Part shown: positions 1 to 64,000 of the stretch, piece after piece
Position numbering within the stretch: the first letter of the stretch is position 1
Layout of the letters: the number at the start of each line of letters is the position of its first letter
NCBI RefSeq assembly: GCF_010669145.1
Contig: NZ_CP048635.1
Coordinates: 1,620,501-1,684,500 of the forward strand
From: Rhizobium oryzihabitans
GTDB lineage: Bacteria > Pseudomonadota > Alphaproteobacteria > Rhizobiales > Rhizobiaceae
Length of the DNA stretch: 64,000 nucleotides
Direction of reading: 5' to 3'
Notes under the pieces: generated by a model
The model's database searches: none
What the model saw: the letters and a program-made list of their open reading frames with translations, nothing else
Told to the model about the DNA's origin: nothing
Program-made: the position numbers and the translations under genes

Positions 1-953
1 AAGAGCACGATAAGCACCGCGAAAATGAAGGTCAGCGTCTGCACCAGCGGAATATCCGCGCCCTGAACGGCGGTGATCAGCAACTGGCCAAGCCCGTTCA
101 CGCGGAAGATCTGCTCGGTAATGATGGCGCCTGAAAAGATCGTCGGCACGCCGAGTGCGATGACGGTGACGACCGGGATGAGGCTGTTGCGCAGCACGTG
201 AACGAGCAGAACGGATTTTTCCTTCACGCCCTTTGCCCGTGCGGTGCGCACATAATCCTGATGCAGATTGTCCAGCATGGAGGCCCGCACGAAGCGGCTG
301 ATCTGCGAGACATTGTAGAGGGTCAGCACCAGAACCGGCAGGAACATCTGTTTGATCTGCGCGACGAAGCTTCCCCAGTCCGTCACCTGCAGGTTGGTGT
401 CATAGACGGAAGGGAACCATTGCAGATAAGAGCTGAAGATGACGACCAGCAGCACGCCGGTGAAGAAGGTGGGAACCGAATAACCGACCATCGAGACGAA
501 GGTGCCGATCTGGTCGAAAATCGAATATTGCTTGTAGGCGGAAATGACGCCGATCGGGATCGCCAGAAGCGCCCCGAAAAGATAGGCGAGGCCGACCACC
601 CAGAGCGTTTGCGGCATGCGCTGGATGACGAGATCAACCACCGGGCTGCGCGTTGCCCAGGACAGCACACGCATGCGATTGCCATCGCCGATCTGCCAGC
701 CGGTGAGTTTTTCAATAAGGTTCAGCGGCTCGTTGATGAAGAATTGCTGCAGCCACATCAGGTAACGGATGAAGAAAGGCTGGTCGAGGCCAAGCGAGGC
801 GCGGATCTGCTCGCGAACTTCAGGCGGGATGGTGAGCGGCAGGTCGCCGGTCGGGTCATTCGGCGCAAGATCGAGCAGCGCGAAGATGACGAAGCTGATG
901 ACGAGCAGCGTCGGTACGGCAAAGGCTAGCCGCCGGAGCGTAAAGGTAAACAT
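1..953 (-). CDS. Peptide/opine-type ABC transporter permease, DppB/OppB family (3' end outside window)
   Basis: Inner-membrane permease of a binding-protein-dependent importer. The reverse strand opens at ATG 953 (MFTFTLRRLAFAVPTLLV) and stays open to the window edge, so the C-terminus is missing. It begins with the N-terminal membrane helix typical of DppB/OppB. Further on it has the EAA-like cytoplasmic loop (VRTARAKGVKEKSVLLVHVLR), followed by a segment matching RNSLIPVVTVIALGVP, as in BPD_transp_1 permeases. It lies 142 bp downstream of the binding protein gene on the same strand, so the two are probably cotranscribed; a second permease (DppC type) would be expected beyond the left edge. 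Family assignment is firm, the exact substrate is inferred only from neighbours. Confidence 0.9.
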   Translation of the reverse strand, partial: MFTFTLRRLAFAVPTLLVISFVIFALLDLAPNDPTGDLPLTIPPEVREQIRASLGLDQPFFIRYLMWLQQFFINEPLNLIEKLTGWQIGDGNRMRVLSWATRSPVVDLVIQRMPQTLWVVGLAYLFGALLAIPIGVISAYKQYSIFDQIGTFVSMVGYSVPTFFTGVLLVVIFSSYLQWFPSVYDTNLQVTDWGSFVAQIKQMFLPVLVLTLYNVSQISRFVRASMLDNLHQDYVRTARAKGVKEKSVLLVHVLRNSLIPVVTVIALGVPTIFSGAIITEQIFRVNGLGQLLITAVQGADIPLVQTLTFIFAVLIVL

Positions 954-1057
954 CTGAAACTCTCCAGACCCAGAGCGCGACAGGGCGAAAATTGGGAGCG
1001 TTTTCGCCTTAGCGCGGCAAATGTGTCTTCAGATCATGGTCCAGGGGCATGCAGAAG

Positions 1058-1084
1058 GCCGGCCTCTCCGGGGGAGAAGCCGGC
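1058..1084 (-). other. Intercistronic hairpin between binding protein and permease genes
   Basis: A 12-bp stem (GCCGGC plus CTCTCC against GGAGAA plus GCCGGC, one wobble) with a 3-nt loop sits just past the stop of the binding-protein gene. There is no T-run on the reverse strand, so it looks like an mRNA-stabilising or partial-attenuation hairpin, which would let the binding protein be made in excess over the permease. Function is inference. Confidence 0.45.
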
Positions 1085-1095
1085 GCATTTGCGTG

Positions 1096-2805
1096 TTACT
1101 TCTTGCGGGACCAGTCCGCGACGTTCCAGAGTTCCGAATCCCAGGCATTCATGCGAACGCCTTCCAGCGTCAGCGAATGCGAGGAAACGCTGCCGCGGTG
1201 GATGAGCGGAATATGCGCGCCTTCCTCCGTCAGCATGTCGTTCAGCTGCTTGGAAATCTCACCGCGCTTGGCAAGGTCTGCGGTCTTGGAGAGTTCGCCG
1301 ACCAGCTTGTCGAATGCCGGGTTGCAATAACGCGGAATGTTTTGTCCCTGCCAGCCGTTAGCGGGTGCCGGGATTTTATCGCACAGCCATTCCGCCAGGT
1401 ATTTTTCCGGGTCGGTGCCGTCGAAGTTGTTGGTGTACATTTCGACGTCGGCATAAAATTTCTGGAAGGTATCCGGGCTTGCCGGGTCGCCGCCGAAGAA
1501 GACCGAGGCGCTGACATTGCGCAGCTCGGAGGCGACGCCGATCTGCGACCACATGTCCTTCACCAGCTCCTGCGTGGCCTGGCGAACGGAGTTGGTGGAG
1601 GTCTGGTAGAGGAAGGAGAGCTTCACGCCGTTCTTGGCGCGGATGCCATCGGCACCCTTCACCCAGCCGGCATCGTCCAGCAGCTTGTTTGCGCCTTCCA
1701 CATCCTGCTTCAGGCACCAGCTGTCATTCTTGGTGGAAGCGAAGGCTTCCGGCGCCGGCACGATATTGCAGGTCGGCTTGCCCGCCTCACCATAACCGGC
1801 CTCGTCGATGATATCGCGGTCGATGGCAAGCGAAAGCGCGCGGCGCACGGCCGGGTCTGATATGGCCGGGTGCGGGCCGCCTTCCTTGGTGGAGCGCTTG
1901 TCGCCGAGCGACGGATCGGGATTGTACCAGTTGAGATTGATACGTTCGACCTGGGTGCCGAAGGCGGTTTCCAGCTTGCCCTTGCCGGCAGCCACCATGG
2001 TGGCGAGCACTTCCGGCTCCACCTGCATGTTCCAGGCATAGTCGAATTCGCCGGTTTCCAGCACGGCGCGCGCGGCAGAAGCGGCGTCGCCGCCGCCCTT
2101 CAGGGTCGCGGTGGCGAAGGCGGGCTTGGCGGGGTCGCGATAATTGGTGTTGGCGACGAAGCTGATCACGTCGTTCGGCTTGAAATCCTTGACCACGAAG
2201 GGGCCGGTGCCGATGGGACCGAAATTGGCGGAAGTGCAGCCGGGTGCAGCAGCGCCAACGCATTTCTCAAACTGCTTCTTCTGGATAACCGGCGATTGCG
2301 CGCCGACGAATGCGGAATAGGGGTAAGGTTTCGGTTCGGTGAAGCTGATCTTGACGGTATGGGCGTCGACGGCCTCGACATTCTTCACGCCCTCATATTG
2401 CGCCGCCTGCGCGCAGCCGCCATCCGGTGCAAGGCAATATTTCCAGGTGAAAATGACGTCCTCGGCGGTGAACGGTGTGCCATCCGACCATTTCACATCG
2501 CTTTTCAGCTTCCAGGTCATGCTGAGCAGGTCCTTTGCGACGCCGCCATTGTCAATCGTCGGAATCTCGGTGACCAGCATCGGCACCAGCTCGCCCTTTT
2601 CGTCGTAGCGCGCCAGCGGCTCGATTACCATGGACGAGCTGTAGACTTCCTTCGTGCCCGCAGAAAGATAAGGGTTAAGTGTCGATACGGCCTGCCAGAA
2701 CAGGATTTTCAGTTCGCCGTCACTGCCACGCTCGGCATGGGCGGCAGAGCCTGCCAAAGCCATCGCCGCCACCGTGCTGGCAAAGAGAACGCTGCGCTTC
2801 TTCAT
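1096..2805 (-). CDS. Peptide ABC transporter periplasmic substrate-binding protein, SBP family 5
   Basis: 569-aa periplasmic receptor of a DppA/OppA-type importer. Residues 1-24 form a Sec signal peptide ending AHA before ERGSDGEL. The mature chain starts with the family hallmark LKILFWQAVSTLNPYLSAG, and WSDGTPFTAEDVIFTWKY is the classic SBP_bac_5 motif. Length fits the family (about 500-600). The ATG at 2805 has an AAGGGGAAA Shine-Dalgarno. It is followed by a permease gene and is divergent from the amidohydrolase and ATPase genes, which together complete the system. The ligand cannot be read from sequence; the adjacent M20 amidohydrolase suggests an N-acylated amino acid or small peptide. 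Confidence 0.93.
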   Translation of the reverse strand: MKKRSVLFASTVAAMALAGSAAHAERGSDGELKILFWQAVSTLNPYLSAGTKEVYSSSMVIEPLARYDEKGELVPMLVTEIPTIDNGGVAKDLLSMTWKLKSDVKWSDGTPFTAEDVIFTWKYCLAPDGGCAQAAQYEGVKNVEAVDAHTVKISFTEPKPYPYSAFVGAQSPVIQKKQFEKCVGAAAPGCTSANFGPIGTGPFVVKDFKPNDVISFVANTNYRDPAKPAFATATLKGGGDAASAARAVLETGEFDYAWNMQVEPEVLATMVAAGKGKLETAFGTQVERINLNWYNPDPSLGDKRSTKEGGPHPAISDPAVRRALSLAIDRDIIDEAGYGEAGKPTCNIVPAPEAFASTKNDSWCLKQDVEGANKLLDDAGWVKGADGIRAKNGVKLSFLYQTSTNSVRQATQELVKDMWSQIGVASELRNVSASVFFGGDPASPDTFQKFYADVEMYTNNFDGTDPEKYLAEWLCDKIPAPANGWQGQNIPRYCNPAFDKLVGELSKTADLAKRGEISKQLNDMLTEEGAHIPLIHRGSVSSHSLTLEGVRMNAWDSELWNVADWSRKK

Positions 2806-3110
2806 TGTGGTTTTCCCCTTTTTAGATTTTATCTATTTGAATGTTTGACGCTTTTCCTGTCGCCATGAGCAAGGTCTTTTGTTCTAAGTATTTGATTTTG
2901 CTGATGAATAATCCTCCATCCCCGATGATGCTATTGTCAGTTTTTTTGAAAAGCAAGCCCCAAACTTTTATTGATGAACAAAATTTGTGCCATTCGACTT
3001 TGGGCCTATTTTTCGCTCATGGAGCAAAATTCATACTTGCAAAAGCAGAAATTCCAAACGCAATATGGCTCCCGACAACCCGGCGGGGAACAAAAAAAGG
3101 AAAAATGGGA
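2806..3110. promoter_or_regulatory. AT-rich divergent promoter region between the binding protein and amidohydrolase genes
   Basis: This 305-bp gap holds no credible gene. It is much richer in A+T than the flanks. A candidate sigma-70 promoter for the amidohydrolase is TTGAAA at 2946-2951, 17 bp, TATTGA at 2969-2974. The open frame running through this region into the amidohydrolase has no family similarity and is taken as untranslated leader. Confidence 0.4.
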
Positions 3111-4274
3111 ATGCCGATATTGAACCGTGTGGCCGAGATGCAGGAAGAAGTTGCCGGCTGGAGGCGCCATCTGCATGAGACGCCGGAGCTGCTCTACGAC
3201 GTCTTCGAAACATCGAAATTCGTGGCCGAGAAACTCAAAGCCTTCGGCTGCGACATCGTCGAAACCGGCATTGGCAAGACCGGCGTGGTGGGCATCATCA
3301 AGGGGCGGCACGGGGACGGCCCGACCATCGGTTTCCGCTCCGACATGGACGCTTTGCCAATCCTTGAAACCAGCGGCAAACCATGGGCTTCCAAGGTGCC
3401 GGGCAAAGCCCATTCCTGCGGCCATGACGGGCACACGGCGATGCTTCTGGGTGCAGCGCAATATCTCGCCGAGACCCGCAATTTCAAAGGGTCCGTCGCG
3501 GTCATCTTCCAGCCGGCCGAAGAAGGCGGGGCAGGGGCTCTTGCCATGCTGAACGACGGAATGATGGAGAAATTCGGCATTTCTCAGGTCTATGGCATGC
3601 ATAATGAGCCGGGCATTCCCGTCGGCAATTTCGCCATCCGCAAGGGCTCGACCATGGCGGCGGCGGATGCTTTCGAGATCACGATTACCGGCAAGGGCAG
3701 CCATGCGGCCGCGCCGCATCTTTCCATCGATCCGGTGCTGACCTCGGCCTATATCATCATCGCCCTGCAATCCATCGTCTCGCGTGAGACGGACCCGTTG
3801 AAATCGCTGGTCGTCACCGTCGCCACCACCCATGGCGGCACCGCGGGCAATGTCATTCCCGGTTCGGTAACGCTGACGGGCACGGTACGCACCCTGCTGC
3901 CGGAAACCCGTGATTTCGCCGAAAAGCGCCTGAAGGAAGTGGCGACCGCCACCGCCATGGCGCATGGCGCGACCGCCGAGGTGAAATATGATCGCGGTTA
4001 TCCCGTCACTTTCAACCATAATGACGAGACCGAATTCGCGACCGGCGTGGCGGTGGGCGTTGCCGGTGCAAATGCCGTCAACACCAATCCCAACCCGCAT
4101 ATGGGCGCGGAGGATTTCTCCTACATGCTGGAATCGCGCCCCGGCGCCTTCATCTTCATCGGCAACGGCGATACCGCCGGGCTTCACAATGCTGCCTATG
4201 ACTTCAACGACGACGCCCTGCCTTACGGCATCAGCTACTGGGTCTCGATGGCCGAAACCGCGCTTGCTGCGTAA
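3111..4274 (+). CDS. M20D metallopeptidase / amidohydrolase (hippurate hydrolase-like)
   Basis: 387-aa cytoplasmic zinc or manganese aminoacylase-type hydrolase that removes acyl groups from N-acyl amino acids. The M20 metal site is visible: GFRSDMDALPI (about 74-84), HSCGHDGHTAML (101-112, with Cys103 and His105), FQPAEEGGAGA (133-143), HNEPGIPVG (from His164) and MGAEDFSYML near the C-terminus. The dimerisation domain lies between. MPILNRVAEM is the family N-terminus; ATG 3105 lies two codons upstream in frame, and AAGG at 3097-3100 could serve either start. It probably processes substrate imported by the surrounding ABC system. Confidence 0.92.
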   Translation: MPILNRVAEMQEEVAGWRRHLHETPELLYDVFETSKFVAEKLKAFGCDIVETGIGKTGVVGIIKGRHGDGPTIGFRSDMDALPILETSGKPWASKVPGKAHSCGHDGHTAMLLGAAQYLAETRNFKGSVAVIFQPAEEGGAGALAMLNDGMMEKFGISQVYGMHNEPGIPVGNFAIRKGSTMAAADAFEITITGKGSHAAAPHLSIDPVLTSAYIIIALQSIVSRETDPLKSLVVTVATTHGGTAGNVIPGSVTLTGTVRTLLPETRDFAEKRLKEVATATAMAHGATAEVKYDRGYPVTFNHNDETEFATGVAVGVAGANAVNTNPNPHMGAEDFSYMLESRPGAFIFIGNGDTAGLHNAAYDFNDDALPYGISYWVSMAETALAA

Positions 4275-4281
4275 GACATCC

Positions 4282-4310
4282 GGCGGCCTTCATGGCCGCC
4301 TTTCGCTTTT
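4282..4310 (+). terminator. Hairpin with short T-rich tail after the amidohydrolase gene
   Basis: A perfect 7-bp stem GGCGGCC/GGCCGCC around TTCAT is followed by TTTCGCTTTT. It lies 8 bp after the amidohydrolase stop and just before the ATPase Shine-Dalgarno, so at most it attenuates read-through into the next gene. Confidence 0.45.
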
Positions 4311-4322
4311 CAGGAGATCGGC

Positions 4323-6173
<1,851 letters not shown>

Positions 6174-6230
6174 TCGAACAGTGTCGGCTTTGGGCTGAGG
6201 GCTGGTAAGGGATCGAGTGGTCACCTCTTG

Positions 6231-6353
6231 TTTCTTCTCCCCGCCGGGGAGAAGGTCGCGGCAGCGGGATGAGGGGGCGACGGTAGCGATATTGGGAGAG
6301 GGTTCCCCCTCATCCGACCCTTCGGGCCACCTTCTCCCCTCGGGGAGAAGAAA
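6231..6353. repeat. RIME-like palindromic intergenic mosaic element
   Basis: The ends are inverted copies of TTTCTTCTCCCCGCCGGGGA, and each end is itself a small palindrome. Between them lie GCAGCGGGATGAGGG and its partner CCCTCATCCGACCC. A second copy with the same layout lies at 43413-43536. This resembles the RIME elements described in Rhizobium; the family name is from memory, the palindromes are seen directly. It occupies most of the gap before the smo regulator. Confidence 0.75.
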
Positions 6354-6479
6354 CGCGCCGCACCGTTGTGCCAATGCATTTTTCATTCTGCCGCACGCTC
6401 TCTTCCGCATCCCCCGTTTGACAGCCGACGCAAAAAAATGCCAGCAAATGCGCAAGCATAATTCCTAGAGGGCAGCGGC

Positions 6480-7382
6480 ATGGCCAGACGAAACGACGCA
6501 CATGGACGGCTGGACGATGCGGCCCGTGCCGGCTGGCTTTATTATGTCGCCGGCCGCACACAGGATGAGATCGCCGCCGCCATGGGCATTTCCCGGCAGT
6601 CGGCGCAGCGGCTGGTGTCGCTCGCCGTTGCCGAACGGCTGATCAAGGTCCGGCTCGATCATCCCATCGCCGCCTGTCTCGAAAAAGCCGAGCGGTTGAA
6701 AGAGAAATTCGACCTTAGATATATCGAGGTGGTGCCGAGCGATCCGGCCGGCGTCTCCTCCACTGTCGGCATTGCCGAGGCCGGGGCGGCGGAGATCGAA
6801 CGCTGGCTGAAGAATGCCGATCCCATCGTGCTCGCCATCGGTACTGGCCGTACATTGAAGGCCGCCGTCGACCAGCTGCCGCCAATGGAGTGCCCGCAGC
6901 ACCGCATCGTCTCACTGACGGGCAATATCGGGCCGGATGGCTCGGCCGCTTATTACAACGTCATCTTCAGCATGGCCGATGCCATCAAGGCCCGGCATTT
7001 TCCGATGCCGCTGCCTGTCCTCTGCTCCTCTGCGGAAGAGCGGGAACTGCTGCACGACCAGTCCATGGTGCGCTCCACGCTGGCGCTGGGTTCCGCGGCC
7101 AATGTCACCTTCGTCGGTGTCGGCGAACTCGGCGAGAACGCACCGCTCTGCGTCGATGGTTTTCTCGGTGTCGATGAGATGAAGGCGCTGATGGCAAGCG
7201 GTGCGGTCGGAGAGATCTGCGGCTGGATGTATGATGCCAAGGGCCGCATTCTCGAGCATTCCGTGAACGAGCGCGTCGCCTCCGTTCCCATCCCTTCAAG
7301 AGAGACCTGCACCGTCATCGGCATGGCGCAGGGTGCGCGCAAGAATGCCTCGATTCTGGCGGCGCTGAGGGCGGTCTGTTGA
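6480..7382 (+). CDS. smoC: SorC-family sugar-binding transcriptional regulator of the polyol operon (SmoC-like)
   Basis: 300-aa regulator. An N-terminal HTH lies at about residues 15-60 (AGWLYYVAGRTQDEIAAAMG, then ISRQSAQRLV). A SorC effector domain follows, with LAIGTGRTLKAAVDQLP and FVGVGELGENAPL, which bind a phosphorylated sugar in this family. ATG 6480 follows GAGGG. It stands directly upstream of, and on the same strand as, the sorbitol/mannitol transporter operon. A perfect inverted repeat in the intervening gap (7417-7437) is its likely operator. The gene symbol is by synteny with smoC. Confidence 0.85.
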   Translation: MARRNDAHGRLDDAARAGWLYYVAGRTQDEIAAAMGISRQSAQRLVSLAVAERLIKVRLDHPIAACLEKAERLKEKFDLRYIEVVPSDPAGVSSTVGIAEAGAAEIERWLKNADPIVLAIGTGRTLKAAVDQLPPMECPQHRIVSLTGNIGPDGSAAYYNVIFSMADAIKARHFPMPLPVLCSSAEERELLHDQSMVRSTLALGSAANVTFVGVGELGENAPLCVDGFLGVDEMKALMASGAVGEICGWMYDAKGRILEHSVNERVASVPIPSRETCTVIGMAQGARKNASILAALRAVC

Positions 7383-7416
7383 ACGGTCTCATCACCGACG
7401 AAGCGACAAGTGAATA

Positions 7417-7437
7417 TTTGCTCACGCATTGAGCAAA
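7417..7437. promoter_or_regulatory. Candidate SmoC operator upstream of smoE
   Basis: Perfect 8-bp arms TTTGCTCA (7417-7424) and TGAGCAAA (7430-7437) surround CGCAT. It is the strongest dyad in the smoC-smoE gap and has the right size for a SorC-family regulator. Assignment to SmoC is inference from position. Confidence 0.6.
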
Positions 7438-7498
7438 AATTAATCACATAAAATCAATGGCTTGATTTTTCCATGTGCGCCGCAGCACAGGATGTCGC

Positions 7499-7551
7499 TT
7501 GACTTTTTTCGTCTCCGGGTGAGTAAATGCCCCAGAGCAAAGCGAATGCTC
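7499..7551 (+). promoter_or_regulatory. Candidate smoE promoter with second GAGCA/TGCTC dyad
   Basis: TTGACT at 7499-7504, a 17-bp spacer and AGTAAA at 7522-7527 form a plausible promoter. Downstream, GAGCA (7535-7539) and TGCTC (7547-7551) repeat the core of the operator at 7417-7437, so a regulator could bind on both sides of the promoter. The smoE start codon follows at 7577 with GGGAGGA. Confidence 0.45.
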
Positions 7552-7576
7552 ATCATTTTTCTTCTGGGAGGAAGAT

Positions 7577-8890
7577 ATGACACTGAAGACCATTTTGCTG
7601 GGCGCATGCTCGGCCCTCGCCTTTTCGACCCTTGCTTCCGCTGAAACGCTGACCATCGCCACCGTGAACAACGGCGACATGATCCGCATGCAGGGGCTGA
7701 CCTCCGACTTCACGGCAAAGAACCCCGACATCAAGGTCGAATGGGTCACGCTTGAAGAAAACGTCCTGCGCGAGCGTGTGACGACCGATATCGCCACCAA
7801 TGGTGGCCAATACGACATCATGACCATCGGCAACTACGAAGTGCCGATCTGGGCCAAGCAGGGCTGGCTGCTGCCGCTCGAAAAGCTTGGCGACAAATAC
7901 GACGTGGATGACATTCTGCCGGCGATCCGTGGTGGTCTTTCCGCCGAGGGCAAGCTCTACGCAGCACCCTTCTACGGCGAATCCGCCATGATCATGTATC
8001 GCAAGGACCTGTTTGAAAAAGCCGGCCTGAAGATGCCTGAAAACCCGACCTGGGAATTCATCGGCGACGCGGCTCGCAAGATTACCGACCGCAAGACCGA
8101 TATCAACGGCATCTGCCTGCGTGGCAAGGCTGGCTGGGGCGAAAACATGGCCTTCATCAGCGCGCTCACCAATTCCTTCGGTGGCCGCTGGTTCGATGAG
8201 AACTGGAAACCTCAGTTCGATCAGCCGGAATGGAAGAGCTCGCTGCAGTTTTACGTGGATCTGATGAAGGATGCCGGTCCCTCGGGCGCGTCCTCCAACG
8301 GCTTCAACGAAAACCTGACGCTGTTCCAGCAGGGTAAATGCGGCATGTGGATCGACGCCACGGTGGCTGCCTCCTTCGTATCAAACCCGAAGGATTCGAC
8401 CGTTGCCGACAAGGTTGGTTATGCGCTGTTCCCGACGCATGGCGAGCTGAAGAACCACGGCAACTGGTTGTGGTCGTGGAACCTTGCCATCCCGAAGAGC
8501 TCGAAGAAGGCCGATGCGGCTGAAAAGTTCATCTCCTGGGCAACCAGCAAGGATTACACCACGCTCGTAGCTTCCAAGGAAGGCTGGGCAAACGTGCCTC
8601 CGGGCACCCGCACCTCGCTTTACAAGAACGCCGATTATGAAAAGGCCGCCGCCTTCGCCAAGCCGACGCTTGCGGCGATGGATGCCGCCGATATCACCAA
8701 GCCGACCGTAAAGCCCGTGCCTTATACGGGCGGCCAGTTCGTGGCGATCCCTGAATTCCAGGCGCTCGGCACCACGGTTGGTCAGCTGTTCTCGGCGGTC
8801 GTTGCCGGTCAGTCCAGCGTCGATGATGCGCTTGCGGGCGCCCAGTCGACAGCAACGCGTGAAATGACCCGCGCCGGTTACATCAAGTAA
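7577..8890 (+). CDS. smoE: Sorbitol/mannitol ABC transporter periplasmic binding protein
   Basis: 437-aa family-1 extracellular solute-binding protein. A Sec signal peptide ends LASA before ETLTIATVNNGDM. The chain contains GQYDIMTIGNYEVPIWAKQG and FYGESAMIMYRKDLFEKAG, typical of polyol-binding SmoE/MtlE proteins. The GGGAGGA ribosome site and ATG are well placed. First gene of the smoEFGK-smoS-mtlK operon, controlled by the dyads just upstream. It captures sorbitol or mannitol in the periplasm and delivers it to SmoF/SmoG. Confidence 0.93.
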   Translation: MTLKTILLGACSALAFSTLASAETLTIATVNNGDMIRMQGLTSDFTAKNPDIKVEWVTLEENVLRERVTTDIATNGGQYDIMTIGNYEVPIWAKQGWLLPLEKLGDKYDVDDILPAIRGGLSAEGKLYAAPFYGESAMIMYRKDLFEKAGLKMPENPTWEFIGDAARKITDRKTDINGICLRGKAGWGENMAFISALTNSFGGRWFDENWKPQFDQPEWKSSLQFYVDLMKDAGPSGASSNGFNENLTLFQQGKCGMWIDATVAASFVSNPKDSTVADKVGYALFPTHGELKNHGNWLWSWNLAIPKSSKKADAAEKFISWATSKDYTTLVASKEGWANVPPGTRTSLYKNADYEKAAAFAKPTLAAMDAADITKPTVKPVPYTGGQFVAIPEFQALGTTVGQLFSAVVAGQSSVDDALAGAQSTATREMTRAGYIK

Positions 8891-8903
8891 TCCTCCCGAA
8901 GAT

Positions 8904-8931
8904 CGCTGTCCGGCGCCAATGCCGGGCAGCG
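8904..8931 (+). other. Intercistronic hairpin between smoE and smoF
   Basis: An 11-bp stem CGCTGTCCGGC/GCCGGGCAGCG with one wobble pair and a 6-nt loop starts 13 bp after the smoE stop. No T-run follows. It is the usual place for a hairpin that protects binding-protein mRNA and lowers downstream permease expression. Confidence 0.5.
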
Positions 8932-9052
8932 AACTCTCCGGGCCGGAAGCCGCGATGCGGCTTTAATGCCTTTCAAATCAAAACAAGAATGAGCCGGTTC
9001 TTCCGGATATGCCGGGCGTCGTGACGCGCAGGCCCAAGGGGAGGTTAGTGTA

Positions 9053-9925
9053 ATGGCAACCCGAAACACGAGCGGTCTTGCGCGGGTTATGCTTGCGCCA
9101 TCGGTGCTGTTATTGCTGGTGTGGATGATCGTGCCTCTGGCGATGACCTTGTGGTTCTCGTTCCAGAACTACAATCTCCTCAACCCGGCCAATGTCAGCT
9201 TCGCGGGCCTGTTCAATTACCAGTATTTCTACACCGACCCGGCCTTCTTCCAGTCGATCTGGAACACGCTGTTGATCGTCGGCGGCGTGCTGTTGATCAC
9301 CGTCATCGGCGGCATCGCCATTGCGCTCCTGCTCGACAATGACATTTTCGGCCAGGGCATCGTGCGCATCATGATCATCTCGCCCTTCTTCGTCATGCCG
9401 CCTGTCGCAGCTTTGGTGTGGAAGAACATGATCATGCATCCCGGTTATGGCGTGCTTGCCGATCTCTCGCGTTTCTTTGGTTTCCAGCCGGTTGACTGGT
9501 TCGCGCAGTTTCCGCTGCTCTCCATCATCATCATCGTCGCCTGGCAATGGCTGCCGTTCGCGACGCTGATCCTCTTGACCGCCCTGCAGTCGCTCGATGG
9601 CGAACAGAAGGAAGCCGCCGAGATGGATGGCGCCAACTTCGTCAACCGCTTCGTCTATCTGACCCTGCCGCATCTGTCGCGCGCCATCACCGTCGTCATT
9701 TTGATCCAGACGATCTTCCTGCTCGGCGTCTACGCGGAAATCCTCGTCACCACCAATGGCGGGCCCGGTTATGCCTCGACCAACCTTGCCTTCCTTATCT
9801 ATCGCACCGCGCTTCTCGGTTACGACGTCGGCGGCGCATCGGCCGGTGGCATCATCGCCGTCATCCTCGCCAATATCGTCGCCATCTTCCTGATGCGCGC
9901 CGTCGGCAAGAACCTGGATCGGTAG
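9053..9925 (+). CDS. smoF: Sorbitol/mannitol ABC transporter permease
   Basis: 290-aa MalF-type inner-membrane permease with six predicted helices. The first covers about residues 10-32 (VMLAPSVLLLLVWMIVPLAM). The EAA loop that contacts the ATPase is EQKEAAEMDGANFVNRFVYL. ATG 9053 is preceded by AAGGGGAGG. It works with SmoG, SmoK and SmoE. The gap to smoG (238 bp) is unusually long for an operon because a palindromic repeat is lodged there. Confidence 0.92.
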   Translation: MATRNTSGLARVMLAPSVLLLLVWMIVPLAMTLWFSFQNYNLLNPANVSFAGLFNYQYFYTDPAFFQSIWNTLLIVGGVLLITVIGGIAIALLLDNDIFGQGIVRIMIISPFFVMPPVAALVWKNMIMHPGYGVLADLSRFFGFQPVDWFAQFPLLSIIIIVAWQWLPFATLILLTALQSLDGEQKEAAEMDGANFVNRFVYLTLPHLSRAITVVILIQTIFLLGVYAEILVTTNGGPGYASTNLAFLIYRTALLGYDVGGASAGGIIAVILANIVAIFLMRAVGKNLDR

Positions 9926-9969
9926 GGGGTATGACAATGGTTCTATCTGCGGCATCAGCGCCCACTCCT

Positions 9970-10087
9970 CCTCATTCCTGTGCTCGTCACAGGAATCCAG
10001 CCGACGCGCGTCGGCGCGGCGGGAAGACTCTTTCTCAGCCCAAAGACTTGGGCTGGCTGGATCCCTGTGACAAGCACAGGGATGAGG
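9970..10087. repeat. Palindromic intergenic element (IS110 target family) inside the smo operon
   Basis: Ends are inverted copies of CCTCATTCCTGTGCTCGTCA and CACAGGGATGAGG; the middle contains GCCGACGCGCGTCGGCG and AGCCCAAAGACTTGGGCT. The same family hosts all three IS110 insertions. On the reverse strand this copy carries a perfect uninterrupted IS target, GGGATCCAGCCAGC, at 10052-10065. It separates smoF from smoG without breaking either gene. Confidence 0.85.
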
Positions 10088-10163
10088 GAGGTGGGGATGC
10101 CTCCGTCTCCACACCAAAACGGCCCCGTGCTTTTACCGCTATTACCTCAGGGGAGGTCTAATC

Positions 10164-10988
10164 ATGGCCCGCAAGACAACGACACGTGCGAAGATCGGCT
10201 TTTCCATCGCGGCATGGGCCGTGGCGCTCCTGCTGTTCTTCCCGATCCTCTATGCCTTCCTCACCTCGATCAAGACCGAGCCGGAGGCGATCTCGGGCTT
10301 CAGCCTCATTCCCTCGGGCACGCTCGAAAACTACATCACCGTGCAGACCCAGCGCGATTACTTCAAGCCCTTCATGAACTCGGTCGTGCTGTCGCTCGGC
10401 TCAACGATCATCGCGCTGATCATTGCCATTCCCGCCGCATGGGCCATGGCGTTCTCGCCGACCAAACGCACCAAGGACATTTTGATGTGGATGCTTTCCA
10501 CCAAGATGATGCCGGCCGTTGCCGTGCTGGTGCCGATCTACCTGATCTTCCGCAATGCCGGCCTGCTCGATACCCGCATCGGGCTCACCGTCATGCTCAC
10601 CTTCATCAACCTGCCGATCGTGGTGTGGATGCTTTACACCTACTTCCGCGAAATCCCCGGCGAGATCCTCGAAGCCGCGCGCATGGATGGCGCATCGCTC
10701 TGGAACGAGATCGTGCATGTGCTGACCCCGATGGCGGTACCGGGCATTGCCTCGACGCTGCTTTTGAACGTCATCCTCGCCTGGAACGAATCCTTCTGGA
10801 CGATCCGGCTGACGACCACCAATGCAGCCCCGCTGACGGCCTTCATCGCCTCCTTCTCAAGTCCGCAGGGGCTGTTCTGGGCAAAACTCTCAGCCGCCTC
10901 GATGATGGCGATCGCCCCCATTCTCGTCATCGGCTGGTTCTCGCAGAAACAACTCGTGCGTGGCCTCACCTTTGGCGCCGTGAAATAA
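10164..10988 (+). CDS. smoG: Sorbitol/mannitol ABC transporter permease
   Basis: 274-aa MalG-type permease, second half of the channel. The N-terminal helix (IGFSIAAWAVALLLFFPILY) is followed by the family segment TSIKTEPEAI and the EAA loop EIPGEILEAARMDGASLWNE. ATG 10164 follows GGGGAGG. It is probably cotranscribed with smoF and smoK. Confidence 0.93.
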   Translation: MARKTTTRAKIGFSIAAWAVALLLFFPILYAFLTSIKTEPEAISGFSLIPSGTLENYITVQTQRDYFKPFMNSVVLSLGSTIIALIIAIPAAWAMAFSPTKRTKDILMWMLSTKMMPAVAVLVPIYLIFRNAGLLDTRIGLTVMLTFINLPIVVWMLYTYFREIPGEILEAARMDGASLWNEIVHVLTPMAVPGIASTLLLNVILAWNESFWTIRLTTTNAAPLTAFIASFSSPQGLFWAKLSAASMMAIAPILVIGWFSQKQLVRGLTFGAVK

Positions 10989-11000
10989 GGAACGACAATA

Positions 11001-11999
11001 ATGGGCAGCATTTCCCTTCAGAACGTGTCCAAGCTCTTCGGCGAGGCAAAAGTCATCCCGTCGATCGATCTCGATATCCATGACGGCGAGTTCGTCGTCT
11101 TCGTCGGCCCGTCCGGCTGCGGCAAGTCCACGCTGCTGCGCCTGATCGCCGGGCTCGAAGACGTCTCCGGCGGCAGGATCGTCATCGACGGCAATGACGC
11201 CACTGAAAAGGCCCCGGCCGAGCGCGGCCTTGCCATGGTGTTCCAGTCCTATGCGCTTTATCCGCATATGAGCGTGCGCAACAACATCGCCTTCCCGCTG
11301 AAGATGGCCAAGCTCGACAAGGCCGTCATCGATAAAAAGGTCGATGATGCCGCCCGCATCCTCAATCTCACCGATTATCTCGAACGCCGGCCCTCGCAGC
11401 TGTCGGGAGGCCAGCGCCAGCGTGTCGCCATCGGCCGCGCCATCGTGCGCGAACCGAAGGCGTTTCTGTTCGACGAGCCGCTTTCCAACCTCGATGCGGC
11501 GCTGCGCGGCACCATGCGGCTGGAAATCTCCGAGCTGCACAACACGCTGAAGACGACGATGATCTATGTCACCCACGACCAGGTGGAGGCCATGACCATG
11601 GCCGACAAGATCGTCGTGCTCAACCGCGGCAATATCGAGCAGGTCGGCTCACCGATGGAGCTTTACCGCTCCCCCGCCAACCTCTTCGTCGCCGGCTTCA
11701 TCGGCTCGCCGCGCATGAACCTGGTGACCGGCGATTACGCCCGCAGCAAGGGCGCCACCACCGCCGGTGTGCGGCCGGAGCACCTGAAGCTGTCGAAGGA
11801 CAGCGGTCTCTGGCAGGGCAAGGTCACCGTTGCCGAACATCTCGGCTCGGATACCTTCCTGCATCTCGATGTTCCCGGCATCGGGCCGATTACCGCAAGG
11901 ACCGACGGCGAGTTCGAATGCAGGCATGGCGATACCGTGTTCATCACCCCGGACGAGACCAAGATCCACAGGTTCGATGACAAGGGTATCGCAATATGA
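11001..11999 (+). CDS. smoK: Sorbitol/mannitol ABC transporter ATP-binding protein
   Basis: 332-aa MalK/UgpC-type ATPase. It has Walker [10 protein letters not shown], signature LSGGQRQR, Walker [12 protein letters not shown], the switch histidine in [14 protein letters not shown] and a C-terminal TOBE-type domain ([27 protein letters not shown]). Starts 12 bp after smoG; its stop overlaps the smoS start as ATGA, a sign of translational coupling. Confidence 0.94.
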
Positions 12000-12772
12000 C
12001 GGGGAGACTGGAAGGCAAATCCGCGCTGATAACAGGTTCGGCGCGCGGCATCGGCCGCGCCTTTGCCGAAGCTTATCTGCGTGAGGGGGCGCGGGTCGCC
12101 ATTGCCGATATCGACTTCGATCGCGCCAGCAAGACGGCCCGTGAGATCGGCGAGAACGCCTATGCCGTCGAACTCGACGTGACCAAACAGCATTCCATCG
12201 ATACCGCCATCCGCACGGTGGAGGGCCAGACCGGTGGCCTCGATATCCTCATCAACAATGCCGCGCTGTTCGATCTGGCACCGATTGTCGAGATCAAACG
12301 CGAGAGCTACGAAAGACTGTTTTCGATCAACGTGTCCGGCACGCTGTTCATGATGCAGGCCGCCGCAAAAACAATGATTGCTCGGGGAAGAGGCGGCAAG
12401 ATCATCAACATGGCAAGCCAGGCGGGCCGGCGCGGCGAGGCCTTGGTGGCGGTTTATTGCGCCACCAAGGCCGCCGTCATCAGCCTCACCCAATCGGCGG
12501 GGCTCGATCTCATCAGGCACGGCATCAACGTCAATGCGATTGCGCCGGGTGTGGTCGATGGCGAGCACTGGGACGGCGTGGATGCGCTGTTTGCGAAATA
12601 TGAAAACCGCCCCGCCGGTGAAAAGAAGCGGCTGGTCGGGGAGGCCGTACCCTTCGGCCGCATGGGCCGTGCCGAAGACCTGACCGGCATGGCGATCTTC
12701 CTTGCCTCCGATGAGGCCGAATACATCGTCGCCCAGACCTATAATGTCGACGGCGGCAACTGGATGAGCTGA
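11996..12772 (+). CDS. smoS: Sorbitol dehydrogenase (L-iditol 2-dehydrogenase), SDR family
   Basis: 258-aa NAD-dependent short-chain dehydrogenase. Rossmann motif TGSARGIG lies at about 13-20, NNAA near 88, and the catalytic Tyr-x3-Lys is in YCATKAA. It has the C-terminal SDR ending VDGGNWMS. By family and operon position it oxidises sorbitol to fructose (and galactitol to tagatose in SmoS orthologues). It overlaps smoK by four bases. Confidence 0.92.
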
Positions 12773-12833
12773 GTATCGGGCGTCTGCCGCCCGGCCTTGG
12801 CACTAACAACGTTTCCCCTTCGAGGATCGTGAC

Positions 12834-14318
12834 ATGACATGCAAACTCTCCCTCGCAACGCTTGATGAAGCCAGAAAAACGGCGGCGGTTCCGGCCTATT
12901 CCCGGGCCGATCTTTCCGCCGGCATCGTGCATTTCGGCGTCGGCAATTTCCACCGTGCCCATCAGGCGGTCTATCTGGATGACCTGTTCAACACGGGCGC
13001 GGACCATGACTTCGCCATCATCGGCGCGGGCGTTCTGCCCTCCGATGCAGTGATGCGTGAAAAGCTTGCCGCGCAGGATTTCCTGACGACGGTGGTGGAG
13101 CAGGACAATAACCGCACCGGCGCGCGCGTTACCGGGCCGATGATCGACATATTGCCGGTTGGTGACAGCAAGGCCATCATCGATAAGCTGGCAGACCCGA
13201 AAATCCGCATCGTTTCCATGACGATCACTGAAGGCGGGTATTTCATCGATGCCGCCGGTTCCTTCAACCCGCAGCATCCGGCCATTGCCGAGGATGGCAG
13301 AAACCCGGCTTCGCCGAAAACCGTGTTCGGCCTCATCGTCGCCGGGCTGAAGGCACGACGGGACAAAGGGCTGCAACCCTTCACCGTCATGTCCTGCGAC
13401 AACATTCCCCATAATGGCAAGGTCACGAAAAATGCCGTGGTCGGCCTGGCGGCTCTCTCGGATCCGGCTTTCGCCAACTGGATCGGCGAAAACGTCGCTT
13501 TTCCGAATTCCATGGTCGACCGCATTACGCCCGCGACAGGCGAGCGCGAACGCAATATCGCCCGCGATGATTTCGGCATCGAGGACAATTGGCCGGTCTT
13601 CTGCGAGGAGTTCAAGCAATGGGTTATGGAGGATAATTTCCCTGCGGGTCGCCCGGCGCTCGAAAAGGCGGGCGTGCAGTTCGTCAAGGATGTTGCGCCC
13701 TACGAGCACATGAAAATCCGCATCCTCAATGGCGGCCATGCGGCGATAGCCTATCCGGCGGCGCTGCTCGACATCCATTTCGTGCATGAGGCCATGGAAC
13801 ATCCGCTGATCCGGGCGTTTCTGGCAAAGCTCGAAAATGAAGAGATCATCCCGGTCATTCCGCCGGTTCCCGATACGAATCTTGCCGACTATTTCGGGCT
13901 GATCGAGCGGCGTTTCCTCAATCCGAAAATCGGCGACACCATTCCGCGACTGGCGCAGGATGGCTCCAACCGTCAGCCGAAGTTCATTCTTCCATCCACC
14001 GCCGACCGTCTGGCGCGCGGTGAGGATATTGTCGGCCTGTCGCTGGTCTCGGCGCTGTGGTGCCGTTATTTCTACGGCACCTCCGATAGCGGCAAGGAAA
14101 TCGCCTTCAACGATGCGAGCGCCGAGCGGCTTCAGGCGGCGGCGATCAAGGCCAAGGACGATCCGATGGCCTTCCTCGCGCTGGGCGATATTTTCGGGGA
14201 GGTTGCCGAATCGGCGCTTTTCCGTAAACGCTTCGCTCACGCATTGGCGACGTTGTGGCAAGAAGGCACGGCGAAGACCTTGCAGCTTTATCTGGACGAC
14301 AAGCTGGCTGAAAAGTGA
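12834..14318 (+). CDS. mtlK: Mannitol 2-dehydrogenase, polyol-specific long-chain dehydrogenase
   Basis: 494-aa NAD-dependent enzyme oxidising mannitol to fructose and possibly arabitol to xylulose. N-terminal Rossmann segment IVHFGVGNFHRAHQAVYLDD, then SMTITEGGY, MVDRITPAT and the catalytic helix KIRILNGGHAAIAY, where the lysine is the proton acceptor. Length is normal for the family. GAGGATCGTGAC precedes ATG. It completes the route from imported polyol to fructose. Confidence 0.94.
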   Translation: MTCKLSLATLDEARKTAAVPAYSRADLSAGIVHFGVGNFHRAHQAVYLDDLFNTGADHDFAIIGAGVLPSDAVMREKLAAQDFLTTVVEQDNNRTGARVTGPMIDILPVGDSKAIIDKLADPKIRIVSMTITEGGYFIDAAGSFNPQHPAIAEDGRNPASPKTVFGLIVAGLKARRDKGLQPFTVMSCDNIPHNGKVTKNAVVGLAALSDPAFANWIGENVAFPNSMVDRITPATGERERNIARDDFGIEDNWPVFCEEFKQWVMEDNFPAGRPALEKAGVQFVKDVAPYEHMKIRILNGGHAAIAYPAALLDIHFVHEAMEHPLIRAFLAKLENEEIIPVIPPVPDTNLADYFGLIERRFLNPKIGDTIPRLAQDGSNRQPKFILPSTADRLARGEDIVGLSLVSALWCRYFYGTSDSGKEIAFNDASAERLQAAAIKAKDDPMAFLALGDIFGEVAESALFRKRFAHALATLWQEGTAKTLQLYLDDKLAEK

Positions 14319-14325
14319 CCAAGAG

Positions 14326-15045
14326 ATGCAAGACGGGACCGGACCTCTTCTGATTTTCGACTGCGACGGCGTTCTCGTCGACAGCGAGCCGGTCTCCATC
14401 TCGGTTCTTCTCGACATGCTCTCCCATCTCGGCGTCGAGATGGGAGAGGAGGAAGCCTATAACCGCTTTCTCGGACGCAGCGTTGCCAGCATGACGACGA
14501 CGCTGTTTGAGGATTACGGTGTCGAAACCGATATCGATTTTCTCGACCATATGCGCGCAACATTGTTCGAGCGTTTCCGCACCGAACTCAGGCCCATTGA
14601 CGGCATTGCCGAAACGCTGGACAGGCTTGTGGGCCTGAAACGCTGCGTTGCCTCTTCCAGCCAGCCGGAGCGCATCCGTTATTCGCTGGGGCTGACCGGC
14701 CTGATCGACAAATTCGAGCCGCACGTCTTCAGCGCCACCATGGTGAAGAATGGCAAGCCGGCGCCCGATCTTTTCCTGCATGCCGCGCGTGAAATGGGCG
14801 CTGATCCGCGTCACTGCATCGTGATCGAGGACAGCCCGGCGGGCATTGCGGCGGCAAAGGCAGCCGGCATGGCGGTTTTTGCCTTTACCGGCGGCTCGCA
14901 TGCGCGGTTTCCCGCATTCCGGGAAAAGATCGCGGGTCTCGGGGCCGATGCCACGTTTGACGCGATGCCGGATTTGGTCCAACTTGTCGACGGTTATGTG
15001 GGGAAGGGCGGTTTTGACAGCCAGGTGGCACGTGACGCAGGCTGA
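14326..15045 (+). CDS. HAD-superfamily phosphatase, beta-phosphoglucomutase-like
   Basis: 239-aa soluble hydrolase. HAD motif I is IFDCDGVLVDSEP (residues 9-21), motif II is VASSS, the motif III lysine is in NGKPAPDLFL and motif IV is VIEDSPAGIAAA. The cap domain after motif I marks subfamily I. It starts 7 bp after the mtlK stop with only a weak AAGAG site, suggesting coupling. The substrate is probably a sugar phosphate such as a polyol phosphate, which is inference from the operon. Confidence 0.85.
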   Translation: MQDGTGPLLIFDCDGVLVDSEPVSISVLLDMLSHLGVEMGEEEAYNRFLGRSVASMTTTLFEDYGVETDIDFLDHMRATLFERFRTELRPIDGIAETLDRLVGLKRCVASSSQPERIRYSLGLTGLIDKFEPHVFSATMVKNGKPAPDLFLHAAREMGADPRHCIVIEDSPAGIAAAKAAGMAVFAFTGGSHARFPAFREKIAGLGADATFDAMPDLVQLVDGYVGKGGFDSQVARDAG

Positions 15046-15105
15046 AGGAAACCATGCCTGCCGCCGCCCGGAAGTCGTTGCGCAAGGGATGGAATTGAAG
15101 TCTTG

Positions 15106-16680
15106 ATGCGTCAGAATCTCGTGGCTGTCGATGTCGGTACGGCGAGCGCGCGCGCCGGGATTTTCGATCCGGCCGGCCGGCTTCTCGCCCGCTCCACCCA
15201 TCCCATCCTGATGCAGAGGCCGCAGGAAAACCACGCTGAACATGATTCCACCGACATATGGAACGCGGTCTGCATCGCGGTCAGGGCAGCGCTTGCCGAG
15301 GCGGCTGTTCCGCGCGAAAGCATTGCCGCCATCGGGTTCGACGCCACCTGCTCGCTGGTTATCCGCGACGAAAAGGGAGAGCCGGTTTCGGTCTCCGTCA
15401 CTGGCAAAGACAAGTTCGACACGATCGTCTGGCTTGACCACCGCGCAATCGCCGAGGCCGATCGGTTGACGGCATCCGGCCACCGGGTTTTGGATTTTGC
15501 CGGTAACAGCGTGTCGCCGGAAATGCAGATGCCGAAGCTGATGTGGCTGAAGAAGAATTTGCCGGCAAGCTGGGCCCGCATGTCTTTCGCCTTCGATCTG
15601 GCGGATTTCCTCACCTGGAAAGCGACCGCTTCGGCGAAGCGTTCAAATTGCACGCAGACGGCGAAGTGGAATTTCCTGGCGCAGGAAAATCCCGGCTGGC
15701 AGGCGGATTATCTCGAACTGGCCGGGCTTGGCGATCTGAAAGAGCGGGCCGGGCTGCCTGACACCACGGTGATGCCGGGGGAAAGCATCGGTCCCCTGTC
15801 GCCTGAAGCGGCGGCAGAACTTGGTCTGGATACGGGTTGCCAGGTGGCGGCGGGCATGATCGATGCCTATGCGGGTGCGCTCGGCGCGCTCGGCGGATGC
15901 CTTTCGGGGGATGTGGGCCGGCATGTGGCGCTGATTGCCGGCACCTCAAGCTGCCTTGTCGCCATGTCCGAGCGGCAGATGCCCGGCCACAGTCTCTGGG
16001 GTCCCTACTGGCAGGCGATCCTGCCCGGCCATTGGCTGGTGGAGGGCGGGCAATCGGCCACCGGCGCGCTGCTCGATCATATCGTGCGCATGCATGCGGC
16101 CGGTGGTGAGCCGGATACGGCGCTGCATGCCCGGATCGTTGCACGGGTGGCTGAGTTGCGCGCACTCGAGGGCGAGGCCTTCGCCGATCGGCTGCATGTG
16201 CTGCCGGATTTCCACGGCAACCGCTCGCCGCTGGCTGATCCGCACGCCGTCGGCGTCATCAGCGGGCTGACGCTGGATACGTCTTTCGACAGTCTCTGCC
16301 GGCTTTACTGGCGCACCGCAGTGGCAATCGCGCTTGGCGCACGCCATGTTCTCGATGCCATGGAGCGCTTCGGTTATGCGGTGGAAAGTCTGCATGTCAC
16401 CGGAGGCCATGTGAAAAACCGGCTCCTGATGGAACTTTACGCTGATGTGACCGGCAAACGCATCGTGGTTCCCGCCACCGCTGACGCCGTTCTTCTCGGC
16501 ACGGCAATGACGGCGGCCGCCGCCGGCGGCGTCCATGCGGATATTGCGGCGGCGGGGGCCGCCATGTATCCGGGCAATGCGGAAATTTCCGGAAATCCGG
16601 CGCTTGCGTCCCGCTATGAGCGAGATTATCGCCGGTTTCTTGCCATGTACCGCCATCGCCAGGAGCTGGAAAGCCTCTGA
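15106..16680 (+). CDS. FGGY-family pentulose kinase (D-ribulokinase-like)
   Basis: 524-aa sugar kinase. The N-terminal phosphate-binding motif is LVAVDVGTASARAGIFD. GFDATCSLVI is characteristic of the YpCarbK/YDR109c subgroup of FGGY kinases that act on D-ribulose. The C-terminal domain has HVTGGHVKNRLLMELYADVT. An in-frame TTG precedes the chosen ATG. As last gene of the polyol operon it would phosphorylate the ketopentose made from ribitol or arabitol. No dedicated fructokinase is visible nearby, so fructose must be phosphorylated elsewhere. Confidence 0.85.
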   Translation: MRQNLVAVDVGTASARAGIFDPAGRLLARSTHPILMQRPQENHAEHDSTDIWNAVCIAVRAALAEAAVPRESIAAIGFDATCSLVIRDEKGEPVSVSVTGKDKFDTIVWLDHRAIAEADRLTASGHRVLDFAGNSVSPEMQMPKLMWLKKNLPASWARMSFAFDLADFLTWKATASAKRSNCTQTAKWNFLAQENPGWQADYLELAGLGDLKERAGLPDTTVMPGESIGPLSPEAAAELGLDTGCQVAAGMIDAYAGALGALGGCLSGDVGRHVALIAGTSSCLVAMSERQMPGHSLWGPYWQAILPGHWLVEGGQSATGALLDHIVRMHAAGGEPDTALHARIVARVAELRALEGEAFADRLHVLPDFHGNRSPLADPHAVGVISGLTLDTSFDSLCRLYWRTAVAIALGARHVLDAMERFGYAVESLHVTGGHVKNRLLMELYADVTGKRIVVPATADAVLLGTAMTAAAAGGVHADIAAAGAAMYPGNAEISGNPALASRYERDYRRFLAMYRHRQELESL

Positions 16681-16741
16681 TTTTGGCAAGAATGTTTGGC
16701 GATGGGGCACCCGCTCGATCCATATGCCCGTAGGACGCAGA

Positions 16742-17677
16742 TCAGATGCCCAGCGAGCGCTTCAGGCCGGTGAGGTTTTTCATGCGTGCCCTGCGCGTCT
16801 CGTCCGCGCCGGCAATCAGGCTGCAGAGCGTGAATTCCATCAGTGCGACGAGTTGCAGCAGGCCCTGGCCGCCATTCTGGGCGTGCGGCATGGCAAGACA
16901 GATATCGGCACTTTCAGGTCCCCACTCATAGAAACGGGTGGTGATCAAAAGGGTTCTGTAGCCGCTCTTGCGCGCCGTGGATGAGAGGTTCTGCAGCGGC
17001 GAGAGGCTGCCGCCGCAGTCCATGAGGATGAGAAGGGCTTTTGCCGGCTCAAAATCCCATAACGTCACATAAGCGGCGCTGTCGCTGCCGAGATAATGGA
17101 CCTGCTTGCGGTATTCCAGCAATCGCCCGTGAAAGTGGCGTCCTGTCCCCATGCCTTCGGGAGATGTGGCCAGAAAAACGTCGGGCGTCGAGGCAATCTC
17201 GTTCATCGCCAGACGCCAGATCGGCTGTGAGGTCATGTCGAAAGCGGTCTGAATGGCCTGTATCTGCTGCGACAGAAGCTGCGAAAACGGATTGGACTGT
17301 TCGCTGCTTCCAGACGATGCGGGCTGTTCCTCACCAACCACTTCCTCCGCATGGCGCAGATCGGCACGGATATCGCTGAATTGCCGGTATCCGAGCGAAC
17401 GCAGGAAGCGGCCGACCGTCATCGGGCTGAGGCCGAGCTTTGCAGCCAGTGTCTGCGCCGTTTCGAATGGCAGCTCGTCCAGATGCTCGATCAGATATTT
17501 GGCGATCTTGCGCTCGGAGGGTGTGCCAGCCTTCATGGCACGCGTGAGGTTCAACAGCAGCTTTTCCACCAACGCCTCATTCTTATGATTATTGAACGAT
17601 GATGCATGCGCGCGCGCAAAACAGCGTGCGAACCGCGTTTTGACGGTGGGGGAAGCTTTTCCGGCCATGTCCTCCAC
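16742..17677 (-). CDS. RpiR-family transcriptional regulator
   Basis: 311-aa regulator. An HTH_6 domain covers about residues 40-105 (GTPSERKIAKYLIEHLDELP; then LGLSPMTVGRFLRSLGYRQF). A SIS sugar-isomerase domain follows (VFLATSPEGMGTGRHFHG, ALLILMDCGGSLSPLQNL), which senses a phosphosugar. The first 33 residues are Arg-rich and unlike the family, so the true start may be internal. It is convergent with the pentulose kinase. An AT-rich dyad at 17695-17715 just upstream is its likely binding site. Confidence 0.85.
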   Translation of the reverse strand: MEDMAGKASPTVKTRFARCFARAHASSFNNHKNEALVEKLLLNLTRAMKAGTPSERKIAKYLIEHLDELPFETAQTLAAKLGLSPMTVGRFLRSLGYRQFSDIRADLRHAEEVVGEEQPASSGSSEQSNPFSQLLSQQIQAIQTAFDMTSQPIWRLAMNEIASTPDVFLATSPEGMGTGRHFHGRLLEYRKQVHYLGSDSAAYVTLWDFEPAKALLILMDCGGSLSPLQNLSSTARKSGYRTLLITTRFYEWGPESADICLAMPHAQNGGQGLLQLVALMEFTLCSLIAGADETRRARMKNLTGLKRSLGI

Positions 17678-17694
17678 CGGACCGGAATGCGAAT

Positions 17695-17715
17695 TATAAT
17701 AGATGTTTTATTATA
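17695..17715. promoter_or_regulatory. AT-rich dyad, candidate RpiR operator
   Basis: Perfect arms TATAATA (17695-17701) and TATTATA (17709-17715) surround GATGTTT, 18 bp upstream of the RpiR start in an otherwise GC-rich area. RpiR regulators commonly bind AT-rich dyads and repress their own genes; the assignment here is inference. Confidence 0.5.
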
Positions 17716-17867
17716 TTTTAGAGATATCTTTTATTCAAGGGAAATTCCATCTGCGGTTTAATTCCAAGCGGTTGGCGTCTTGCCGTGCTTCTTGCAGAGC
17801 TGGCGGCAAGCTCTTATCTCTCGCTCAGTCAGAAAGTTTCAACGCGGAAGCGTCAAGGGAGTTCCGA

Positions 17868-18605
17868 ATGATATTCGATGCGGCAAGGCTGGCGTTTCAA
17901 AATCTCTTCGCCGCCGAGACCCGGTCTGTTTTCTGGAAGGTTCTGGGGCTGACGCTTCTGGTGCTGGCGGCGCTGTGGTTCGCCATCCGCTCTATCTTCA
18001 TCTATTTCGCCCTGCCGTGGGTGGATACGCTGATCCCCGGCGTGCCAGATTGGGCGGGATGGCTGACGTTCGTTTTCGCCATTTTCGCCGGCATAGGACT
18101 GGCGCTGGCATTGGCGCTGCTGATTTCGCCGGTCACCGCCGTCATTGCCGGCCTGTTTCTCGACGATGTCGCCGAAGTGGTGGAAAAAAAGACCTATCCC
18201 AATGATCCGCCAGGCCAGGCGATGCCGATCGGCGAGGCGGTGCTTTCCTCGATCAAGTTCTTCGGCGTCGTTATTGCCGGCAACCTCATCGCGCTTTTGC
18301 TGCTGCTGGTGCCGGGTGTGAACCTCATCGCGTTTTTTCTGGTCAACGGCTATCTGCTGGGACGGGAGTTCTTCGAATTTGCGGCGATGCGTTTCCGCAC
18401 ACCGGCCGAGGCGAGGCTGTTCCGCTCAAAACACCGCACCACCGTGTTTATGGCCGGGCTGGTGATCGCCGCATTTCTTGCCGTCCCGTTCCTGAACCTT
18501 CTGACACCGCTTTTCGCCGCCTCGATGATGGTGCATCTGCACAAGGCCGTCAGCCGGCGTGATCCTTTATTCGCCGCTGGCCGCACCGAACAGCTGCGCG
18601 GGTAA
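17868..18605 (+). CDS. EI24/CysZ-family membrane protein
   Basis: 245-aa polytopic membrane protein, annotated in related genomes as sulfate-transporter (CysZ-like). Four hydrophobic blocks are seen: VLGLTLLVLAALWFAIRSIF, LTFVFAIFAGIGLALALALL, VVIAGNLIALLLLLVPGVNL and VFMAGLVIAAFLAVPFLNLL. The region GYLLGREFFEFAAMRF is typical of EI24 proteins. ATG 17868 has AAGGGAG; upstream in-frame codons lack family similarity. Its 3' end overlaps the convergent nth gene by 39 bp. No sulfur-assimilation genes are adjacent, so the transport role is unproven. Confidence 0.8.
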   Translation: MIFDAARLAFQNLFAAETRSVFWKVLGLTLLVLAALWFAIRSIFIYFALPWVDTLIPGVPDWAGWLTFVFAIFAGIGLALALALLISPVTAVIAGLFLDDVAEVVEKKTYPNDPPGQAMPIGEAVLSSIKFFGVVIAGNLIALLLLLVPGVNLIAFFLVNGYLLGREFFEFAAMRFRTPAEARLFRSKHRTTVFMAGLVIAAFLAVPFLNLLTPLFAASMMVHLHKAVSRRDPLFAAGRTEQLRG

Positions 18606-19349
18606 TTCCACCAGCGGCGCCGGAATATCGAAGGTCTTTTCCGGCGACTTGCAGATATCGGCAATCACGCAGCGTTCGCATTCCGGCTTGCGCGCCTTGC
18701 AGCAATAACGCCCGTGCAGGATCAGCCAGTGATGGGCATGGAACAGATATTCTTCGGGAATGATGCGGACGAGCCGGTCTTCCACCTCGTCCGGGGTTTT
18801 CCCCGGCGCAAGACAGAGCCGGTTGGCGATGCGGAACACATGCGTATCCACGGCAAGCGTGGGCACGCCGAAGGCCATGGACATCACCACATTGGCCGTC
18901 TTGCGGCCGACGCCCGGCAGGGTGACCAGCTCCTCGCGGGTTTTCGGCACCTCGCCGCCGAAATTGTCGATCAGCATCTGCGACAGGGCAATGACGTTTT
19001 TGGCCTTGTTGCGGTAAAGCCCGATGGTCTTGATGTGGCCGATCAGCTGTTCTTCTCCGAGCGCCAGCATTTTTTCCGGCGTATCGGCCACCTTGAACAG
19101 CGCCCGCGTCGCCCGGTTCACGCCCACGTCGGTCGCCTGCGCGGAAAGCGCCACGGCCACCAGCAGGGTGAAGGGATTGGTATGTTCCAGCTCGCCTTTC
19201 GGCTCCGGCCGCTGGATGGAGAAACGCCGGAATATTTCGGTCAGCTCGTCCCTGGAATAGGCCGTCTTCACCCGAACCGGTTTGCGGGCGGATGTCGCAT
19301 TTGACTTTTTCAAGGTTTGGGTGCTGGATCGTTTTTTGGCGACTGTCAT
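18567..19349 (-). CDS. nth: Endonuclease III, DNA glycosylase/AP lyase
   Basis: 260-aa base-excision repair enzyme for oxidised pyrimidines. The helix-hairpin-helix LPGVGRKTANVVM carries the catalytic lysine, and VDTHVFRIANRL has the catalytic aspartate. The [4Fe-4S] ligands are the four cysteines in CCKARKPECERCVIADIC (spacing 6-2-5 within the last four). An N-terminal basic stretch of about 30 residues (SSTQTLKKSNATSARKPVRV) is extra relative to E. coli Nth. Tail-to-tail overlap with the CysZ-like gene. Confidence 0.95.
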   Translation of the reverse strand: MTVAKKRSSTQTLKKSNATSARKPVRVKTAYSRDELTEIFRRFSIQRPEPKGELEHTNPFTLLVAVALSAQATDVGVNRATRALFKVADTPEKMLALGEEQLIGHIKTIGLYRNKAKNVIALSQMLIDNFGGEVPKTREELVTLPGVGRKTANVVMSMAFGVPTLAVDTHVFRIANRLCLAPGKTPDEVEDRLVRIIPEEYLFHAHHWLILHGRYCCKARKPECERCVIADICKSPEKTFDIPAPLVELPAQLFGAASGE

Positions 19350-19386
19350 GACCTATCTATAGCCAGCCCGCCTTGAGGAAATCAAC

Positions 19387-19868
19387 GTGGATACGCTCAA
19401 CGACCACCCGATTTTCGCGGCGGAACTCGTTCCGCACCGTTCGCTTGGCAGAAGAGGTTTCCGGCTGCTTCTTGCCTTGTCCGGGCTCGCCTGCCTCCTT
19501 TATGGCGGTTTTTTCCTCGCCAGCGGGCATGGCCCGTCGGCCTGTTTTTCGGGCTGGATTTTCTGCTGCTTTATGTCGCCTTCCGCGCCAATTACCGGGC
19601 CGCAAAGGCGCGGGAGGAGGTCAGCGTCTCGCGCACGAGCCTGTCGATCCGCAAGTTCTCGCCGGCAGGGCGCATGGTGGAGCACCGTTTCAATCCCTTC
19701 TGGGCACGCTTCAGGGTTCAGCGGCACGACGAAATCGGCATTGTCTCCATGCATGTCACGGGCGAAGGCAAGGCGACCGATATCGGGTCGTTTCTCAATC
19801 CGGATGACCGGGAAAGTTTCGCCAAGGCTTTTGGCGGTGCGCTGGCGAATGTCAGGAGGCGGATGTGA
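19387..19868 (+). pseudogene. DUF2244 integral membrane protein, split by a -1 frameshift
   Basis: Conserved alphaproteobacterial membrane protein of unknown function. GTG 19387 begins MDTLNDHPIFAAELVPHRSL, followed by helix FRLLLALSGLACLLYGGFFL. The frame is then lost at AGCGGGCATGG (about 19523-19533), where one G seems to be missing. In the next frame the family sequence resumes: WPVGLFFGLDFLLLYVAFRA, then MVEHRFNPFWARF and GSFLNPDDRESFAKAFGGAL, ending at 19868. Adding one base gives a normal protein of about 160 residues. A homopolymer sequencing error is likelier than a real mutation. Confidence 0.8.
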
Positions 19869-19957
19869 GGGAATCAGGAAGTGTCGACGCGCTCTGCCGC
19901 CCTCATCCCTGTGCTCGTCACAGGAATCCTGTGTATTGCGTCTGTGCTAGAATGGTA

Positions 19958-20095
19958 GCGGACGGAAGGCCGTCGGGATCCTGGTCGTTTGAGACCGCTT
20001 GCTGGCTCTGGTCCTCCGTCCGCCTTTGATATCCCAACCTGAACAGTTGATTGAGGCCGTGAGCGCGGACCTCGAAGCACAGGATGAGGCTTGCC
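19958..20095 (+). ncRNA. Putative IS110 bridge RNA, copy 1
   Basis: Target loop: stem GCGGACGGA (19958-19966) with TCCGTCCGC (20015-20023), an inner hairpin GGTC/GACC (19983-19996), left guide GGGATCC (19975-19981) and right guide GCTGGCT (20001-20007). The left guide reads like target GG(A/G)ATCC; the right guide is complementary to AGCCAGC. Donor loop: outer stem CAACCT (20035-20040) with AGGCTTG (20087-20093), inner stem TTGAGG/CCTCGA, left guide ACAGTTG (20043-20049), equal to the right end, and right guide GCACAGG (20077-20083), complementary to CCTGTGT at core plus left end. Folded by eye; ends are inferred. Confidence 0.72.
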
Positions 20096-21025
20096 ATGAT
20101 ACACCCTGTTTTCATTGGATGCGACGTCGCCAAGGCGCATCTTGATCTTTTCGACGGCCGGACATCCCGGCATATCCGCATCGACAACACCGCTGCCGCC
20201 ATTCATGCATGGCTGCAAAGCCTGGAGGGGCAGGAGGCGACGGTCATTCTGGAGGCGACCGGGCGTTATGACAGGCAGCTGCGCGCGGCTCTCGATCGGC
20301 AACAGCGTCCGTATTGCCGGGTCAACCCCGCCCGGGCGCGCGACTTCGCAAGAGCCACCGGCCGCCTGGCCAAGACCGACGCCATCGATGCCCGCCTGCT
20401 GGCACGCATGGGCGAAACGCTTGGCCCCGCAACCAGCACACCACCCGATCCGGCCCGGCAGGCGCTTGCCAGCTTCCATACAAGGCGCGATCAGCTCGTT
20501 GCCATGCGCCAGCAGGAGCGGCTTCGCCTTTCCAGCGCAGAACCCATGGAGCACGATAGTCTGGAGCGCCATCTCATCTGGCTGGACGGCGAGATCGAGG
20601 CGATCGAAAAAGCCTGTCACGCCCATGTCCGGGAAAACGCGGAACTGAACGAACAAAGCACCAGGCTTCGTTCCATTCCGGGCGTCGGGCCAGTCACCGC
20701 ATTCACGCTGATGGCGCATATGCCGGAACTGGGCGGCAGCTCTTCCAAAGCCATGGCGGCATTGGCGGGACTTGCTCCCTTCAATGCCGACAGCGGCATC
20801 AAACGCGGCCAGCGCCATATTCGCGGCGGACGAAAGCGCGTGCGCGATGCCCTCTACATGGCGGCGCTGGTGGCTTACAGGCTGAAGACCGCCTTCGCCC
20901 GCACGGCGCAAACCATGCAGACCAAGGGCAAACCGTTCAAGGTCATGATCATTGCCATCGCCCGCAAAATCCTCGTCGCCGCAAACGCAATCCTCAGGGA
21001 TAAAACCGTCTTTGCTAAAACCTGA
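20096..21025 (+). CDS. IS110-family DEDD transposase/recombinase, copy 1
   Basis: 309-aa recombinase from ATG 20096 (MIHPVFIGCDVAKAHLDLFD). An in-frame ATG at 20084 lies inside the predicted RNA donor loop and has no ribosome site, while ATGAGGC precedes 20096. The N-terminal RuvC-like DEDD domain shows Asp in GCDVAK, Glu in ILEATGRYD and the Asp pair in KTDAIDARLL. The C-terminal Transposase_20 domain has RSIPGVGPVTAFTLMAHMPE and LAPFNADSGIKRGQRHIRGG, whose NADSG serine is the probable nucleophile. The frame is intact, so the element is likely active. Confidence 0.94.
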   Translation: MIHPVFIGCDVAKAHLDLFDGRTSRHIRIDNTAAAIHAWLQSLEGQEATVILEATGRYDRQLRAALDRQQRPYCRVNPARARDFARATGRLAKTDAIDARLLARMGETLGPATSTPPDPARQALASFHTRRDQLVAMRQQERLRLSSAEPMEHDSLERHLIWLDGEIEAIEKACHAHVRENAELNEQSTRLRSIPGVGPVTAFTLMAHMPELGGSSSKAMAALAGLAPFNADSGIKRGQRHIRGGRKRVRDALYMAALVAYRLKTAFARTAQTMQTKGKPFKVMIIAIARKILVAANAILRDKTVFAKT

Positions 21026-21242
21026 CAATACAGTTGCCAGCCAGCCCAAGTCTTTGGGATGAAAGGACTCTTTCCGCCACGCGGACGCGCGTCGGCTGGA
21101 TTCCTGTGACGAGCACAGGAATGAGGGGGTGGGGATATTCCGGCAGATAAAACATTTAGGTTGCGTATTGTGATGCAACGCAAGAAACGGGTGGAGACCG
21201 ACGCGCTTTGGTGGTTTTCTGTGAAGCGTTAGGAGAAATGCG

Positions 21243-22115
21243 ATGAACGCCAATATCATGCTGAATGAAGACATCACCCCCATCGGATCGGATTACGACA
21301 CGGTGCGCGGGGTTATCGAGCTTTTGACGCTGGATTATCGCGAGCAGCTCTCCCTCGAAGCCATTGCCGCAGAGCTCGGCCAGTCGCCGACGCAATTGCA
21401 GAAGACCTTCACCCGTTGGGCTGGCCTTTCACCCAAGGCATTCCTGCAGGCCGTGACGCTCGATCATGCCAAGAGGTTGTTGCGCGAAGAGGACTTGCCG
21501 CTGCTGGAAACCTCGATCGAGGTCGGCATGTCGGGGCCGGGCCGCCTGCACGATCTGTTCGTCACCCATGAGGCCATGTCGCCGGGCGAATGGAAGGCCA
21601 AAGGCGGTGGGCTGACGATCCGTTACGGTTTCCACACCTCGCCCTTCGGGCTTGCGCTGGTCATGGTGACAGATCGCGGCCTTGCCGGCTGCGCCTTTGC
21701 CGATGCCGGTGATGAAAGGGCCTGTTTCGAGGACATGGCCGGCCGCTGGCCGAATGCGGGCTATGTCGAGGATCGCGAAGCGACGGCGCCCTATGCCGCG
21801 CGCATTTTCGATCCGTCCATGTGGTCGGCGGACAGGCCGCTGCGCGTCGTGTTGCTCGGCACGGATTTTCAGGTGCGGGTTTGGGAGAGCCTGTTGAAAA
21901 TCCCGATGGGCCGCGCCGTCACCTATTCGCATATCGCCTGCGATATCGGCCAGCCCACGGCTTCCCGCGCTGTCGGTGCGGCCGTCGGCGCCAACCCCGT
22001 TTCCTTCGTCGTTCCCTGCCACCGTGCTGTCGGCAAAAGCGGGGCGCTGACCGGTTATCACTGGGGCCTGACCCGCAAGAGGGCGATGCTCGGCTGGGAA
22101 ACGGGGAAGGTGTGA
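21243..22115 (+). CDS. Ada-like methylated-DNA-protein cysteine methyltransferase with AraC HTH domain
   Basis: 290-aa repair protein that transfers methyl groups from O6-methylguanine to its own cysteine. Residues 20-120 form an AraC-type HTH domain (LSLEAIAAELGQSPTQLQKT). Residues 125-287 form the Ogt domain, with acceptor Cys259 in VVPCHRAVG and the arginine-finger region QPTASRAVGAAVGANP. The N-terminal zinc/methylphosphotriester domain of E. coli Ada is absent, so induction by a methylated N-domain cysteine is not possible. It lies between two directly repeated IS110 copies. Confidence 0.92.
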   Translation: MNANIMLNEDITPIGSDYDTVRGVIELLTLDYREQLSLEAIAAELGQSPTQLQKTFTRWAGLSPKAFLQAVTLDHAKRLLREEDLPLLETSIEVGMSGPGRLHDLFVTHEAMSPGEWKAKGGGLTIRYGFHTSPFGLALVMVTDRGLAGCAFADAGDERACFEDMAGRWPNAGYVEDREATAPYAARIFDPSMWSADRPLRVVLLGTDFQVRVWESLLKIPMGRAVTYSHIACDIGQPTASRAVGAAVGANPVSFVVPCHRAVGKSGALTGYHWGLTRKRAMLGWETGKV

Positions 22116-22182
22116 GGCTGGTCTCCCTCATCCCTGTGCTTGTCACAGGGATCCTGTGTATTGCGTCTGTGCTAGAATGGTA

Positions 22183-22320
22183 GCGGACGGAAGGCCGTCG
22201 GGATCCTGGTCGTTTGAGACCGCTTGCTGGCTCTGGTCCTCCGTCCGCCTTTGATATCCCAACCTGAACAGTTGATTGAGGCCGTGAGCGCGGACCTCGA
22301 AGCACAGGATGAGGCTTGCC
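22183..22320 (+). ncRNA. Putative IS110 bridge RNA, copy 2
   Basis: Same sequence as 19958-20095. Left target guide at 22200-22206, right target guide at 22226-22232, donor guides at 22268-22274 and 22302-22308. At this site both target guides match without wobble. Confidence 0.7.
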
Positions 22321-23250
22321 ATGATACACCCTGTTTTCATTGGATGCGACGTCGCCAAGGCGCATCTTGATCTTTTCGACGGCCGGACATCCCGGCATAT
22401 CCGCATCGACAACACCGCTGCCGCCATTCATGCATGGCTGCAAAGCCTGGAGGGGCAGGAGGCGACGGTCATTCTGGAGGCGACCGGGCGTTATGACAGG
22501 CAGCTGCGCGCGGCTCTCGATCGGCAACAGCGTCCGTATTGCCGGGTCAACCCCGCCCGGGCGCGCGACTTCGCAAGAGCCACCGGCCGCCTGGCCAAGA
22601 CCGACGCCATCGATGCCCGCCTGCTGGCACGCATGGGCGAAACGCTTGGCCCCGCAACCAGCACACCACCCGATCCGGCCCGGCAGGCGCTTGCCAGCTT
22701 CCATACAAGGCGCGATCAGCTCGTTGCCATGCGCCAGCAGGAGCGGCTTCGCCTTTCCAGCGCAGAACCCATGGAGCACGATAGTCTGGAGCGCCATCTC
22801 ATCTGGCTGGACGGCGAGATCGAGGCGATCGAAAAAGCCTGTCACGCCCATGTCCGGGAAAACGCGGAACTGAACGAACAAAGCACCAGGCTTCGTTCCA
22901 TTCCGGGCGTCGGGCCAGTCACCGCATTCACGCTGATGGCGCATATGCCGGAACTGGGCGGCAGCTCTTCCAAAGCCATGGCGGCATTGGCGGGACTTGC
23001 TCCCTTCAATGCCGACAGCGGCATCAAACGCGGCCAGCGCCATATTCGCGGCGGACGAAAGCGCGTGCGCGATGCCCTCTACATGGCGGCGCTGGTGGCT
23101 TACAGGCTGAAGACCGCCTTCGCCCGCACGGCGCAAACCATGCAGACCAAGGGCAAACCGTTCAAGGTCATGATCATTGCCATCGCCCGCAAAATCCTCG
23201 TCGCCGCAAACGCAATCCTCAGGGATAAAACCGTCTTTGCTAAAACCTGA
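22321..23250 (+). CDS. IS110-family DEDD transposase/recombinase, copy 2
   Basis: 309 aa, identical in sequence to the copy 1 product, with all DEDD residues and the NADSG motif intact. The start is chosen at the fifth codon of the longest frame for the same reason: the upstream ATG falls in the RNA donor loop and lacks a ribosome site. Confidence 0.94.
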   Translation: MIHPVFIGCDVAKAHLDLFDGRTSRHIRIDNTAAAIHAWLQSLEGQEATVILEATGRYDRQLRAALDRQQRPYCRVNPARARDFARATGRLAKTDAIDARLLARMGETLGPATSTPPDPARQALASFHTRRDQLVAMRQQERLRLSSAEPMEHDSLERHLIWLDGEIEAIEKACHAHVRENAELNEQSTRLRSIPGVGPVTAFTLMAHMPELGGSSSKAMAALAGLAPFNADSGIKRGQRHIRGGRKRVRDALYMAALVAYRLKTAFARTAQTMQTKGKPFKVMIIAIARKILVAANAILRDKTVFAKT

Positions 23251-23376
23251 CAATACAGTTGCCAGCCAGCCCAAGTCCTTGGGCTGAAAAGACTCTTCCC
23301 GTCGCGCCGACGCGCGCCGGCTGGATTCCTGTGACAAGCACAGGAATGAGGAAGAGACTGAAACGCCTGACGAGGC

Positions 23377-24374
23377 CTAAACCAGCTCCATCAACGCCCT
23401 TGCCGCCGCCTCGTCGGTGATCAGCGTATTACATCCGATACGTTTGATGGTGGCGCGGATGGCGACGGCGCGGTGAGCGCCGCCGGAGGCAAGGACGATA
23501 TGCTTGGCCTTGCGCAGCGTGTCGAGATCTATCGCCATGGCGCGCTGATTGATCGGGTGATCGACGGAACGGCCTTCCGCGTCGATGAAGTTGAACATCG
23601 TGTCGCAGACACAGCCGGCGTCGATGAGTTCCTGAAGCGTCGCCTTCGAAATGAAGCCTTCCGACAGCGATGTCGAATGCGGGCCGATATCGCCGCAGGA
23701 GACAATGGCGAGATCAAGGGTTTCGGCCAGATCGTAAAGCGTCGCAAGTCCGCATTTTTCGATCAGCGCCCGTTTGGTCTCGACGGAATCCACCAGTAGC
23801 GGTGCGAGAAACATGTAACATTCCGCGCCGAGCGCGCTCGCCAGCCGCCAGGTGTAATCGAGCGGGTTGGTCTGGTGCACGGCGACGATGCCGCCGAGCA
23901 GTGAGACGACCTTGCAGTTTTCCCGGCGCGGCGGACGAAAGCTCGATAGCGATGCGGTCATGGTGCGGCCCCAGCCGACGCCGATGGTGGCGCCATTCGG
24001 TACCGCTTCAGAGAGAAATTGCCCGAGCGCCAGGCCCACGGCCTTGGCGGTGCCTTCAGCACTTGCCTTGCCGGGGGATGAGCCGGGGAGGGAATGATCA
24101 CCGCCTCATCCAGCCCATAAGCCGCCTCCAGCCGGCCGGCGAGCTCGACGAAATCCTCGATGCCTTCATTGATCCAGATCTGCACCTCGGAGCGCTTCAT
24201 CGCCTCGTCGAGAAGACGGATGACGGTGGAGCGGCTAATGCCGAGTTTCTCGGCGACATCTTTCTGCGTCATGCCCTGATTATAATAGAGCCACGCGGCG
24301 CGCAGCCTCAGCGAAGCCGCTTCCGAATAGGCCGTATGGGTTTCTCTTCTCAGTTTCGCCACGGTTTCCGCCAT
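23377..24374 (-). pseudogene. SorC-family (EryD-like) sugar-binding regulator, split by a -1 frameshift
   Basis: The N-terminal half from ATG 24374 has the HTH LRAAWLYYNQGMTQKDVAEK followed by LGISRSTVIRLLDEAM, running to DEAVIIPSPAHPP. There the frame is lost in a run of five C (reverse strand; GGGGG at about 24073-24077). In the next frame the SorC effector domain continues: GLALGQFLSEAVPNGATIGV, then GWGRTMTASL, to the stop at 23377. One extra C restores a continuous protein of about 332 residues. It is divergent from transaldolase, hinting at pentose-phosphate or erythritol-type control. The break sits in a homopolymer and may be a sequencing error. Confidence 0.8.
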
Positions 24375-24569
24375 TCTTTATGGACGGCCGAGTATCGCAG
24401 GCGTGAAACTTATGTCAATTGCGATGCGCAAATGTCTTGACTTTTGGCCCTGTCGCTTGCGATAGTCGGAGCCGGACAGAACCGCGATTTCGGCCTTGGG
24501 CGCACCCATGGTGCGGGAACGAAAAGACGGCTTGGCAAGTTTTGAAGAGATCATGAAGGATCATTCGGT

Positions 24570-25535
24570 ATGACGTCTAAACTCGAACAACTTCGCGCCA
24601 TCACAACGGTCGTTGCCGATACCGGCGATATCGAGGCGGTTGCGCGCCTGAAGCCGGTGGATTGCACCACCAACCCCACCATCGTTCTGAAAGCTCTCGG
24701 CACGCCCGCTTTTGCGGATGCGGTGAAGGAAGCCGTCGCCTGGGGCAAGAAGCAGGGCGGCCAGTCCGACGCCGTCGTCGCTGCCGTTGCCGATCGCCTC
24801 GCCATTTCCGTGGGTGCGGCTCTTGCCGGCCTCGTTCCAGGCCGCGTATCGACCGAAGTCGATGCGGACCTTTCCTTCGATACGCAGGCCTCCATCACCA
24901 AGGCGCGCCACATCATCGCCGCCTACAAGGAGCGCGGCATCGAGCGTGAACGCATCCTCATCAAGCTTGCTTCCACCTGGGAAGGCATCAAGGCTGCCGA
25001 GGTTCTCCAGTCCGAGGGTATCGACTGCAACCTGACGCTCCTGTTCTCGCAGGCACAGGCCATCGCCTGCGCCGAAGCCAAGGTCTTCCTCATCTCGCCT
25101 TTCGTCGGCCGTATCCTCGACTGGTACAAAAAGTCGACCGGCGAGACCTACACCGCCGAGACCGATCCGGGCGTTGTGTCGGTGCGCAGCATCTACAATT
25201 ACTACAAGGCCAATGGCATCAGCACCGTCGTCATGGGCGCATCTTTCCGCAATGTCGGCGAGATCGAGGCGCTTGCCGGTTGCGATCGCCTGACGATCAG
25301 CCCGGCTCTCCTGGAAGAGCTGGACAAGGACACCGGTACGCTCGAGCGCAAGCTTTCGCCCGACAACGCCAAGCCGGAGGCGCTGCAGTCGCTTGACGAA
25401 AAGGCGTTCCGCTGGGCGATGAACGAAGACGCGATGGCAACCGAGAAGCTCTCGGAAGGCATCCGTCTGTTCGCAAAGGATCTGGTGACGCTGCGCGAAA
25501 TGGTCCGCAAGGAACTGACGCTGGCTGCTGCCTAA
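24570..25535 (+). CDS. tal: Transaldolase B
   Basis: 321-aa pentose-phosphate enzyme that moves a dihydroxyacetone unit from sedoheptulose-7-phosphate to glyceraldehyde-3-phosphate. The Schiff-base lysine is Lys132 in [12 protein letters not shown]; Asp17 and Glu96 (RVSTEVDAD) are in place. Length and N-terminus ([20 protein letters not shown]) match TalB. A candidate promoter upstream is TTGACT near 24436 with a GATAGT-like -10 element. A strong terminator for it lies at 25813-25843, beyond a palindromic repeat. Confidence 0.95.
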
Positions 25536-25605
25536 TAAAAAAGGGGGAACATTGTGTTCCTCTTGGATAATTCGGGTGTTTGGCGAAAGCGTAGCATCCC
25601 CACCG

Positions 25606-25721
25606 CGTCACCCCGGACTTGATCCGGGGTCCAGTGCGATCAAGTCATTGATCGCAAAAGACTCATTCCTCACGGCGCAGACGCGCCGTGGCTGGATTCC
25701 GGCTCAAGGCCGGAATGACGG
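25606..25721. repeat. Palindromic intergenic element, variant ends
   Basis: It starts GTCACCCCGGACTTGATCCG with GGGGTCCAG and ends GGCTGGATTCCGGCTCAAGG with CCGGAATGACG; CGGCGCAGACGCGCCG lies in the middle. The same architecture as the IS110 target family, but the terminal palindromes differ and no good IS target remains. Confidence 0.7.
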
Positions 25722-25812
25722 AGGAGAGTTGCTCGGACTTTGTTATCAACCGCGACGGGAACCATCAACGCTCTCACCGCGTTTACACCACATAATCTCC
25801 AGTCACTCAAAA

Positions 25813-25843
25813 CGCGATCGGGCCCCTGCCGGTCGCGTTTTTT
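25813..25843 (+). terminator. Rho-independent terminator after tal
   Basis: A 9-bp stem CGCGATCGG/CCGGTCGCG (one wobble) with a 7-nt loop is followed by six T. AAAA precedes it, so it may also stop the convergent IclR gene, which ends at 25851. Confidence 0.85.
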
Positions 25844-25850
25844 GTGCGTT

Positions 25851-26624
25851 TCAGTCGCTTCCGTTTCCCGTCGCCACTTCGGAAATGCGCTTTGCCGCAT
25901 CGCGGATCAGCGCCTCGCAGGCCTCGCGCGTGGGCGCCTTGCCGCCGAGCGGGGTGATGTAGGGGCAGGTGATGACGGCAAGTGCTGTGCCGTCGAGCGT
26001 CAGCACCGGGGCGGAAATATTGCGCACGCCAGCGGTCTGAAGGCTGTCCATGGATTCGAAACCCTGTCGGCGCACCTCCGCCAGCCGCTCGGCAAGGCCT
26101 TCAGGCACTGTTTCGCCACCGCCCCGCACCTGCTCGGTGATCATGATCTCGCGTTGGGCGTCTGTCTGGAAGGCCAGAAGCACGTGGCCGGAACCGGTGT
26201 GGAACAGGCTCATCTGCGCCCCCACCCGCAGGGACATGGCCCAGTAGGTGGAAGATTCCTGCTGGGCGATGACGACCACGCTGCCGCGGTCATAGACCGC
26301 CAGGTGGCAGGCCTGCGCGGCGCTTGCGGAAAAATCGCGCATCACCGGTGCGGCAAAAGAAACGAGGCGGCGGATCGGTGCGTGGAAATGCGCCAGCCCG
26401 AACATCTTCAGCGTCAGTGAAAACCGGTCGCCCTCCAGCCGCTGCACGTAACCGCGGCGCACCAGCCGGTCCAGCATGCGGTAAAGTTCGTTCGGGCTTT
26501 TGCCGATCGCCTTGGCGATCTCGATCTGCGTCAGCCCGCCATCGGTGCGGGCCAGAAGCTCGAGAATATCAAGGCCCTTGTCGAGGGCAGGAGCGCGGTA
26601 TCTTTCGCTGTCGTCGTCGGTCAT
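25851..26624 (-). CDS. IclR-family transcriptional regulator
   Basis: 257-aa regulator. The N-terminal winged helix is ALDKGLDILELLARTDGGLT then QIEIAKAIGKSPNELYRMLD. The C-terminal effector domain includes SLFHTGSGHVLLAF and VRNISAPVLTLDGTALAVIT. ATG 26624 is chosen because GAGG lies six bases upstream and the 28 extra in-frame residues before it are unlike the family. It is divergent from an SDR oxidoreductase gene it probably controls. Confidence 0.88.
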   Translation of the reverse strand: MTDDDSERYRAPALDKGLDILELLARTDGGLTQIEIAKAIGKSPNELYRMLDRLVRRGYVQRLEGDRFSLTLKMFGLAHFHAPIRRLVSFAAPVMRDFSASAAQACHLAVYDRGSVVVIAQQESSTYWAMSLRVGAQMSLFHTGSGHVLLAFQTDAQREIMITEQVRGGGETVPEGLAERLAEVRRQGFESMDSLQTAGVRNISAPVLTLDGTALAVITCPYITPLGGKAPTREACEALIRDAAKRISEVATGNGSD

Positions 26625-26714
26625 CTGGCCTCGATGGTGTTTTGCATGGTGGCCGGGCGGATATGGCAACCTGAAAATATGGTTGCCCGATGCCCGCCAT
26701 CCGCGCAAGTTTGC

Positions 26715-26749
26715 TTGACGCCATATGAATACCGCGTTTACATATGAAT
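26715..26749 (+). promoter_or_regulatory. SDR gene promoter with paired CATATGAAT repeats, candidate IclR operator
   Basis: TTGACG (26715-26720), 17 bp and TTACAT (26738-26743) form a promoter. Two direct copies of CATATGAAT at 26722-26730 and 26741-26749, 19 bp apart, overlap the spacer and -10 region. This is a reasonable binding arrangement for the divergent IclR regulator; the link is inferred. Confidence 0.45.
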
Positions 26750-26828
26750 TGTCGATCCATATTTGAGATCATCGAAATTCAGCGGTCCGGTCCCCGATGG
26801 GCGGGCGCGCCATAGCGGGAGGCTATTC

Positions 26829-27560
26829 ATGGTGCAGGATTTTAACGGCCGGACAGTGGTGATCACCGCCGCCGGCCAGGGTATCGGCCGGGCGACGGCG
26901 GAGCGTTTCATATCGCTCGGCGCGCGCGTGATTGCCACCGATATCAACGAACAGGCGCTTTCCACCCTGAAAGGTGCGGAAACGCGGGTTCTGAACGTGC
27001 TGGATGGCGACGGCGTCAAGGATTTCGCCGCCGATATCGGCCATGCGGATGTGCTGTTCAACTGCGCCGGTTTCGTTCATTCCGGCACCATTCTCGACTG
27101 CGAGGAAAAGGACTGGGATTTCTCCTTCGATCTCAATGCCAAGGCCATGTACCGCACCTGCCGCGCCTTCCTGCCCGGCATGCTGGAAAAGGGCAAAGGC
27201 GCGATCGTCAACATGTCCTCGGTTGCATCAAGTGTAAAAGGCGTGCCGAACCGCTTCGCTTATACTGCCTCAAAGGCGGCCGTCGTGGGATTGACCAAGG
27301 CCATTGCTGCCGATTTCGTCACCAAGGGCATTCGCTGCAACGCCATCTGCCCCGGCACGGTGGACAGCCCGTCCCTGCATGACCGGCTGCGCGCTACCGG
27401 CAATTACGAACAGGCTCTGGCAGATTTCATCGCCCGCCAGCCGATGGGCCGCATCGCCACGCCGGAAGAAATCGCAGCTCTTGTGACGTATCTCGCTTCT
27501 GATGAGGCGGGCTTCACCACTGGCCAGATCCATGTGATCGATGGCGGTTGGACGGGCTGA
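26829..27560 (+). CDS. SDR-family NAD(P)-dependent oxidoreductase
   Basis: 243-aa short-chain dehydrogenase. The cofactor motif is TAAGQGIG (near residue 15). NCAG lies around 80, and catalytic Ser and Tyr-x3-Lys are in MSSVASS and YTASKAA. The ending HVIDGGWTG is standard. It resembles BdhA/2-keto-3-deoxy-L-fuconate dehydrogenase-type enzymes, but the substrate is not certain. GGGAGG precedes ATG 26829. Control by the divergent IclR protein points to catabolism of a sugar acid. Confidence 0.87.
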   Translation: MVQDFNGRTVVITAAGQGIGRATAERFISLGARVIATDINEQALSTLKGAETRVLNVLDGDGVKDFAADIGHADVLFNCAGFVHSGTILDCEEKDWDFSFDLNAKAMYRTCRAFLPGMLEKGKGAIVNMSSVASSVKGVPNRFAYTASKAAVVGLTKAIAADFVTKGIRCNAICPGTVDSPSLHDRLRATGNYEQALADFIARQPMGRIATPEEIAALVTYLASDEAGFTTGQIHVIDGGWTG

Positions 27561-27581
27561 TTTTTTTAAGGGAAATGCGAG

Positions 27582-27614
27582 AGGCGACCGGCGTAAAAGC
27601 CGGTCGCCTTTTTT
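27582..27614 (+). terminator. Rho-independent terminator after the SDR gene
   Basis: Perfect 11-bp stem AGGCGACCGGC/GCCGGTCGCCT, 6-nt loop GTAAAA, then six T. One of the clearest terminators in the window. Confidence 0.92.
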
Positions 27615-27617
27615 CAT

Positions 27618-27791
27618 TCAGACGACCGCGCTTCCGGCCATCAGTGCAAGCACGAGGAAGACCAGGAAGATCACCACGGCGATGAAGAACAATATTCGGG
27701 CCACGCCCGCTGCCGCCGCCGAAATGCCGGTAAAGCCGAATACGCCCGCGATCAAAGAAATAACAAAGAAAATAAGAGCCCATTTCAGCAT
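27618..27791 (-). CDS. DUF1328 small membrane protein
   Basis: 57-aa hydrophobic protein ([20 protein letters not shown] ... LMAGSAVV) with two membrane segments around a short [12 protein letters not shown] linker. This is the conserved DUF1328/YtjA family, often linked to envelope or general stress but with no known biochemical role. AGGGGAAGC precedes ATG 27791. It stands alone between the SDR terminator and the sit operon. Confidence 0.88.
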
Positions 27792-27900
27792 GGAGCTTCC
27801 CCTTTCGCTTAATTTTCAAGAGTCTGCCGTCTTGCAGCGGACTCTCGAAAATGACGCGCAAAAGGCGAAAATGTTCCATGCGCCCGCAAAAATCGTTGTT

Positions 27901-28755
27901 TTAAATCGCCGTTTCACGCGCCGCATTGATGCGATGGGCTTTCCAGGTGGTGCGGATGAAGGTGGCAACGAAGGCGAGGCTCATGAAGAGCACGATTGTG
28001 GGAGCAGGCGCGCTGTCGATCAGGAAGCTTAGCCATATGCCAGATAGGGATGAGATGACCGCCACCGCAATCGCCACGACGAGCATGGTGGAAAAGCGCC
28101 GCGTCAGCAGGAAAGCGATTGCGCCCGGCGCCACCAGCATGGCGACAGACAGGATGATGCCCACCGCCTTCAGCGCGCCGACGACAGCGAGCGACAGAAC
28201 CATCAGCAGGCCGTAATGCAGCACACGCACCGGCAGGCCGATCGCCTTGGCATGCTGCGGATCGAAGGCGTTGACCAGCAGGTCCTTGCGCAGAAGCGTC
28301 AGGAACAGCGTTGCGCAAAGCGCAATCAGGCCAGTTTCCAGCATGTCTGACGGGGCAATGCCAAGCATGTCGCCGAAGAGGATGTGATCCAGATGTACGT
28401 CGCTCTGGACCTTCACATAAAGCACCAGCCCAAGCCCGAACATGCCCGAAAAGACGATGCCAAGCACCGTATCTTCCTTGATGCGGCTGTTTTCCTTGAT
28501 GAAACCGGTGCCGAGCGCGCAGATCATGCCGGCGATGAAAGCGCCGATGGAAAGCGGAATTCCGGCAATATAGGCGATGACGACGCCTGGCAGAACGGCA
28601 TGCGAAACCGCGTCGCCCATCAGCGACCAGCCCTTCAATACCAGAAGACACGACAGCATGGCCATCGGCACCGCGATCATCAGCGTGATCACGAAGGCAT
28701 ATTGCATGAATGGCAGTTGGAACGGCAGGATGGCGAGTTCGAGATATTCGCTCAT
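27901..28755 (-). CDS. sitD: Manganese/iron ABC transporter permease
   Basis: 284-aa ABC-3 family permease with about eight helices. The first is FVITLMIAVPMAMLSCLLVL, and GWSLMGDAVSHAVLPGVVIA is the family signature near the N-terminus. LPVRVLHYGLLMVLSLAVVG lies in the cytoplasm-facing half. It overlaps sitC by four bases and is last in the sitABCD operon. It pairs with SitC to form the Mn(II)/Fe(II) channel. Confidence 0.9.
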   Translation of the reverse strand: MSEYLELAILPFQLPFMQYAFVITLMIAVPMAMLSCLLVLKGWSLMGDAVSHAVLPGVVIAYIAGIPLSIGAFIAGMICALGTGFIKENSRIKEDTVLGIVFSGMFGLGLVLYVKVQSDVHLDHILFGDMLGIAPSDMLETGLIALCATLFLTLLRKDLLVNAFDPQHAKAIGLPVRVLHYGLLMVLSLAVVGALKAVGIILSVAMLVAPGAIAFLLTRRFSTMLVVAIAVAVISSLSGIWLSFLIDSAPAPTIVLFMSLAFVATFIRTTWKAHRINAARETAI

Positions 28756-29612
28756 GACGTTTCTCCGAGCGCCTTGCGGGCTTTGGCTCTGGAAGCGAGA
28801 AGCCCGTGTTTCGGGGCAAAGACGAAAGCGGCAAGGAAGATCGCCGTTTGCAGCACGACGATGACGCCGCCGGTTGCGCCATCGAGGAAATAGCTGAGAT
28901 AGGCGCCGACGAAGCTGGTGGCCGCACCGATCACGAGGCTCATCAGGATCAGCCGCTCGAAACGGTCGGTCAAGAGGTAGGCGGTTGCACCCGGCGTCAC
29001 CACCATGGCGACGACGAGGAAGGCGCCGACCGTCTGCAGGGCCGCGACAGTGGAGGCGGCGAGCAGGGTGAAGAAGATCACCTTCAGCACTTCCGGCTTC
29101 AGACCCACGGTGCGGGCGTGGTTTTCATCAAAGAACACCACCATGAAGTCGCGCCATTTCAGCGCCAGTACGAGGAGGCTGATGCCGCCGATCAGCGCGA
29201 GCTGGATCGTGTCTTCGGTGGTGATCGCCAGAATATTGCCAAGCACGATGGTCTGGATATTGATCGAGGTGGGCGAGAGCGAGACCATGAATAGTCCGAG
29301 CCCGAAGAACGAGGTGAAGATCAGCCCGATGATCGCGTCTTCCTTGAGCCTCGTCTTCTGGTTCAGGAATAGCATGGAGCCGGCCGCAAGCCCGCCGGAG
29401 AGGAATGCCCCTAGTGAAAACGGCAGGCCCAGCATATAGGCGCCCGCCACACCCGGAACGATGGCGTGCGAGAGCGCGTCGCCGATCAGCGACCAGCCCT
29501 TCAGCATCAGATAGGCCGACAGAAAACCGCAGACACCGCCGACAAGCGCGCTTACCCAGATGGCGTTCAGCATGTAGCCATAGGTAAAGGGCTCAAGAAG
29601 GCTGTTTATCAT
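28752..29612 (-). CDS. sitC: Manganese/iron ABC transporter permease
   Basis: 286-aa ABC-3 permease with signature [20 protein letters not shown] and a [16 protein letters not shown] loop. It overlaps the upstream ATPase gene by 20 bp and the downstream permease by 4 bp, so all are translationally coupled. Two different ABC-3 permeases form the heterodimer typical of Sit systems. Confidence 0.9.
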
Positions 29613-30501
29613 CGATTTTTTCCTTCGGAGCGTCAGGGTCGTGCCCGTTCTGGCCGTTCTTTCCGTAAATCACGAAGGGCCGCTCGTCATCGGTGATGAC
29701 CTTCACGCGGCGCGGATCGGCGTCGTCATGCAGGTCGGCTCCGCCAAGGATGAAGTGGCGCAGGCTGCCGCCAAAGGCCTTTTGCAGGTTCTCCTCGTTG
29801 AAGGTATCCGCCGTCTTGCCGGAGGCCAGCACAGTTCCCTTGACGAAAACGGCGCGATCGCAGAATTCCGGCACGCTGCCGAGATTATGAGTGGAAACCA
29901 GCATGACGCGGCCCTCGTCGCGCAGCGCTTTCAAAAGGGCGACGATCTGTTCCTCCGTCGTCACATCGACGCCGGTGAAGGGTTCGTCCAGCAGAATGAC
30001 CTGGCCCTCCTGCGCCAGCGCACGGGCGAGAAACACCCGCTTCTTCTGACCGCCTGAGAGTTCGCCGATCTGCCGCTTGCGATAGTCGAGCATGTTGACG
30101 CGTCTCAGCGCCTCCTCCACCATCTGGTGATCGCGTTTTGAAGGGATGCGCAGGAAGTTCATGTGGCCGTAGCGGCCCATCATCACCACATCCTCCACCA
30201 GCACCGGAAAGCTCCAGTCCACCTCTTCGGCCTGCGGCACATAGGCCACGAGGTTTTTGCGCAGAGCGTCCTTCACCGGCAGGTCGAAAATCGAGACGGA
30301 ACCGGCGGCCAGCGGCACGAAACCCATGATCGCCTTGAAAATCGTGGACTTGCCGGCACCGTTGACGCCGACAAGTGCAGTGATCGTACCGCGTGGAATG
30401 GAAAAGCTGGCATTTCTTAATGCGGTGTGGCCGTTTCGATAGGTCACTGTCGCATTTTGAACCGTCAGGCCGCCTGCGGTTTTTTTACCGCCCATCCTCA
30501 T
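29593..30501 (-). CDS. sitB: Manganese/iron ABC transporter ATP-binding protein
   Basis: 302-aa ATPase. Walker [11 protein letters not shown]-loop [10 protein letters not shown], signature LSGGQKKR, Walker [13 protein letters not shown] and switch His in VSTHNLG. The C-terminal tail of about 50 residues ([20 protein letters not shown], then a charged end) is beyond the catalytic core, as in other rhizobial SitB. Its start overlaps the sitA stop by four bases. Confidence 0.92.
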
Positions 30502-31397
30502 GAGGACAGTCCTTTCGCAATCGTGCTGCTGGTTACCCGCAGCAGATCGAGATAGGTCGGCACCGGCCCGTCGGCCTCGCTCAGCGAATCCACGTAGAGT
30601 ATGCCACCGTAAGCCGCACCCGTTTCCTTTGCCACCTGTTCGGCCGGATCGGCGGAAACCGTGCTTTCGCTGAAGATGACCTGTATATTATGTTCGCGCA
30701 TGGCATCGATCACGCCGCGCACCTGCTGCGGCGTTCCCTGGCTGTCGGCGTTGACCGGCCACAGGAACAGTTCCTTCAGTCCGAAATCGCGGGCGAGATA
30801 GGAAAATGCGCCTTCACTGGTGACCAACCAGCGCTTGTCTTGTGGGAGAGCGGAAAGCTCGTCGCGGATGGGCTGGATGGTGGCTCTGATCTTGTCCGAA
30901 TAGGCCTTGGCATTGGCGGCATAGACATCGGCATGGGCAGGGTCTATCTCGGCCAGGCCCTTACGGATATTTTCCACGTAGATCAAGGCGTTATCGGGTG
31001 ACATCCAGGCGTGCGGATTGGGTTTTCCCTGGTAGGCGCCGCCGCTGATCGCCATCGGTTTCACGCCGTCGCTCACCGTCACGCTCGGCACGCCGGAGAG
31101 GTTGGCCAGGAACTTCTCAAACCACAATTCCAGATTGAGACCGTTGCGTAAAACCAGATCGGCCTTGCGGGCTTTGAGAATGTCGCGCGGTGTCGGCTGG
31201 TAGTTGTGAATTTCCGCGCCCGGCTTGGTGATGCTCTCCACCTCGGCCGCGTCGCCCGCCACATTGCGCGCCACGTCGGCGATGATGGTGAAGGTGGTAA
31301 CCACCGTCGGTTTTTCCTGGGCAATGGCGGCGGCGGGCAGGAAAAGGGAGAAAGCGAAAACGGCATGCCGGATTTTAAGGAAATTCACGTCTGTCAC
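30498..31397 (-). CDS. sitA: Manganese/iron ABC transporter periplasmic binding protein
   Basis: 299-aa cluster A-I binding protein. Signal peptide [17 protein letters not shown], then [19 protein letters not shown]. Metal ligands read as His64 (AEIHNYQP), His129 (PNPHAWMSP), Glu195 (TSEGAFSY) and Asp270 (LYVDSLSE). Glu at the third position is the Mn/Fe pattern; zinc receptors have His there. The start is GTG 31397 (GTG 31388 possible), with a weak ribosome site. Dyads upstream match rhizobial Mur boxes, so manganese repression is expected. Confidence 0.92.
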
Positions 31398-31406
31398 CGA
31401 ATGTTG

Positions 31407-31476
31407 TTGCGATTAATTCTCAATACCATCTGTTATAAAATCACACTTGTCAACGCTATTGCAAATCATTCGCAAT
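31407..31476 (-). promoter_or_regulatory. Candidate Mur (manganese-responsive Fur) boxes upstream of sitA
   Basis: ATTGCAAATCATTCGCAAT at 31458-31476 is a 19-bp near-perfect palindrome in the Fur/Mur style. A weaker relative, TTGCGATTAATTCTCAA, lies at 31407-31423. TTGACA on the reverse strand (31448-31453) could be the -35 box between them. Rhizobial sit operons are repressed by Mur through two such sites; that is established for the family and inferred here. Confidence 0.65.
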
Positions 31477-31704
31477 TTAGTGGAATTCGCAAATGTCCGA
31501 AAATGGTGCGTTTTTGCCGATGCCATGCTGCGCGGGTTAAACTTTTTTCAATGAGAAAGCGGCACTATCGCAAGGCTTGGGACAGCGTGGTCCTGGGCTT
31601 CATCCCGCGTGTGTTCCTCATCCTTCGAGCCACGTTTTGGGGTGAGGGCGATAGGCGGGGTACTGGATGTCAGGATGTTGCGGGTGAAGGCTGTATTCGG
31701 ACGA

Positions 31705-32607
31705 ATGCGGTTTTCGCGCAAACTCGTTATGATCGGAGGCGGGATCCTGCTTTTGGCGGGTGCGACCGGTTCTGCTGCCGTGTTCATCGGCAGCGAGCGG
31801 CTGCTTGGCCCATCCTATGCCTCCGCCAACGGGCTTTCGTGCGACGCAGTCCAGACAGTCAACATCCGCAAGAACGGCTCCCTTTGGGTGCGCAAATTCA
31901 TCCGCACCGATGGCGGCGATGGCACGGATCGCCTGAAGACCGCGCTACGCGTCGCCAAAGCGGTTTACGACAAGCAGAAGCCGGATCTGGTGCAGGTTTC
32001 CGTGCTCGACAAAAACGGACCGCAATTGCGCTCGGAAATGCGCGGCCGCGCCATTGCCGCGCAGGTGGTCTTTATTGCCGACCCGGCGAAAATGCCCGAG
32101 GGCGCCGATGCCCAGCATTACTCAGCGTTTTATTATGATGGCGCCGCCAATGGCAGCGGCCAGTTTTACGGGCTTCGCATCGATCTGCCGCTGGAAGACA
32201 GCGAAGCGATGGCGGCAAGCCTGACGGATGCGACCGATTGCGCGACACCCGCTTCGGATGCCGCTGCCGAAGGCCACGATGGCAAGGCCGCAAAAGCGGC
32301 ATCGGGCCACGGCGAAACCAAGGGCGAGGGCGCACATGACGCCGCGCCGGAGCAGACGAATGACGGCGGAGCCGCCCATGGCGAAACCCCGTCTCCGGAG
32401 GCCTCGTCTCCCGAAGCCCACGGCGAACCTGGCGCCGATGAGCTTCTCACCTCCACACCGGAAGCCGATGGCGGCAGCATCTTCAGCCTGACCTATCTGA
32501 AGTCACTGATCTTCGGAAAAGGCTCGACGACTGCGCAGGCGGCGGAGGGGAAGCCAGCTGAAAGTGCACCGGCGAAAGAGCCGGTTGCGGGGAAGTCGGG
32601 GCATTAG
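31705..32607 (+). CDS. Hypothetical membrane-anchored protein with Ala/Glu/His-rich tail
   Basis: 300-aa protein of no family I recognise. One N-terminal helix (KLVMIGGGILLLAGATGSAA) likely anchors it with the rest in the periplasm. Residues about 35-160 look like a folded domain (ANGLSCDAVQTVNIRKNGSL; HYSAFYYDGAANGSGQFYGL). From about 180 the chain is low-complexity, rich in Ala, Glu, Gly and His, ending AGKSGH. The start is uncertain: ATG 31675 is an alternative and neither has a strong ribosome site. It is divergent from sitA and may share that promoter region. Confidence 0.7.
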   Translation: MRFSRKLVMIGGGILLLAGATGSAAVFIGSERLLGPSYASANGLSCDAVQTVNIRKNGSLWVRKFIRTDGGDGTDRLKTALRVAKAVYDKQKPDLVQVSVLDKNGPQLRSEMRGRAIAAQVVFIADPAKMPEGADAQHYSAFYYDGAANGSGQFYGLRIDLPLEDSEAMAASLTDATDCATPASDAAAEGHDGKAAKAASGHGETKGEGAHDAAPEQTNDGGAAHGETPSPEASSPEAHGEPGADELLTSTPEADGGSIFSLTYLKSLIFGKGSTTAQAAEGKPAESAPAKEPVAGKSGH

Positions 32608-32677
32608 GGTACGGCGGATTTAAGCTGAATCCACAATATGCCACGCGAAGATTTTTCGCACGAGCCTACCCATCTTC

Positions 32678-32794
32678 CCTCATTCCTGTGCTTGTCACAG
32701 GAATCCAGCCGACGCGCGTCTGCGCGGCGAAAAAAGCCTTATCAGCCCAAAGACTTGGGCTGACTGGATTCCTGTGACAAGCACAGGAATGAGG
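32678..32794. repeat. Intact palindromic intergenic element (IS110 target family)
   Basis: 117 bp: CCTCATTCCTGTGCTTGTCA at the left, the inverted partner at the right, CCGACGCGCGTCTGCGCGG and AGCCCAAAGACTTGGGCTGA inside. On the reverse strand it contains an empty IS target GGAATCCAGTCAGC (32759-32772), the same 14-mer reconstructed for IS copy 3. Confidence 0.85.
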
Positions 32795-32865
32795 AATAAT
32801 GGATGGGCTGGCTGACGGAGACTATCGGGAACTTCGTCACATGAAGCTCCCGTGTCGTTCTTTGC

Positions 32866-34364
32866 TTAATCCGCCTTGTTGCGGCGGGCCGGAAACAGGA
32901 TGACGTCGCGGATCGACGGGCGTTGGTCAGAAGCATGATCAGACGATCGACGCCGATGCCGAGACCGCCGGCGGGCGGCATGCCCTGGTCGATGGCATCG
33001 AGGAATTCCTCGTCCAGCTGCTTGTCCTTTTCGCCGCGGGCGTGCGCCTGTTCCAGCTGTTCCACCATGCGGCGGCGCTGTTCTTCCGGATCGTTGAGTT
33101 CCGAGAAGGCATTGCCCACTTCCCAGGCGTTGCAATAGCTTTCGAAACGCTCGACGAGGCGCGGCTCGCCCGGCACTTCCTTGGCAAACGGCGAAATGTC
33201 CTTCGGGAAATGCGTGACGTGGCTCGGCTGGATCAGCGTGCCTTCCACCTTCTCTTCGAAGATGAAGGCAAGGCATTCGCCCCATGTCCAGTCCTTCTCG
33301 ACGGCAAAACCGGCGGCCTTGGCCGCAGCGCGGGCCTCTTCATCCGTCTTGATGGCAAGAAAGTCGATGCCGGTTGCTTCCTTTACCGCATCAGGCATCG
33401 GCACGCGCTTGAACGGACCCTTGAACGAGATCGTCTGGCCCTGGAATTCCACCTCGGTCGTGCCGTGCAGGGCAATCGCCAGCGTCTCGAACAGCCGCTC
33501 CACGAGACCCATGATGTCCTCGTAGTCGGCATAGGCCCAGTAGCACTCCATCATCGTGAATTCTGGATTGTGCCTGGTGGAGACGCCTTCGTTGCGGAAG
33601 TTGCGGTTGATTTCGAAGACTTTGTCGGTGAGGCCCGAAACCAGCGTGCGCTTCAGGAACAGTTCCGGCGCGATGCGCAGATACATGTCCATCTTCAGCG
33701 TATTGTGGAAGGTCTTGAACGGATCGGCCGTCGCACCGCCATAGATGGTCTGCAGCATCGGCGTTTCCACTTCAAGGAAGCCTTCGGCCTCCATGAAACG
33801 GCGAATGCCGGAGAGAATCTTCGAACGCTGCAGGAAGCGCAGCTTGGATTCCTCGTTGGAGAGAATGTCGAGATGGCGCTTGCGGTAACGCAGCTCGATG
33901 TCGGAGACGCCGTGCCACTTTTCCGGCATCGGCAGCAGCGACTTCGTCAGCATGGTGATTTCTTCGGCGTTGATCGTCAGCTCGCCGCGCTTGGTGCGGC
34001 GCACCTTGCCGGTCACGCCGATGATGTCGCCGATATCGATCATCGGCAAAAGGTTGCGCGCCGCTTCCGGCGTCGTATCCTTGTGGGAGAAGATCTGCAC
34101 CTTGCCCGAGGCATCATGGATATCCATGAACATGCCGGAATTGCGCGAGGAATAAACGCGGCCAGCCACCGTCACCGTATCGCCGGTTTCGACGTCGGCT
34201 TCGATATCGGCATATTTTTCCGCGAGCTCCGCATTGGTGAGCGTGCGGTGGAAATGCGCCGGATAGACATCGCCGATCTGCTCGCGCAGCAGCGCGAGTT
34301 TCTGGCGACGCACTTCGGTGGCGTCGGAGGAAAGGGCGGTGGTTTCGGTTGTCTTGTCGTTCAT
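32866..34364 (-). CDS. lysS: Lysyl-tRNA synthetase, class II (frameshift near the C-terminus)
   Basis: About 498 aa once corrected. The OB-fold anticodon domain lies at the N-terminus (VTVAGRVYSSRNSGMFMDIH). Class II motif 2 is FEINRNFRNEGVSTRHNPEF and motif 3 is GGLGIGVDRLIMLLTNA. Directly after NA the frame is lost: the reverse strand has GCCCG (32918-32922) where GCCCCG would read PSIRDVILFPARRNKAD and stop at 32866. Uncorrected, the frame runs on with foreign sequence to 32742, into the repeat. lysS is essential, so a homopolymer error in the assembly is the best explanation. Confidence 0.92.
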
Positions 34365-34414
34365 CGTTCAATTCCTGTTGCGGCGTTGCCGCGGCGACCA
34401 TCGCCTCCCGTATC

Positions 34415-34540
34415 CCTCATTCCTGTGCTTGTCACAGGAATCCAGTGCGCCCAAGTCCTTGGGCGCGGGAGACCTCAATTCATTCTTTCACGGCGCAGAC
34501 GCGCCGTGGCTGGATTCCTGTGACAAGCACAGGAATGAGG
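34415..34540. repeat. Palindromic intergenic element between lysS and gltX
   Basis: Terminal arms CCTCATTCCTGTGCTTGTCA and its inverse, with GCGCCCAAGTCCTTGGGCGC and CGGCGCAGACGCGCCG inside. It is an occupant of the lysS-gltX gap. The arms match the IS left half but the adjacent bases (AGCCACG or AGTGCGC) do not match the IS right guide well. Confidence 0.8.
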
Positions 34541-34569
34541 GGTGGATGTAAAACCCGCCCCGGCAGGCA

Positions 34570-36027
34570 TCAAACACCGCTGCCAACCATCGTGGCCACA
34601 ACGGCAATCGCCATCTTCAACCGCTGGCGCACCACGGAGCGGCCAAGCAGCGCCATCGAGTCAAACAGCGGCAGCGAGCGCGAGGAACCGGAGACGGCGA
34701 CGAAGAGCGGCGGCGTCACGACGCGCAGCTTCTTGCCCGTGCGTTCGGCAACATCGCGCAGCTCGGCCTCGATCGCTTCCACGTTCCAATCCGGCATCTT
34801 TTCCAGATCGGCGGCAACGGTGGTGAGGATTTCGTGGATTTCCTCCGGCTTGCTTTTGAGACCCGCAAAGGAAGCAGGCGTCAGGCCGACATCGCTCGAA
34901 AGCAGGAAGCCAGCAAGGTTCGGCAATTCGCCGAGCTTGGAAATGCGGCTCTGGGCGAGTTTCAGGCCTTCGGTCAGGCGGGCATTTTCCATCGCCCATT
35001 CCAGGGTGCGGGCAATGAAGTCTTCCGGTGTCAGCTTCTCGCGCAGCCAGCGGCCGTTCAGCCAGTCCAGCTTCTGGATATCGAAGATGGCGCCGGCCTT
35101 GGAAAGCGCTTCCGGGTCGAACTTCGCCGCCAGTTCTTCCATGGTCAAAAGCTCTTCGCCTTCGGCGATCTGGATGAAGAACAGGCCAAGGAAGTTCATC
35201 AGCGCTTCCGGCAGGTAGCCGAGAGCGGAATAATAGGAGATCGAGGTCGGGTTCTTGCGCTTGGAGAGCTTCGACTTGTCGGCGTTGCGCATCAGCGAAA
35301 GATGCATGAACGTGGGCTGCTCCCAGCCGAAATAACGGTAGAGCAGGATGTGCTTGGGCACGGAGGCCAGCCATTCTTCGCCGCGCGCCACATGGGTGAT
35401 CTTCATCAGATGGTCGTCGATGACGTTTGCCATGTGATAGGTCGGCATGCCGTCGGCCTTGATCAGCACCTGCATGTCGACCGAATCCCAGGGTATCGAG
35501 ACATCGCCGTAGACGCCGTCATGGAAATCGCACGAACCTTCGGTCGGGATCTTCATGCGCACGACATTGGGCTCGCCGGCGGCAACGCGGGCCGTGACTT
35601 CTTCTGCCTTCAGGTTGAGGCAGTGACCGTCATATTTCGGCGGCTTGCCGGCGGCGCGCTGCGCCTCGCGCATCTGCTCAAGCCGCTCGGGCGTGCAGAA
35701 ACAGCGAAAGGCATGGCCCTTTTCCAGCAGCTCTTCAGCATAGGGCCAGTACATCGGCTTGCGCTCGGACTGGCGATAGGGGCCGTAGGGGCCACCGACA
35801 TCGGGACCTTCCGACCAGGTGAGGCCGGTCCAGCGCAGCGCCTCCAGCACCTTCTGCTCATATTCGAGGGTCGAGCGGGTGGCGTCGGTATCCTCGATGC
35901 GCAGGATGAACTCGCCGCCGTGTTTCTTGGCGAAGAGATAGTTGAACAGCGCGATATAGGCGGTGCCGACATGCGGCTCGCCGGTGGGGGAAGGTGCGAT
36001 GCGGACGCGAACGCCGGAAGTGGTCAT
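34570..36027 (-). CDS. gltX: Glutamyl-tRNA synthetase
   Basis: 485-aa class I synthetase. The HIGH-type motif is in APSPTGEPHVGTAY (residues 11-24), the glutamate/tRNA-binding segment is RIEDTDATRS, and the KMSKS-type motif is KLSKRKNP. Normal length. ATG 36027 has ACGAG upstream; a GTG three codons earlier is less likely. Agrobacterium usually has two gltX paralogues, so it may be one of a pair. It lies downstream of the SLC13 transporter gene with 226 bp between, in which I see only an imperfect GC palindrome near 36122-36145. Confidence 0.94.
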   Translation of the reverse strand: MTTSGVRVRIAPSPTGEPHVGTAYIALFNYLFAKKHGGEFILRIEDTDATRSTLEYEQKVLEALRWTGLTWSEGPDVGGPYGPYRQSERKPMYWPYAEELLEKGHAFRCFCTPERLEQMREAQRAAGKPPKYDGHCLNLKAEEVTARVAAGEPNVVRMKIPTEGSCDFHDGVYGDVSIPWDSVDMQVLIKADGMPTYHMANVIDDHLMKITHVARGEEWLASVPKHILLYRYFGWEQPTFMHLSLMRNADKSKLSKRKNPTSISYYSALGYLPEALMNFLGLFFIQIAEGEELLTMEELAAKFDPEALSKAGAIFDIQKLDWLNGRWLREKLTPEDFIARTLEWAMENARLTEGLKLAQSRISKLGELPNLAGFLLSSDVGLTPASFAGLKSKPEEIHEILTTVAADLEKMPDWNVEAIEAELRDVAERTGKKLRVVTPPLFVAVSGSSRSLPLFDSMALLGRSVVRQRLKMAIAVVATMVGSGV

Positions 36028-36253
36028 GAAATTCACTCGTCGTGACGGGGCAGTGAGATCAGGGCTTTTTCACCCTGACATCACGAAGTTTTCGTTTGAA
36101 TGCGGTAGGAAATCATGCCGAAAGGCGCGTGTCACGCGCGCTTTTGCACATTCCCGTTCGGCATCGGCTTAGGCCATATTATGCCGCAGGCGTCAAGGAA
36201 ATAAGGACGTTGGGCTGTCTTTGCCTCGGTGCACCGCCCGAACCAAACCACCC

Positions 36254-38025
36254 TTAATTCACCGGCCAGACGTAAAGCAGCATGGGAATGCTGGCGATGA
36301 CGATCATGATCGACAGCGGCAGTCCGAGGCGTGGATAATCACCAAAACGATAACCGCCGGGACCCATGACCAGCGTATTGCACTGGTGGCCGATGGGCGT
36401 GAGGAAATCGCAGCCGGCGCCGATCGCCACCGCCATCAGAAAGGCCTCCGGCCTAAAGCCGAGCGTGGTGGCGAAACCGGCGGCGATGGGGCCATGACGA
36501 GAACGGTTGCGGCATTGTTGAGGAAGGGCGTCACCGCCATGGCGGTGAGCAGGATCATGCCCAGCGCGGCAAAGGGCGGCAGACCTTGCGCCGCGTGGCC
36601 GAGCCAGGCGGCGATAAGCTCGCTGGCACCGCTGGTGCGCAGACTGTCGCTGACGGGAATGAGGGCGGCGAGCATGACGAGGATCGGCCCGTCGATCGAT
36701 TTATAGACCTCGGTCAGCGGGATCGCGCCGACGACGATCATCAGGAAAGCGGCGGCGAAAAAGGCCACCGAGACCGGCACGAGCCCGCTGCCGGCGGCAA
36801 TCATGGCGGCGGCAAGCACGATGACAGGCAAAAGCGCGCGTCGCTGCACGCCAAGCAGGATTTCCCGCTGCGCCAGGGGCAACAGGGAAAATTCCTGCAG
36901 CACCTGCGGCAGGTTCTTGCGGCTTCCCTGCAAGAGAATGACGTCGCCCGCCTGCAATGTCAGGTCGGAGAGCCTCTGGCTGACCCGGTGCCCGCGCCGG
37001 CTGACCGCGATCAGATTGACGCCGCGTGTATAGGACAGCGCCAGTTCGCGCGCCGAAATTCCGTTGAGAACGGATTCGTTGCTGATCACGGCTTCCATTG
37101 AGATGAGGTCGGCGGTCTTCTGGCCGTTTTCGGTGAGCGGCTTGCCTGATAGCAGCAGCTTGGCCTGCGAGACGATGCGATCGAGGCCTTCCGGGTTGCC
37201 TTCGAGAAGAATGGTATCGCCGGGCTTCAGATTGACATCGGGGAAGGGGGAGATGCGCCGCGGCCCGCGCAGGATGGTGCTGGCAATCACATCGCCATCC
37301 GCCTGTTTCAAAAGCTCGCGCAGCGGTCTGTCGGCAAAGGTGCTGTCTGCGGGCAGCGTCGCTTCGGCGGTATAGGCCGACTGGTCGAGAATATCCTCCA
37401 CCGACGCCTGCTGGCGGTTGCGCACCGGCAGCAGCCGGTAACCGAAGGTCAGGAAGACGATGCCGATCACTGTCAGCCCGAGGCCGACGGGGGTGAAATC
37501 GAACATCGAGAAGCTCTGCCCGGTCATTTCCTCGCGCAACCGCGAGACGACGATGTTGGGCGAGGTGCCGATCTGCGTCATCAACCCGCCCAGAAGAGCG
37601 GCAAAGGCCATGGGCATCAGATAATAGGAGACCGGGCTGCCGGATTTGCGGGCGAACTGGAAAGCGACCGGCATCATGATGGCAAGCGCACCGATATTCT
37701 TGATGAAGGCCGACATGATGGCGACGACGATCATCAGAAAGGCCAGCTGAAGGCCCTTGGAATGCATTTCGGGGAAATATTTCTTGATGGTCATGTCAAC
37801 GATGCCGGAGCGCGCCACGGCCGAACTGACGATCAGCGCGCTGCCGACGATGATGACGATATCGTCGGAAAAACCGGAGAAAGCCTTCTCGAAAGGCACG
37901 ACACCCACCGCCACCGCCACCAGCAAGGCGCTGCAGGCGACAACATCATAGCGGAACCTGTCCCAGATGAACGCGACCATCATGCCGGCGATCACGGTGA
38001 AGGCGAGGATCTGGTCGGTTGTCAT
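36254..38025 (-). pseudogene. SLC13-family anion transporter with two RCK_C domains, split by a -1 frameshift
   Basis: Inner-membrane carrier of the DASS/ArsB-like group. The N-terminal membrane half (ILAFTVIAGMMVAFIWDRF; MMPVAFQFARKSGSPVSYYL) is followed by two cytosolic TrkA-C/RCK_C domains (GDTILLEGNPEGLDRIV; AGDVILLQGSRKNLPQVL) and the second membrane half. After NNAATVLVMAP the frame breaks in a four-base G run (36488-36491). The next frame continues IAAGFATTLGFRPEAFLMAV and the signature GCDFLTPIGHQCNTLVMGPG, ending at 36254. With one added base it is a full protein of about 590 residues. Likely a sequencing artefact. Confidence 0.85.
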
Positions 38026-38141
38026 GCTGGCTTATGCTTTCGAAGGAGAGGCGGCGGGAATGACTCTATCGATGAGGATATCGAAGAACGCAAGCCGGGG
38101 TGAAGCGGTTCCGGAGTGGGATGGTCATTCATATCTCTTGC

Positions 38142-38246
38142 GTCATACCGGTCTTGAGCCGAAATCCAGCCGTCTGCGCGATGAGAAGAGTCTTTTCAGC
38201 CCAAGACTTGGGCTGGCTGGATGCCGGATCAAGTCCGGCATGACGG
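38142..38246. repeat. Palindromic intergenic element, CCGGxxTTGA-type ends
   Basis: It begins GTCATACCGGTCTTGAGCCG and ends with ATGCCGGATCAAGTCCGGCA then TGACGG, with AGCCCAAGACTTGGGCT inside. It is part of the same mosaic superfamily and fills the gap between the SLC13 and GIY-YIG genes. Confidence 0.75.
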
Positions 38247-38259
38247 AGCGGCGGCGTTG

Positions 38260-38547
38260 TCAGAGAAGAAAATGAGCAATGTCGTCCCAGGCTGGATTGA
38301 GACCTTCAATCAACTTGATCTTCCATGCCCGCGGCCAGTTTTTTATAGTCTTTTCTCGCGCAATTGCGTCCGTGACGAGATCGTATGTTTCGGACCACAC
38401 AAGCGTCTTAACGCCATAACGGGTTGTGAAGCCGGGCGTCAGGTTGTTCTGATGTTCATATAAACGGTGAGAAAGGTCGCTTGTTAGGCCAGTATAGAGC
38501 GTGCCGTTTCTTTTGGATGCAAGAATATAAACGTAACCTTCGCGCAT
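38260..38547 (-). CDS. GIY-YIG domain protein (UPF0213-like)
   Basis: Small single-domain GIY-YIG protein of about 95 aa. It starts MREGYVYILASKRNGTLYTG, carrying the family's VYIL and LYTG strands. It continues TSDLSHRLYEHQNN and TRYGVKTLVWSETY, with the catalytic Glu in DAIAREKTIKNW. Biological role is unknown for this group, though structure-selective nuclease activity is possible. Neither this ATG nor ATG 38571 has a clear ribosome site. Flanked by palindromic repeats on both sides, a common setting for such genes in Rhizobiaceae. Confidence 0.8.
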   Translation of the reverse strand: MREGYVYILASKRNGTLYTGLTSDLSHRLYEHQNNLTPGFTTRYGVKTLVWSETYDLVTDAIAREKTIKNWPRAWKIKLIEGLNPAWDDIAHFLL

Positions 38548-38597
38548 GAGAAAAGCATGCGCAAAGGTCATTGTTTTGGCAAGAGGTGAAATTATTT

Positions 38598-38711
38598 CCG
38601 TCATACCGGACTTGATCCGGTATCCAGCCGACGCGCGTCTGCGCGGCGAGAGGAGTTTTTCTGCCCAAGGACTTGGGCTGGCTGGATGCCGGATCAAGTC
38701 CGGCATGACGG
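38598..38711. repeat. Palindromic intergenic element between the GIY-YIG and terC genes
   Basis: Arms CCGTCATACCGGACTTGATC and the inverse GATCAAGTCCGGCATGACGG; inside are GCCGACGCGCGTCTGCGCGG and GCCCAAGGACTTGGGC. The IS-target position reads GGCATCCAGCCAGC, one base off the left guide. Confidence 0.8.
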
Positions 38712-38719
38712 AAGTGCGG

Positions 38720-39478
38720 TCAATGTGCCTCTTCAGCACTCGCCTTCTTCCGACGCCGCGCGTTGCGGGCGAGCATGTTGAGCAGTTCCACCAGCGCCGA
38801 AAACGCCATGGCGGCATAGACGTAGCCCTTGGGAACATGGAGGCCCATGCCTTCGGCGATCAGCGTCGTGCCGATCATCATCAGGAAGGCGAGCGCCAGC
38901 ATGACGATGGTGGGGTTGCGCTCGATGAAGTTGGCGAGCGGGGTTGCGGCCAGAAGCATGACCGCAACGGCGAAGACGACGGCGACGATCATGATCGGCA
39001 GATGCGGCGTCATGCCGACGGCGGTGATGATGCTGTCCACCGAGAAGACCAGGTCGAGCAGCAGGATCTGGCCGATGGCCGCGCCGAAATTCATCGCGAC
39101 GGGACCGCCCACCATGTCTTCCTTGTGATCTTCAGGATCGACATTGTGGTGGATTTCCTTGGTGGCCTTCCACATCAGGAAGAGACCGCCGGCGATCAGG
39201 ATCATGTCCTTCCAGGAGAAGGCATAGTCGAAGATTTCAAAGACCGGCGTGGTTAGCTGCACTATCCAGGCGACGGTGCCGAGAAGGCCGAGACGCATGA
39301 CAAGCGCAAGGCCGATACCGATCTTGCGGGCTTTTTCGCGCTGTTCGGGCGGCAGCTTGTTGGTGAGGATCGAGATGAAGATCAGGTTGTCGATGCCGAG
39401 CACGACCTCCATGACGATAAGCGTGACAAGCGCCACCCACGCAGCGGGGTCGGACAGGAGAGGGAGAACGGACTCCAT
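38720..39478 (-). CDS. TerC-family integral membrane protein
   Basis: 252-aa polytopic protein, seven or so helices. Family motifs are [20 protein letters not shown] near residue 25 and [17 protein letters not shown] near 140, where the acidic residues lie in the membrane. TerC/YkoY proteins are linked to metal-ion export during protein secretion, including manganese. ATG 39478 ([14 protein letters not shown]) is the family N-terminus. The 162 bp upstream contain no recognisable Mn riboswitch. Confidence 0.9.
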
Positions 39479-39640
39479 CAGGGAATATTTCCTTTCAGCA
39501 ACAAGGCCAGCCGAGAATTCGGTCAACGAGATTTATAGCGCAATACGCGAGAAACAAGGAGATGAAGTCTTTGCATGGCAAGATTTCATCGAAATTTCGC
39601 GTAAACCGCGTATTGGCGTTCCCGCCGTTGCTGAATGATC

Positions 39641-40327
39641 TCAGGCCTTGTCGGTTCCGTAGGCGGCCATGAACACCTTGATGGCGCTGGTAATCACCCG
39701 GTCCAGCTCCTCTTCGGGCACCGGACCGTCGATTTCTCCAAACAGCCGCAGCTTGAAGAAGGTGCCGGTGGAAAGCTCTATATATTGCCGGGCGGCCAGC
39801 TCGACGTCATCCACTTTCAGGTGGCCGAGCGCGACATGGTGCTCGATGAAATCCTGAAGCACGGTGCGGACATTGTTGGGTGCCGCGATGAAGAAACGCT
39901 GCGCCAGCTTCGGCATGCGGTCGATGACGCCGATGACCGAGCGCATGGCGGGGATCATCTCGGAACAGATCATCTTGTTGGCGAAAGCCTTGCCGAATTG
40001 CTTCAGCCCCTCGCGCACCTCTTCGGTGCCGGCCAGGATATTGCGCATGGAGGTGGCGAATTCCTGCCGGTGATGGTCGACGAGGGCGGCGAACAGATCT
40101 TCCTTATTGGAGAAATAGACATAGATCGTGCCCTTGGAAACGCCCGCTTCTCGGGTAATATCGTTCATGCTGGCCGCATCGAAGCCCTTGCGCTTGAACA
40201 CGCGCCAGGCACCCGCAAGTATCTGTTCGCGCTTTGCCGGGTCCTCGCCTGCCGCAAAACGCCCGGCGGGACTTCCGGGACAGCCCGTTTCCATGTCCGT
40301 TTCAATATCCATGTCTTCCCCTGCCAT
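39641..40327 (-). CDS. TetR-family repressor of the emrAB efflux genes
   Basis: 228-aa regulator. The HTH at about residues 33-75 is REQILAGAWRVFKRKGFDAA then SMNDITREAGVSKGTIYVYF. The C-terminal ligand domain matches TetR_C33-type proteins. AGGAGG lies eight bases before ATG 40327. It is divergent from emrA, with two GAACC-nn-GGTTC dyads in between, so local repression of both transcripts is likely. Confidence 0.9.
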   Translation of the reverse strand: MAGEDMDIETDMETGCPGSPAGRFAAGEDPAKREQILAGAWRVFKRKGFDAASMNDITREAGVSKGTIYVYFSNKEDLFAALVDHHRQEFATSMRNILAGTEEVREGLKQFGKAFANKMICSEMIPAMRSVIGVIDRMPKLAQRFFIAAPNNVRTVLQDFIEHHVALGHLKVDDVELAARQYIELSTGTFFKLRLFGEIDGPVPEEELDRVITSAIKVFMAAYGTDKA

Positions 40328-40376
40328 CGTTATCGCCTCCTAGCACGGCAATGGCGTAAAAAAAATTAACCAGACG

Positions 40377-40449
40377 TCGAACCAATCGGTTCGATAACAC
40401 TTGATATGTGTCAGGAAAGAGATTATGTCAATCGAACCGAACGGTTCAG
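40377..40449. promoter_or_regulatory. Two TetR operators flanking the emrA promoter
   Basis: Operator 1 is TCGAACCAATCGGTTCGA (40377-40394). Operator 2 is GAACCGAACGGTTC (40434-40447). Between them TTGATA (40401-40406), 17 bp and TATGTC (40424-40429) form the emrA promoter. Both dyads share GAACC/GGTTC half-sites, a good fit for a dimeric TetR regulator encoded alongside. Confidence 0.75.
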
Positions 40450-40487
40450 TTCGAAAAACTTTCTTCAATCTATCACGGTAAGCTCTC

Positions 40488-41702
40488 ATGTCGGCCCAGA
40501 AGAATAGCGCGGTTCGCGCCGTCAACGATGCGGAAGAGGCGGATGTTTCCGCCAAGGCCGAGACCTCTCCGGCAAAGCCGGTCGAGGCCCCGCCGCAGAC
40601 CCCAGCACAGACCACCGCCGCACCGAAGCAGAAGAAGCGTTCGAAGCTTCTGCCTGTCATCGCCATTGCCCTTCTCGCCGGTGCCGGCTGGTATGGTTAC
40701 AACTGGTGGGTCGACGGTCGCTTCATGGTCTCGACGGATGACGCTTATATAGAAGGTGACATTGCGGTCATTGCTCCCAAGGTTTCCGGTTATATCGCCA
40801 AGGTCAACGTGGTCGAAAACCAGGAAGTCAAGGCCGGCGATCCGCTGGTGACGCTGGACGACGGCGATTATCGCATCGCGCTTGAGCAGGCCGAAGCGCA
40901 GATCCGCACCGAGGAACTATCTCTGAAGCGCATTGATGCGCAGATCGTCGGCGGCGAAGCATCGCTTGAGCAGGCCGTTGCCCAGAAGGGCGCACTGGAT
41001 GCCGCCCTTCGCGGCGCGGAAATCACCCAGAAGCGCGCCAGCGAATTGCAGGCGAAGGATGTCGGCACGGTTGCCGCTTCCGATAGCGCCCAGGTTGCGC
41101 TCGATCAGGCCAAGGCGAATGTTGTCGCAGGCGAGGCGGCGATTTCTTCGGCAAAGGCCAATATCGAACTCCTGCGCGCCCAGCGCGAGGAGGCGGAAAG
41201 CACCGTCCGTTCGCTGCAGCTTTCCCGTGACAAGGCCGCCCGTGACCTGTCCTTCACGGTTCTGAAGGCGCCCTATGACGGCGTCATCGGTAATCTGGCG
41301 GTTCAGAACGGCGATCTGGTTTCGGTCGGCAAGCGTCTGGCATCGCTGGTGCCGATGAACGAGCTTTATATCGACGCCAATTTCAAGGAAACGCAGCTTG
41401 CGCGCGTGGTTCCGGGTTCGAAGGTTCGCGTGCATGTGGACGCCTTTGACGATGCGACCATTGAAGGCACGGTGCAGTCGATTTCGCCCGGCTCGGGTTC
41501 GGTCTTCTCCATGCTGCCGCCGGAAAATGCGACGGGCAACTTCACCAAGGTCATCCAGCGCGTGCCTGTTCGTATCGTCTTCTCCAAGGAAGACCTTGCC
41601 AAGCACAATCTGCGCGCGGGCCTGAGCGTCGTTGTCGATGTTGACACCCGTACGGCGCCTGAAGCCACCAAAACGGCGCAAGTTAACCCGGAAGCCAAGT
41701 AA
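40488..41702 (+). CDS. emrA: HlyD-family multidrug efflux periplasmic adaptor, EmrA type
   Basis: 404-aa membrane-fusion protein. A 45-residue cytosolic Pro/Ala-rich start is followed by one helix (LLPVIAIALLAGAGWYGY) and the biotinyl-lipoyl half STDDAYIEGDIAVIAPKVSG. A long coiled-coil hairpin covers about residues 125-255 (rich in Glu/Ala/Gln heptads), then YIDANFKETQLARVVPGSKV. It joins the inner-membrane pump EmrB to an outer-membrane channel not encoded here. Confidence 0.91.
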   Translation: MSAQKNSAVRAVNDAEEADVSAKAETSPAKPVEAPPQTPAQTTAAPKQKKRSKLLPVIAIALLAGAGWYGYNWWVDGRFMVSTDDAYIEGDIAVIAPKVSGYIAKVNVVENQEVKAGDPLVTLDDGDYRIALEQAEAQIRTEELSLKRIDAQIVGGEASLEQAVAQKGALDAALRGAEITQKRASELQAKDVGTVAASDSAQVALDQAKANVVAGEAAISSAKANIELLRAQREEAESTVRSLQLSRDKAARDLSFTVLKAPYDGVIGNLAVQNGDLVSVGKRLASLVPMNELYIDANFKETQLARVVPGSKVRVHVDAFDDATIEGTVQSISPGSGSVFSMLPPENATGNFTKVIQRVPVRIVFSKEDLAKHNLRAGLSVVVDVDTRTAPEATKTAQVNPEAK

Positions 41703-41736
41703 GGCGCATCGCTGATGCGTCGTTGAGGGCAAGATC

Positions 41737-43320
41737 ATGGCGGCTACGGTTGTCGGTACGGGCGGGGCGTCCATCCCCGCCGATCCCCCGATGGACAGGC
41801 GCAGGCTCATCGCGTTTTTCGCGATGGTCTTCGGCATGTTCATGTCCATTCTCGATATTCAGATCGTCTCCGCCTCTCTGGCGGAAATCCAGGCCGGTCT
41901 CGGCGCGGGGTCGGACGAGATCGCCTGGGTGCAGACCTCCTATCTGATCGCCGAAGTCATCATGATCCCGCTGTCGGGCACGCTGGCGCGCATCCTGTCC
42001 ACGCGTGTGCTCTTTGCCACCTGCGCGGCGGGCTTCACCATTTCGAGCGCGCTCTGCGCCACGGCCACCAATATCGACCAGATGATCGTCTATCGCGCGA
42101 TCCAGGGCTTTATCGGCGGCGGCATGATCCCCTCCGTGTTCGCCGCCGCCTTCACGATCTTCCCGCCTTCGAAGCGCTCGGTCGTCTCGCCGATCATCGG
42201 TCTCGTCGCCACGCTTGCGCCCACCATCGGCCCAACGGTCGGCGGTTATCTTTCCAATGCCTTTTCCTGGCACTGGCTGTTCCTCGTCAACATCATCCCC
42301 GGCATCATCGTCACCATCCTGACCTGGAGCCTGATCGATTTCGACAAGCCGGAAAAGTCGCTCTGGAAGAAGTTCGACTGGTGGGGGCTGATCTCCATGG
42401 CGGTCTTCCTCGGCTCGCTGGAATATGTGCTGGAAGAGGGCAATAACAAGGACTGGTTCAACGACGAGCATATCGTGCTTGGATCGGTGGCCATGGTCAT
42501 CGGTGCCGTAGTGTTCTTCTGGCGCGCCTTCAAGGTGGAATTCCCTGTCGTCGATATCCGCGCCTTCGCCGACCGAAACTTCTCCATCGGCTCGCTGTTT
42601 TCCTTCGTCATGGGCATCGGGCTTTACGGGCTGACCTATCTTTACCCGCTCTATCTTGGCCGGGTGAGAGGGTATGACGCGCTGATGATCGGCGAGACCA
42701 TGTTCGTGTCAGGCCTTGCCATGTTCTTCACCGCGCCGATCGCCGGCAAGGTCTCCACCAAGCTCGATCCGCGGGTGATGATGGCGATCGGCTTCATCAG
42801 CTTCGGCTGCGGCACATGGATCATGACCTATGTGACCACCGACTGGGATTTCTATGAACTTCTGATCCCGCAGATCCTGCGCGGCTTCGGGCTGATGATG
42901 TGCATGGTGCCGATCAACAACATCGCGCTTGGCACCTTGCCGCCCGCCCGCATCCGCAATGCATCCGGCCTGTTCAACCTCACCCGCAACCTCGGCGGCG
43001 CGGTCGGACTTGCCGTCATCAACACCATGCTGTCGCAGCGCACCGACGATCATTATGTGCGGCTGGCTGAACATGTCAGCTATTCCAACCCGCAGGCGCT
43101 GGAATGGCTGAACAATGTCGGCGCCAACTATGATTCCTACGGGCTGGACGGCGCCTCCGTCGCGATCAAGAAACTGGTCGGCATGGTGTCGCAGCAGGCA
43201 TGGATATTGGCCTTCGCGGATGTGTTCTTTGCGCTGACGCTTTTGTTCGGCAGCCTGATCTTCATGACGATCCTGATCCAGAAACCCAAGGCAGCGCCGC
43301 CGCCAGACGCGGCGCACTAA
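41737..43320 (+). CDS. emrB: MFS multidrug exporter, DHA2 family, EmrB type
   Basis: 527-aa proton-driven drug exporter with 14 predicted helices. Motif A-like and family segments include SILDIQIVSASLAEIQAGLG, AWVQTSYLIAEVIMIPLSGT and GPTVGGYLSNAFSWHWLFLV. GAGGGCAAG precedes ATG. It follows emrA by 34 bp and ends at a strong terminator. Substrates are likely hydrophobic compounds or plant phenolics, by family. Confidence 0.92.
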   Translation: MAATVVGTGGASIPADPPMDRRRLIAFFAMVFGMFMSILDIQIVSASLAEIQAGLGAGSDEIAWVQTSYLIAEVIMIPLSGTLARILSTRVLFATCAAGFTISSALCATATNIDQMIVYRAIQGFIGGGMIPSVFAAAFTIFPPSKRSVVSPIIGLVATLAPTIGPTVGGYLSNAFSWHWLFLVNIIPGIIVTILTWSLIDFDKPEKSLWKKFDWWGLISMAVFLGSLEYVLEEGNNKDWFNDEHIVLGSVAMVIGAVVFFWRAFKVEFPVVDIRAFADRNFSIGSLFSFVMGIGLYGLTYLYPLYLGRVRGYDALMIGETMFVSGLAMFFTAPIAGKVSTKLDPRVMMAIGFISFGCGTWIMTYVTTDWDFYELLIPQILRGFGLMMCMVPINNIALGTLPPARIRNASGLFNLTRNLGGAVGLAVINTMLSQRTDDHYVRLAEHVSYSNPQALEWLNNVGANYDSYGLDGASVAIKKLVGMVSQQAWILAFADVFFALTLLFGSLIFMTILIQKPKAAPPPDAAH

Positions 43321-43350
43321 CAAGAATCCCCTCCCATCCACCGCAGAGCT

Positions 43351-43380
43351 GGGGCCGTCGGAAATGACGGCCCCTTTTTT
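43351..43380 (+). terminator. Rho-independent terminator of emrAB
   Basis: Perfect 9-bp stem GGGGCCGTC/GACGGCCCC with loop GGAAAT and six T. It closes the emrAB operon 30 bp after the emrB stop. Confidence 0.93.
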
Positions 43381-43412
43381 GTTTTGAATATGGAGCGAGC
43401 GGTTGCCGCTTG

Positions 43413-43536
43413 TTTCTTCTCCCCGCCGGGGAGAAGTCCGCGGCAGCGGGATGAGGGGGCAAGGGCAGAGATATTCGGAGAGCTTGCCCCCTCATCCGAC
43501 CCTTCGGGCCACCTTCTCCCCGGCGGGGAGAAGAAA
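43413..43536. repeat. RIME-like palindromic intergenic mosaic element, second copy
   Basis: Same organisation as 6231-6353: TTTCTTCTCCCCGCCGGGGA at one end and its inverse at the other, with GCAGCGGGATGAGGG and CCCTCATCCGACCCTTCGGG inside. It lies between the emrB terminator and the lacI-type gene. Confidence 0.75.
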
Positions 43537-43596
43537 CCAGTCGCAATGTCGTCACAGGAACCACGCCCAATTCATGGTCCCGGCTTTCGGCAAAAT

Positions 43597-43614
43597 ATGA
43601 GGTACGTACATCAT
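43597..43614. promoter_or_regulatory. Candidate LacI-type operator upstream of the xylose regulator
   Basis: ATGAGGTACGTACATCAT is an 18-bp palindrome with a single mismatched pair and central CG, the classical geometry for LacI-family operators. It lies 55 bp before the regulator start, so autoregulation and control of xylB downstream are plausible. Confidence 0.55.
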
Positions 43615-43668
43615 TTTTCGGTTTACCTCGCCCTCAAAGCTGGATATTCAAAGGCGAGGGGAGGAACC

Positions 43669-44691
43669 ATGAAGCCGACAGTTCACGACATCGCCGAGAG
43701 GGCGGGCGTCAGCCTCGCCACCATAGACCGGGTGCTGAACATGCGCCCCGGCGTGCATGCGGCGACCCGCGCGCGGGTGGAGGCGGCGATTGCCGAGCTT
43801 GGTTATGTGCGCGATATCGCCGCCGCCAATCTGGCCAAGGGGCGCAACTATTCGCTGGTCTTCATCCTGCCCGGCAACGACAATTCCTTCATGGCGACGC
43901 TGCGGGCCGAGGTACGGGCCGCAGCCAGCCGCGCCCATCTGGAACGCACGGCAATCCGCATCATCGAGGTGCCGCCCTTCAACGCCGCGGCGCTGACCGA
44001 AGCGCTGGAGGTTGCGCGACGGGAAAAACCGTCGGGCGTCGCTTTCGTCGCCACCGATTCAGAAGATGTGGCCGAAGCGGCAGACCGGCTGGCGGATGAC
44101 GGCATCGCCAGCGTCACGCTGGTTTCCGATCTGTCCGGCTCGCGGCGCGACCATTATGCCGGCGTTGATAATGTCGCGGCGGGGCGCACGGCGGCGAGCC
44201 TGATGGGGCGGTTCCTCTCCGGGCGCGGCGGCGATATCGCCGTTGTTGCCGGCTCAATGCTGGTGCGTGACCATCGTGAGCGTCTGGAAGGTTTTCGCAC
44301 CGTCATCGAGTCGGAATTTCCGCAATTGCGGCTTCTGCCGGTGCTGGAGGGTAAGGATGACCCTGCGGCGGTGGAGGCGCTGGTTGCCGGTGCGCTGGGC
44401 AACAACGCTCTGTCCGGCATCTACAGTCTCGGCGCCGGCAATCGCGGCCTTATCCGGGCGCTCAGAGCCGCGGGTGGCGAGAGGCCGCTTTCCGTCATCG
44501 CCCATGAACTGACGGAAAACACCGCCAATGCACTGCGGGAGGGGGTGCTCGACGCTGTGCTCAACCAGGATGCCGGCCATGAGGTGCGCAGCGCCATCCG
44601 CGTGTTGAAGGCGCGCGCCGATGGCCAGTCCGTCATCGCGGCGCAGGAACGTATCCGTATCGACATATTCCTCAGGGACAATCTGCCCTGA
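43669..44691 (+). CDS. LacI-family transcriptional regulator of xylose genes
   Basis: 340-aa regulator. The N-terminal HTH and hinge are VHDIAERAGVSLATIDRVLN and ARVEAAIAELGYVRD. The periplasmic-binding-protein-like effector domain starts YSLVFILPGNDNSFMATLRA. AGGGGAGG gives an excellent ribosome site for ATG 43669; the in-frame extension upstream is repeat-derived. It is placed directly before xylB and xylA, so xylose or xylulose is the expected inducer. Confidence 0.88.
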   Translation: MKPTVHDIAERAGVSLATIDRVLNMRPGVHAATRARVEAAIAELGYVRDIAAANLAKGRNYSLVFILPGNDNSFMATLRAEVRAAASRAHLERTAIRIIEVPPFNAAALTEALEVARREKPSGVAFVATDSEDVAEAADRLADDGIASVTLVSDLSGSRRDHYAGVDNVAAGRTAASLMGRFLSGRGGDIAVVAGSMLVRDHRERLEGFRTVIESEFPQLRLLPVLEGKDDPAAVEALVAGALGNNALSGIYSLGAGNRGLIRALRAAGGERPLSVIAHELTENTANALREGVLDAVLNQDAGHEVRSAIRVLKARADGQSVIAAQERIRIDIFLRDNLP

Positions 44692-44739
44692 GAAAACCGC
44701 ATGAACTTTGGCGCATGGAGCGCCGGAATGGAGAAATAC

Positions 44740-46194
44740 ATGTATCTCGGTCTCGATCTTGGAACATCCGGCATCAAAGCCCTGCTGATGGACGGCGATC
44801 AGAAGATCATCGGCTCGGCCAACGGCTCGCTGGATGTTTCGCGCCCGCATCACGGCTGGTCGGAACAGAACCCGGCCGACTGGATCGCTGCCGCCCAGAC
44901 CGCGGTCGCCGGGCTGAAGCAGAAGTTCCCAAAGGAGCTGGCCGCCGTCAGGGGCATCGGCCTTTCCGGCCAGATGCATGGCGCGACGCTCATCGATGCG
45001 GCCGGCAAGGTGCTGCGTCCCTGCATTCTGTGGAACGATACGCGTTCTTACGCCGAGGCTGCCGAACTCGACGCCGATCCGCGTTTCCGCAAGATCACCG
45101 GTAATATCGTCTTCCCCGGCTTCACCGCGCCGAAGCTTGCCTGGGTGGCGAAGAACGAACCTGAAATCTTCGCGAAAGTGGCCAAGGTGCTGTTGCCGAA
45201 GGATTATCTGCGGCTGTGGCTGACCGGCGAATATATCTCCGAAATGTCCGACTCCGCCGGCACCTCCTGGCTTGACACCGGCGCGCGCAAGTGGTCTGCC
45301 GAGCTTCTCTCCGCCACCGGGCTGGATGAAAAACACATGCCGTCGCTGGTGGAAGGCACCGATGAAGCGGGTGTGCTGCGGTCCGAACTCGCCTCCGAAT
45401 GGGGTATTTCTGGCCGGGTCGTGGTTGCCGGCGGTGCCGGCGACAATGCGGCTTCCGCCTGCGGCATGGGCACGGTGAAGGAAGGCCACGCCTTCGTGTC
45501 GCTTGGCACCTCCGGTGTGCTGTTTGCCGCCAACGCCTCCTATCTGCCGAAGCCCGAAAGCGCCGTTCACGCCTTCTGCCATGCGCTGCCCAACACCTGG
45601 CACCAGATGGGCGTCATTCTGTCCGCCACCGATGCGCTCAACTGGTATTCGCGCCTCACCGGCAAGTCCGCAGCCGACCTGACAGGCGAACTGGGCGACG
45701 AACTTCTGGCCCCGACCGGCGTGACCTTCGCGCCCTATCTTTCGGGCGAACGCACGCCGCATAATGACGCCGCCATTCGTGGTTCCTTCATAGGCCTTTC
45801 CCATGAAAGCGACCGCAAGGCGCTGACGCAGGCGGTGCTGGAAGGGGTTACCTTCGCCATCCGCGACAATCTGGAAGCGCTGAAATCGGCCGGCACCTCC
45901 ATTTCCCGCGTCACCGCCATCGGCGGCGGCTCACGCTCGGCCTATTGGCTGGCCTCGATCGCCACATCGCTCGGTGTGCCCGTGGATATTCCGGCGGAAG
46001 GTGATTTCGGCGCGGCTTTCGGCGCAGCTCGTCTCGGCCTCATCGCCGCAACCGGTGCCGATCCAGTCGCGGTCTGCACCCAGCCGCAGACGGCGCGGAC
46101 GATTGAGCCGGTGGCGGCGCTTGGTGATGCCTATGAGGAGGCTTACCGGCGGTATCATGCGCTTTACCCGGCTATTCGGTCGCTCTCGCATTGA
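44740..46194 (+). CDS. xylB: Xylulokinase
   Basis: 484-aa FGGY kinase converting D-xylulose to xylulose-5-phosphate. MYLGLDLGTSGIKALLMDGD is the family N-terminus, IGLSGQMHGATLID the substrate loop, and AIGGGSRSAYWLASIATSLG the ATP-binding region. GGAG lies six bases before ATG 44740; ATG 44728 and 44701 upstream are possible but less typical. A palindromic repeat separates it from xylA. Confidence 0.93.
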   Translation: MYLGLDLGTSGIKALLMDGDQKIIGSANGSLDVSRPHHGWSEQNPADWIAAAQTAVAGLKQKFPKELAAVRGIGLSGQMHGATLIDAAGKVLRPCILWNDTRSYAEAAELDADPRFRKITGNIVFPGFTAPKLAWVAKNEPEIFAKVAKVLLPKDYLRLWLTGEYISEMSDSAGTSWLDTGARKWSAELLSATGLDEKHMPSLVEGTDEAGVLRSELASEWGISGRVVVAGGAGDNAASACGMGTVKEGHAFVSLGTSGVLFAANASYLPKPESAVHAFCHALPNTWHQMGVILSATDALNWYSRLTGKSAADLTGELGDELLAPTGVTFAPYLSGERTPHNDAAIRGSFIGLSHESDRKALTQAVLEGVTFAIRDNLEALKSAGTSISRVTAIGGGSRSAYWLASIATSLGVPVDIPAEGDFGAAFGAARLGLIAATGADPVAVCTQPQTARTIEPVAALGDAYEEAYRRYHALYPAIRSLSH

Positions 46195-46211
46195 GACGCG
46201 GAGTGTGCGGT

Positions 46212-46367
46212 TTACCCCCCTCTGCCCTGCCGGGCATCTCCCCCACAAGGGGGAGATCAGCAAGATGCTACCTCTCGCTCCATCCGCAGCATCGCGTGAG
46301 TACGGGACGCGGCGGCGAGTCGATCTCCCCCTTGTGGGGGAGATGTCCGGCAGGACAGAGGGGGTAA
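46212..46367. repeat. Palindromic mosaic element between xylB and xylA
   Basis: Inverted ends CCCTCTGCCCTGCCGGGCAT plus CTCCCCCACAAGGGGGAG and the partner CTCCCCCTTGTGGGGGAG plus ATGTCCGGCAGGACAGAGGG. A second member with the same ends lies at 61801-61955. Each end folds on itself and the two ends can pair, so the transcript between xylB and xylA would contain a strong structure. Confidence 0.8.
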
Positions 46368-46427
46368 GCCACGCGCAACGGCCTTGAAATTTTCGAACAC
46401 CATCCAAACCCACCAAGGAGGATCACC

Positions 46428-47738
46428 ATGAGCACAGGTTTTTTCGGCGATATCGGCAAGATCAAATATGAAGGCCCCGACAGCACCAACCCACTCGCCT
46501 TCCGCCATTACAATCCCGATGAGATTGTCGCCGGCAAGCGCATGGAGGATCATCTGCGTTTCGCGGTGGCCTATTGGCACACCTTCACCTGGCCGGGCGG
46601 CGATCCCTTTGGCGGGCAGACGTTTCAGCGTCCGTGGTTCGAAGACACCATGCAGGCCGCCAAGCTGAAGGCCGATGTCGCCTTCGAATTTTTCTCGCTG
46701 CTCGGTTCGCCGTTTTATTGCTTCCACGATGCGGATGTGCGCCCGGAAGGCAAAAACTTCGCTGAAAACACGAAGAACCTTAGCGAGATCGTTGATTATT
46801 TTGCTGAAAAACAGGCTCAGACCGGCGTGAAGCTTCTCTGGGGAACGGCGAACCTCTTCTCCAACCGCCGCTTCATGTCGGGCGCGGCCACCAATCCGGA
46901 CCCGGATGTCTTCGCTTTTTCCGCCGCCACGGTGAAAACCTGCCTCGACGCTACCAAGAAGCTTGGCGGCGCGAACTATGTTCTGTGGGGCGGCCGTGAG
47001 GGTTACGAAACCCTGCTCAACACCGATCTTTCCCGCGAGCTGGACCAGATGGGCCGTTTCCTCAATCTGGTGGTGGAATATAAATACAAGATCGGTTTCG
47101 AAGGCACGATCCTGATCGAGCCGAAGCCGCAGGAGCCGACCAAGCACCAGTATGACTATGACGTCGCCACCGTTTATGCCTTCCTGCAGAAGAACGGTCT
47201 GGAAAAGGAAGTGAAGGTCAATATCGAGCAGGGCCACGCCATCCTCGCCGGCCACTCCTTCGAGCATGAACTGGCTCTCGCCAATGCCTTCGGCATTTTC
47301 GGCTCCATCGACATGAACCGCAACGATTACCAGTCCGGCTGGGATACCGACCAGTTCCCCAACAATGTGCCGGAAATGGCGCTTGCCTATTACCACGTGC
47401 TGGCCGGTGGCGGCTTCAAGAATGGCGGCACCAATTTCGACGCCAAGCTGCGCCGCCAGTCGCTCGATCCGCAGGATTTGGTGATCGGCCATATCGGCGG
47501 CATGGATTGCTGCGCCCGTGGCCTGAAGGCGGCGGCGAAGATGATCGAGGACGGCGCGCTGTCCAAGCCGCTTGCGGAACGTTACGCCGGGTGGGATTCG
47601 GCTGAAGCCCAGAAAATGCTGCGCGGCGAGCTGAAGCTCGACGAGATCGCGGCACTGGTGGAGCGCGAGGATATCAATCCCGAGCCGAAATCCGGTCGTC
47701 AGGAATATCTGGAGAACGTGGTCAACCGTTACGTTTGA
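46428..47738 (+). CDS. xylA: Xylose isomerase
   Basis: 436-aa class II xylose isomerase, D-xylose to D-xylulose. Catalytic His lies in [13 protein letters not shown]. The metal-binding and substrate region includes [59 protein letters not shown] and [24 protein letters not shown] precedes ATG. With XylB it feeds xylose into the pentose-phosphate pathway, where tal also acts. No xylose ABC transporter is visible downstream. Confidence 0.95.
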
Positions 47739-47762
47739 CCGGATCCTTGTTTCCAAAAAAGA

Positions 47763-47786
47763 AGGCGGGGAACATCTCCCGCTTTC
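47763..47786 (+). terminator. Weak hairpin terminator after xylA
   Basis: GCGGG (47765-47769) pairs with CCCGC (47778-47782), followed by TTTCG. The short stem and broken T-run make this a modest candidate; the large inverted repeat just downstream may do the real work. Confidence 0.35.
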
Positions 47787-47819
47787 GTCGTTTCGGTTTG
47801 GTTATTCTGTCGCAACATA

Positions 47820-47904
47820 CTCGACGTCATCCTCGCGCTTGACCCGAGGATCCATGGTGCGCCGGGTTGTGGATCCTCGGGTCAAGCGCGAGGATGACGT
47901 CGAG
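47820..47904. repeat. Perfect 35-bp inverted repeat downstream of xylA
   Basis: Arm 1 at 47820-47854 starts CTCGACGTCATCCTCGCGCT and arm 2 at 47870-47904 is its exact reverse complement, with a 15-nt spacer. The arms belong to the same GTCATCCTCG...GAGGATCCA family seen at 57410-57482 and 58640-58724. It would form a very stable hairpin in RNA. Confidence 0.9.
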
Positions 47905-48463
47905 TTAGCGAGTCAAGTTGAGCGTCATCTCTGTCAGGCGAGGACACTCTTTCCTCCGACACCCTTCCTCGCCAATCACTTACCGCAAAACATTTCCCCT
48001 TCCATCCCCACCCGCCCATTCCGTCGCATCATTCCCCTGCAACCGGAACGGAAGGGCGATACGCGCGGCGCCTTTCGCGGAACGGTGGCCGGCATCGACA
48101 AGCATGGTTCTGGCAGACCATGTTCCGGAAAGGCATCCCGCCGGGCCAGAGGCGGGAGGGGCTGAACCGGTAGGTGCCGTGAAAAGGCTGAAACCAAAGG
48201 GCCGGCGACGGTCCGAAGATGCGGCCCGGCAATTGCAAAACTTTCACCACACTGACTTGCACCCGCATTTGCCGGGCCATTTCCCTTCTGCCGCCACGGC
48301 GGCGCTGTTGTGGCGCCCGTGCATCTAAAGCGCTTTGGATTGACGGCGCCGCGCTGCTGAAACGTTGCAGATTTTGCTCATTCGCTTCTGTACCTATTTC
48401 CCCACATGGTCTAAACCGCTGCTGATCTTTTCCCGCTCGATGGATGATGAAAGGGCCTCTCCG
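47905..48463. other. Long non-coding leader upstream of the beta-glucosidase gene, with strong hairpins
   Basis: About 560 bp with no credible gene on either strand. Structure is dense between 48130 and 48290: CCCGCC/GGCGGG (48137-48156) and a perfect 10-bp stem GGCCCGGCAA (48223-48232) with TTGCCGGGCC (48269-48278). Short blocks at 48173-48178 (GGTGCC) and 48211-48234 weakly recall cobalamin riboswitch segments, but the B12 box is not intact. May be a leader RNA or a decayed gene. Confidence 0.4.
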
Positions 48464-49843
48464 ATGACCGATCCCAAAGCGCTAGCAGCCCGTTTCCCCG
48501 GTGATTTCCTGTTTGGAGTCGCAACTGCCTCCTTTCAGATCGAAGGCTCGACCAGGACAGATGGCCGCAAACCTTCCATCTGGGATGCCTTCTGCAACAT
48601 GCCGGGTCACGTCTTCGAGCGGCACAATGGCGATATTGCCTGCGATCACTATAATCGCTGGGAGCAGGATCTCGATCTCATCAAGGATATGGGCGTCGAG
48701 GCCTATCGTTTTTCCATCGCCTGGCCGCGCATCATTCCGGATGGTTTCGGTCCGATCAACGAGAAGGGGCTCGATTTTTACGACCGTCTCGTTGATGGCT
48801 GCAAGGCGCGCGGCATCAAGACCTATGCGACGCTTTACCATTGGGATCTGCCGCTGACCCTGATGGGCGACGGCGGCTGGGCCTCGCGTTCCACGGCCCA
48901 TGCCTTCCAGCGTTACGCCAAGACGGTCATGGCAAGGCTCGGCGACCGGCTGGATGCGGTGGCAACCTTCAACGAGCCCTGGTGTGCGGTGTGGCTCAGC
49001 CATCTCTACGGCATTCACGCGCCGGGCGAGTGCAACATGGAAGCCGCCCTTGCAGCGATGCATCACATCAACCTCGCCCATGGTTTCGGCGTCGAAGCAT
49101 CCCGCCATGTGGCGCCAGGGGTGCCGGTAGGACTGGTCCTGAACGCCCATTCGGTCATCCCTGCCTCCGATAGCGAGGCGGATCTCAAGGCCGCTGAGCG
49201 GGCATTCCAGTTCCACAATGGCGCCTTCTTCGATCCGGTCTTCAAGGGTGAATATCCGGCCGAGATGATGGAAGCGCTGGGTTCACGCATGCCGGTGGTG
49301 GAGGCGGAAGACCTCTCCATCATCAGCCAGAAACTGGACTGGTGGGGCCTGAATTATTACACGCCGATGCGCGTCGCAGACGACGTCACCGAGGGGGCGG
49401 AATTCCCGGCCACCACACCAGCCCCCGCTATCAGCGACGTGAAGACCGATATCGGATGGGAGGTATATGCCCCGGCGCTCAAGTCGCTGGTGGAGGATCT
49501 CTACAAGCGCTACGAGCTGCCGGATTGCTACATCACCGAAAACGGCGCCTGCTACAATATGGGTGTCGAAAATGGCGTGGTGGATGACCAGCCGCGGCTG
49601 GATTATTATGCCGAACACCTTGGCATCGTCGCCGATCTGGTGAAGGACGGCTACCCGATGCGCGGTTATTTCGCCTGGAGCCTGATGGACAATTTCGAAT
49701 GGGCCGAGGGTTACCGCATGCGCTTCGGCCTCGTGCATGTGGATTATGACACGCAGGTGCGGACGCTGAAGAACAGCGGCAAATGGTACAGCGCCTTGGC
49801 GTCGGGCTTTCCGAAGGGAAACCATGGGGTGACCAAGGGGTGA
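48464..49843 (+). CDS. Beta-glucosidase, glycoside hydrolase family 1
   Basis: 459-aa cytoplasmic retaining glycosidase (cellobiose and aryl-beta-glucosides). The N-terminal GH1 signature is FLFGVATASFQIEG. The acid/base Glu is in ATFNEPWCAVW and the nucleophile Glu in CYITENGACYN. GYFAWSLMDNFEWAEGY is the aglycone-site motif. AAGGG lies before ATG 48464; the 33 in-frame codons upstream are not family-like. Agrobacterium Abg is a close functional analogue. IS110 copy 3 begins 85 bp downstream. Confidence 0.93.
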   Translation: MTDPKALAARFPGDFLFGVATASFQIEGSTRTDGRKPSIWDAFCNMPGHVFERHNGDIACDHYNRWEQDLDLIKDMGVEAYRFSIAWPRIIPDGFGPINEKGLDFYDRLVDGCKARGIKTYATLYHWDLPLTLMGDGGWASRSTAHAFQRYAKTVMARLGDRLDAVATFNEPWCAVWLSHLYGIHAPGECNMEAALAAMHHINLAHGFGVEASRHVAPGVPVGLVLNAHSVIPASDSEADLKAAERAFQFHNGAFFDPVFKGEYPAEMMEALGSRMPVVEAEDLSIISQKLDWWGLNYYTPMRVADDVTEGAEFPATTPAPAISDVKTDIGWEVYAPALKSLVEDLYKRYELPDCYITENGACYNMGVENGVVDDQPRLDYYAEHLGIVADLVKDGYPMRGYFAWSLMDNFEWAEGYRMRFGLVHVDYDTQVRTLKNSGKWYSALASGFPKGNHGVTKG

Positions 49844-49956
49844 GGCGACGCCCTAGGGCACCGGTCTCTCGCCATGGTCAGCATTCGAACAATGCGCCTC
49901 CTCATCCCTGTGCTCGTCACAGGAATCCTGTGTATTGCGTCTGTGCTAGAATGGTA

Positions 49957-50094
49957 GCGGACGGAAGGCCGTCGGGATCCTGGTCGTTTGAGACCGCTTG
50001 CTGGCTCTGGTCCTCCGTCCGCCTTTGATATCCCAACCTGAACAGTTGATTGAGGCCGTGAGCGCGGACCTCGAAGCACAGGATGAGGCTTGCC
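49957..50094 (+). ncRNA. Putative IS110 bridge RNA, copy 3
   Basis: Same sequence as 19958-20095. Target guides at 49974-49980 and 50000-50006; donor guides at 50042-50048 and 50076-50082. Both target halves at this site use one G-T wobble each. Confidence 0.7.
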
Positions 50095-51024
50095 ATGATA
50101 CACCCTGTTTTCATTGGATGCGACGTCGCCAAGGCGCATCTTGATCTTTTCGACGGCCGGACATCCCGGCATATCCGCATCGACAACACCGCTGCCGCCA
50201 TTCATGCATGGCTGCAAAGCCTGGAGGGGCAGGAGGCGACGGTCATTCTGGAGGCGACCGGGCGTTATGACAGGCAGCTGCGCGCGGCTCTCGATCGGCA
50301 ACAGCGTCCGTATTGCCGGGTCAACCCCGCCCGGGCGCGCGACTTCGCAAGAGCCACCGGCCGCCTGGCCAAGACCGACGCCATCGATGCCCGCCTGCTG
50401 GCACGCATGGGCGAAACGCTTGGCCCCGCAACCAGCACACCACCCGATCCGGCCCGGCAGGCGCTTGCCAGCTTCCATACAAGGCGCGATCAGCTCGTTG
50501 CCATGCGCCAGCAGGAGCGGCTTCGCCTTTCCAGCGCAGAACCCATGGAGCACGATAGTCTGGAGCGCCATCTCATCTGGCTGGACGGCGAGATCGAGGC
50601 GATCGAAAAAGCCTGTCACGCCCATGTCCGGGAAAACGCGGAACTGAACGAACAAAGCACCAGGCTTCGTTCCATTCCGGGCGTCGGGCCAGTCACCGCA
50701 TTCACGCTGATGGCGCATATGCCGGAACTGGGCGGCAGCTCTTCCAAAGCCATGGCGGCATTGGCGGGACTTGCTCCCTTCAATGCCGACAGCGGCATCA
50801 AACGCGGCCAGCGCCATATTCGCGGCGGACGAAAGCGCGTGCGCGATGCCCTCTACATGGCGGCGCTGGTGGCTTACAGGCTGAAGACCGCCTTCGCCCG
50901 CACGGCGCAAACCATGCAGACCAAGGGCAAACCGTTCAAGGTCATGATCATTGCCATCGCCCGCAAAATCCTCGTCGCCGCAAACGCAATCCTCAGGGAT
51001 AAAACCGTCTTTGCTAAAACCTGA
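50095..51024 (+). CDS. IS110-family DEDD transposase/recombinase, copy 3
   Basis: 309 aa, identical to the products at 20096 and 22321. Intact GCDVAK, EATGRYD, TDAIDA and NADSG motifs. The lack of any divergence among three copies indicates recent amplification. Confidence 0.94.
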   Translation: MIHPVFIGCDVAKAHLDLFDGRTSRHIRIDNTAAAIHAWLQSLEGQEATVILEATGRYDRQLRAALDRQQRPYCRVNPARARDFARATGRLAKTDAIDARLLARMGETLGPATSTPPDPARQALASFHTRRDQLVAMRQQERLRLSSAEPMEHDSLERHLIWLDGEIEAIEKACHAHVRENAELNEQSTRLRSIPGVGPVTAFTLMAHMPELGGSSSKAMAALAGLAPFNADSGIKRGQRHIRGGRKRVRDALYMAALVAYRLKTAFARTAQTMQTKGKPFKVMIIAIARKILVAANAILRDKTVFAKT

Positions 51025-51366
51025 CAATACAGTTGCCAGTCAGCCCAAGTCCTTGGGCTGAGAGGAGTCTTTCCGCCACGCAGACGCGTGTCGGCTGGAT
51101 TCCTGTGACGAGCACAGGAATGAGGGTTGGGGGGCGGCCGTGCATGAACTTTACGCCCCGCATCCGGTAGCAGGCGACGTGCCAGCGCCCGCCGCCATAA
51201 AGTTCTTTCCCCTTATTATCAGTTTTCCAAACTTTTTTATCGGTTACCCCGCGGTGCCTGCTTGCGTCCGCCATCCCGCCTCCTATGTCAGACGGGCTAC
51301 GAAGGCGTAGCACCCGTTCTGGCATCCAAGGGGCAGGGCGGGTTGGTCCTCCCAGGGAAAACGAAC

Positions 51367-51996
51367 ATGCTTATCGAAAAACTCAACTGGCGTTACGCCA
51401 CCAAGAAAATGGACCCTTCCAAGACTGTTGCGGAAGACAAGGTCGAGCGCATCGTCGAGGCGGCGCGGCTTGCGCCTACGTCCAGCGGTCTGCAGCCGTT
51501 CGAAGTGATCGTCGTCACCGATCCGGAAGTGCGCGCAAAGATCCGCGAGATCGCCTGGAACCAGGCGCAGGTTACCGAGGGTTCGCATCTTCTGGTGTTT
51601 GCGGCGTGGGACAATTACACCGAAGAGCGGATCAACCACATGTTCGATCTGGTCAATGAGGAACGCGGTATCCGGAATGAGGGATGGGAATCCTATCGCC
51701 AGATGCTGCTCTCTTCCTATCCGCAGCGTGACGAACAGGTGAATTTCGAACATGCCGCCCGCCAGGCCTATATTGGTTTCGGCATGGCGGTGGCGCAGGC
51801 CGCTTTCGAGGGTGTCGATTCCACCCCGATGGAAGGTTTCGATCCGGCAAAGCTGGATGAAATCCTCGGTCTTCGTGCAAAGGGCCTGCGCTCGGTCACC
51901 ATCCTGCCGCTCGGATATCGCCAGTCGGAAGGCGACTGGCTGGTGAACCTGAAGAAGGTCCGCCGCCCGATCGAGGAATTTGCGAGCCGCGTCTGA
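51367..51996 (+). CDS. NAD(P)H-dependent nitroreductase family protein
   Basis: 209-aa FMN-dependent oxidoreductase (NfsB-like). The N-terminal FMN-binding segment is LNWRYATKKMDPSKTVAEDK, and EAARLAPTSSGLQPFEVIVV is the hallmark of the family. Near the C-terminus ILPLGYRQSEGDWLVNLKKV contributes to FMN binding. AGGGAAAA precedes ATG 51367; in-frame codons upstream are not conserved. It ends at a terminator hairpin. The physiological substrate is unknown. Confidence 0.9.
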   Translation: MLIEKLNWRYATKKMDPSKTVAEDKVERIVEAARLAPTSSGLQPFEVIVVTDPEVRAKIREIAWNQAQVTEGSHLLVFAAWDNYTEERINHMFDLVNEERGIRNEGWESYRQMLLSSYPQRDEQVNFEHAARQAYIGFGMAVAQAAFEGVDSTPMEGFDPAKLDEILGLRAKGLRSVTILPLGYRQSEGDWLVNLKKVRRPIEEFASRV

Positions 51997-52025
51997 TTTC
52001 CAAGGCACTCGCAAAGTCTTGACCG

Positions 52026-52062
52026 CCGCAAGGCCGCAATGACGGCTTTGCGGTAGATTTTT
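52026..52062 (+). terminator. Terminator after the nitroreductase gene
   Basis: 11-bp stem CCGCAAGGCCG/CGGCTTTGCGG (one wobble) with loop CAATGA, then TAGATTTTT. It separates the nitroreductase gene from the metNIQ leader. Confidence 0.75.
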
Positions 52063-52102
52063 CCTCTGATTTCAGATAATTGAAAAATCATCCCTGTTAA
52101 AA

Positions 52103-52152
52103 GATGGCGCCTGCGGGCAAGTATGCGCCATCGAAATGCCGATCCCCGGCAT
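52103..52152 (+). promoter_or_regulatory. Tandem hairpins in the metNIQ leader
   Basis: The first hairpin is GATGGCGC (52103-52110) with GCGCCATC (52125-52132). The second is ATGCCG (52136-52141) with CGGCAT (52147-52152). They lie about 150 bp before metN in an otherwise gene-free 310-bp leader. Methionine uptake genes are often under RNA control, but no known SAM riboswitch consensus is recognisable here. Upstream, GATTTTTC/GAAAAATC (52056-52089) is a further dyad. Confidence 0.4.
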
Positions 52153-52179
52153 CTCTTGAGTGAAAGCCTGACGAAATGA

Positions 52180-54079
<1,900 letters not shown>

Positions 54080-54132
54080 TAAAGCCGTTCAAGAACAACA
54101 ATCCCAAGAATAACAAACCCAAGGAGACACCC

Positions 54133-54912
54133 ATGAAGAAAATCATCCTCGCGGCTTCGCTCGCCGCTCTCTTCACCGCCGGTCAGGCGCTGGCCGAGAC
54201 CATCAAGATCGGCGTAACCCCCGCCGAGCACGCGCAGATCATGGAGCAGGTCAAGAAGATCGCGGCGACCAAGGGTCTGGACATCGACATCGTCGAATTC
54301 TCCGATTATGTCGTGCCGAACCAGGCGCTGAACGATGGCGAACTTCAGGCCAACTCCTTCCAGCACCAGCCTTACCTCGACAACCAGATCGCCGACCGCA
54401 AGTTCGATCTCGTCAGCGTCGGCACCACCATCACCACCCCGATGGGCGTTTATTCGAAGAAGGTGAAGAACCTTGACGAGCTGAAGGACGGCGCGACCGT
54501 CGGCATTCCGAACGACCCGACCAATGGCGGCCGCGCGCTGCTGGTTCTCGCTTCCAAGGGCGTGCTCAAGGTCAAGGAAGAAGCCGGCCTGAAGGTAACC
54601 CCTGCCGACATCACCGAAAACCCGAAGAACATCCAGATCGTCGAGCTTGATGCTGCCCAGCTGCCGCGCTCGCTTGACGACACCGACGCTTCGGTCATCA
54701 ACACCAACTATGCGACGGCTGCCGGCCTGAACCCGAAGAAGGACGCGATCGCCATCGAAAGCGAAAAGTCCCCTTACGCCAACATCATCGCCGTCCGTGC
54801 GCAGGACAAGGACAAGCCCTGGGTGAAGACGCTGGTGGAATCCTACCACAGCCCGGAAGTGAAGGCCTTCATTCTGGAGAAGTACAACGGCACGGTCATC
54901 CCGTCCTGGTAA
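54133..54912 (+). CDS. metQ: Methionine ABC transporter substrate-binding protein
   Basis: 259-aa NlpA/MetQ-type receptor. Signal peptide MKKIILAASLAALFTAGQAL cut after ALA, before ETIKIGVTPAEHAQ. No lipobox cysteine is present, so the protein is a soluble periplasmic receptor rather than a lipoprotein as in E. coli. FSDYVVPNQALNDGELQANS and NTNYATAAGLNPKKDAI are family blocks. AAGGAG precedes ATG. Last gene of metNIQ. Confidence 0.93.
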   Translation: MKKIILAASLAALFTAGQALAETIKIGVTPAEHAQIMEQVKKIAATKGLDIDIVEFSDYVVPNQALNDGELQANSFQHQPYLDNQIADRKFDLVSVGTTITTPMGVYSKKVKNLDELKDGATVGIPNDPTNGGRALLVLASKGVLKVKEEAGLKVTPADITENPKNIQIVELDAAQLPRSLDDTDASVINTNYATAAGLNPKKDAIAIESEKSPYANIIAVRAQDKDKPWVKTLVESYHSPEVKAFILEKYNGTVIPSW

Positions 54913-54938
54913 TCCTATCGGTTACGGCAAAAATGACG

Positions 54939-54967
54939 ACCTCTCCCGGTTACGGGGGAGGTTTTTT
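54939..54967 (+). terminator. Rho-independent terminator of metNIQ
   Basis: 9-bp stem ACCTCTCCC/GGGGGAGGT with loop GGTTAC and a T-run at 54962-54967. It stands 27 bp after the metQ stop. Confidence 0.88.
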
Positions 54968-55147
54968 GTTTTTGGGCCCGCGTGCAACCACGTTTTCTGA
55001 AAACCCCCCATGATTTCGGGGAAGGATTTTTCAGGTTTTTACCCCGACTGTCGTTTTATACCCGTTGTTTTTTGGGGCTGCGTCACAATCCGGTTTAACG
55101 GCTTCTGAATGTTTCCTTCGCAAGATGATGCTTTCGAAGGGGATTTT

Positions 55148-57352
55148 ATGCGGATTGCGCCGCGAAACATTGGGGAATACCTGCCGGTCGGGCGAAGAAC
55201 GGCCGTGGGCGTCGTATTGTCCACATTCGCGCTCGTGCTTCTCATCGTCACCGCGCTCGTCCTCTCCGCCCTCAGCCAGGTCAGGGAAAAGGCGAATTTG
55301 CTGGACAACGCCCGCTCGCGAGAGACGACGGCCGGTGCCCTCGTCACCTTCCGCGAGCAGCTCGGTGCGACCCTGAATGACTATGCCGCCTGGGATGATG
55401 CGGCCGAATATGTCTATGCTCCTGATCGCTTCGACTGGGTGGCCAGTAATTATGGCGACATGACGGTCAACAACGAGCTTTTCGATACCGCCGTCGTGCT
55501 TGACGAGGACGGCAAGGTCCGCATGGCCTATCAGAACGGCAAGCCAGCCTCCTGGAAGTCGCAGAGTTATTTCTCTGGCGGCGTCAGGGAAATGATCGAG
55601 CGCGTGCAGTCCATGCGGCCAGGCATTACCTCTCAGGTGACCGGTTTCGTCAAAACGCGCGATGGCATCGCCGCCGCAGGCGTGGCGCTGGTACGGTTGA
55701 AATCGGGAGCCTTGCCGCCGGTCGGTTCCGAGCGGCGTTATCTGATTTTTGCGCGCCATCTCACGCAGGCGACGGTGGACAAGCTCGCCCGCAATTACGT
55801 CATCGATGGGCTGCAACTGGAATATGGCGACGGGCCTGCCGAAAACCATGTGGATATCGTCAACCCGCTGGGCGATGTGCTGGCGCGGCTCGTCTGGCGC
55901 TCGCATCTGCCGGGAGATGTCAGCTTTCATGATGCGCGCCCGGTTGTCTTTACCGCGCTCGGCATTGCGGGAACGTTCTTTCTCGTCCTTCTCATCATCG
56001 GCTCTGCCACGCTTGACCGGCTGAAGGCCGATGAGGCTGCGGCGCGGGAGGAGGCCCTGCGCGATCGCCTGAGCGGGCTCAGCAACCGCGCCGGCCTGTT
56101 TTCCAAGCTGAACCGCATGGTGGGCAAGGCCCGGCAGGACAAGACGGACATCAAGCTGCTCTACCTCGATCTCGATGGTTTCAAGGAGATCAACGATTCC
56201 TACGGCCATGCCGCAGGCGACAGGCTGATCAAGGGTGTGGCGGCGGCGCTGAGGGTGCTGGTGCCGGAAGGTGCCGTGCTGGCGCGGCTTGGCGGCGATG
56301 AATTCGCCATTGCCATTCAGGGCAATGACGTATGGTCGGAGGGCCGCAAGCTCTGTCAGGCGCTGCTTGAACTTTTCACCGAGCCCTTCAGCATCGGGGA
56401 GCGGGTGGCGAGCATCGGTTGCAGCATCGGTACCTCGGTTTCGAGGGCCGGCGATATCAATGGTGAGGAACTGCTGCGCCGCGCCGACATGGCCATGTAT
56501 CAGGCCAAGGAAAACGGGCGCGGGCGTTACGTTTCCTACGAGCTGAAAATGGATGCGCTGCGCGAGGAAAAGCTGCAGCTTGAGGCGGATCTGCGCCACG
56601 CCATTCTGAATGACGAAATAACGGTGGTCTACCAGCCGGTCGTCAGCGCCGCCACGCGCTGCATCACCGGGGTGGAGGCACTTGCCCGCTGGCAGAGGCC
56701 GGGATACGGCTTCGTGCCGCCGGATATCTTCATCGCTGCTGCCGAGACCAGCGGCCTCATCGACCGGCTCGGCCTTATCGTCCTGCACAAGGCCTGCGAG
56801 ACGGCGGCGCAATGGCCCTCCATCAAGCTTTCGGTGAATATCTCACCCGTGCAGTTTCGCAATCCCGCCTTCTCCCGCCATGTGGCGGATATTCTCGCCG
56901 CCACGCAGACGCCGACCGAAAGGCTGCGGCTGGAGATGACGGAGGGATATTTCATCCAGCATCCGGAACGGGCAAGTGCGGCGATCGACAAGCTGAAACA
57001 GCTTGGCCTGCACATAGCGCTCGATGATTTCGGGGCCGGCTTTGCAAGTGTCGGCTATCTGCGCCGCTTCGGTTTCGACCGCATGAAGATCGACCGCTCG
57101 CTGATCATGGCGCTCGAAAAGGGCGGACGCTCTCTGCAAATGCTGCAGGCGACGGTGGCGCTGGCGAAATCGCTCGATATCCCGGTCACTGCGGAGGGTG
57201 TCGAGACGGAAGAACAGGCAGCCATCCTGCATCTGTGCGGTTGTGACGAATTGCAGGGTTACCTGTTCTCGAAACCGGTCGCCGCCGAAGTCGTCACCGC
57301 CATGCTGGAGGAGCAGACGGCGCCGCTGTTTGCGCTTCGGGCAGGGGCGTAA
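55148..57352 (+). CDS. CHASE4-GGDEF-EAL cyclic-di-GMP signalling protein
   Basis: 734-aa membrane sensor. Helix 1 at about 18-41 (TAVGVVLSTFALVLLIVTAL), then a periplasmic CHASE4 domain with DYAAWDDAAEYVYAPDRFDW, and helix 2 near 265-285. The GGDEF domain keeps the active LGGDEF motif but has PEGA where the RxxD inhibitory site is expected. The EAL domain keeps EALARW, SVNISPVQF, LDDFGAGFAS, MKIDRS and AEGVET, so phosphodiesterase activity is likely. AAGGGG precedes ATG 55148. Ligand unknown. Confidence 0.92.
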   Translation: MRIAPRNIGEYLPVGRRTAVGVVLSTFALVLLIVTALVLSALSQVREKANLLDNARSRETTAGALVTFREQLGATLNDYAAWDDAAEYVYAPDRFDWVASNYGDMTVNNELFDTAVVLDEDGKVRMAYQNGKPASWKSQSYFSGGVREMIERVQSMRPGITSQVTGFVKTRDGIAAAGVALVRLKSGALPPVGSERRYLIFARHLTQATVDKLARNYVIDGLQLEYGDGPAENHVDIVNPLGDVLARLVWRSHLPGDVSFHDARPVVFTALGIAGTFFLVLLIIGSATLDRLKADEAAAREEALRDRLSGLSNRAGLFSKLNRMVGKARQDKTDIKLLYLDLDGFKEINDSYGHAAGDRLIKGVAAALRVLVPEGAVLARLGGDEFAIAIQGNDVWSEGRKLCQALLELFTEPFSIGERVASIGCSIGTSVSRAGDINGEELLRRADMAMYQAKENGRGRYVSYELKMDALREEKLQLEADLRHAILNDEITVVYQPVVSAATRCITGVEALARWQRPGYGFVPPDIFIAAAETSGLIDRLGLIVLHKACETAAQWPSIKLSVNISPVQFRNPAFSRHVADILAATQTPTERLRLEMTEGYFIQHPERASAAIDKLKQLGLHIALDDFGAGFASVGYLRRFGFDRMKIDRSLIMALEKGGRSLQMLQATVALAKSLDIPVTAEGVETEEQAAILHLCGCDELQGYLFSKPVAAEVVTAMLEEQTAPLFALRAGA

Positions 57353-57409
57353 GCAGCTGGCTTTACTTGCGCAGGCTTGCGGCGGACAGGCGCTTCCTCC
57401 ATATTCGAG

Positions 57410-57482
57410 GTCATCCTCGGGCTTGACCCGAGGATCCACAATCAACCGCGCAATGGATCCTCGGGTCAGGCCCGAGGATGAC
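57410..57482. repeat. Palindromic repeat after the GGDEF-EAL gene
   Basis: 29-bp arms starting GTCATCCTCGGGCTTGACCC (57410-57438) and 57454-57482, with one mismatched pair and a 15-nt spacer. Same family as 47820-47904. It could act as a bidirectional transcription barrier between convergent genes. Confidence 0.85.
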
Positions 57483-57531
57483 GCAGGAAAGGTTAACCAT
57501 CTGGTATCCGGCTACGTTTACTGCCGACCCG

Positions 57532-58488
57532 TTACCGACCCAGATGCCGCTCGCCGCGCTTCTTTGCCAGTTCGATCTGCTGCTGCCGGTCGCGGAAGCG
57601 CTGGCGGTCCTCTTCTGTCCGGTCGTCGTAACAGCTCGGGCAGGAAACGCCTTCCTCGAACAGCGGGGATAACCGCACTTCCGGCGTGATGGGGTTGCGG
57701 CAGGCATGGCAGAGCTTGTGGTCGCCTTCGGCCAGCCCGTGAACCACCGAGACGCGCTCGTCGAACACGAAGCAGGCGCCTTCCCACAGGCTCTCTTCCT
57801 CCGGCACTTCCTCCAGATATTTGAGGATGCCGCCTTTCAGGTGATAGACCTCGTCGAAGCCCTGTTCCTTCATGAAGGCGGTCGCCTTTTCGCAGCGAAT
57901 GCCGCCGGTGCAATACATGGCGATCTTCGGCTTGTTGTGCAGGCCGGGATTGTTCTTCACCCAGTCGGGAAACTCGCGGAAGGTCTTGGTCTTCGGATCG
58001 ACCGCGCCCTTGAAGAGGCCGATGGCGGTCTCGTAGTCGTTGCGCGTATCGATGACGATGGTATCGGGGTCTGAGATCAGCCCGTTCCAGTCGCGCGGCT
58101 CGACATAGGTGCCGACGATGCGGTTCGGATCGATATCCGGCACGCCCATGGTGACGATCTCTTTCTTGAGCTTCACCTTCATGCGCACGAAGGGCATGCC
58201 CGACGCGCGGCTTTCCTTGTGCTCCAGAGCGGCAAATTCCGGCTGGGCGCGCAGGAAGGCAAGCACGGCGCGAACGCCCGCATCCGGCCCGGCAATGGTG
58301 CCGTTGATGCCTTCGGCCGCCAGAAGCAGCGTGCCCTTGACGCCATTTATCTGGCAGAGCTCGAACAATGGCTCGCGCAGGCTTTCGAACCGCGGCAGGC
58401 GGGCGAAATGATAAAGCGCTGCCACAAGGAAATCGCCAATAATGCCAGGGGCGACGTCCGGGCGGGGGAGAATGGTGGTGTCGGTCAT
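57532..58488 (-). CDS. trhO: tRNA uridine(34) hydroxylase, rhodanese family
   Basis: 318-aa enzyme that makes 5-hydroxyuridine at tRNA wobble position 34. The N-terminal UPF0176 domain is followed by a rhodanese domain with active-site Cys193 in [19 protein letters not shown] and a second Cys199. The C-terminus carries CHAC and CPSC pairs likely to bind zinc. The start is placed at ATG 58488 ([16 protein letters not shown]); the 12 residues upstream are not conserved. Confidence 0.9.
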
Positions 58489-58639
58489 GGGCGCTGAAAT
58501 ACAGCGACGGCGGCCGCAAAGCAATATTTATCCGCCATCGCCGGTATTTTGAAAATCGTCAGATATCGGACAAAGGGAGCAAAATGTGGGGCGGTTCGTC
58601 ACTTAAATCCGCGTTGGTGAGACCGCAAACCCCTCTTCC

Positions 58640-58724
58640 GTCATCCTTGGGCTTGTCCCAAGGATCTAATCACGCCGCGCAAAATCGAAACGTTGCAAAT
58701 CCTCGGGACAAGCCCGAGGATGAC
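58640..58724. repeat. Palindromic repeat between the trhO and CHAD genes
   Basis: Arms GTCATCCTTGGGCTTGTCCC and GGGACAAGCCCGAGGATGAC with imperfect pairing around a 33-nt centre. Member of the GTCATCC family. Confidence 0.75.
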
Positions 58725-58762
58725 GTCGAGTGGGTGGGACGTTCCCTTCGTCGCCTTCCCTC

Positions 58763-59671
58763 CTATTTCCCCGCATGCCGCCACAGGAGGCCGACGATGC
58801 GGCTTTCCGTGCCGGCGGATTCGGAGAAGACTTCGTTTGCCAGCTGAAGACCTTCGGTGCGCAGCGCCTGCTGCCTCTGGATGATCGCATCGAGAAGCAG
58901 GGCGAGCCTTTCGCCATTGCCGAAACGTTCCGGCTCCCGATCGGCGACGGCTGCAAGGACGGAGAGATCATGTTCATGGCCGAGTATGTCGACCAGCCTT
59001 TTGGTATCGGCCCTTTTTGCGCGCATGGCGGAGGGCCAGATGCGGCGCAGCAGGCCGAGATGCATCCAGTAGGCCTGCCCGGCCTTGCGCAATTCATGGA
59101 AATGCTCGACGTCGGCATGGTCGTGACAGTCGGCAAGCGCCTGGCGCGCCCGTTTTCTCTGCTTTGACCAGCTGGTTCTCACCAGCCGCGTGGTGTCTTT
59201 CACCTCGTCCGTTAGCGACAGCGCCTTCAGCCTCTCGCGTCCCGCCTCGCATCCGGCGATGGCCGCCGAAATGGCGTCGTCGAGGCCTGCCTCATGTTCG
59301 ATGGCGTGATCGCGGCGCTTGCGCAGCATCGCCGCGATGGAACGCAGCGCCTTGCCCTGCGCATCGGAGAGCGCGAAAGGTTCGAGATAATCCGCCGTCT
59401 CCACCAGTGCCGTCGCATCGCGCGCAAAGGCGAGCGAGCGGGCGATGTCGCGGAAACGGGCGTTTTCCTCACGGCTGAAATCGGGCGCACCCCTGGCAAC
59501 GAGGCGGTAGAGCGCGCGCAGCCGCTTGAACCGCTTGCGAGCATCATGCACCGCTTCGTGCGGGCCGGACGGCCGGTCACGAAGGATGGTTATCGCATCG
59601 TCGATCAGTTCCAGCCCGGCACGACGGATTTCGTCGTCAAAGGGCTTTTTAGGGTCAATTCTGAAAGGCAT
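58763..59671 (-). CDS. CHAD domain protein
   Basis: 302-aa all-helical protein whose conserved histidines and basic residues bind polyphosphate in this family. Key pieces are HEAVHDARKRFKRLRALYRL near the start and VEHFHELRKAGQAYWMHLGL in the middle, with Arg/Lys-rich helices throughout. ATG 59671 is chosen because GGAG precedes it; it lies within the last codons of the CYTH gene, giving a 17-bp overlap and coupling. CYTH and CHAD are often fused; here they are separate coupled genes. Confidence 0.88.
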   Translation of the reverse strand: MPFRIDPKKPFDDEIRRAGLELIDDAITILRDRPSGPHEAVHDARKRFKRLRALYRLVARGAPDFSREENARFRDIARSLAFARDATALVETADYLEPFALSDAQGKALRSIAAMLRKRRDHAIEHEAGLDDAISAAIAGCEAGRERLKALSLTDEVKDTTRLVRTSWSKQRKRARQALADCHDHADVEHFHELRKAGQAYWMHLGLLRRIWPSAMRAKRADTKRLVDILGHEHDLSVLAAVADREPERFGNGERLALLLDAIIQRQQALRTEGLQLANEVFSESAGTESRIVGLLWRHAGK

Positions 59672-60143
59672 CCGACAATTCTCCATGCGGATTGTCCATG
59701 GCCAGCGACTGGTTGGAAAAGCGGCGGTCGCCAGTCACTTCCCTGCCAAGCCAGGAGGGCAGATCCGGATCGGCATTCTCGTCGTCCATCTCCACCTCTG
59801 CCACCACCAGTCCTTGATATCGGCCTTCGAAAACATCGATTTCCCAGGTGAAGCCGCCGTGATCGACGGTGTGGCGCGTCTTTTCGATCACCACCCCCGG
59901 TGCGCTCGCCATCATCTCTTCCGCGTCTTTGAGGGGAATGGCATATTCATATTCGTCGCGGACAAGCGCGCTTGCGCCGATCTTGATCGTCAGTGTCGCG
60001 TCACGTCCGTTGACGATCCTGACCCTGACGGAACGATTTTCCAGCGAGGCGACATATGCCTGCCGAAAAGCCATGCTATGCGTCACCTCATTGCGCCATT
60101 CACCGCCTGCAACAAGAAACTTCCGTTCAATTTCCTTGGCCAT
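59655..60143 (-). CDS. CYTH-domain triphosphatase
   Basis: 162-aa beta-tunnel phosphohydrolase. The signature ExExK is MAKEIERKFLV at the N-terminus. Basic and acidic tunnel residues follow in VRVRIVNGRDATLTIK, EYEYAIPLKDAEEMM and WEIDVFEGRYQGLVVAEVEM. Family members cleave inorganic triphosphate or thiamine triphosphate. It is coupled to the CHAD gene, suggesting a joint role with polyphosphate. Confidence 0.9.
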   Translation of the reverse strand: MAKEIERKFLVAGGEWRNEVTHSMAFRQAYVASLENRSVRVRIVNGRDATLTIKIGASALVRDEYEYAIPLKDAEEMMASAPGVVIEKTRHTVDHGGFTWEIDVFEGRYQGLVVAEVEMDDENADPDLPSWLGREVTGDRRFSNQSLAMDNPHGELSDAFQN

Positions 60144-60315
60144 GCTGTCTCCGCAAACTGGTGCGCCAGATTATCGCAAGATGAGGTCGCGAAGAAGCGA
60201 ATTGATTGAAGTATCTAGATAAAAAATGGCCCCGTCATGCCTCGACATCAAAGCCGGGGCAGGCTAATCGGTAAACGGGATTTCAATCGTTTCAATCGCG
60301 CAAGGGAGGCTCATC

Positions 60316-60954
60316 TTGGCCCAGGACTCCGAAAAACTGCTCTCCATCCTCAAACTCCAGCCGGTCGTTCCGGTGCTGATCGTGGATGATGCCGCTTCCG
60401 CCGTGCCGCTCGCGCGCGCCCTCGTCGCAGGCGGCCTGAAGGCAATCGAGATTACCATGCGCACGCCCGCCGCACTCGACGCCATCCGCGCGGTCGCAGC
60501 GGAAGTGGAAGGCGCCAATGTCGGCGCCGGCACCATCCTCAATGCGAAGGATTTCGAAGCGGCAGCGGAAGCGGGTTCCACCTTCATCGTCAGCCCCGGC
60601 ATCAACAAAAGCGTGCTCGAGGCCGCGCGCGGCTCCAAGGTGCCTCTGCTTCCAGGCGCCGCCACCGCAAGCGAGGTCATGGCGCTGCGCGACGAGGGCT
60701 ACAAGGTGCTGAAGTTCTTCCCCGCCGAACAGGCCGGTGGCGCGCCTTATCTCAAGGCACTGTCCTCGCCGCTCGCCGGCACGGTGTTCTGCCCGACCGG
60801 CAGCGTCTCGCTCAAGAACGCCAATGATTATCTGTCCCTGCCGAACGTGGTGTGCGTTGGCGGTTCCTGGGTTGCCCCGCGTGAACTGGTGGCGACCGGC
60901 GACTGGGCTGGTATTACCAAGCTTGCCGCCGAAGCCGCAGCCCTGCGCGGCTGA
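60316..60954 (+). CDS. eda: KDPG aldolase (2-keto-3-deoxy-6-phosphogluconate / 4-hydroxy-2-oxoglutarate aldolase)
   Basis: 212-aa Entner-Doudoroff enzyme giving pyruvate and glyceraldehyde-3-phosphate. Glu45 and Arg49 are in AIEITMRTPAA and the Schiff-base Lys133 in VLKFFPAEQAG, the same numbering as E. coli Eda. It begins with TTG at 60316, supported by GGGAGG seven bases upstream; the weak start codon may limit expression. FCPTGSVSLKNANDYL binds the phosphate. Confidence 0.94.
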   Translation: MAQDSEKLLSILKLQPVVPVLIVDDAASAVPLARALVAGGLKAIEITMRTPAALDAIRAVAAEVEGANVGAGTILNAKDFEAAAEAGSTFIVSPGINKSVLEAARGSKVPLLPGAATASEVMALRDEGYKVLKFFPAEQAGGAPYLKALSSPLAGTVFCPTGSVSLKNANDYLSLPNVVCVGGSWVAPRELVATGDWAGITKLAAEAAALRG

Positions 60955-60967
60955 TCTGCACGTCTTC

Positions 60968-60997
60968 AAACCCGTTCACGAAGGCGTGAGCGGGTTT
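60968..60997 (+). terminator. Hairpin after eda
   Basis: 13-bp stem AAACCCGTTCACG/CGTGAGCGGGTTT (one wobble) with loop AAGG, 13 bp after the eda stop. The T-run is limited to the end of the stem plus ATTT, so termination may be partial. Confidence 0.65.
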
Positions 60998-61062
60998 GAC
61001 ATTTGTATTCGCGCCACGACTTCCTATCTCCCCTGTAGATTTGACCCTTACAGGAGATTTTG

Positions 61063-61758
61063 ATGTTCGACGCCAAGAAGCTTCTTGAACAATTCCTCGG
61101 CTCACAGGTGCCGGGCCTTTCGGGAAGCGTCCGTGACAGAGCCGGGCAGGCCGCCGATATCGCCAAGAACAATCCCTTGAAGGCCGGTGCGCTCGCCGCC
61201 GCCATTCTGGGCACCAAGACCGGCCGCAAGCTTGCCGGCAATGTCGCCACCATCGGCGGCGTCGCGGCCATCGCCGGTCTCGGTTATCTCGCCTACAAGA
61301 ACTACAAATCCGGTGAGAAGCCGGAAGTCGCGCCGAAACCCGAGCCGGAGCTTCTGGCGCCGCCGGCCGATTCCGCCTTCCATCCGCAATCTCCCGCCCT
61401 TTCCAACGATTTTGCGCTGAAGCTCATTCAGGCGATGATTGCTGCGGCCAAGGCCGACGGTCATATTGACGAGAACGAGCGCGCCAACATCATGGAAAAG
61501 GTGCAGGTCTCCGGCCTCGACACGGAAGCGGAACGTTTCCTCGAAAAGGAACTGGCTGACCCGCTCGATATCGACGCGCTGGTGGCCGCTGCCCGCACCG
61601 AAGAGCAGAAGGTGGAAATCTACACCGCCTCGCGCCTTGCCATCGAGGCCGATACGCGGGCGGAACGCGGTTATCTCGACCTTCTTGCCGGACGGCTTGG
61701 GTTGCCGGATGCGCTGGTCGATCATATCGAGGCGACGGTGGTGGCTGCGAAGGTTTGA
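61063..61758 (+). CDS. DUF533 / YebE-like protein with TerB-like domain
   Basis: 231-aa protein of unknown function. N-terminal MFDAKKLLEQFLGSQ, then a hydrophobic segment (AGALAAAILGTKTGRKLAG; IGGVAAIAGLGYLAYKNYKS) and a Pro-rich linker. A C-terminal helical domain resembles TerB (LIQAMIAAAKADGHIDENER). AGGAG lies six bases before ATG 61063. YebE in E. coli is an envelope-stress gene; that role is not shown here. Confidence 0.85.
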   Translation: MFDAKKLLEQFLGSQVPGLSGSVRDRAGQAADIAKNNPLKAGALAAAILGTKTGRKLAGNVATIGGVAAIAGLGYLAYKNYKSGEKPEVAPKPEPELLAPPADSAFHPQSPALSNDFALKLIQAMIAAAKADGHIDENERANIMEKVQVSGLDTEAERFLEKELADPLDIDALVAAARTEEQKVEIYTASRLAIEADTRAERGYLDLLAGRLGLPDALVDHIEATVVAAKV

Positions 61759-61800
61759 GGTAGTGCTTTGGGCATGAGCATGAGGGTTTGAGCGTGTGGC

Positions 61801-61955
61801 TCACCCCCTCTGCCCTGCCGGGCATCTCCCCCTCAAGGGGGAGATTCACCCCGGACGATCTCTCGGCCATCTTCAACGTTGCGAGGGAGCGAGCGTTTCA
61901 TTCTGGCTGATCTCCCCCTTGAGGGGGAGATGCCCGGCAGGGCAGAGCGGGGTGA
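61801..61955. repeat. Palindromic mosaic element, second member of the xylB-xylA type
   Basis: Inverted ends TCACCCCCTCTGCCCTGCCG plus CTCCCCCTCAAGGGGGAG and the partner CTCCCCCTTGAGGGGGAG plus GCCCGGCAGGGCAGAG. Same organisation and length as 46212-46367. It fills most of the gap before the GNAT gene. Confidence 0.8.
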
Positions 61956-62071
61956 GCCGCACCCACCAAGGCATAACCCCAACTGCCGACGGCCACAGCA
62001 ATACACGCCACTTCCCGGTTGTCATCCCGCCCCGCTTGGCCTAATCCTTCTCCCAGACAATGGGGAAGAGA

Positions 62072-62764
62072 ATGCGCGATCTGAGTGATTTTAGGGGATG
62101 TCCGGCGCCGCAGCCGGTGACGCTGAAGGGCCTTTATGTAACGGCGGAGCCGTTTGATCGCGACAGGCATCTTGCGAGGCTCTGGGCGGCACTTGGCGGC
62201 GAGGGGACGAATACGCTCCTCAAATATTTCCCGCAAAGCGCCTTTCCCAATGCCGACGCTTTCGGCGACTGGTTGTTGAGCGCGAGTGAGAAGCTCAACT
62301 GGGTCACGCTGGTCTTCATTGAAAACGCCACCGGCGATATCGTCGGCATGGCGAGCTACATGCGGCCCGATCCCGCCAATGGCGTGGTCGAGGTGGGCTC
62401 AGTCGCCCATGGTGCGAAGATGAAGCGTTCACCGCTTTCCACCGAGGCCCATTACCTGATGGCGAAACATGTTTTCGAGGATCTGGGTTACCGTCGCTAC
62501 GAGTGGAAATGCCATAACGACAACGAACCCTCCAAGATCACGGCGAAACGGTATGGTTTCACCTTCGAGGGCGTTTTCCGCCAGCATATGATCTCGAAGG
62601 GTGCAAACCGCGATACGGCGTGGTTCTCGATGATCGACGGTGAATGGCCGCTGATCGGCAGGGCCTTTGAAATCTGGCTTTCGCCCGAAAATTTCTCCGC
62701 TGACGGCACGCAGAAGCGCAAGCTTGAGGATATTCGTGCGGAGCTTGCCAATGCCAGCGCCTGA
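62072..62764 (+). CDS. GNAT-family N-acetyltransferase (RimJ/RimL-like)
   Basis: 230-aa acetyltransferase. The substrate/acetyl-CoA core is LVFIENATGDIVGMASYMRP, VGSVAHGAKMKRSPLSTEA and YEWKCHNDNEPSKITAKRYG; the last block is typical of the Acetyltransf_3 group. GGGGAAGAG precedes ATG 62072. It overlaps the following small membrane protein gene by 14 bp. The substrate is unknown. Confidence 0.87.
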   Translation: MRDLSDFRGCPAPQPVTLKGLYVTAEPFDRDRHLARLWAALGGEGTNTLLKYFPQSAFPNADAFGDWLLSASEKLNWVTLVFIENATGDIVGMASYMRPDPANGVVEVGSVAHGAKMKRSPLSTEAHYLMAKHVFEDLGYRRYEWKCHNDNEPSKITAKRYGFTFEGVFRQHMISKGANRDTAWFSMIDGEWPLIGRAFEIWLSPENFSADGTQKRKLEDIRAELANASA

Positions 62765-62981
62765 CAAGCCCACGCCGCAGAAAAAGGACGGGTCCCCGGC
62801 CGTTGCAGCTGTCCTCATTATCATCGGCTTCGGGCTGGTGTTTTACGTCATGCCGAAAATCATGCTGTGGCTGGGAAATTACTCGCCCTGGCTTGCGGCC
62901 GCCTTCGGCACGGTGGCGGTGCTGTGTTTCTTCCTGCTGTTCTGGCTGCGCGCCCGTTATCAGCGCCGTCGTGACGGCTAG
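62751..62981 (+). CDS. Small two-helix membrane protein
   Basis: 76 aa. A polar start (MPAPDKPTPQKKDGSPA) is followed by helices AVLIIIGFGLVFYVMPKIML and AAAFGTVAVLCFFLLFWLRA and a basic tail. GGAG lies seven bases before ATG 62751, inside the GNAT gene, so it is probably translated by coupling. I recognise no family. Confidence 0.7.
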   Translation: MPAPDKPTPQKKDGSPAVAAVLIIIGFGLVFYVMPKIMLWLGNYSPWLAAAFGTVAVLCFFLLFWLRARYQRRRDG

Positions 62982-63011
62982 GGCAGGCTGCGCAGTTTTA
63001 CTGGAAATGCC

Positions 63012-64000
63012 CTAGAGCTGAAGCGACGCGCCGAGCAGCATCAGGCCCATCAGCAACACGAACAGCGCACCGGCGATCTCGATCGCGTGGCTGATGCCCG
63101 CCGCCTTGCGGCTTCCGGGGCCGGCGAAGCGCACGGCAAGACCCTTGGCCGATACGGCCATGATGGCAAGCAGCGACACGGTGATGGCGGTGCCGAGCGA
63201 CATGGCGAGAACTGAGAGCACGCCGCCGAGATAGAGCCCGTTCAGGAGCGCAAAGCTCATGACGATGATGGCGCCCGAGCAGGGTCTGAGGCCCACCGCG
63301 ATAATGGCCGACCATGCTTCGTGCAGGCTGAAGTTCTTGCCCTTCAGAAGCATGGGATCGGGCGCGTGGGATTTGCCGCAGGCCGTGCAGAGATCACCGG
63401 TGCCGTTGTGGTCGTGGTCGGAAAAAACCGGCTTGCCCTGAAACCTTAGACCTGTACCCATGCCGGTGGTCTTGGCTGCCGCCGCTTGCCCTGCCGCTGC
63501 GAAAATCGCGACCGGTTCGCGCCTGATGCGGAGTGACCAGAGTTTGCGTACCAGCAGCCAGGCGCCGAACAGGGCCACCATGGCAAAACTGGCGATCTCC
63601 ATGGCCTGCGTGGCCTTCGTCATGGTGATGGAAGTACCGCGCAGCACCAGCCAGGCAGCGCCGACGAGGCCGATGGCCACCGCGCCCTGAAGGAGTGCGG
63701 AAACGAAGGAAATGAGAATGCCGCGTTTCAGCTGCGTTTCATTGGCGATCATGTAGGAGGAGATGACCGCCTTGCCATGGCCGGGGCCGGCAGCGTGGAA
63801 AACACCATAGGCAAAGGAAAGGCCGATCAGCGAGCCAAGCGCCCAGCCATCCTCGCGCATGGCTTTCAACGCACCGGTCAGCGCCCGGTAAAACATCTGC
63901 TGGTGCACATTGATCCACTGCATCAGCGGCGCAAAGGGGCCGCCGACGGAGAAGGACGGTTCGGCCGAACCGATGCCGAGCGGTGACTGGGCGTGGGCGG
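63012..64000 (-). CDS. NicO-family nickel/cobalt transporter (5' end outside window)
   Basis: The reverse-strand frame stays open to the window edge, so the N-terminus is missing. The visible upstream part reads like the end of a signal peptide and mature start (AHAQSPLGIGSAEPSFSVGG). The NicO family core is YGVFHAAGPGHGKAVISSYM, with metal-binding HAAGPGHGK, and AVGLRPCSGAIIVMSFALLN near the C-terminus. A His/Cys-rich cytoplasmic loop FSDHDHNGTGDLCTACGKSH may bind metal. RcnA-like exporters of Ni/Co share this build. Confidence 0.9.
   Translation of the reverse strand, partial: AHAQSPLGIGSAEPSFSVGGPFAPLMQWINVHQQMFYRALTGALKAMREDGWALGSLIGLSFAYGVFHAAGPGHGKAVISSYMIANETQLKRGILISFVSALLQGAVAIGLVGAAWLVLRGTSITMTKATQAMEIASFAMVALFGAWLLVRKLWSLRIRREPVAIFAAAGQAAAAKTTGMGTGLRFQGKPVFSDHDHNGTGDLCTACGKSHAPDPMLLKGKNFSLHEAWSAIIAVGLRPCSGAIIVMSFALLNGLYLGGVLSVLAMSLGTAITVSLLAIMAVSAKGLAVRFAGPGSRKAAGISHAIEIAGALFVLLMGLMLLGASLQL

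What the first reader, a model, noticed from the sequence alone, without database searches (positions are those of the whole stretch)
19930..20095. A bridge RNA with all four guide segments can be read in the left end of an IS110 element
Seen: the 166-nt left non-coding end holds two internal-loop hairpins. Loop 1 (stem 19958-19966/20015-20023) carries GGGATCC (19975-19981), equal to the left target half with core CC, and GCTGGCT (20001-20007), complementary to the right half AGCCAGC. Loop 2 carries ACAGTTG (20043-20049), identical to the element's right end, and GCACAGG (20077-20083), complementary to CCTGTGT at core plus left end with one wobble. Known: IS110 recombinases use an RNA with a target loop and a donor loop of this kind. 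Inference: this element is an RNA-guided recombinase with a 14-bp REP-like target and CC core. The chance of four guides matching in the right order and loops is low.
Basis: partly seen in the sequence, partly recalled or inferred. Interest (0 to 1): 0.92.

Follow-up and report, generated by a model that had tools for sequence, protein, structure and literature searches.

The report
Bridge RNA of a REP-targeting IS110 element
This jumping gene carries a small folded RNA that very probably guides its enzyme to one kind of repeat in the bacterial chromosome; the system type was described in 2024, and this is a well-supported new example with a slightly different cut-site code.

Summary
Confirmed, with one correction. 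The window holds two of six identical 1107-bp copies of an IS110-group element (19930-21036, 22155-23261), inserted at a CC core in REP-like palindromes. The left end encodes a two-loop RNA: in 15 related left ends 98.7% of structure cells pair, and 12 of 25 pairs change on both sides (0/500 shuffles). The best top-strand one is 19999-20005 (71/84), so the RTG is TTGCTGG, pairing core CC plus AGC. LDG and RDG hold. Handshake guides (20006-20007, 20084-20085) and a circle-junction promoter were missed. Sites track loops to single bases: guide G sits at G or A, guide A never at G (22 sites). The recombinase keeps IS621's DEDD and serine. It is a new member of the bridge-RNA recombinases. Its departure is a CC core, where T at position 9 is reported almost invariant in IS621 relatives; the guides changed with it. 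Transcript and activity could not be tested.

The parts
19930..21036 (+). IS110-group element, copy 1 (1107 bp)
   Evidence: Six copies identical over 1107 bp in the genome; boundaries from junctions with variable flanks
22155..23261 (+). IS110-group element, copy 2, identical; all internal parts below recur at +2225
19928..19929 (+). core dinucleotide CC, left junction (copy 1)
   Evidence: only CC is shared by left (..ATCC|TGTG) and right (..GTTG|CC|AG) junctions
21037..21038 (+). core dinucleotide CC, right junction (copy 1)
19948..19953 (+). -10 box TAGAAT; with TTGCCT made only at the circle junction (TTG 21034-21036 + CC + T 19930) and a 17-bp spacer it forms a sigma70-like promoter
   Evidence: -10 score over 15 elements peaks at spacer 17 (3.67 of 6; 0.2-2.53 at the other spacers from 10 to 25); activity not tested
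19958..20023 (+). target-binding loop hairpin (stem 19958-19966/20015-20023, further pairs 19968-19969/20013-20014; apical stem 19983-19986/19993-19996)
   Evidence: covariation
19975..19981 (+). LTG GGGATCC: pairs bottom strand of target positions 3-9, core included
   Evidence: 83/83 cells over 12 elements, best of 2820 diagonals
19999..20005 (+). RTG TTGCTGG (corrected register): pairs top strand of core CC + AGC, weakly beyond
   Evidence: 71/84 cells, best top-strand diagonal; positions 8-11 paired in 12/12
20006..20007 (+). handshake guide of the target loop (CT); first base pairs donor position 7 (G)
   Evidence: first base 14/14, second base 2/14; role by analogy with IS621 (PMC11208158)
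20038..20089 (+). donor-binding loop hairpin (outer stem 20038-20040/20087-20089; inner stem 20053-20059/20066-20073 with bulged A20069)
   Evidence: covariation
20043..20049 (+). LDG ACAGTTG, same as the right end of the element
   Evidence: own right-end 7-mer found in own left end in 33 of 35 elements, permuted mean 11.2
20077..20083 (+). RDG GCACAGG, pairs CCTGTGT (core + left end), one G.T wobble
   Evidence: 7/7 in 9 and 6/7 in 6 of 15 elements; follows two changes of the left end in L024 and L025
20084..20085 (+). handshake guide of the donor loop (AT); pairs target positions 7 and 6
   Evidence: first base 13/13 incl. 1 wobble, second 12/13 incl. 2 wobbles
20096..21025 (+). IS110 recombinase, 309 aa from ATG 20096 (SD-like GAGG 20086-20089); the in-frame ATG at 20084 overlaps the donor handshake guide
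   Evidence: NF033542 196.5 bits, PF01548, PF02371; DEDD + Ser aligned to IS621; choice of start codon inferred
21030..21036 (+). right end / left donor ACAGTTG
19900..19929 (+). left arm of the interrupted REP-like palindrome (CCCTCATCCCTGTGCTCGTCACAGGAATCC), core included
   Evidence: 69 arms CACAGGRATCCNGC in the genome, 0 for the reversed control pattern
21037..21126 (+). rest of the interrupted REP-like palindrome, core included

Best explanation
The element is an IS110-group transposon whose left non-coding end is transcribed into a bridge RNA. Excision as a circle joins right end-CC-left end and creates a promoter that drives the RNA and then the recombinase (inferred from sequence). 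The target loop pairs one segment (LTG GGGAUCC) with the bottom strand and one (RTG UUGCUGG) with the top strand of a site GGRATCC-AGC in REP-like palindromes. The donor loop pairs in the same way with ACAGTTG-CC-TGTGT of the circle. The recombinase (DEDD + serine) then cuts and exchanges strands at CC, helped by handshake pairs (C20006 with donor G7; A20084 and U20085 with target T7 and A6). Shown here: element boundaries, RNA structure by covariation, guide-target and guide-donor tracking, catalytic residues. Inferred from the family: transcription, RNP formation, chemistry, role of the handshake pairs.
For: Six identical copies, each at the same point of a REP-like palindrome and reading the same way from the arm. 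Structure covariation in 15 left ends. Diagonal scan over 12 elements: LTG best (83/83; 0/1000 permutations reach it), RTG best top-strand diagonal (71/84; 0/1000). Single-base tracking at 22 sites: position 5 guide A with A 9, C 1, G 0; guide G with G 10, A 2 (p = 2.2e-4); position 6 guide A with A 16; guide G with A 3, G 3 (p = 0.013). Ten more distant CT-core elements: RTG pairs 47 of 50 non-core cells, permuted mean 36.6, 0 of 5000 reach it. LDG 33 of 35; RDG and handshake guides. GGGATCC arms hold 4 of 6 insertions but 12 of 64 uninterrupted arms (one-sided p = 0.022). Protein: NF033542 'RNA-guided transposase' above cut-off; IS621 DEDD and Ser positions aligned. Model R1 at E <= 1 finds six RNAs in the genome, one at each of the six elements.
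Against: No transcript, RNP or recombination evidence. RTG positions 13 and 14 pair in only 6 and 7 of 12, and L001 and L006 have poor right flanks. L033 pairs only 2 of 5 non-core RTG positions. One S. medicae copy (L055) sits in a site with a left mismatch and an unmatched right half. Right ends of L047 and L032 differ by one base from their LDG. The second base of the target-loop handshake guide pairs in only 2 of 14. One of five covariation measures (further pair types) was reached by 14 of 500 shuffles. Related sequences are not independent, so permutation counts overstate significance. No Rfam family matched above chance level.
Confidence: 0.94

Rival explanations
1. The left end is a structured regulatory leader (or source of regulatory sRNA, as reported for ISPpu9) of the transposase, and the protein alone reads the REP site.
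For: The donor hairpin runs into the SD-like GAGG before the start codon; PMC8450116 (start of the abstract in a search listing) reports two sRNAs regulating the ISPpu9 transposase.
Against: A regulator need not carry loop segments that change with each element's insertion site, in the registers known for IS621. Both roles could coexist.
Confidence: 0.04
2. The four matches are coincidence or sequence carried over from the target by past insertions.
For: Each guide alone occurs in 7-45% of shuffles.
Against: 0 of 20,000 shuffles have all four in order; 83/83 LTG pairing over 12 elements; compensatory stems around the loops.
Confidence: 0.01
3. One reading: a 7-base RTG GCTGGCT reading AGCCAGC beyond the core (14-bp target).
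For: Perfect at three of the six own sites (L003, L004, L005).
Against: 55/84 against 71/84 over 12 elements; the core is included in every guide of IS621 (PMC11208160, passages); own sites AGACGCG and AGCCGAC.
Confidence: 0.03

Closest known systems
IS621 bridge RNA and recombinase (PMC11208160, PMC11208158; passages read)
   Same: Left-end RNA; target loop then donor loop; LTG, RTG, LDG and RDG all including the core; handshake guides; junction promoter; DEDD + serine recombinase; insertion into REPs (PMC1525189)
   Different: Core CC instead of CT; RDG can pair without a gap here; protein match E 5e-35, identity not computed; different host group
ISCro4 recombinase (PDB 9t56)
   Same: Closest solved relative by sequence, E 5.9e-37
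   Different: Only the protein match was seen; its RNA and core were not examined
ISEc21 and IS1111-type seekRNAs (PMC11187229, passages)
   Same: RNA upstream of tnp and order of matches as in the IS110 type
   Different: IS1111 elements carry the RNA downstream of tnp with the order reversed; not the case here
REP-targeting IS110 elements ISRm19, ISPpu9, ISPpu10, ISPa11 (PMC1525189, passages)
   Same: IS110 family, copies in REPs (4/4, 7/7, 7/7, 6/6 in that paper's table)
   Different: The passages read (2006) hold no guide RNA; identity of this element to ISRm19 not established (the 12 Sinorhizobium records are all S. medicae; one search listed only 60 of 883 records)

Membership tests
IS110 family (IS110 group) recombinase | RuvC-like DEDD domain plus Tnp domain with conserved serine | tested here: met
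   PF01548 + PF02371, NF033542 above cut-off; D10, E53, D95, D98, S233 (309-aa numbering) align with IS621 D11, E60, D102, D105, S241 (alignment, counted by hand; residues named in PMC11208158)
IS110 family (IS110 group) recombinase | long non-coding end upstream of tnp (IS110 group), not downstream (IS1111) | tested here: met
   166 nt before the ATG at 20096, 11 nt between the stop codon and the right end
Bridge RNA | two internal-loop hairpins conserved as structure | tested here: met
   25 pairs, 98.7% of 375 cells, 12 pairs with two-sided changes, 0/500 shuffles; the structure was drawn by me from the window element
Bridge RNA | target loop guides match the target with core included | tested here: met
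Bridge RNA | donor loop guides match the RE-core-LE junction | tested here: met
Bridge RNA | handshake guides next to RTG and RDG | tested here: met
   second base of the target-loop guide mostly unpaired (2 of 14)
Bridge RNA | CT core, T9 almost invariant (IS621 and relatives) | tested here: not met
   core CC; a common but not necessary trait: AT, GT and TT cores also support IS621 recombination (passages)
Bridge RNA | RNA transcribed from the circle junction and bound by the recombinase | not testable with these tools
   only the promoter-like TTGCCT-17-TAGAAT was seen
Bridge RNA | changing the guides redirects insertion | tested here: inconclusive
   natural variants only: sites follow loops; no experiment

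The most novel reading that the evidence does not exclude
A clade of bridge-RNA recombinases has recoded its core from CT to CC, with target and donor guides recoded in step. It uses G in the guide, which wobble-pairs, to let one RNA address polymorphic REP alleles. If so, the near-invariance of T9 is not a general rule, and guide evolution here is tuned to the spread of target variants in the host.
Probability: 0.5. Interest if true: 0.55.

Novelty: new member of a known kind. Interest (0 to 1): 0.4.

Why it matters
It is a clean natural data set for guide rules: identical copies in one genome, a countable pool of 64 uninterrupted arms of one pattern, and sister elements whose loops differ by one or two bases and whose sites differ accordingly. 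It adds a natural CC-core system, which would widen the sites reachable by bridge-RNA tools if active, and a warning that repeats at REP flanks can mislead guide assignment by eye.

Tried and rejected
Rfam scan of 15000-26000: three hits at E 0.38-0.9, all far below gathering score, none a bridge RNA. Solo bridge RNAs in the own genome at E <= 1: none. Start-codon sequestration by pairing of about 19952-19957 with 20090-20097 appears in the minimum-energy fold (z -2.33, 2 of 200 shuffles as stable), but by eye it is not kept in relatives; dropped. The single-column covariation scan was dominated by the CC/CT split between related elements and also gave unrelated columns; replaced by the diagonal scan. 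The first tree had rows in a wrong reading frame (L024, L040, L045) and is discarded; one search replaces it. RNAalifold paired the left-end terminus with the RDG (columns 1-6 with 156-161); this is the donor complementarity and was left out of the tested structure. PADLOC: no match.

Rows left out of counts: one search used 15 left ends (L045, L026, L027 and the more distant groups not included). One search used the 12 of these 15 with both flanks readable (L010, L020, L022 out); for the window element the majority flanks of its six sites were entered; for L023 the loop was moved by one base by hand in the per-element list and. The 22 sites leave out three S. medicae WSM419 sites that are the same places as in SU277. 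The 10 CT-core rows were those whose loops I could read by eye; near-copies (L151, L155, L158, L161), elements without a readable right flank (L141, L149, L153), and the groups L029/L036/L037/L041/L043, L030/L034/L038/L042 and L046 were not tested for target guides. The right-end 7-mers and the core labels were assigned by eye; L026 and L027 sit in C runs and their core is ambiguous. Pieces L011, L015, L017, L019, L031, L035, L064 were not used.

Full report
WHAT IS THERE. Both belong to a set of six copies identical over 1107 bp. Each encodes a 309-aa (from ATG 20096) or 313-aa (from ATG 20084) protein with PF01548 and PF02371, above the cut-off of NF033542 'IS110 family RNA-guided transposase'. 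The nearest solved proteins are ISCro4 and IS621. IS621's D11, E60, D102, D105 and S241 (named in PMC11208158, passages) align with D10, E53, D95, D98 and S233 of the 309-aa form (the PDB chain is numbered +2; counted by hand). Relatives at E <= 1e-30 occur in 56 of 394 genomes drawn from the family.

WHERE IT SITS. All six copies interrupt a REP-like palindrome at the same point: left flank GTCACAGGRATCC, right flank CCAG. Only CC is common to both junctions, so CC is the core. A pattern for one arm of this palindrome (CACAGGRATCCNGC) occurs 69 times in the genome and its reversed control 0 times. Five of the 69 are the far arms of inserted copies, leaving 64 uninterrupted arms, 12 of them GGGATCC. 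Insertions used GGGATCC arms in 4 of 6 cases (Fisher one-sided p = 0.022). All 39 genus genomes searched have the gene between the two copies. For the 11 of them given as loci besides the own genome, no element was seen in the stretches printed. By eye, an uninterrupted repeat of this type lay at the place of copy 1 in 4 (L165, L168, L169, L171) and at the place of copy 2 in 1 (L167).

THE RNA. I aligned 15 left ends, the window's and 14 whose proteins are 44.6-78.6% identical to it in the best segment. A structure of 25 pairs in four helices, drawn by me from the window element, pairs in 98.7% of 375 cells, with 12 pairs changed on both sides. None of 500 shuffles reached these two values; a third measure, further pair types (17), was reached by 14 of 500. 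Sliding the partner by 1-3 columns dropped pairing below 50%. A covariance model from the same 15 finds six places in the own genome at E <= 1, one at each element, and matches in 10 of 39 genomes of the genus at E <= 0.001.

TARGET GUIDES. For 12 elements with both flanks readable I scored 2820 seven-base diagonals of RNA against target with no prior choice of place. The best is RNA 19975-19981 with target positions 3-9 (83/83 cells, permuted mean 63.5). The best that pairs with the top strand is 19999-20005 with positions 8-14 (71/84, permuted mean 53.0); for both, 0 of 1000 permutations reach the value. Positions 8-11 pair in 12/12, 12 in 10/12, 13 in 6/12, 14 in 7/12. The finding's register for the right guide (20001-20007 with 10-16) pairs 55/84. 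It looked perfect because the flank repeats itself (CCAG-CCAG). In IS621 the core is likewise part of every guide (PMC11208160, passages). The next separate diagonal, 20080-20086 with positions 5-11 (63/84, permuted mean 53.9, 0 of 1000), is where the donor loop would meet the target after strand exchange. In ten more distant CT-core elements the right guide, in the same register, pairs 47 of 50 non-core cells against a permuted mean of 36.6 (0 of 5000; L033 alone pairs poorly, 2 of 5).

SINGLE-BASE TRACKING. Among 22 distinct sites of close relatives (read, tallied) the guide reads GGGATCC, GGAATCC or GGGGTCC. At position 5, guides with A sit at A (9), C (1) and never G. Guides with G sit at G (10) or A (2). 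At position 6, guides with A sit at A (16 of 16), and guides with G at A (3) or G (3). This asymmetry is what G.T wobble against A.C mismatch predicts. A non-canonical pair of an LTG G with a target T is reported in the IS621 structure.

DONOR GUIDES AND HANDSHAKE. The 7-mer at the right end is found in the element's own left end in 33 of 35 elements covering six versions of the motif (permuted mean 11.2, largest of 2000 permutations 20); the exceptions are L047 and L032. The RDG pairs 7/7 in 9 and 6/7 in 6 of 15 elements, and follows two changes of the left end (core C to T, position 13 G to C) in L024 and L025. The base after the RTG is C and pairs donor G7 in 14 of 14; its neighbour pairs in 2 of 14. 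The two bases after the RDG pair target positions 7 and 6 in 13/13 and 12/13, wobbles included. Their role is taken from IS621.

PROMOTER. Joining right end, core and left end gives TTGCCT-17 bp-TAGAAT. Over 15 elements the -10 score peaks at spacer 17 (3.67 of 6) against 0.2-2.53 at the other spacers from 10 to 25. The -35 exists only in the circle, as described for IS110 elements. Activity is inferred.

THE CC CORE. Eleven CC-core proteins, the window's among them, form a supported clade (99/98). It lies in a larger supported group of 15 with the CT-core pair L024/L025 and the ambiguous L026/L027. L045, elsewhere in the tree, also has CC. The tree needs three changes of label. PMC11208158 states that T at the second core position is almost invariant in IS621 and relatives and is contacted by the main chain of G63. 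The matching glycine (EATG) is present here and in most relatives, but not in L018 (CC), L024 and L025 (CT), L026 or L027, so it does not follow the core. 'CC core' occurs 0 times in PMC11208160, and a search for IS110 with 'core dinucleotide' lists only these two papers. The library lacks most subscription journals, so I do not claim that CC cores are unpublished.

WHAT IS NEW. The kind of system is known (2024). REP-targeting IS110 elements were reported by 2006 (PMC1525189, passages). 'Bridge RNA' with 'Agrobacterium' gave six papers, by title none about a native element (listing only). I file this as a new member of a known kind, with the CC core as its main departure.

Noticed in passing
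window 21243-22115: The two identical elements lie in the same orientation 2225 bp apart and flank an Ada-like gene (named by eye from the translation), like a composite unit.
   Followed up: partly
G410:C23:347749-347884 and 347998-348133 (L068 flank): Two bridge-RNA matches 249 bp apart; upstream of the second one L068 reads transposase-start-like sequence and an N: perhaps a tandem or misassembled junction.
   Followed up: no
L055 (S. medicae SU277 plasmid): One copy of the S. medicae relative has left flank GGCATCC and right flank CCTGTGACA, the other way round in a repeat, with a left mismatch and an unmatched right half: an apparent off-target.
   Followed up: partly
own genome: The REP-like palindrome is asymmetric: of 63 distinct arms read, GGGATCC goes with 8 of 23 AGCCA arms and 2 of 32 AGCCG arms.
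   Followed up: partly
L138, L147, L152, L156, L159 (G410): A sister element with guide GGGGTCC used two classes of palindrome: CCGGGGTCC (3) and CAGGGATCC (2).
   Followed up: yes
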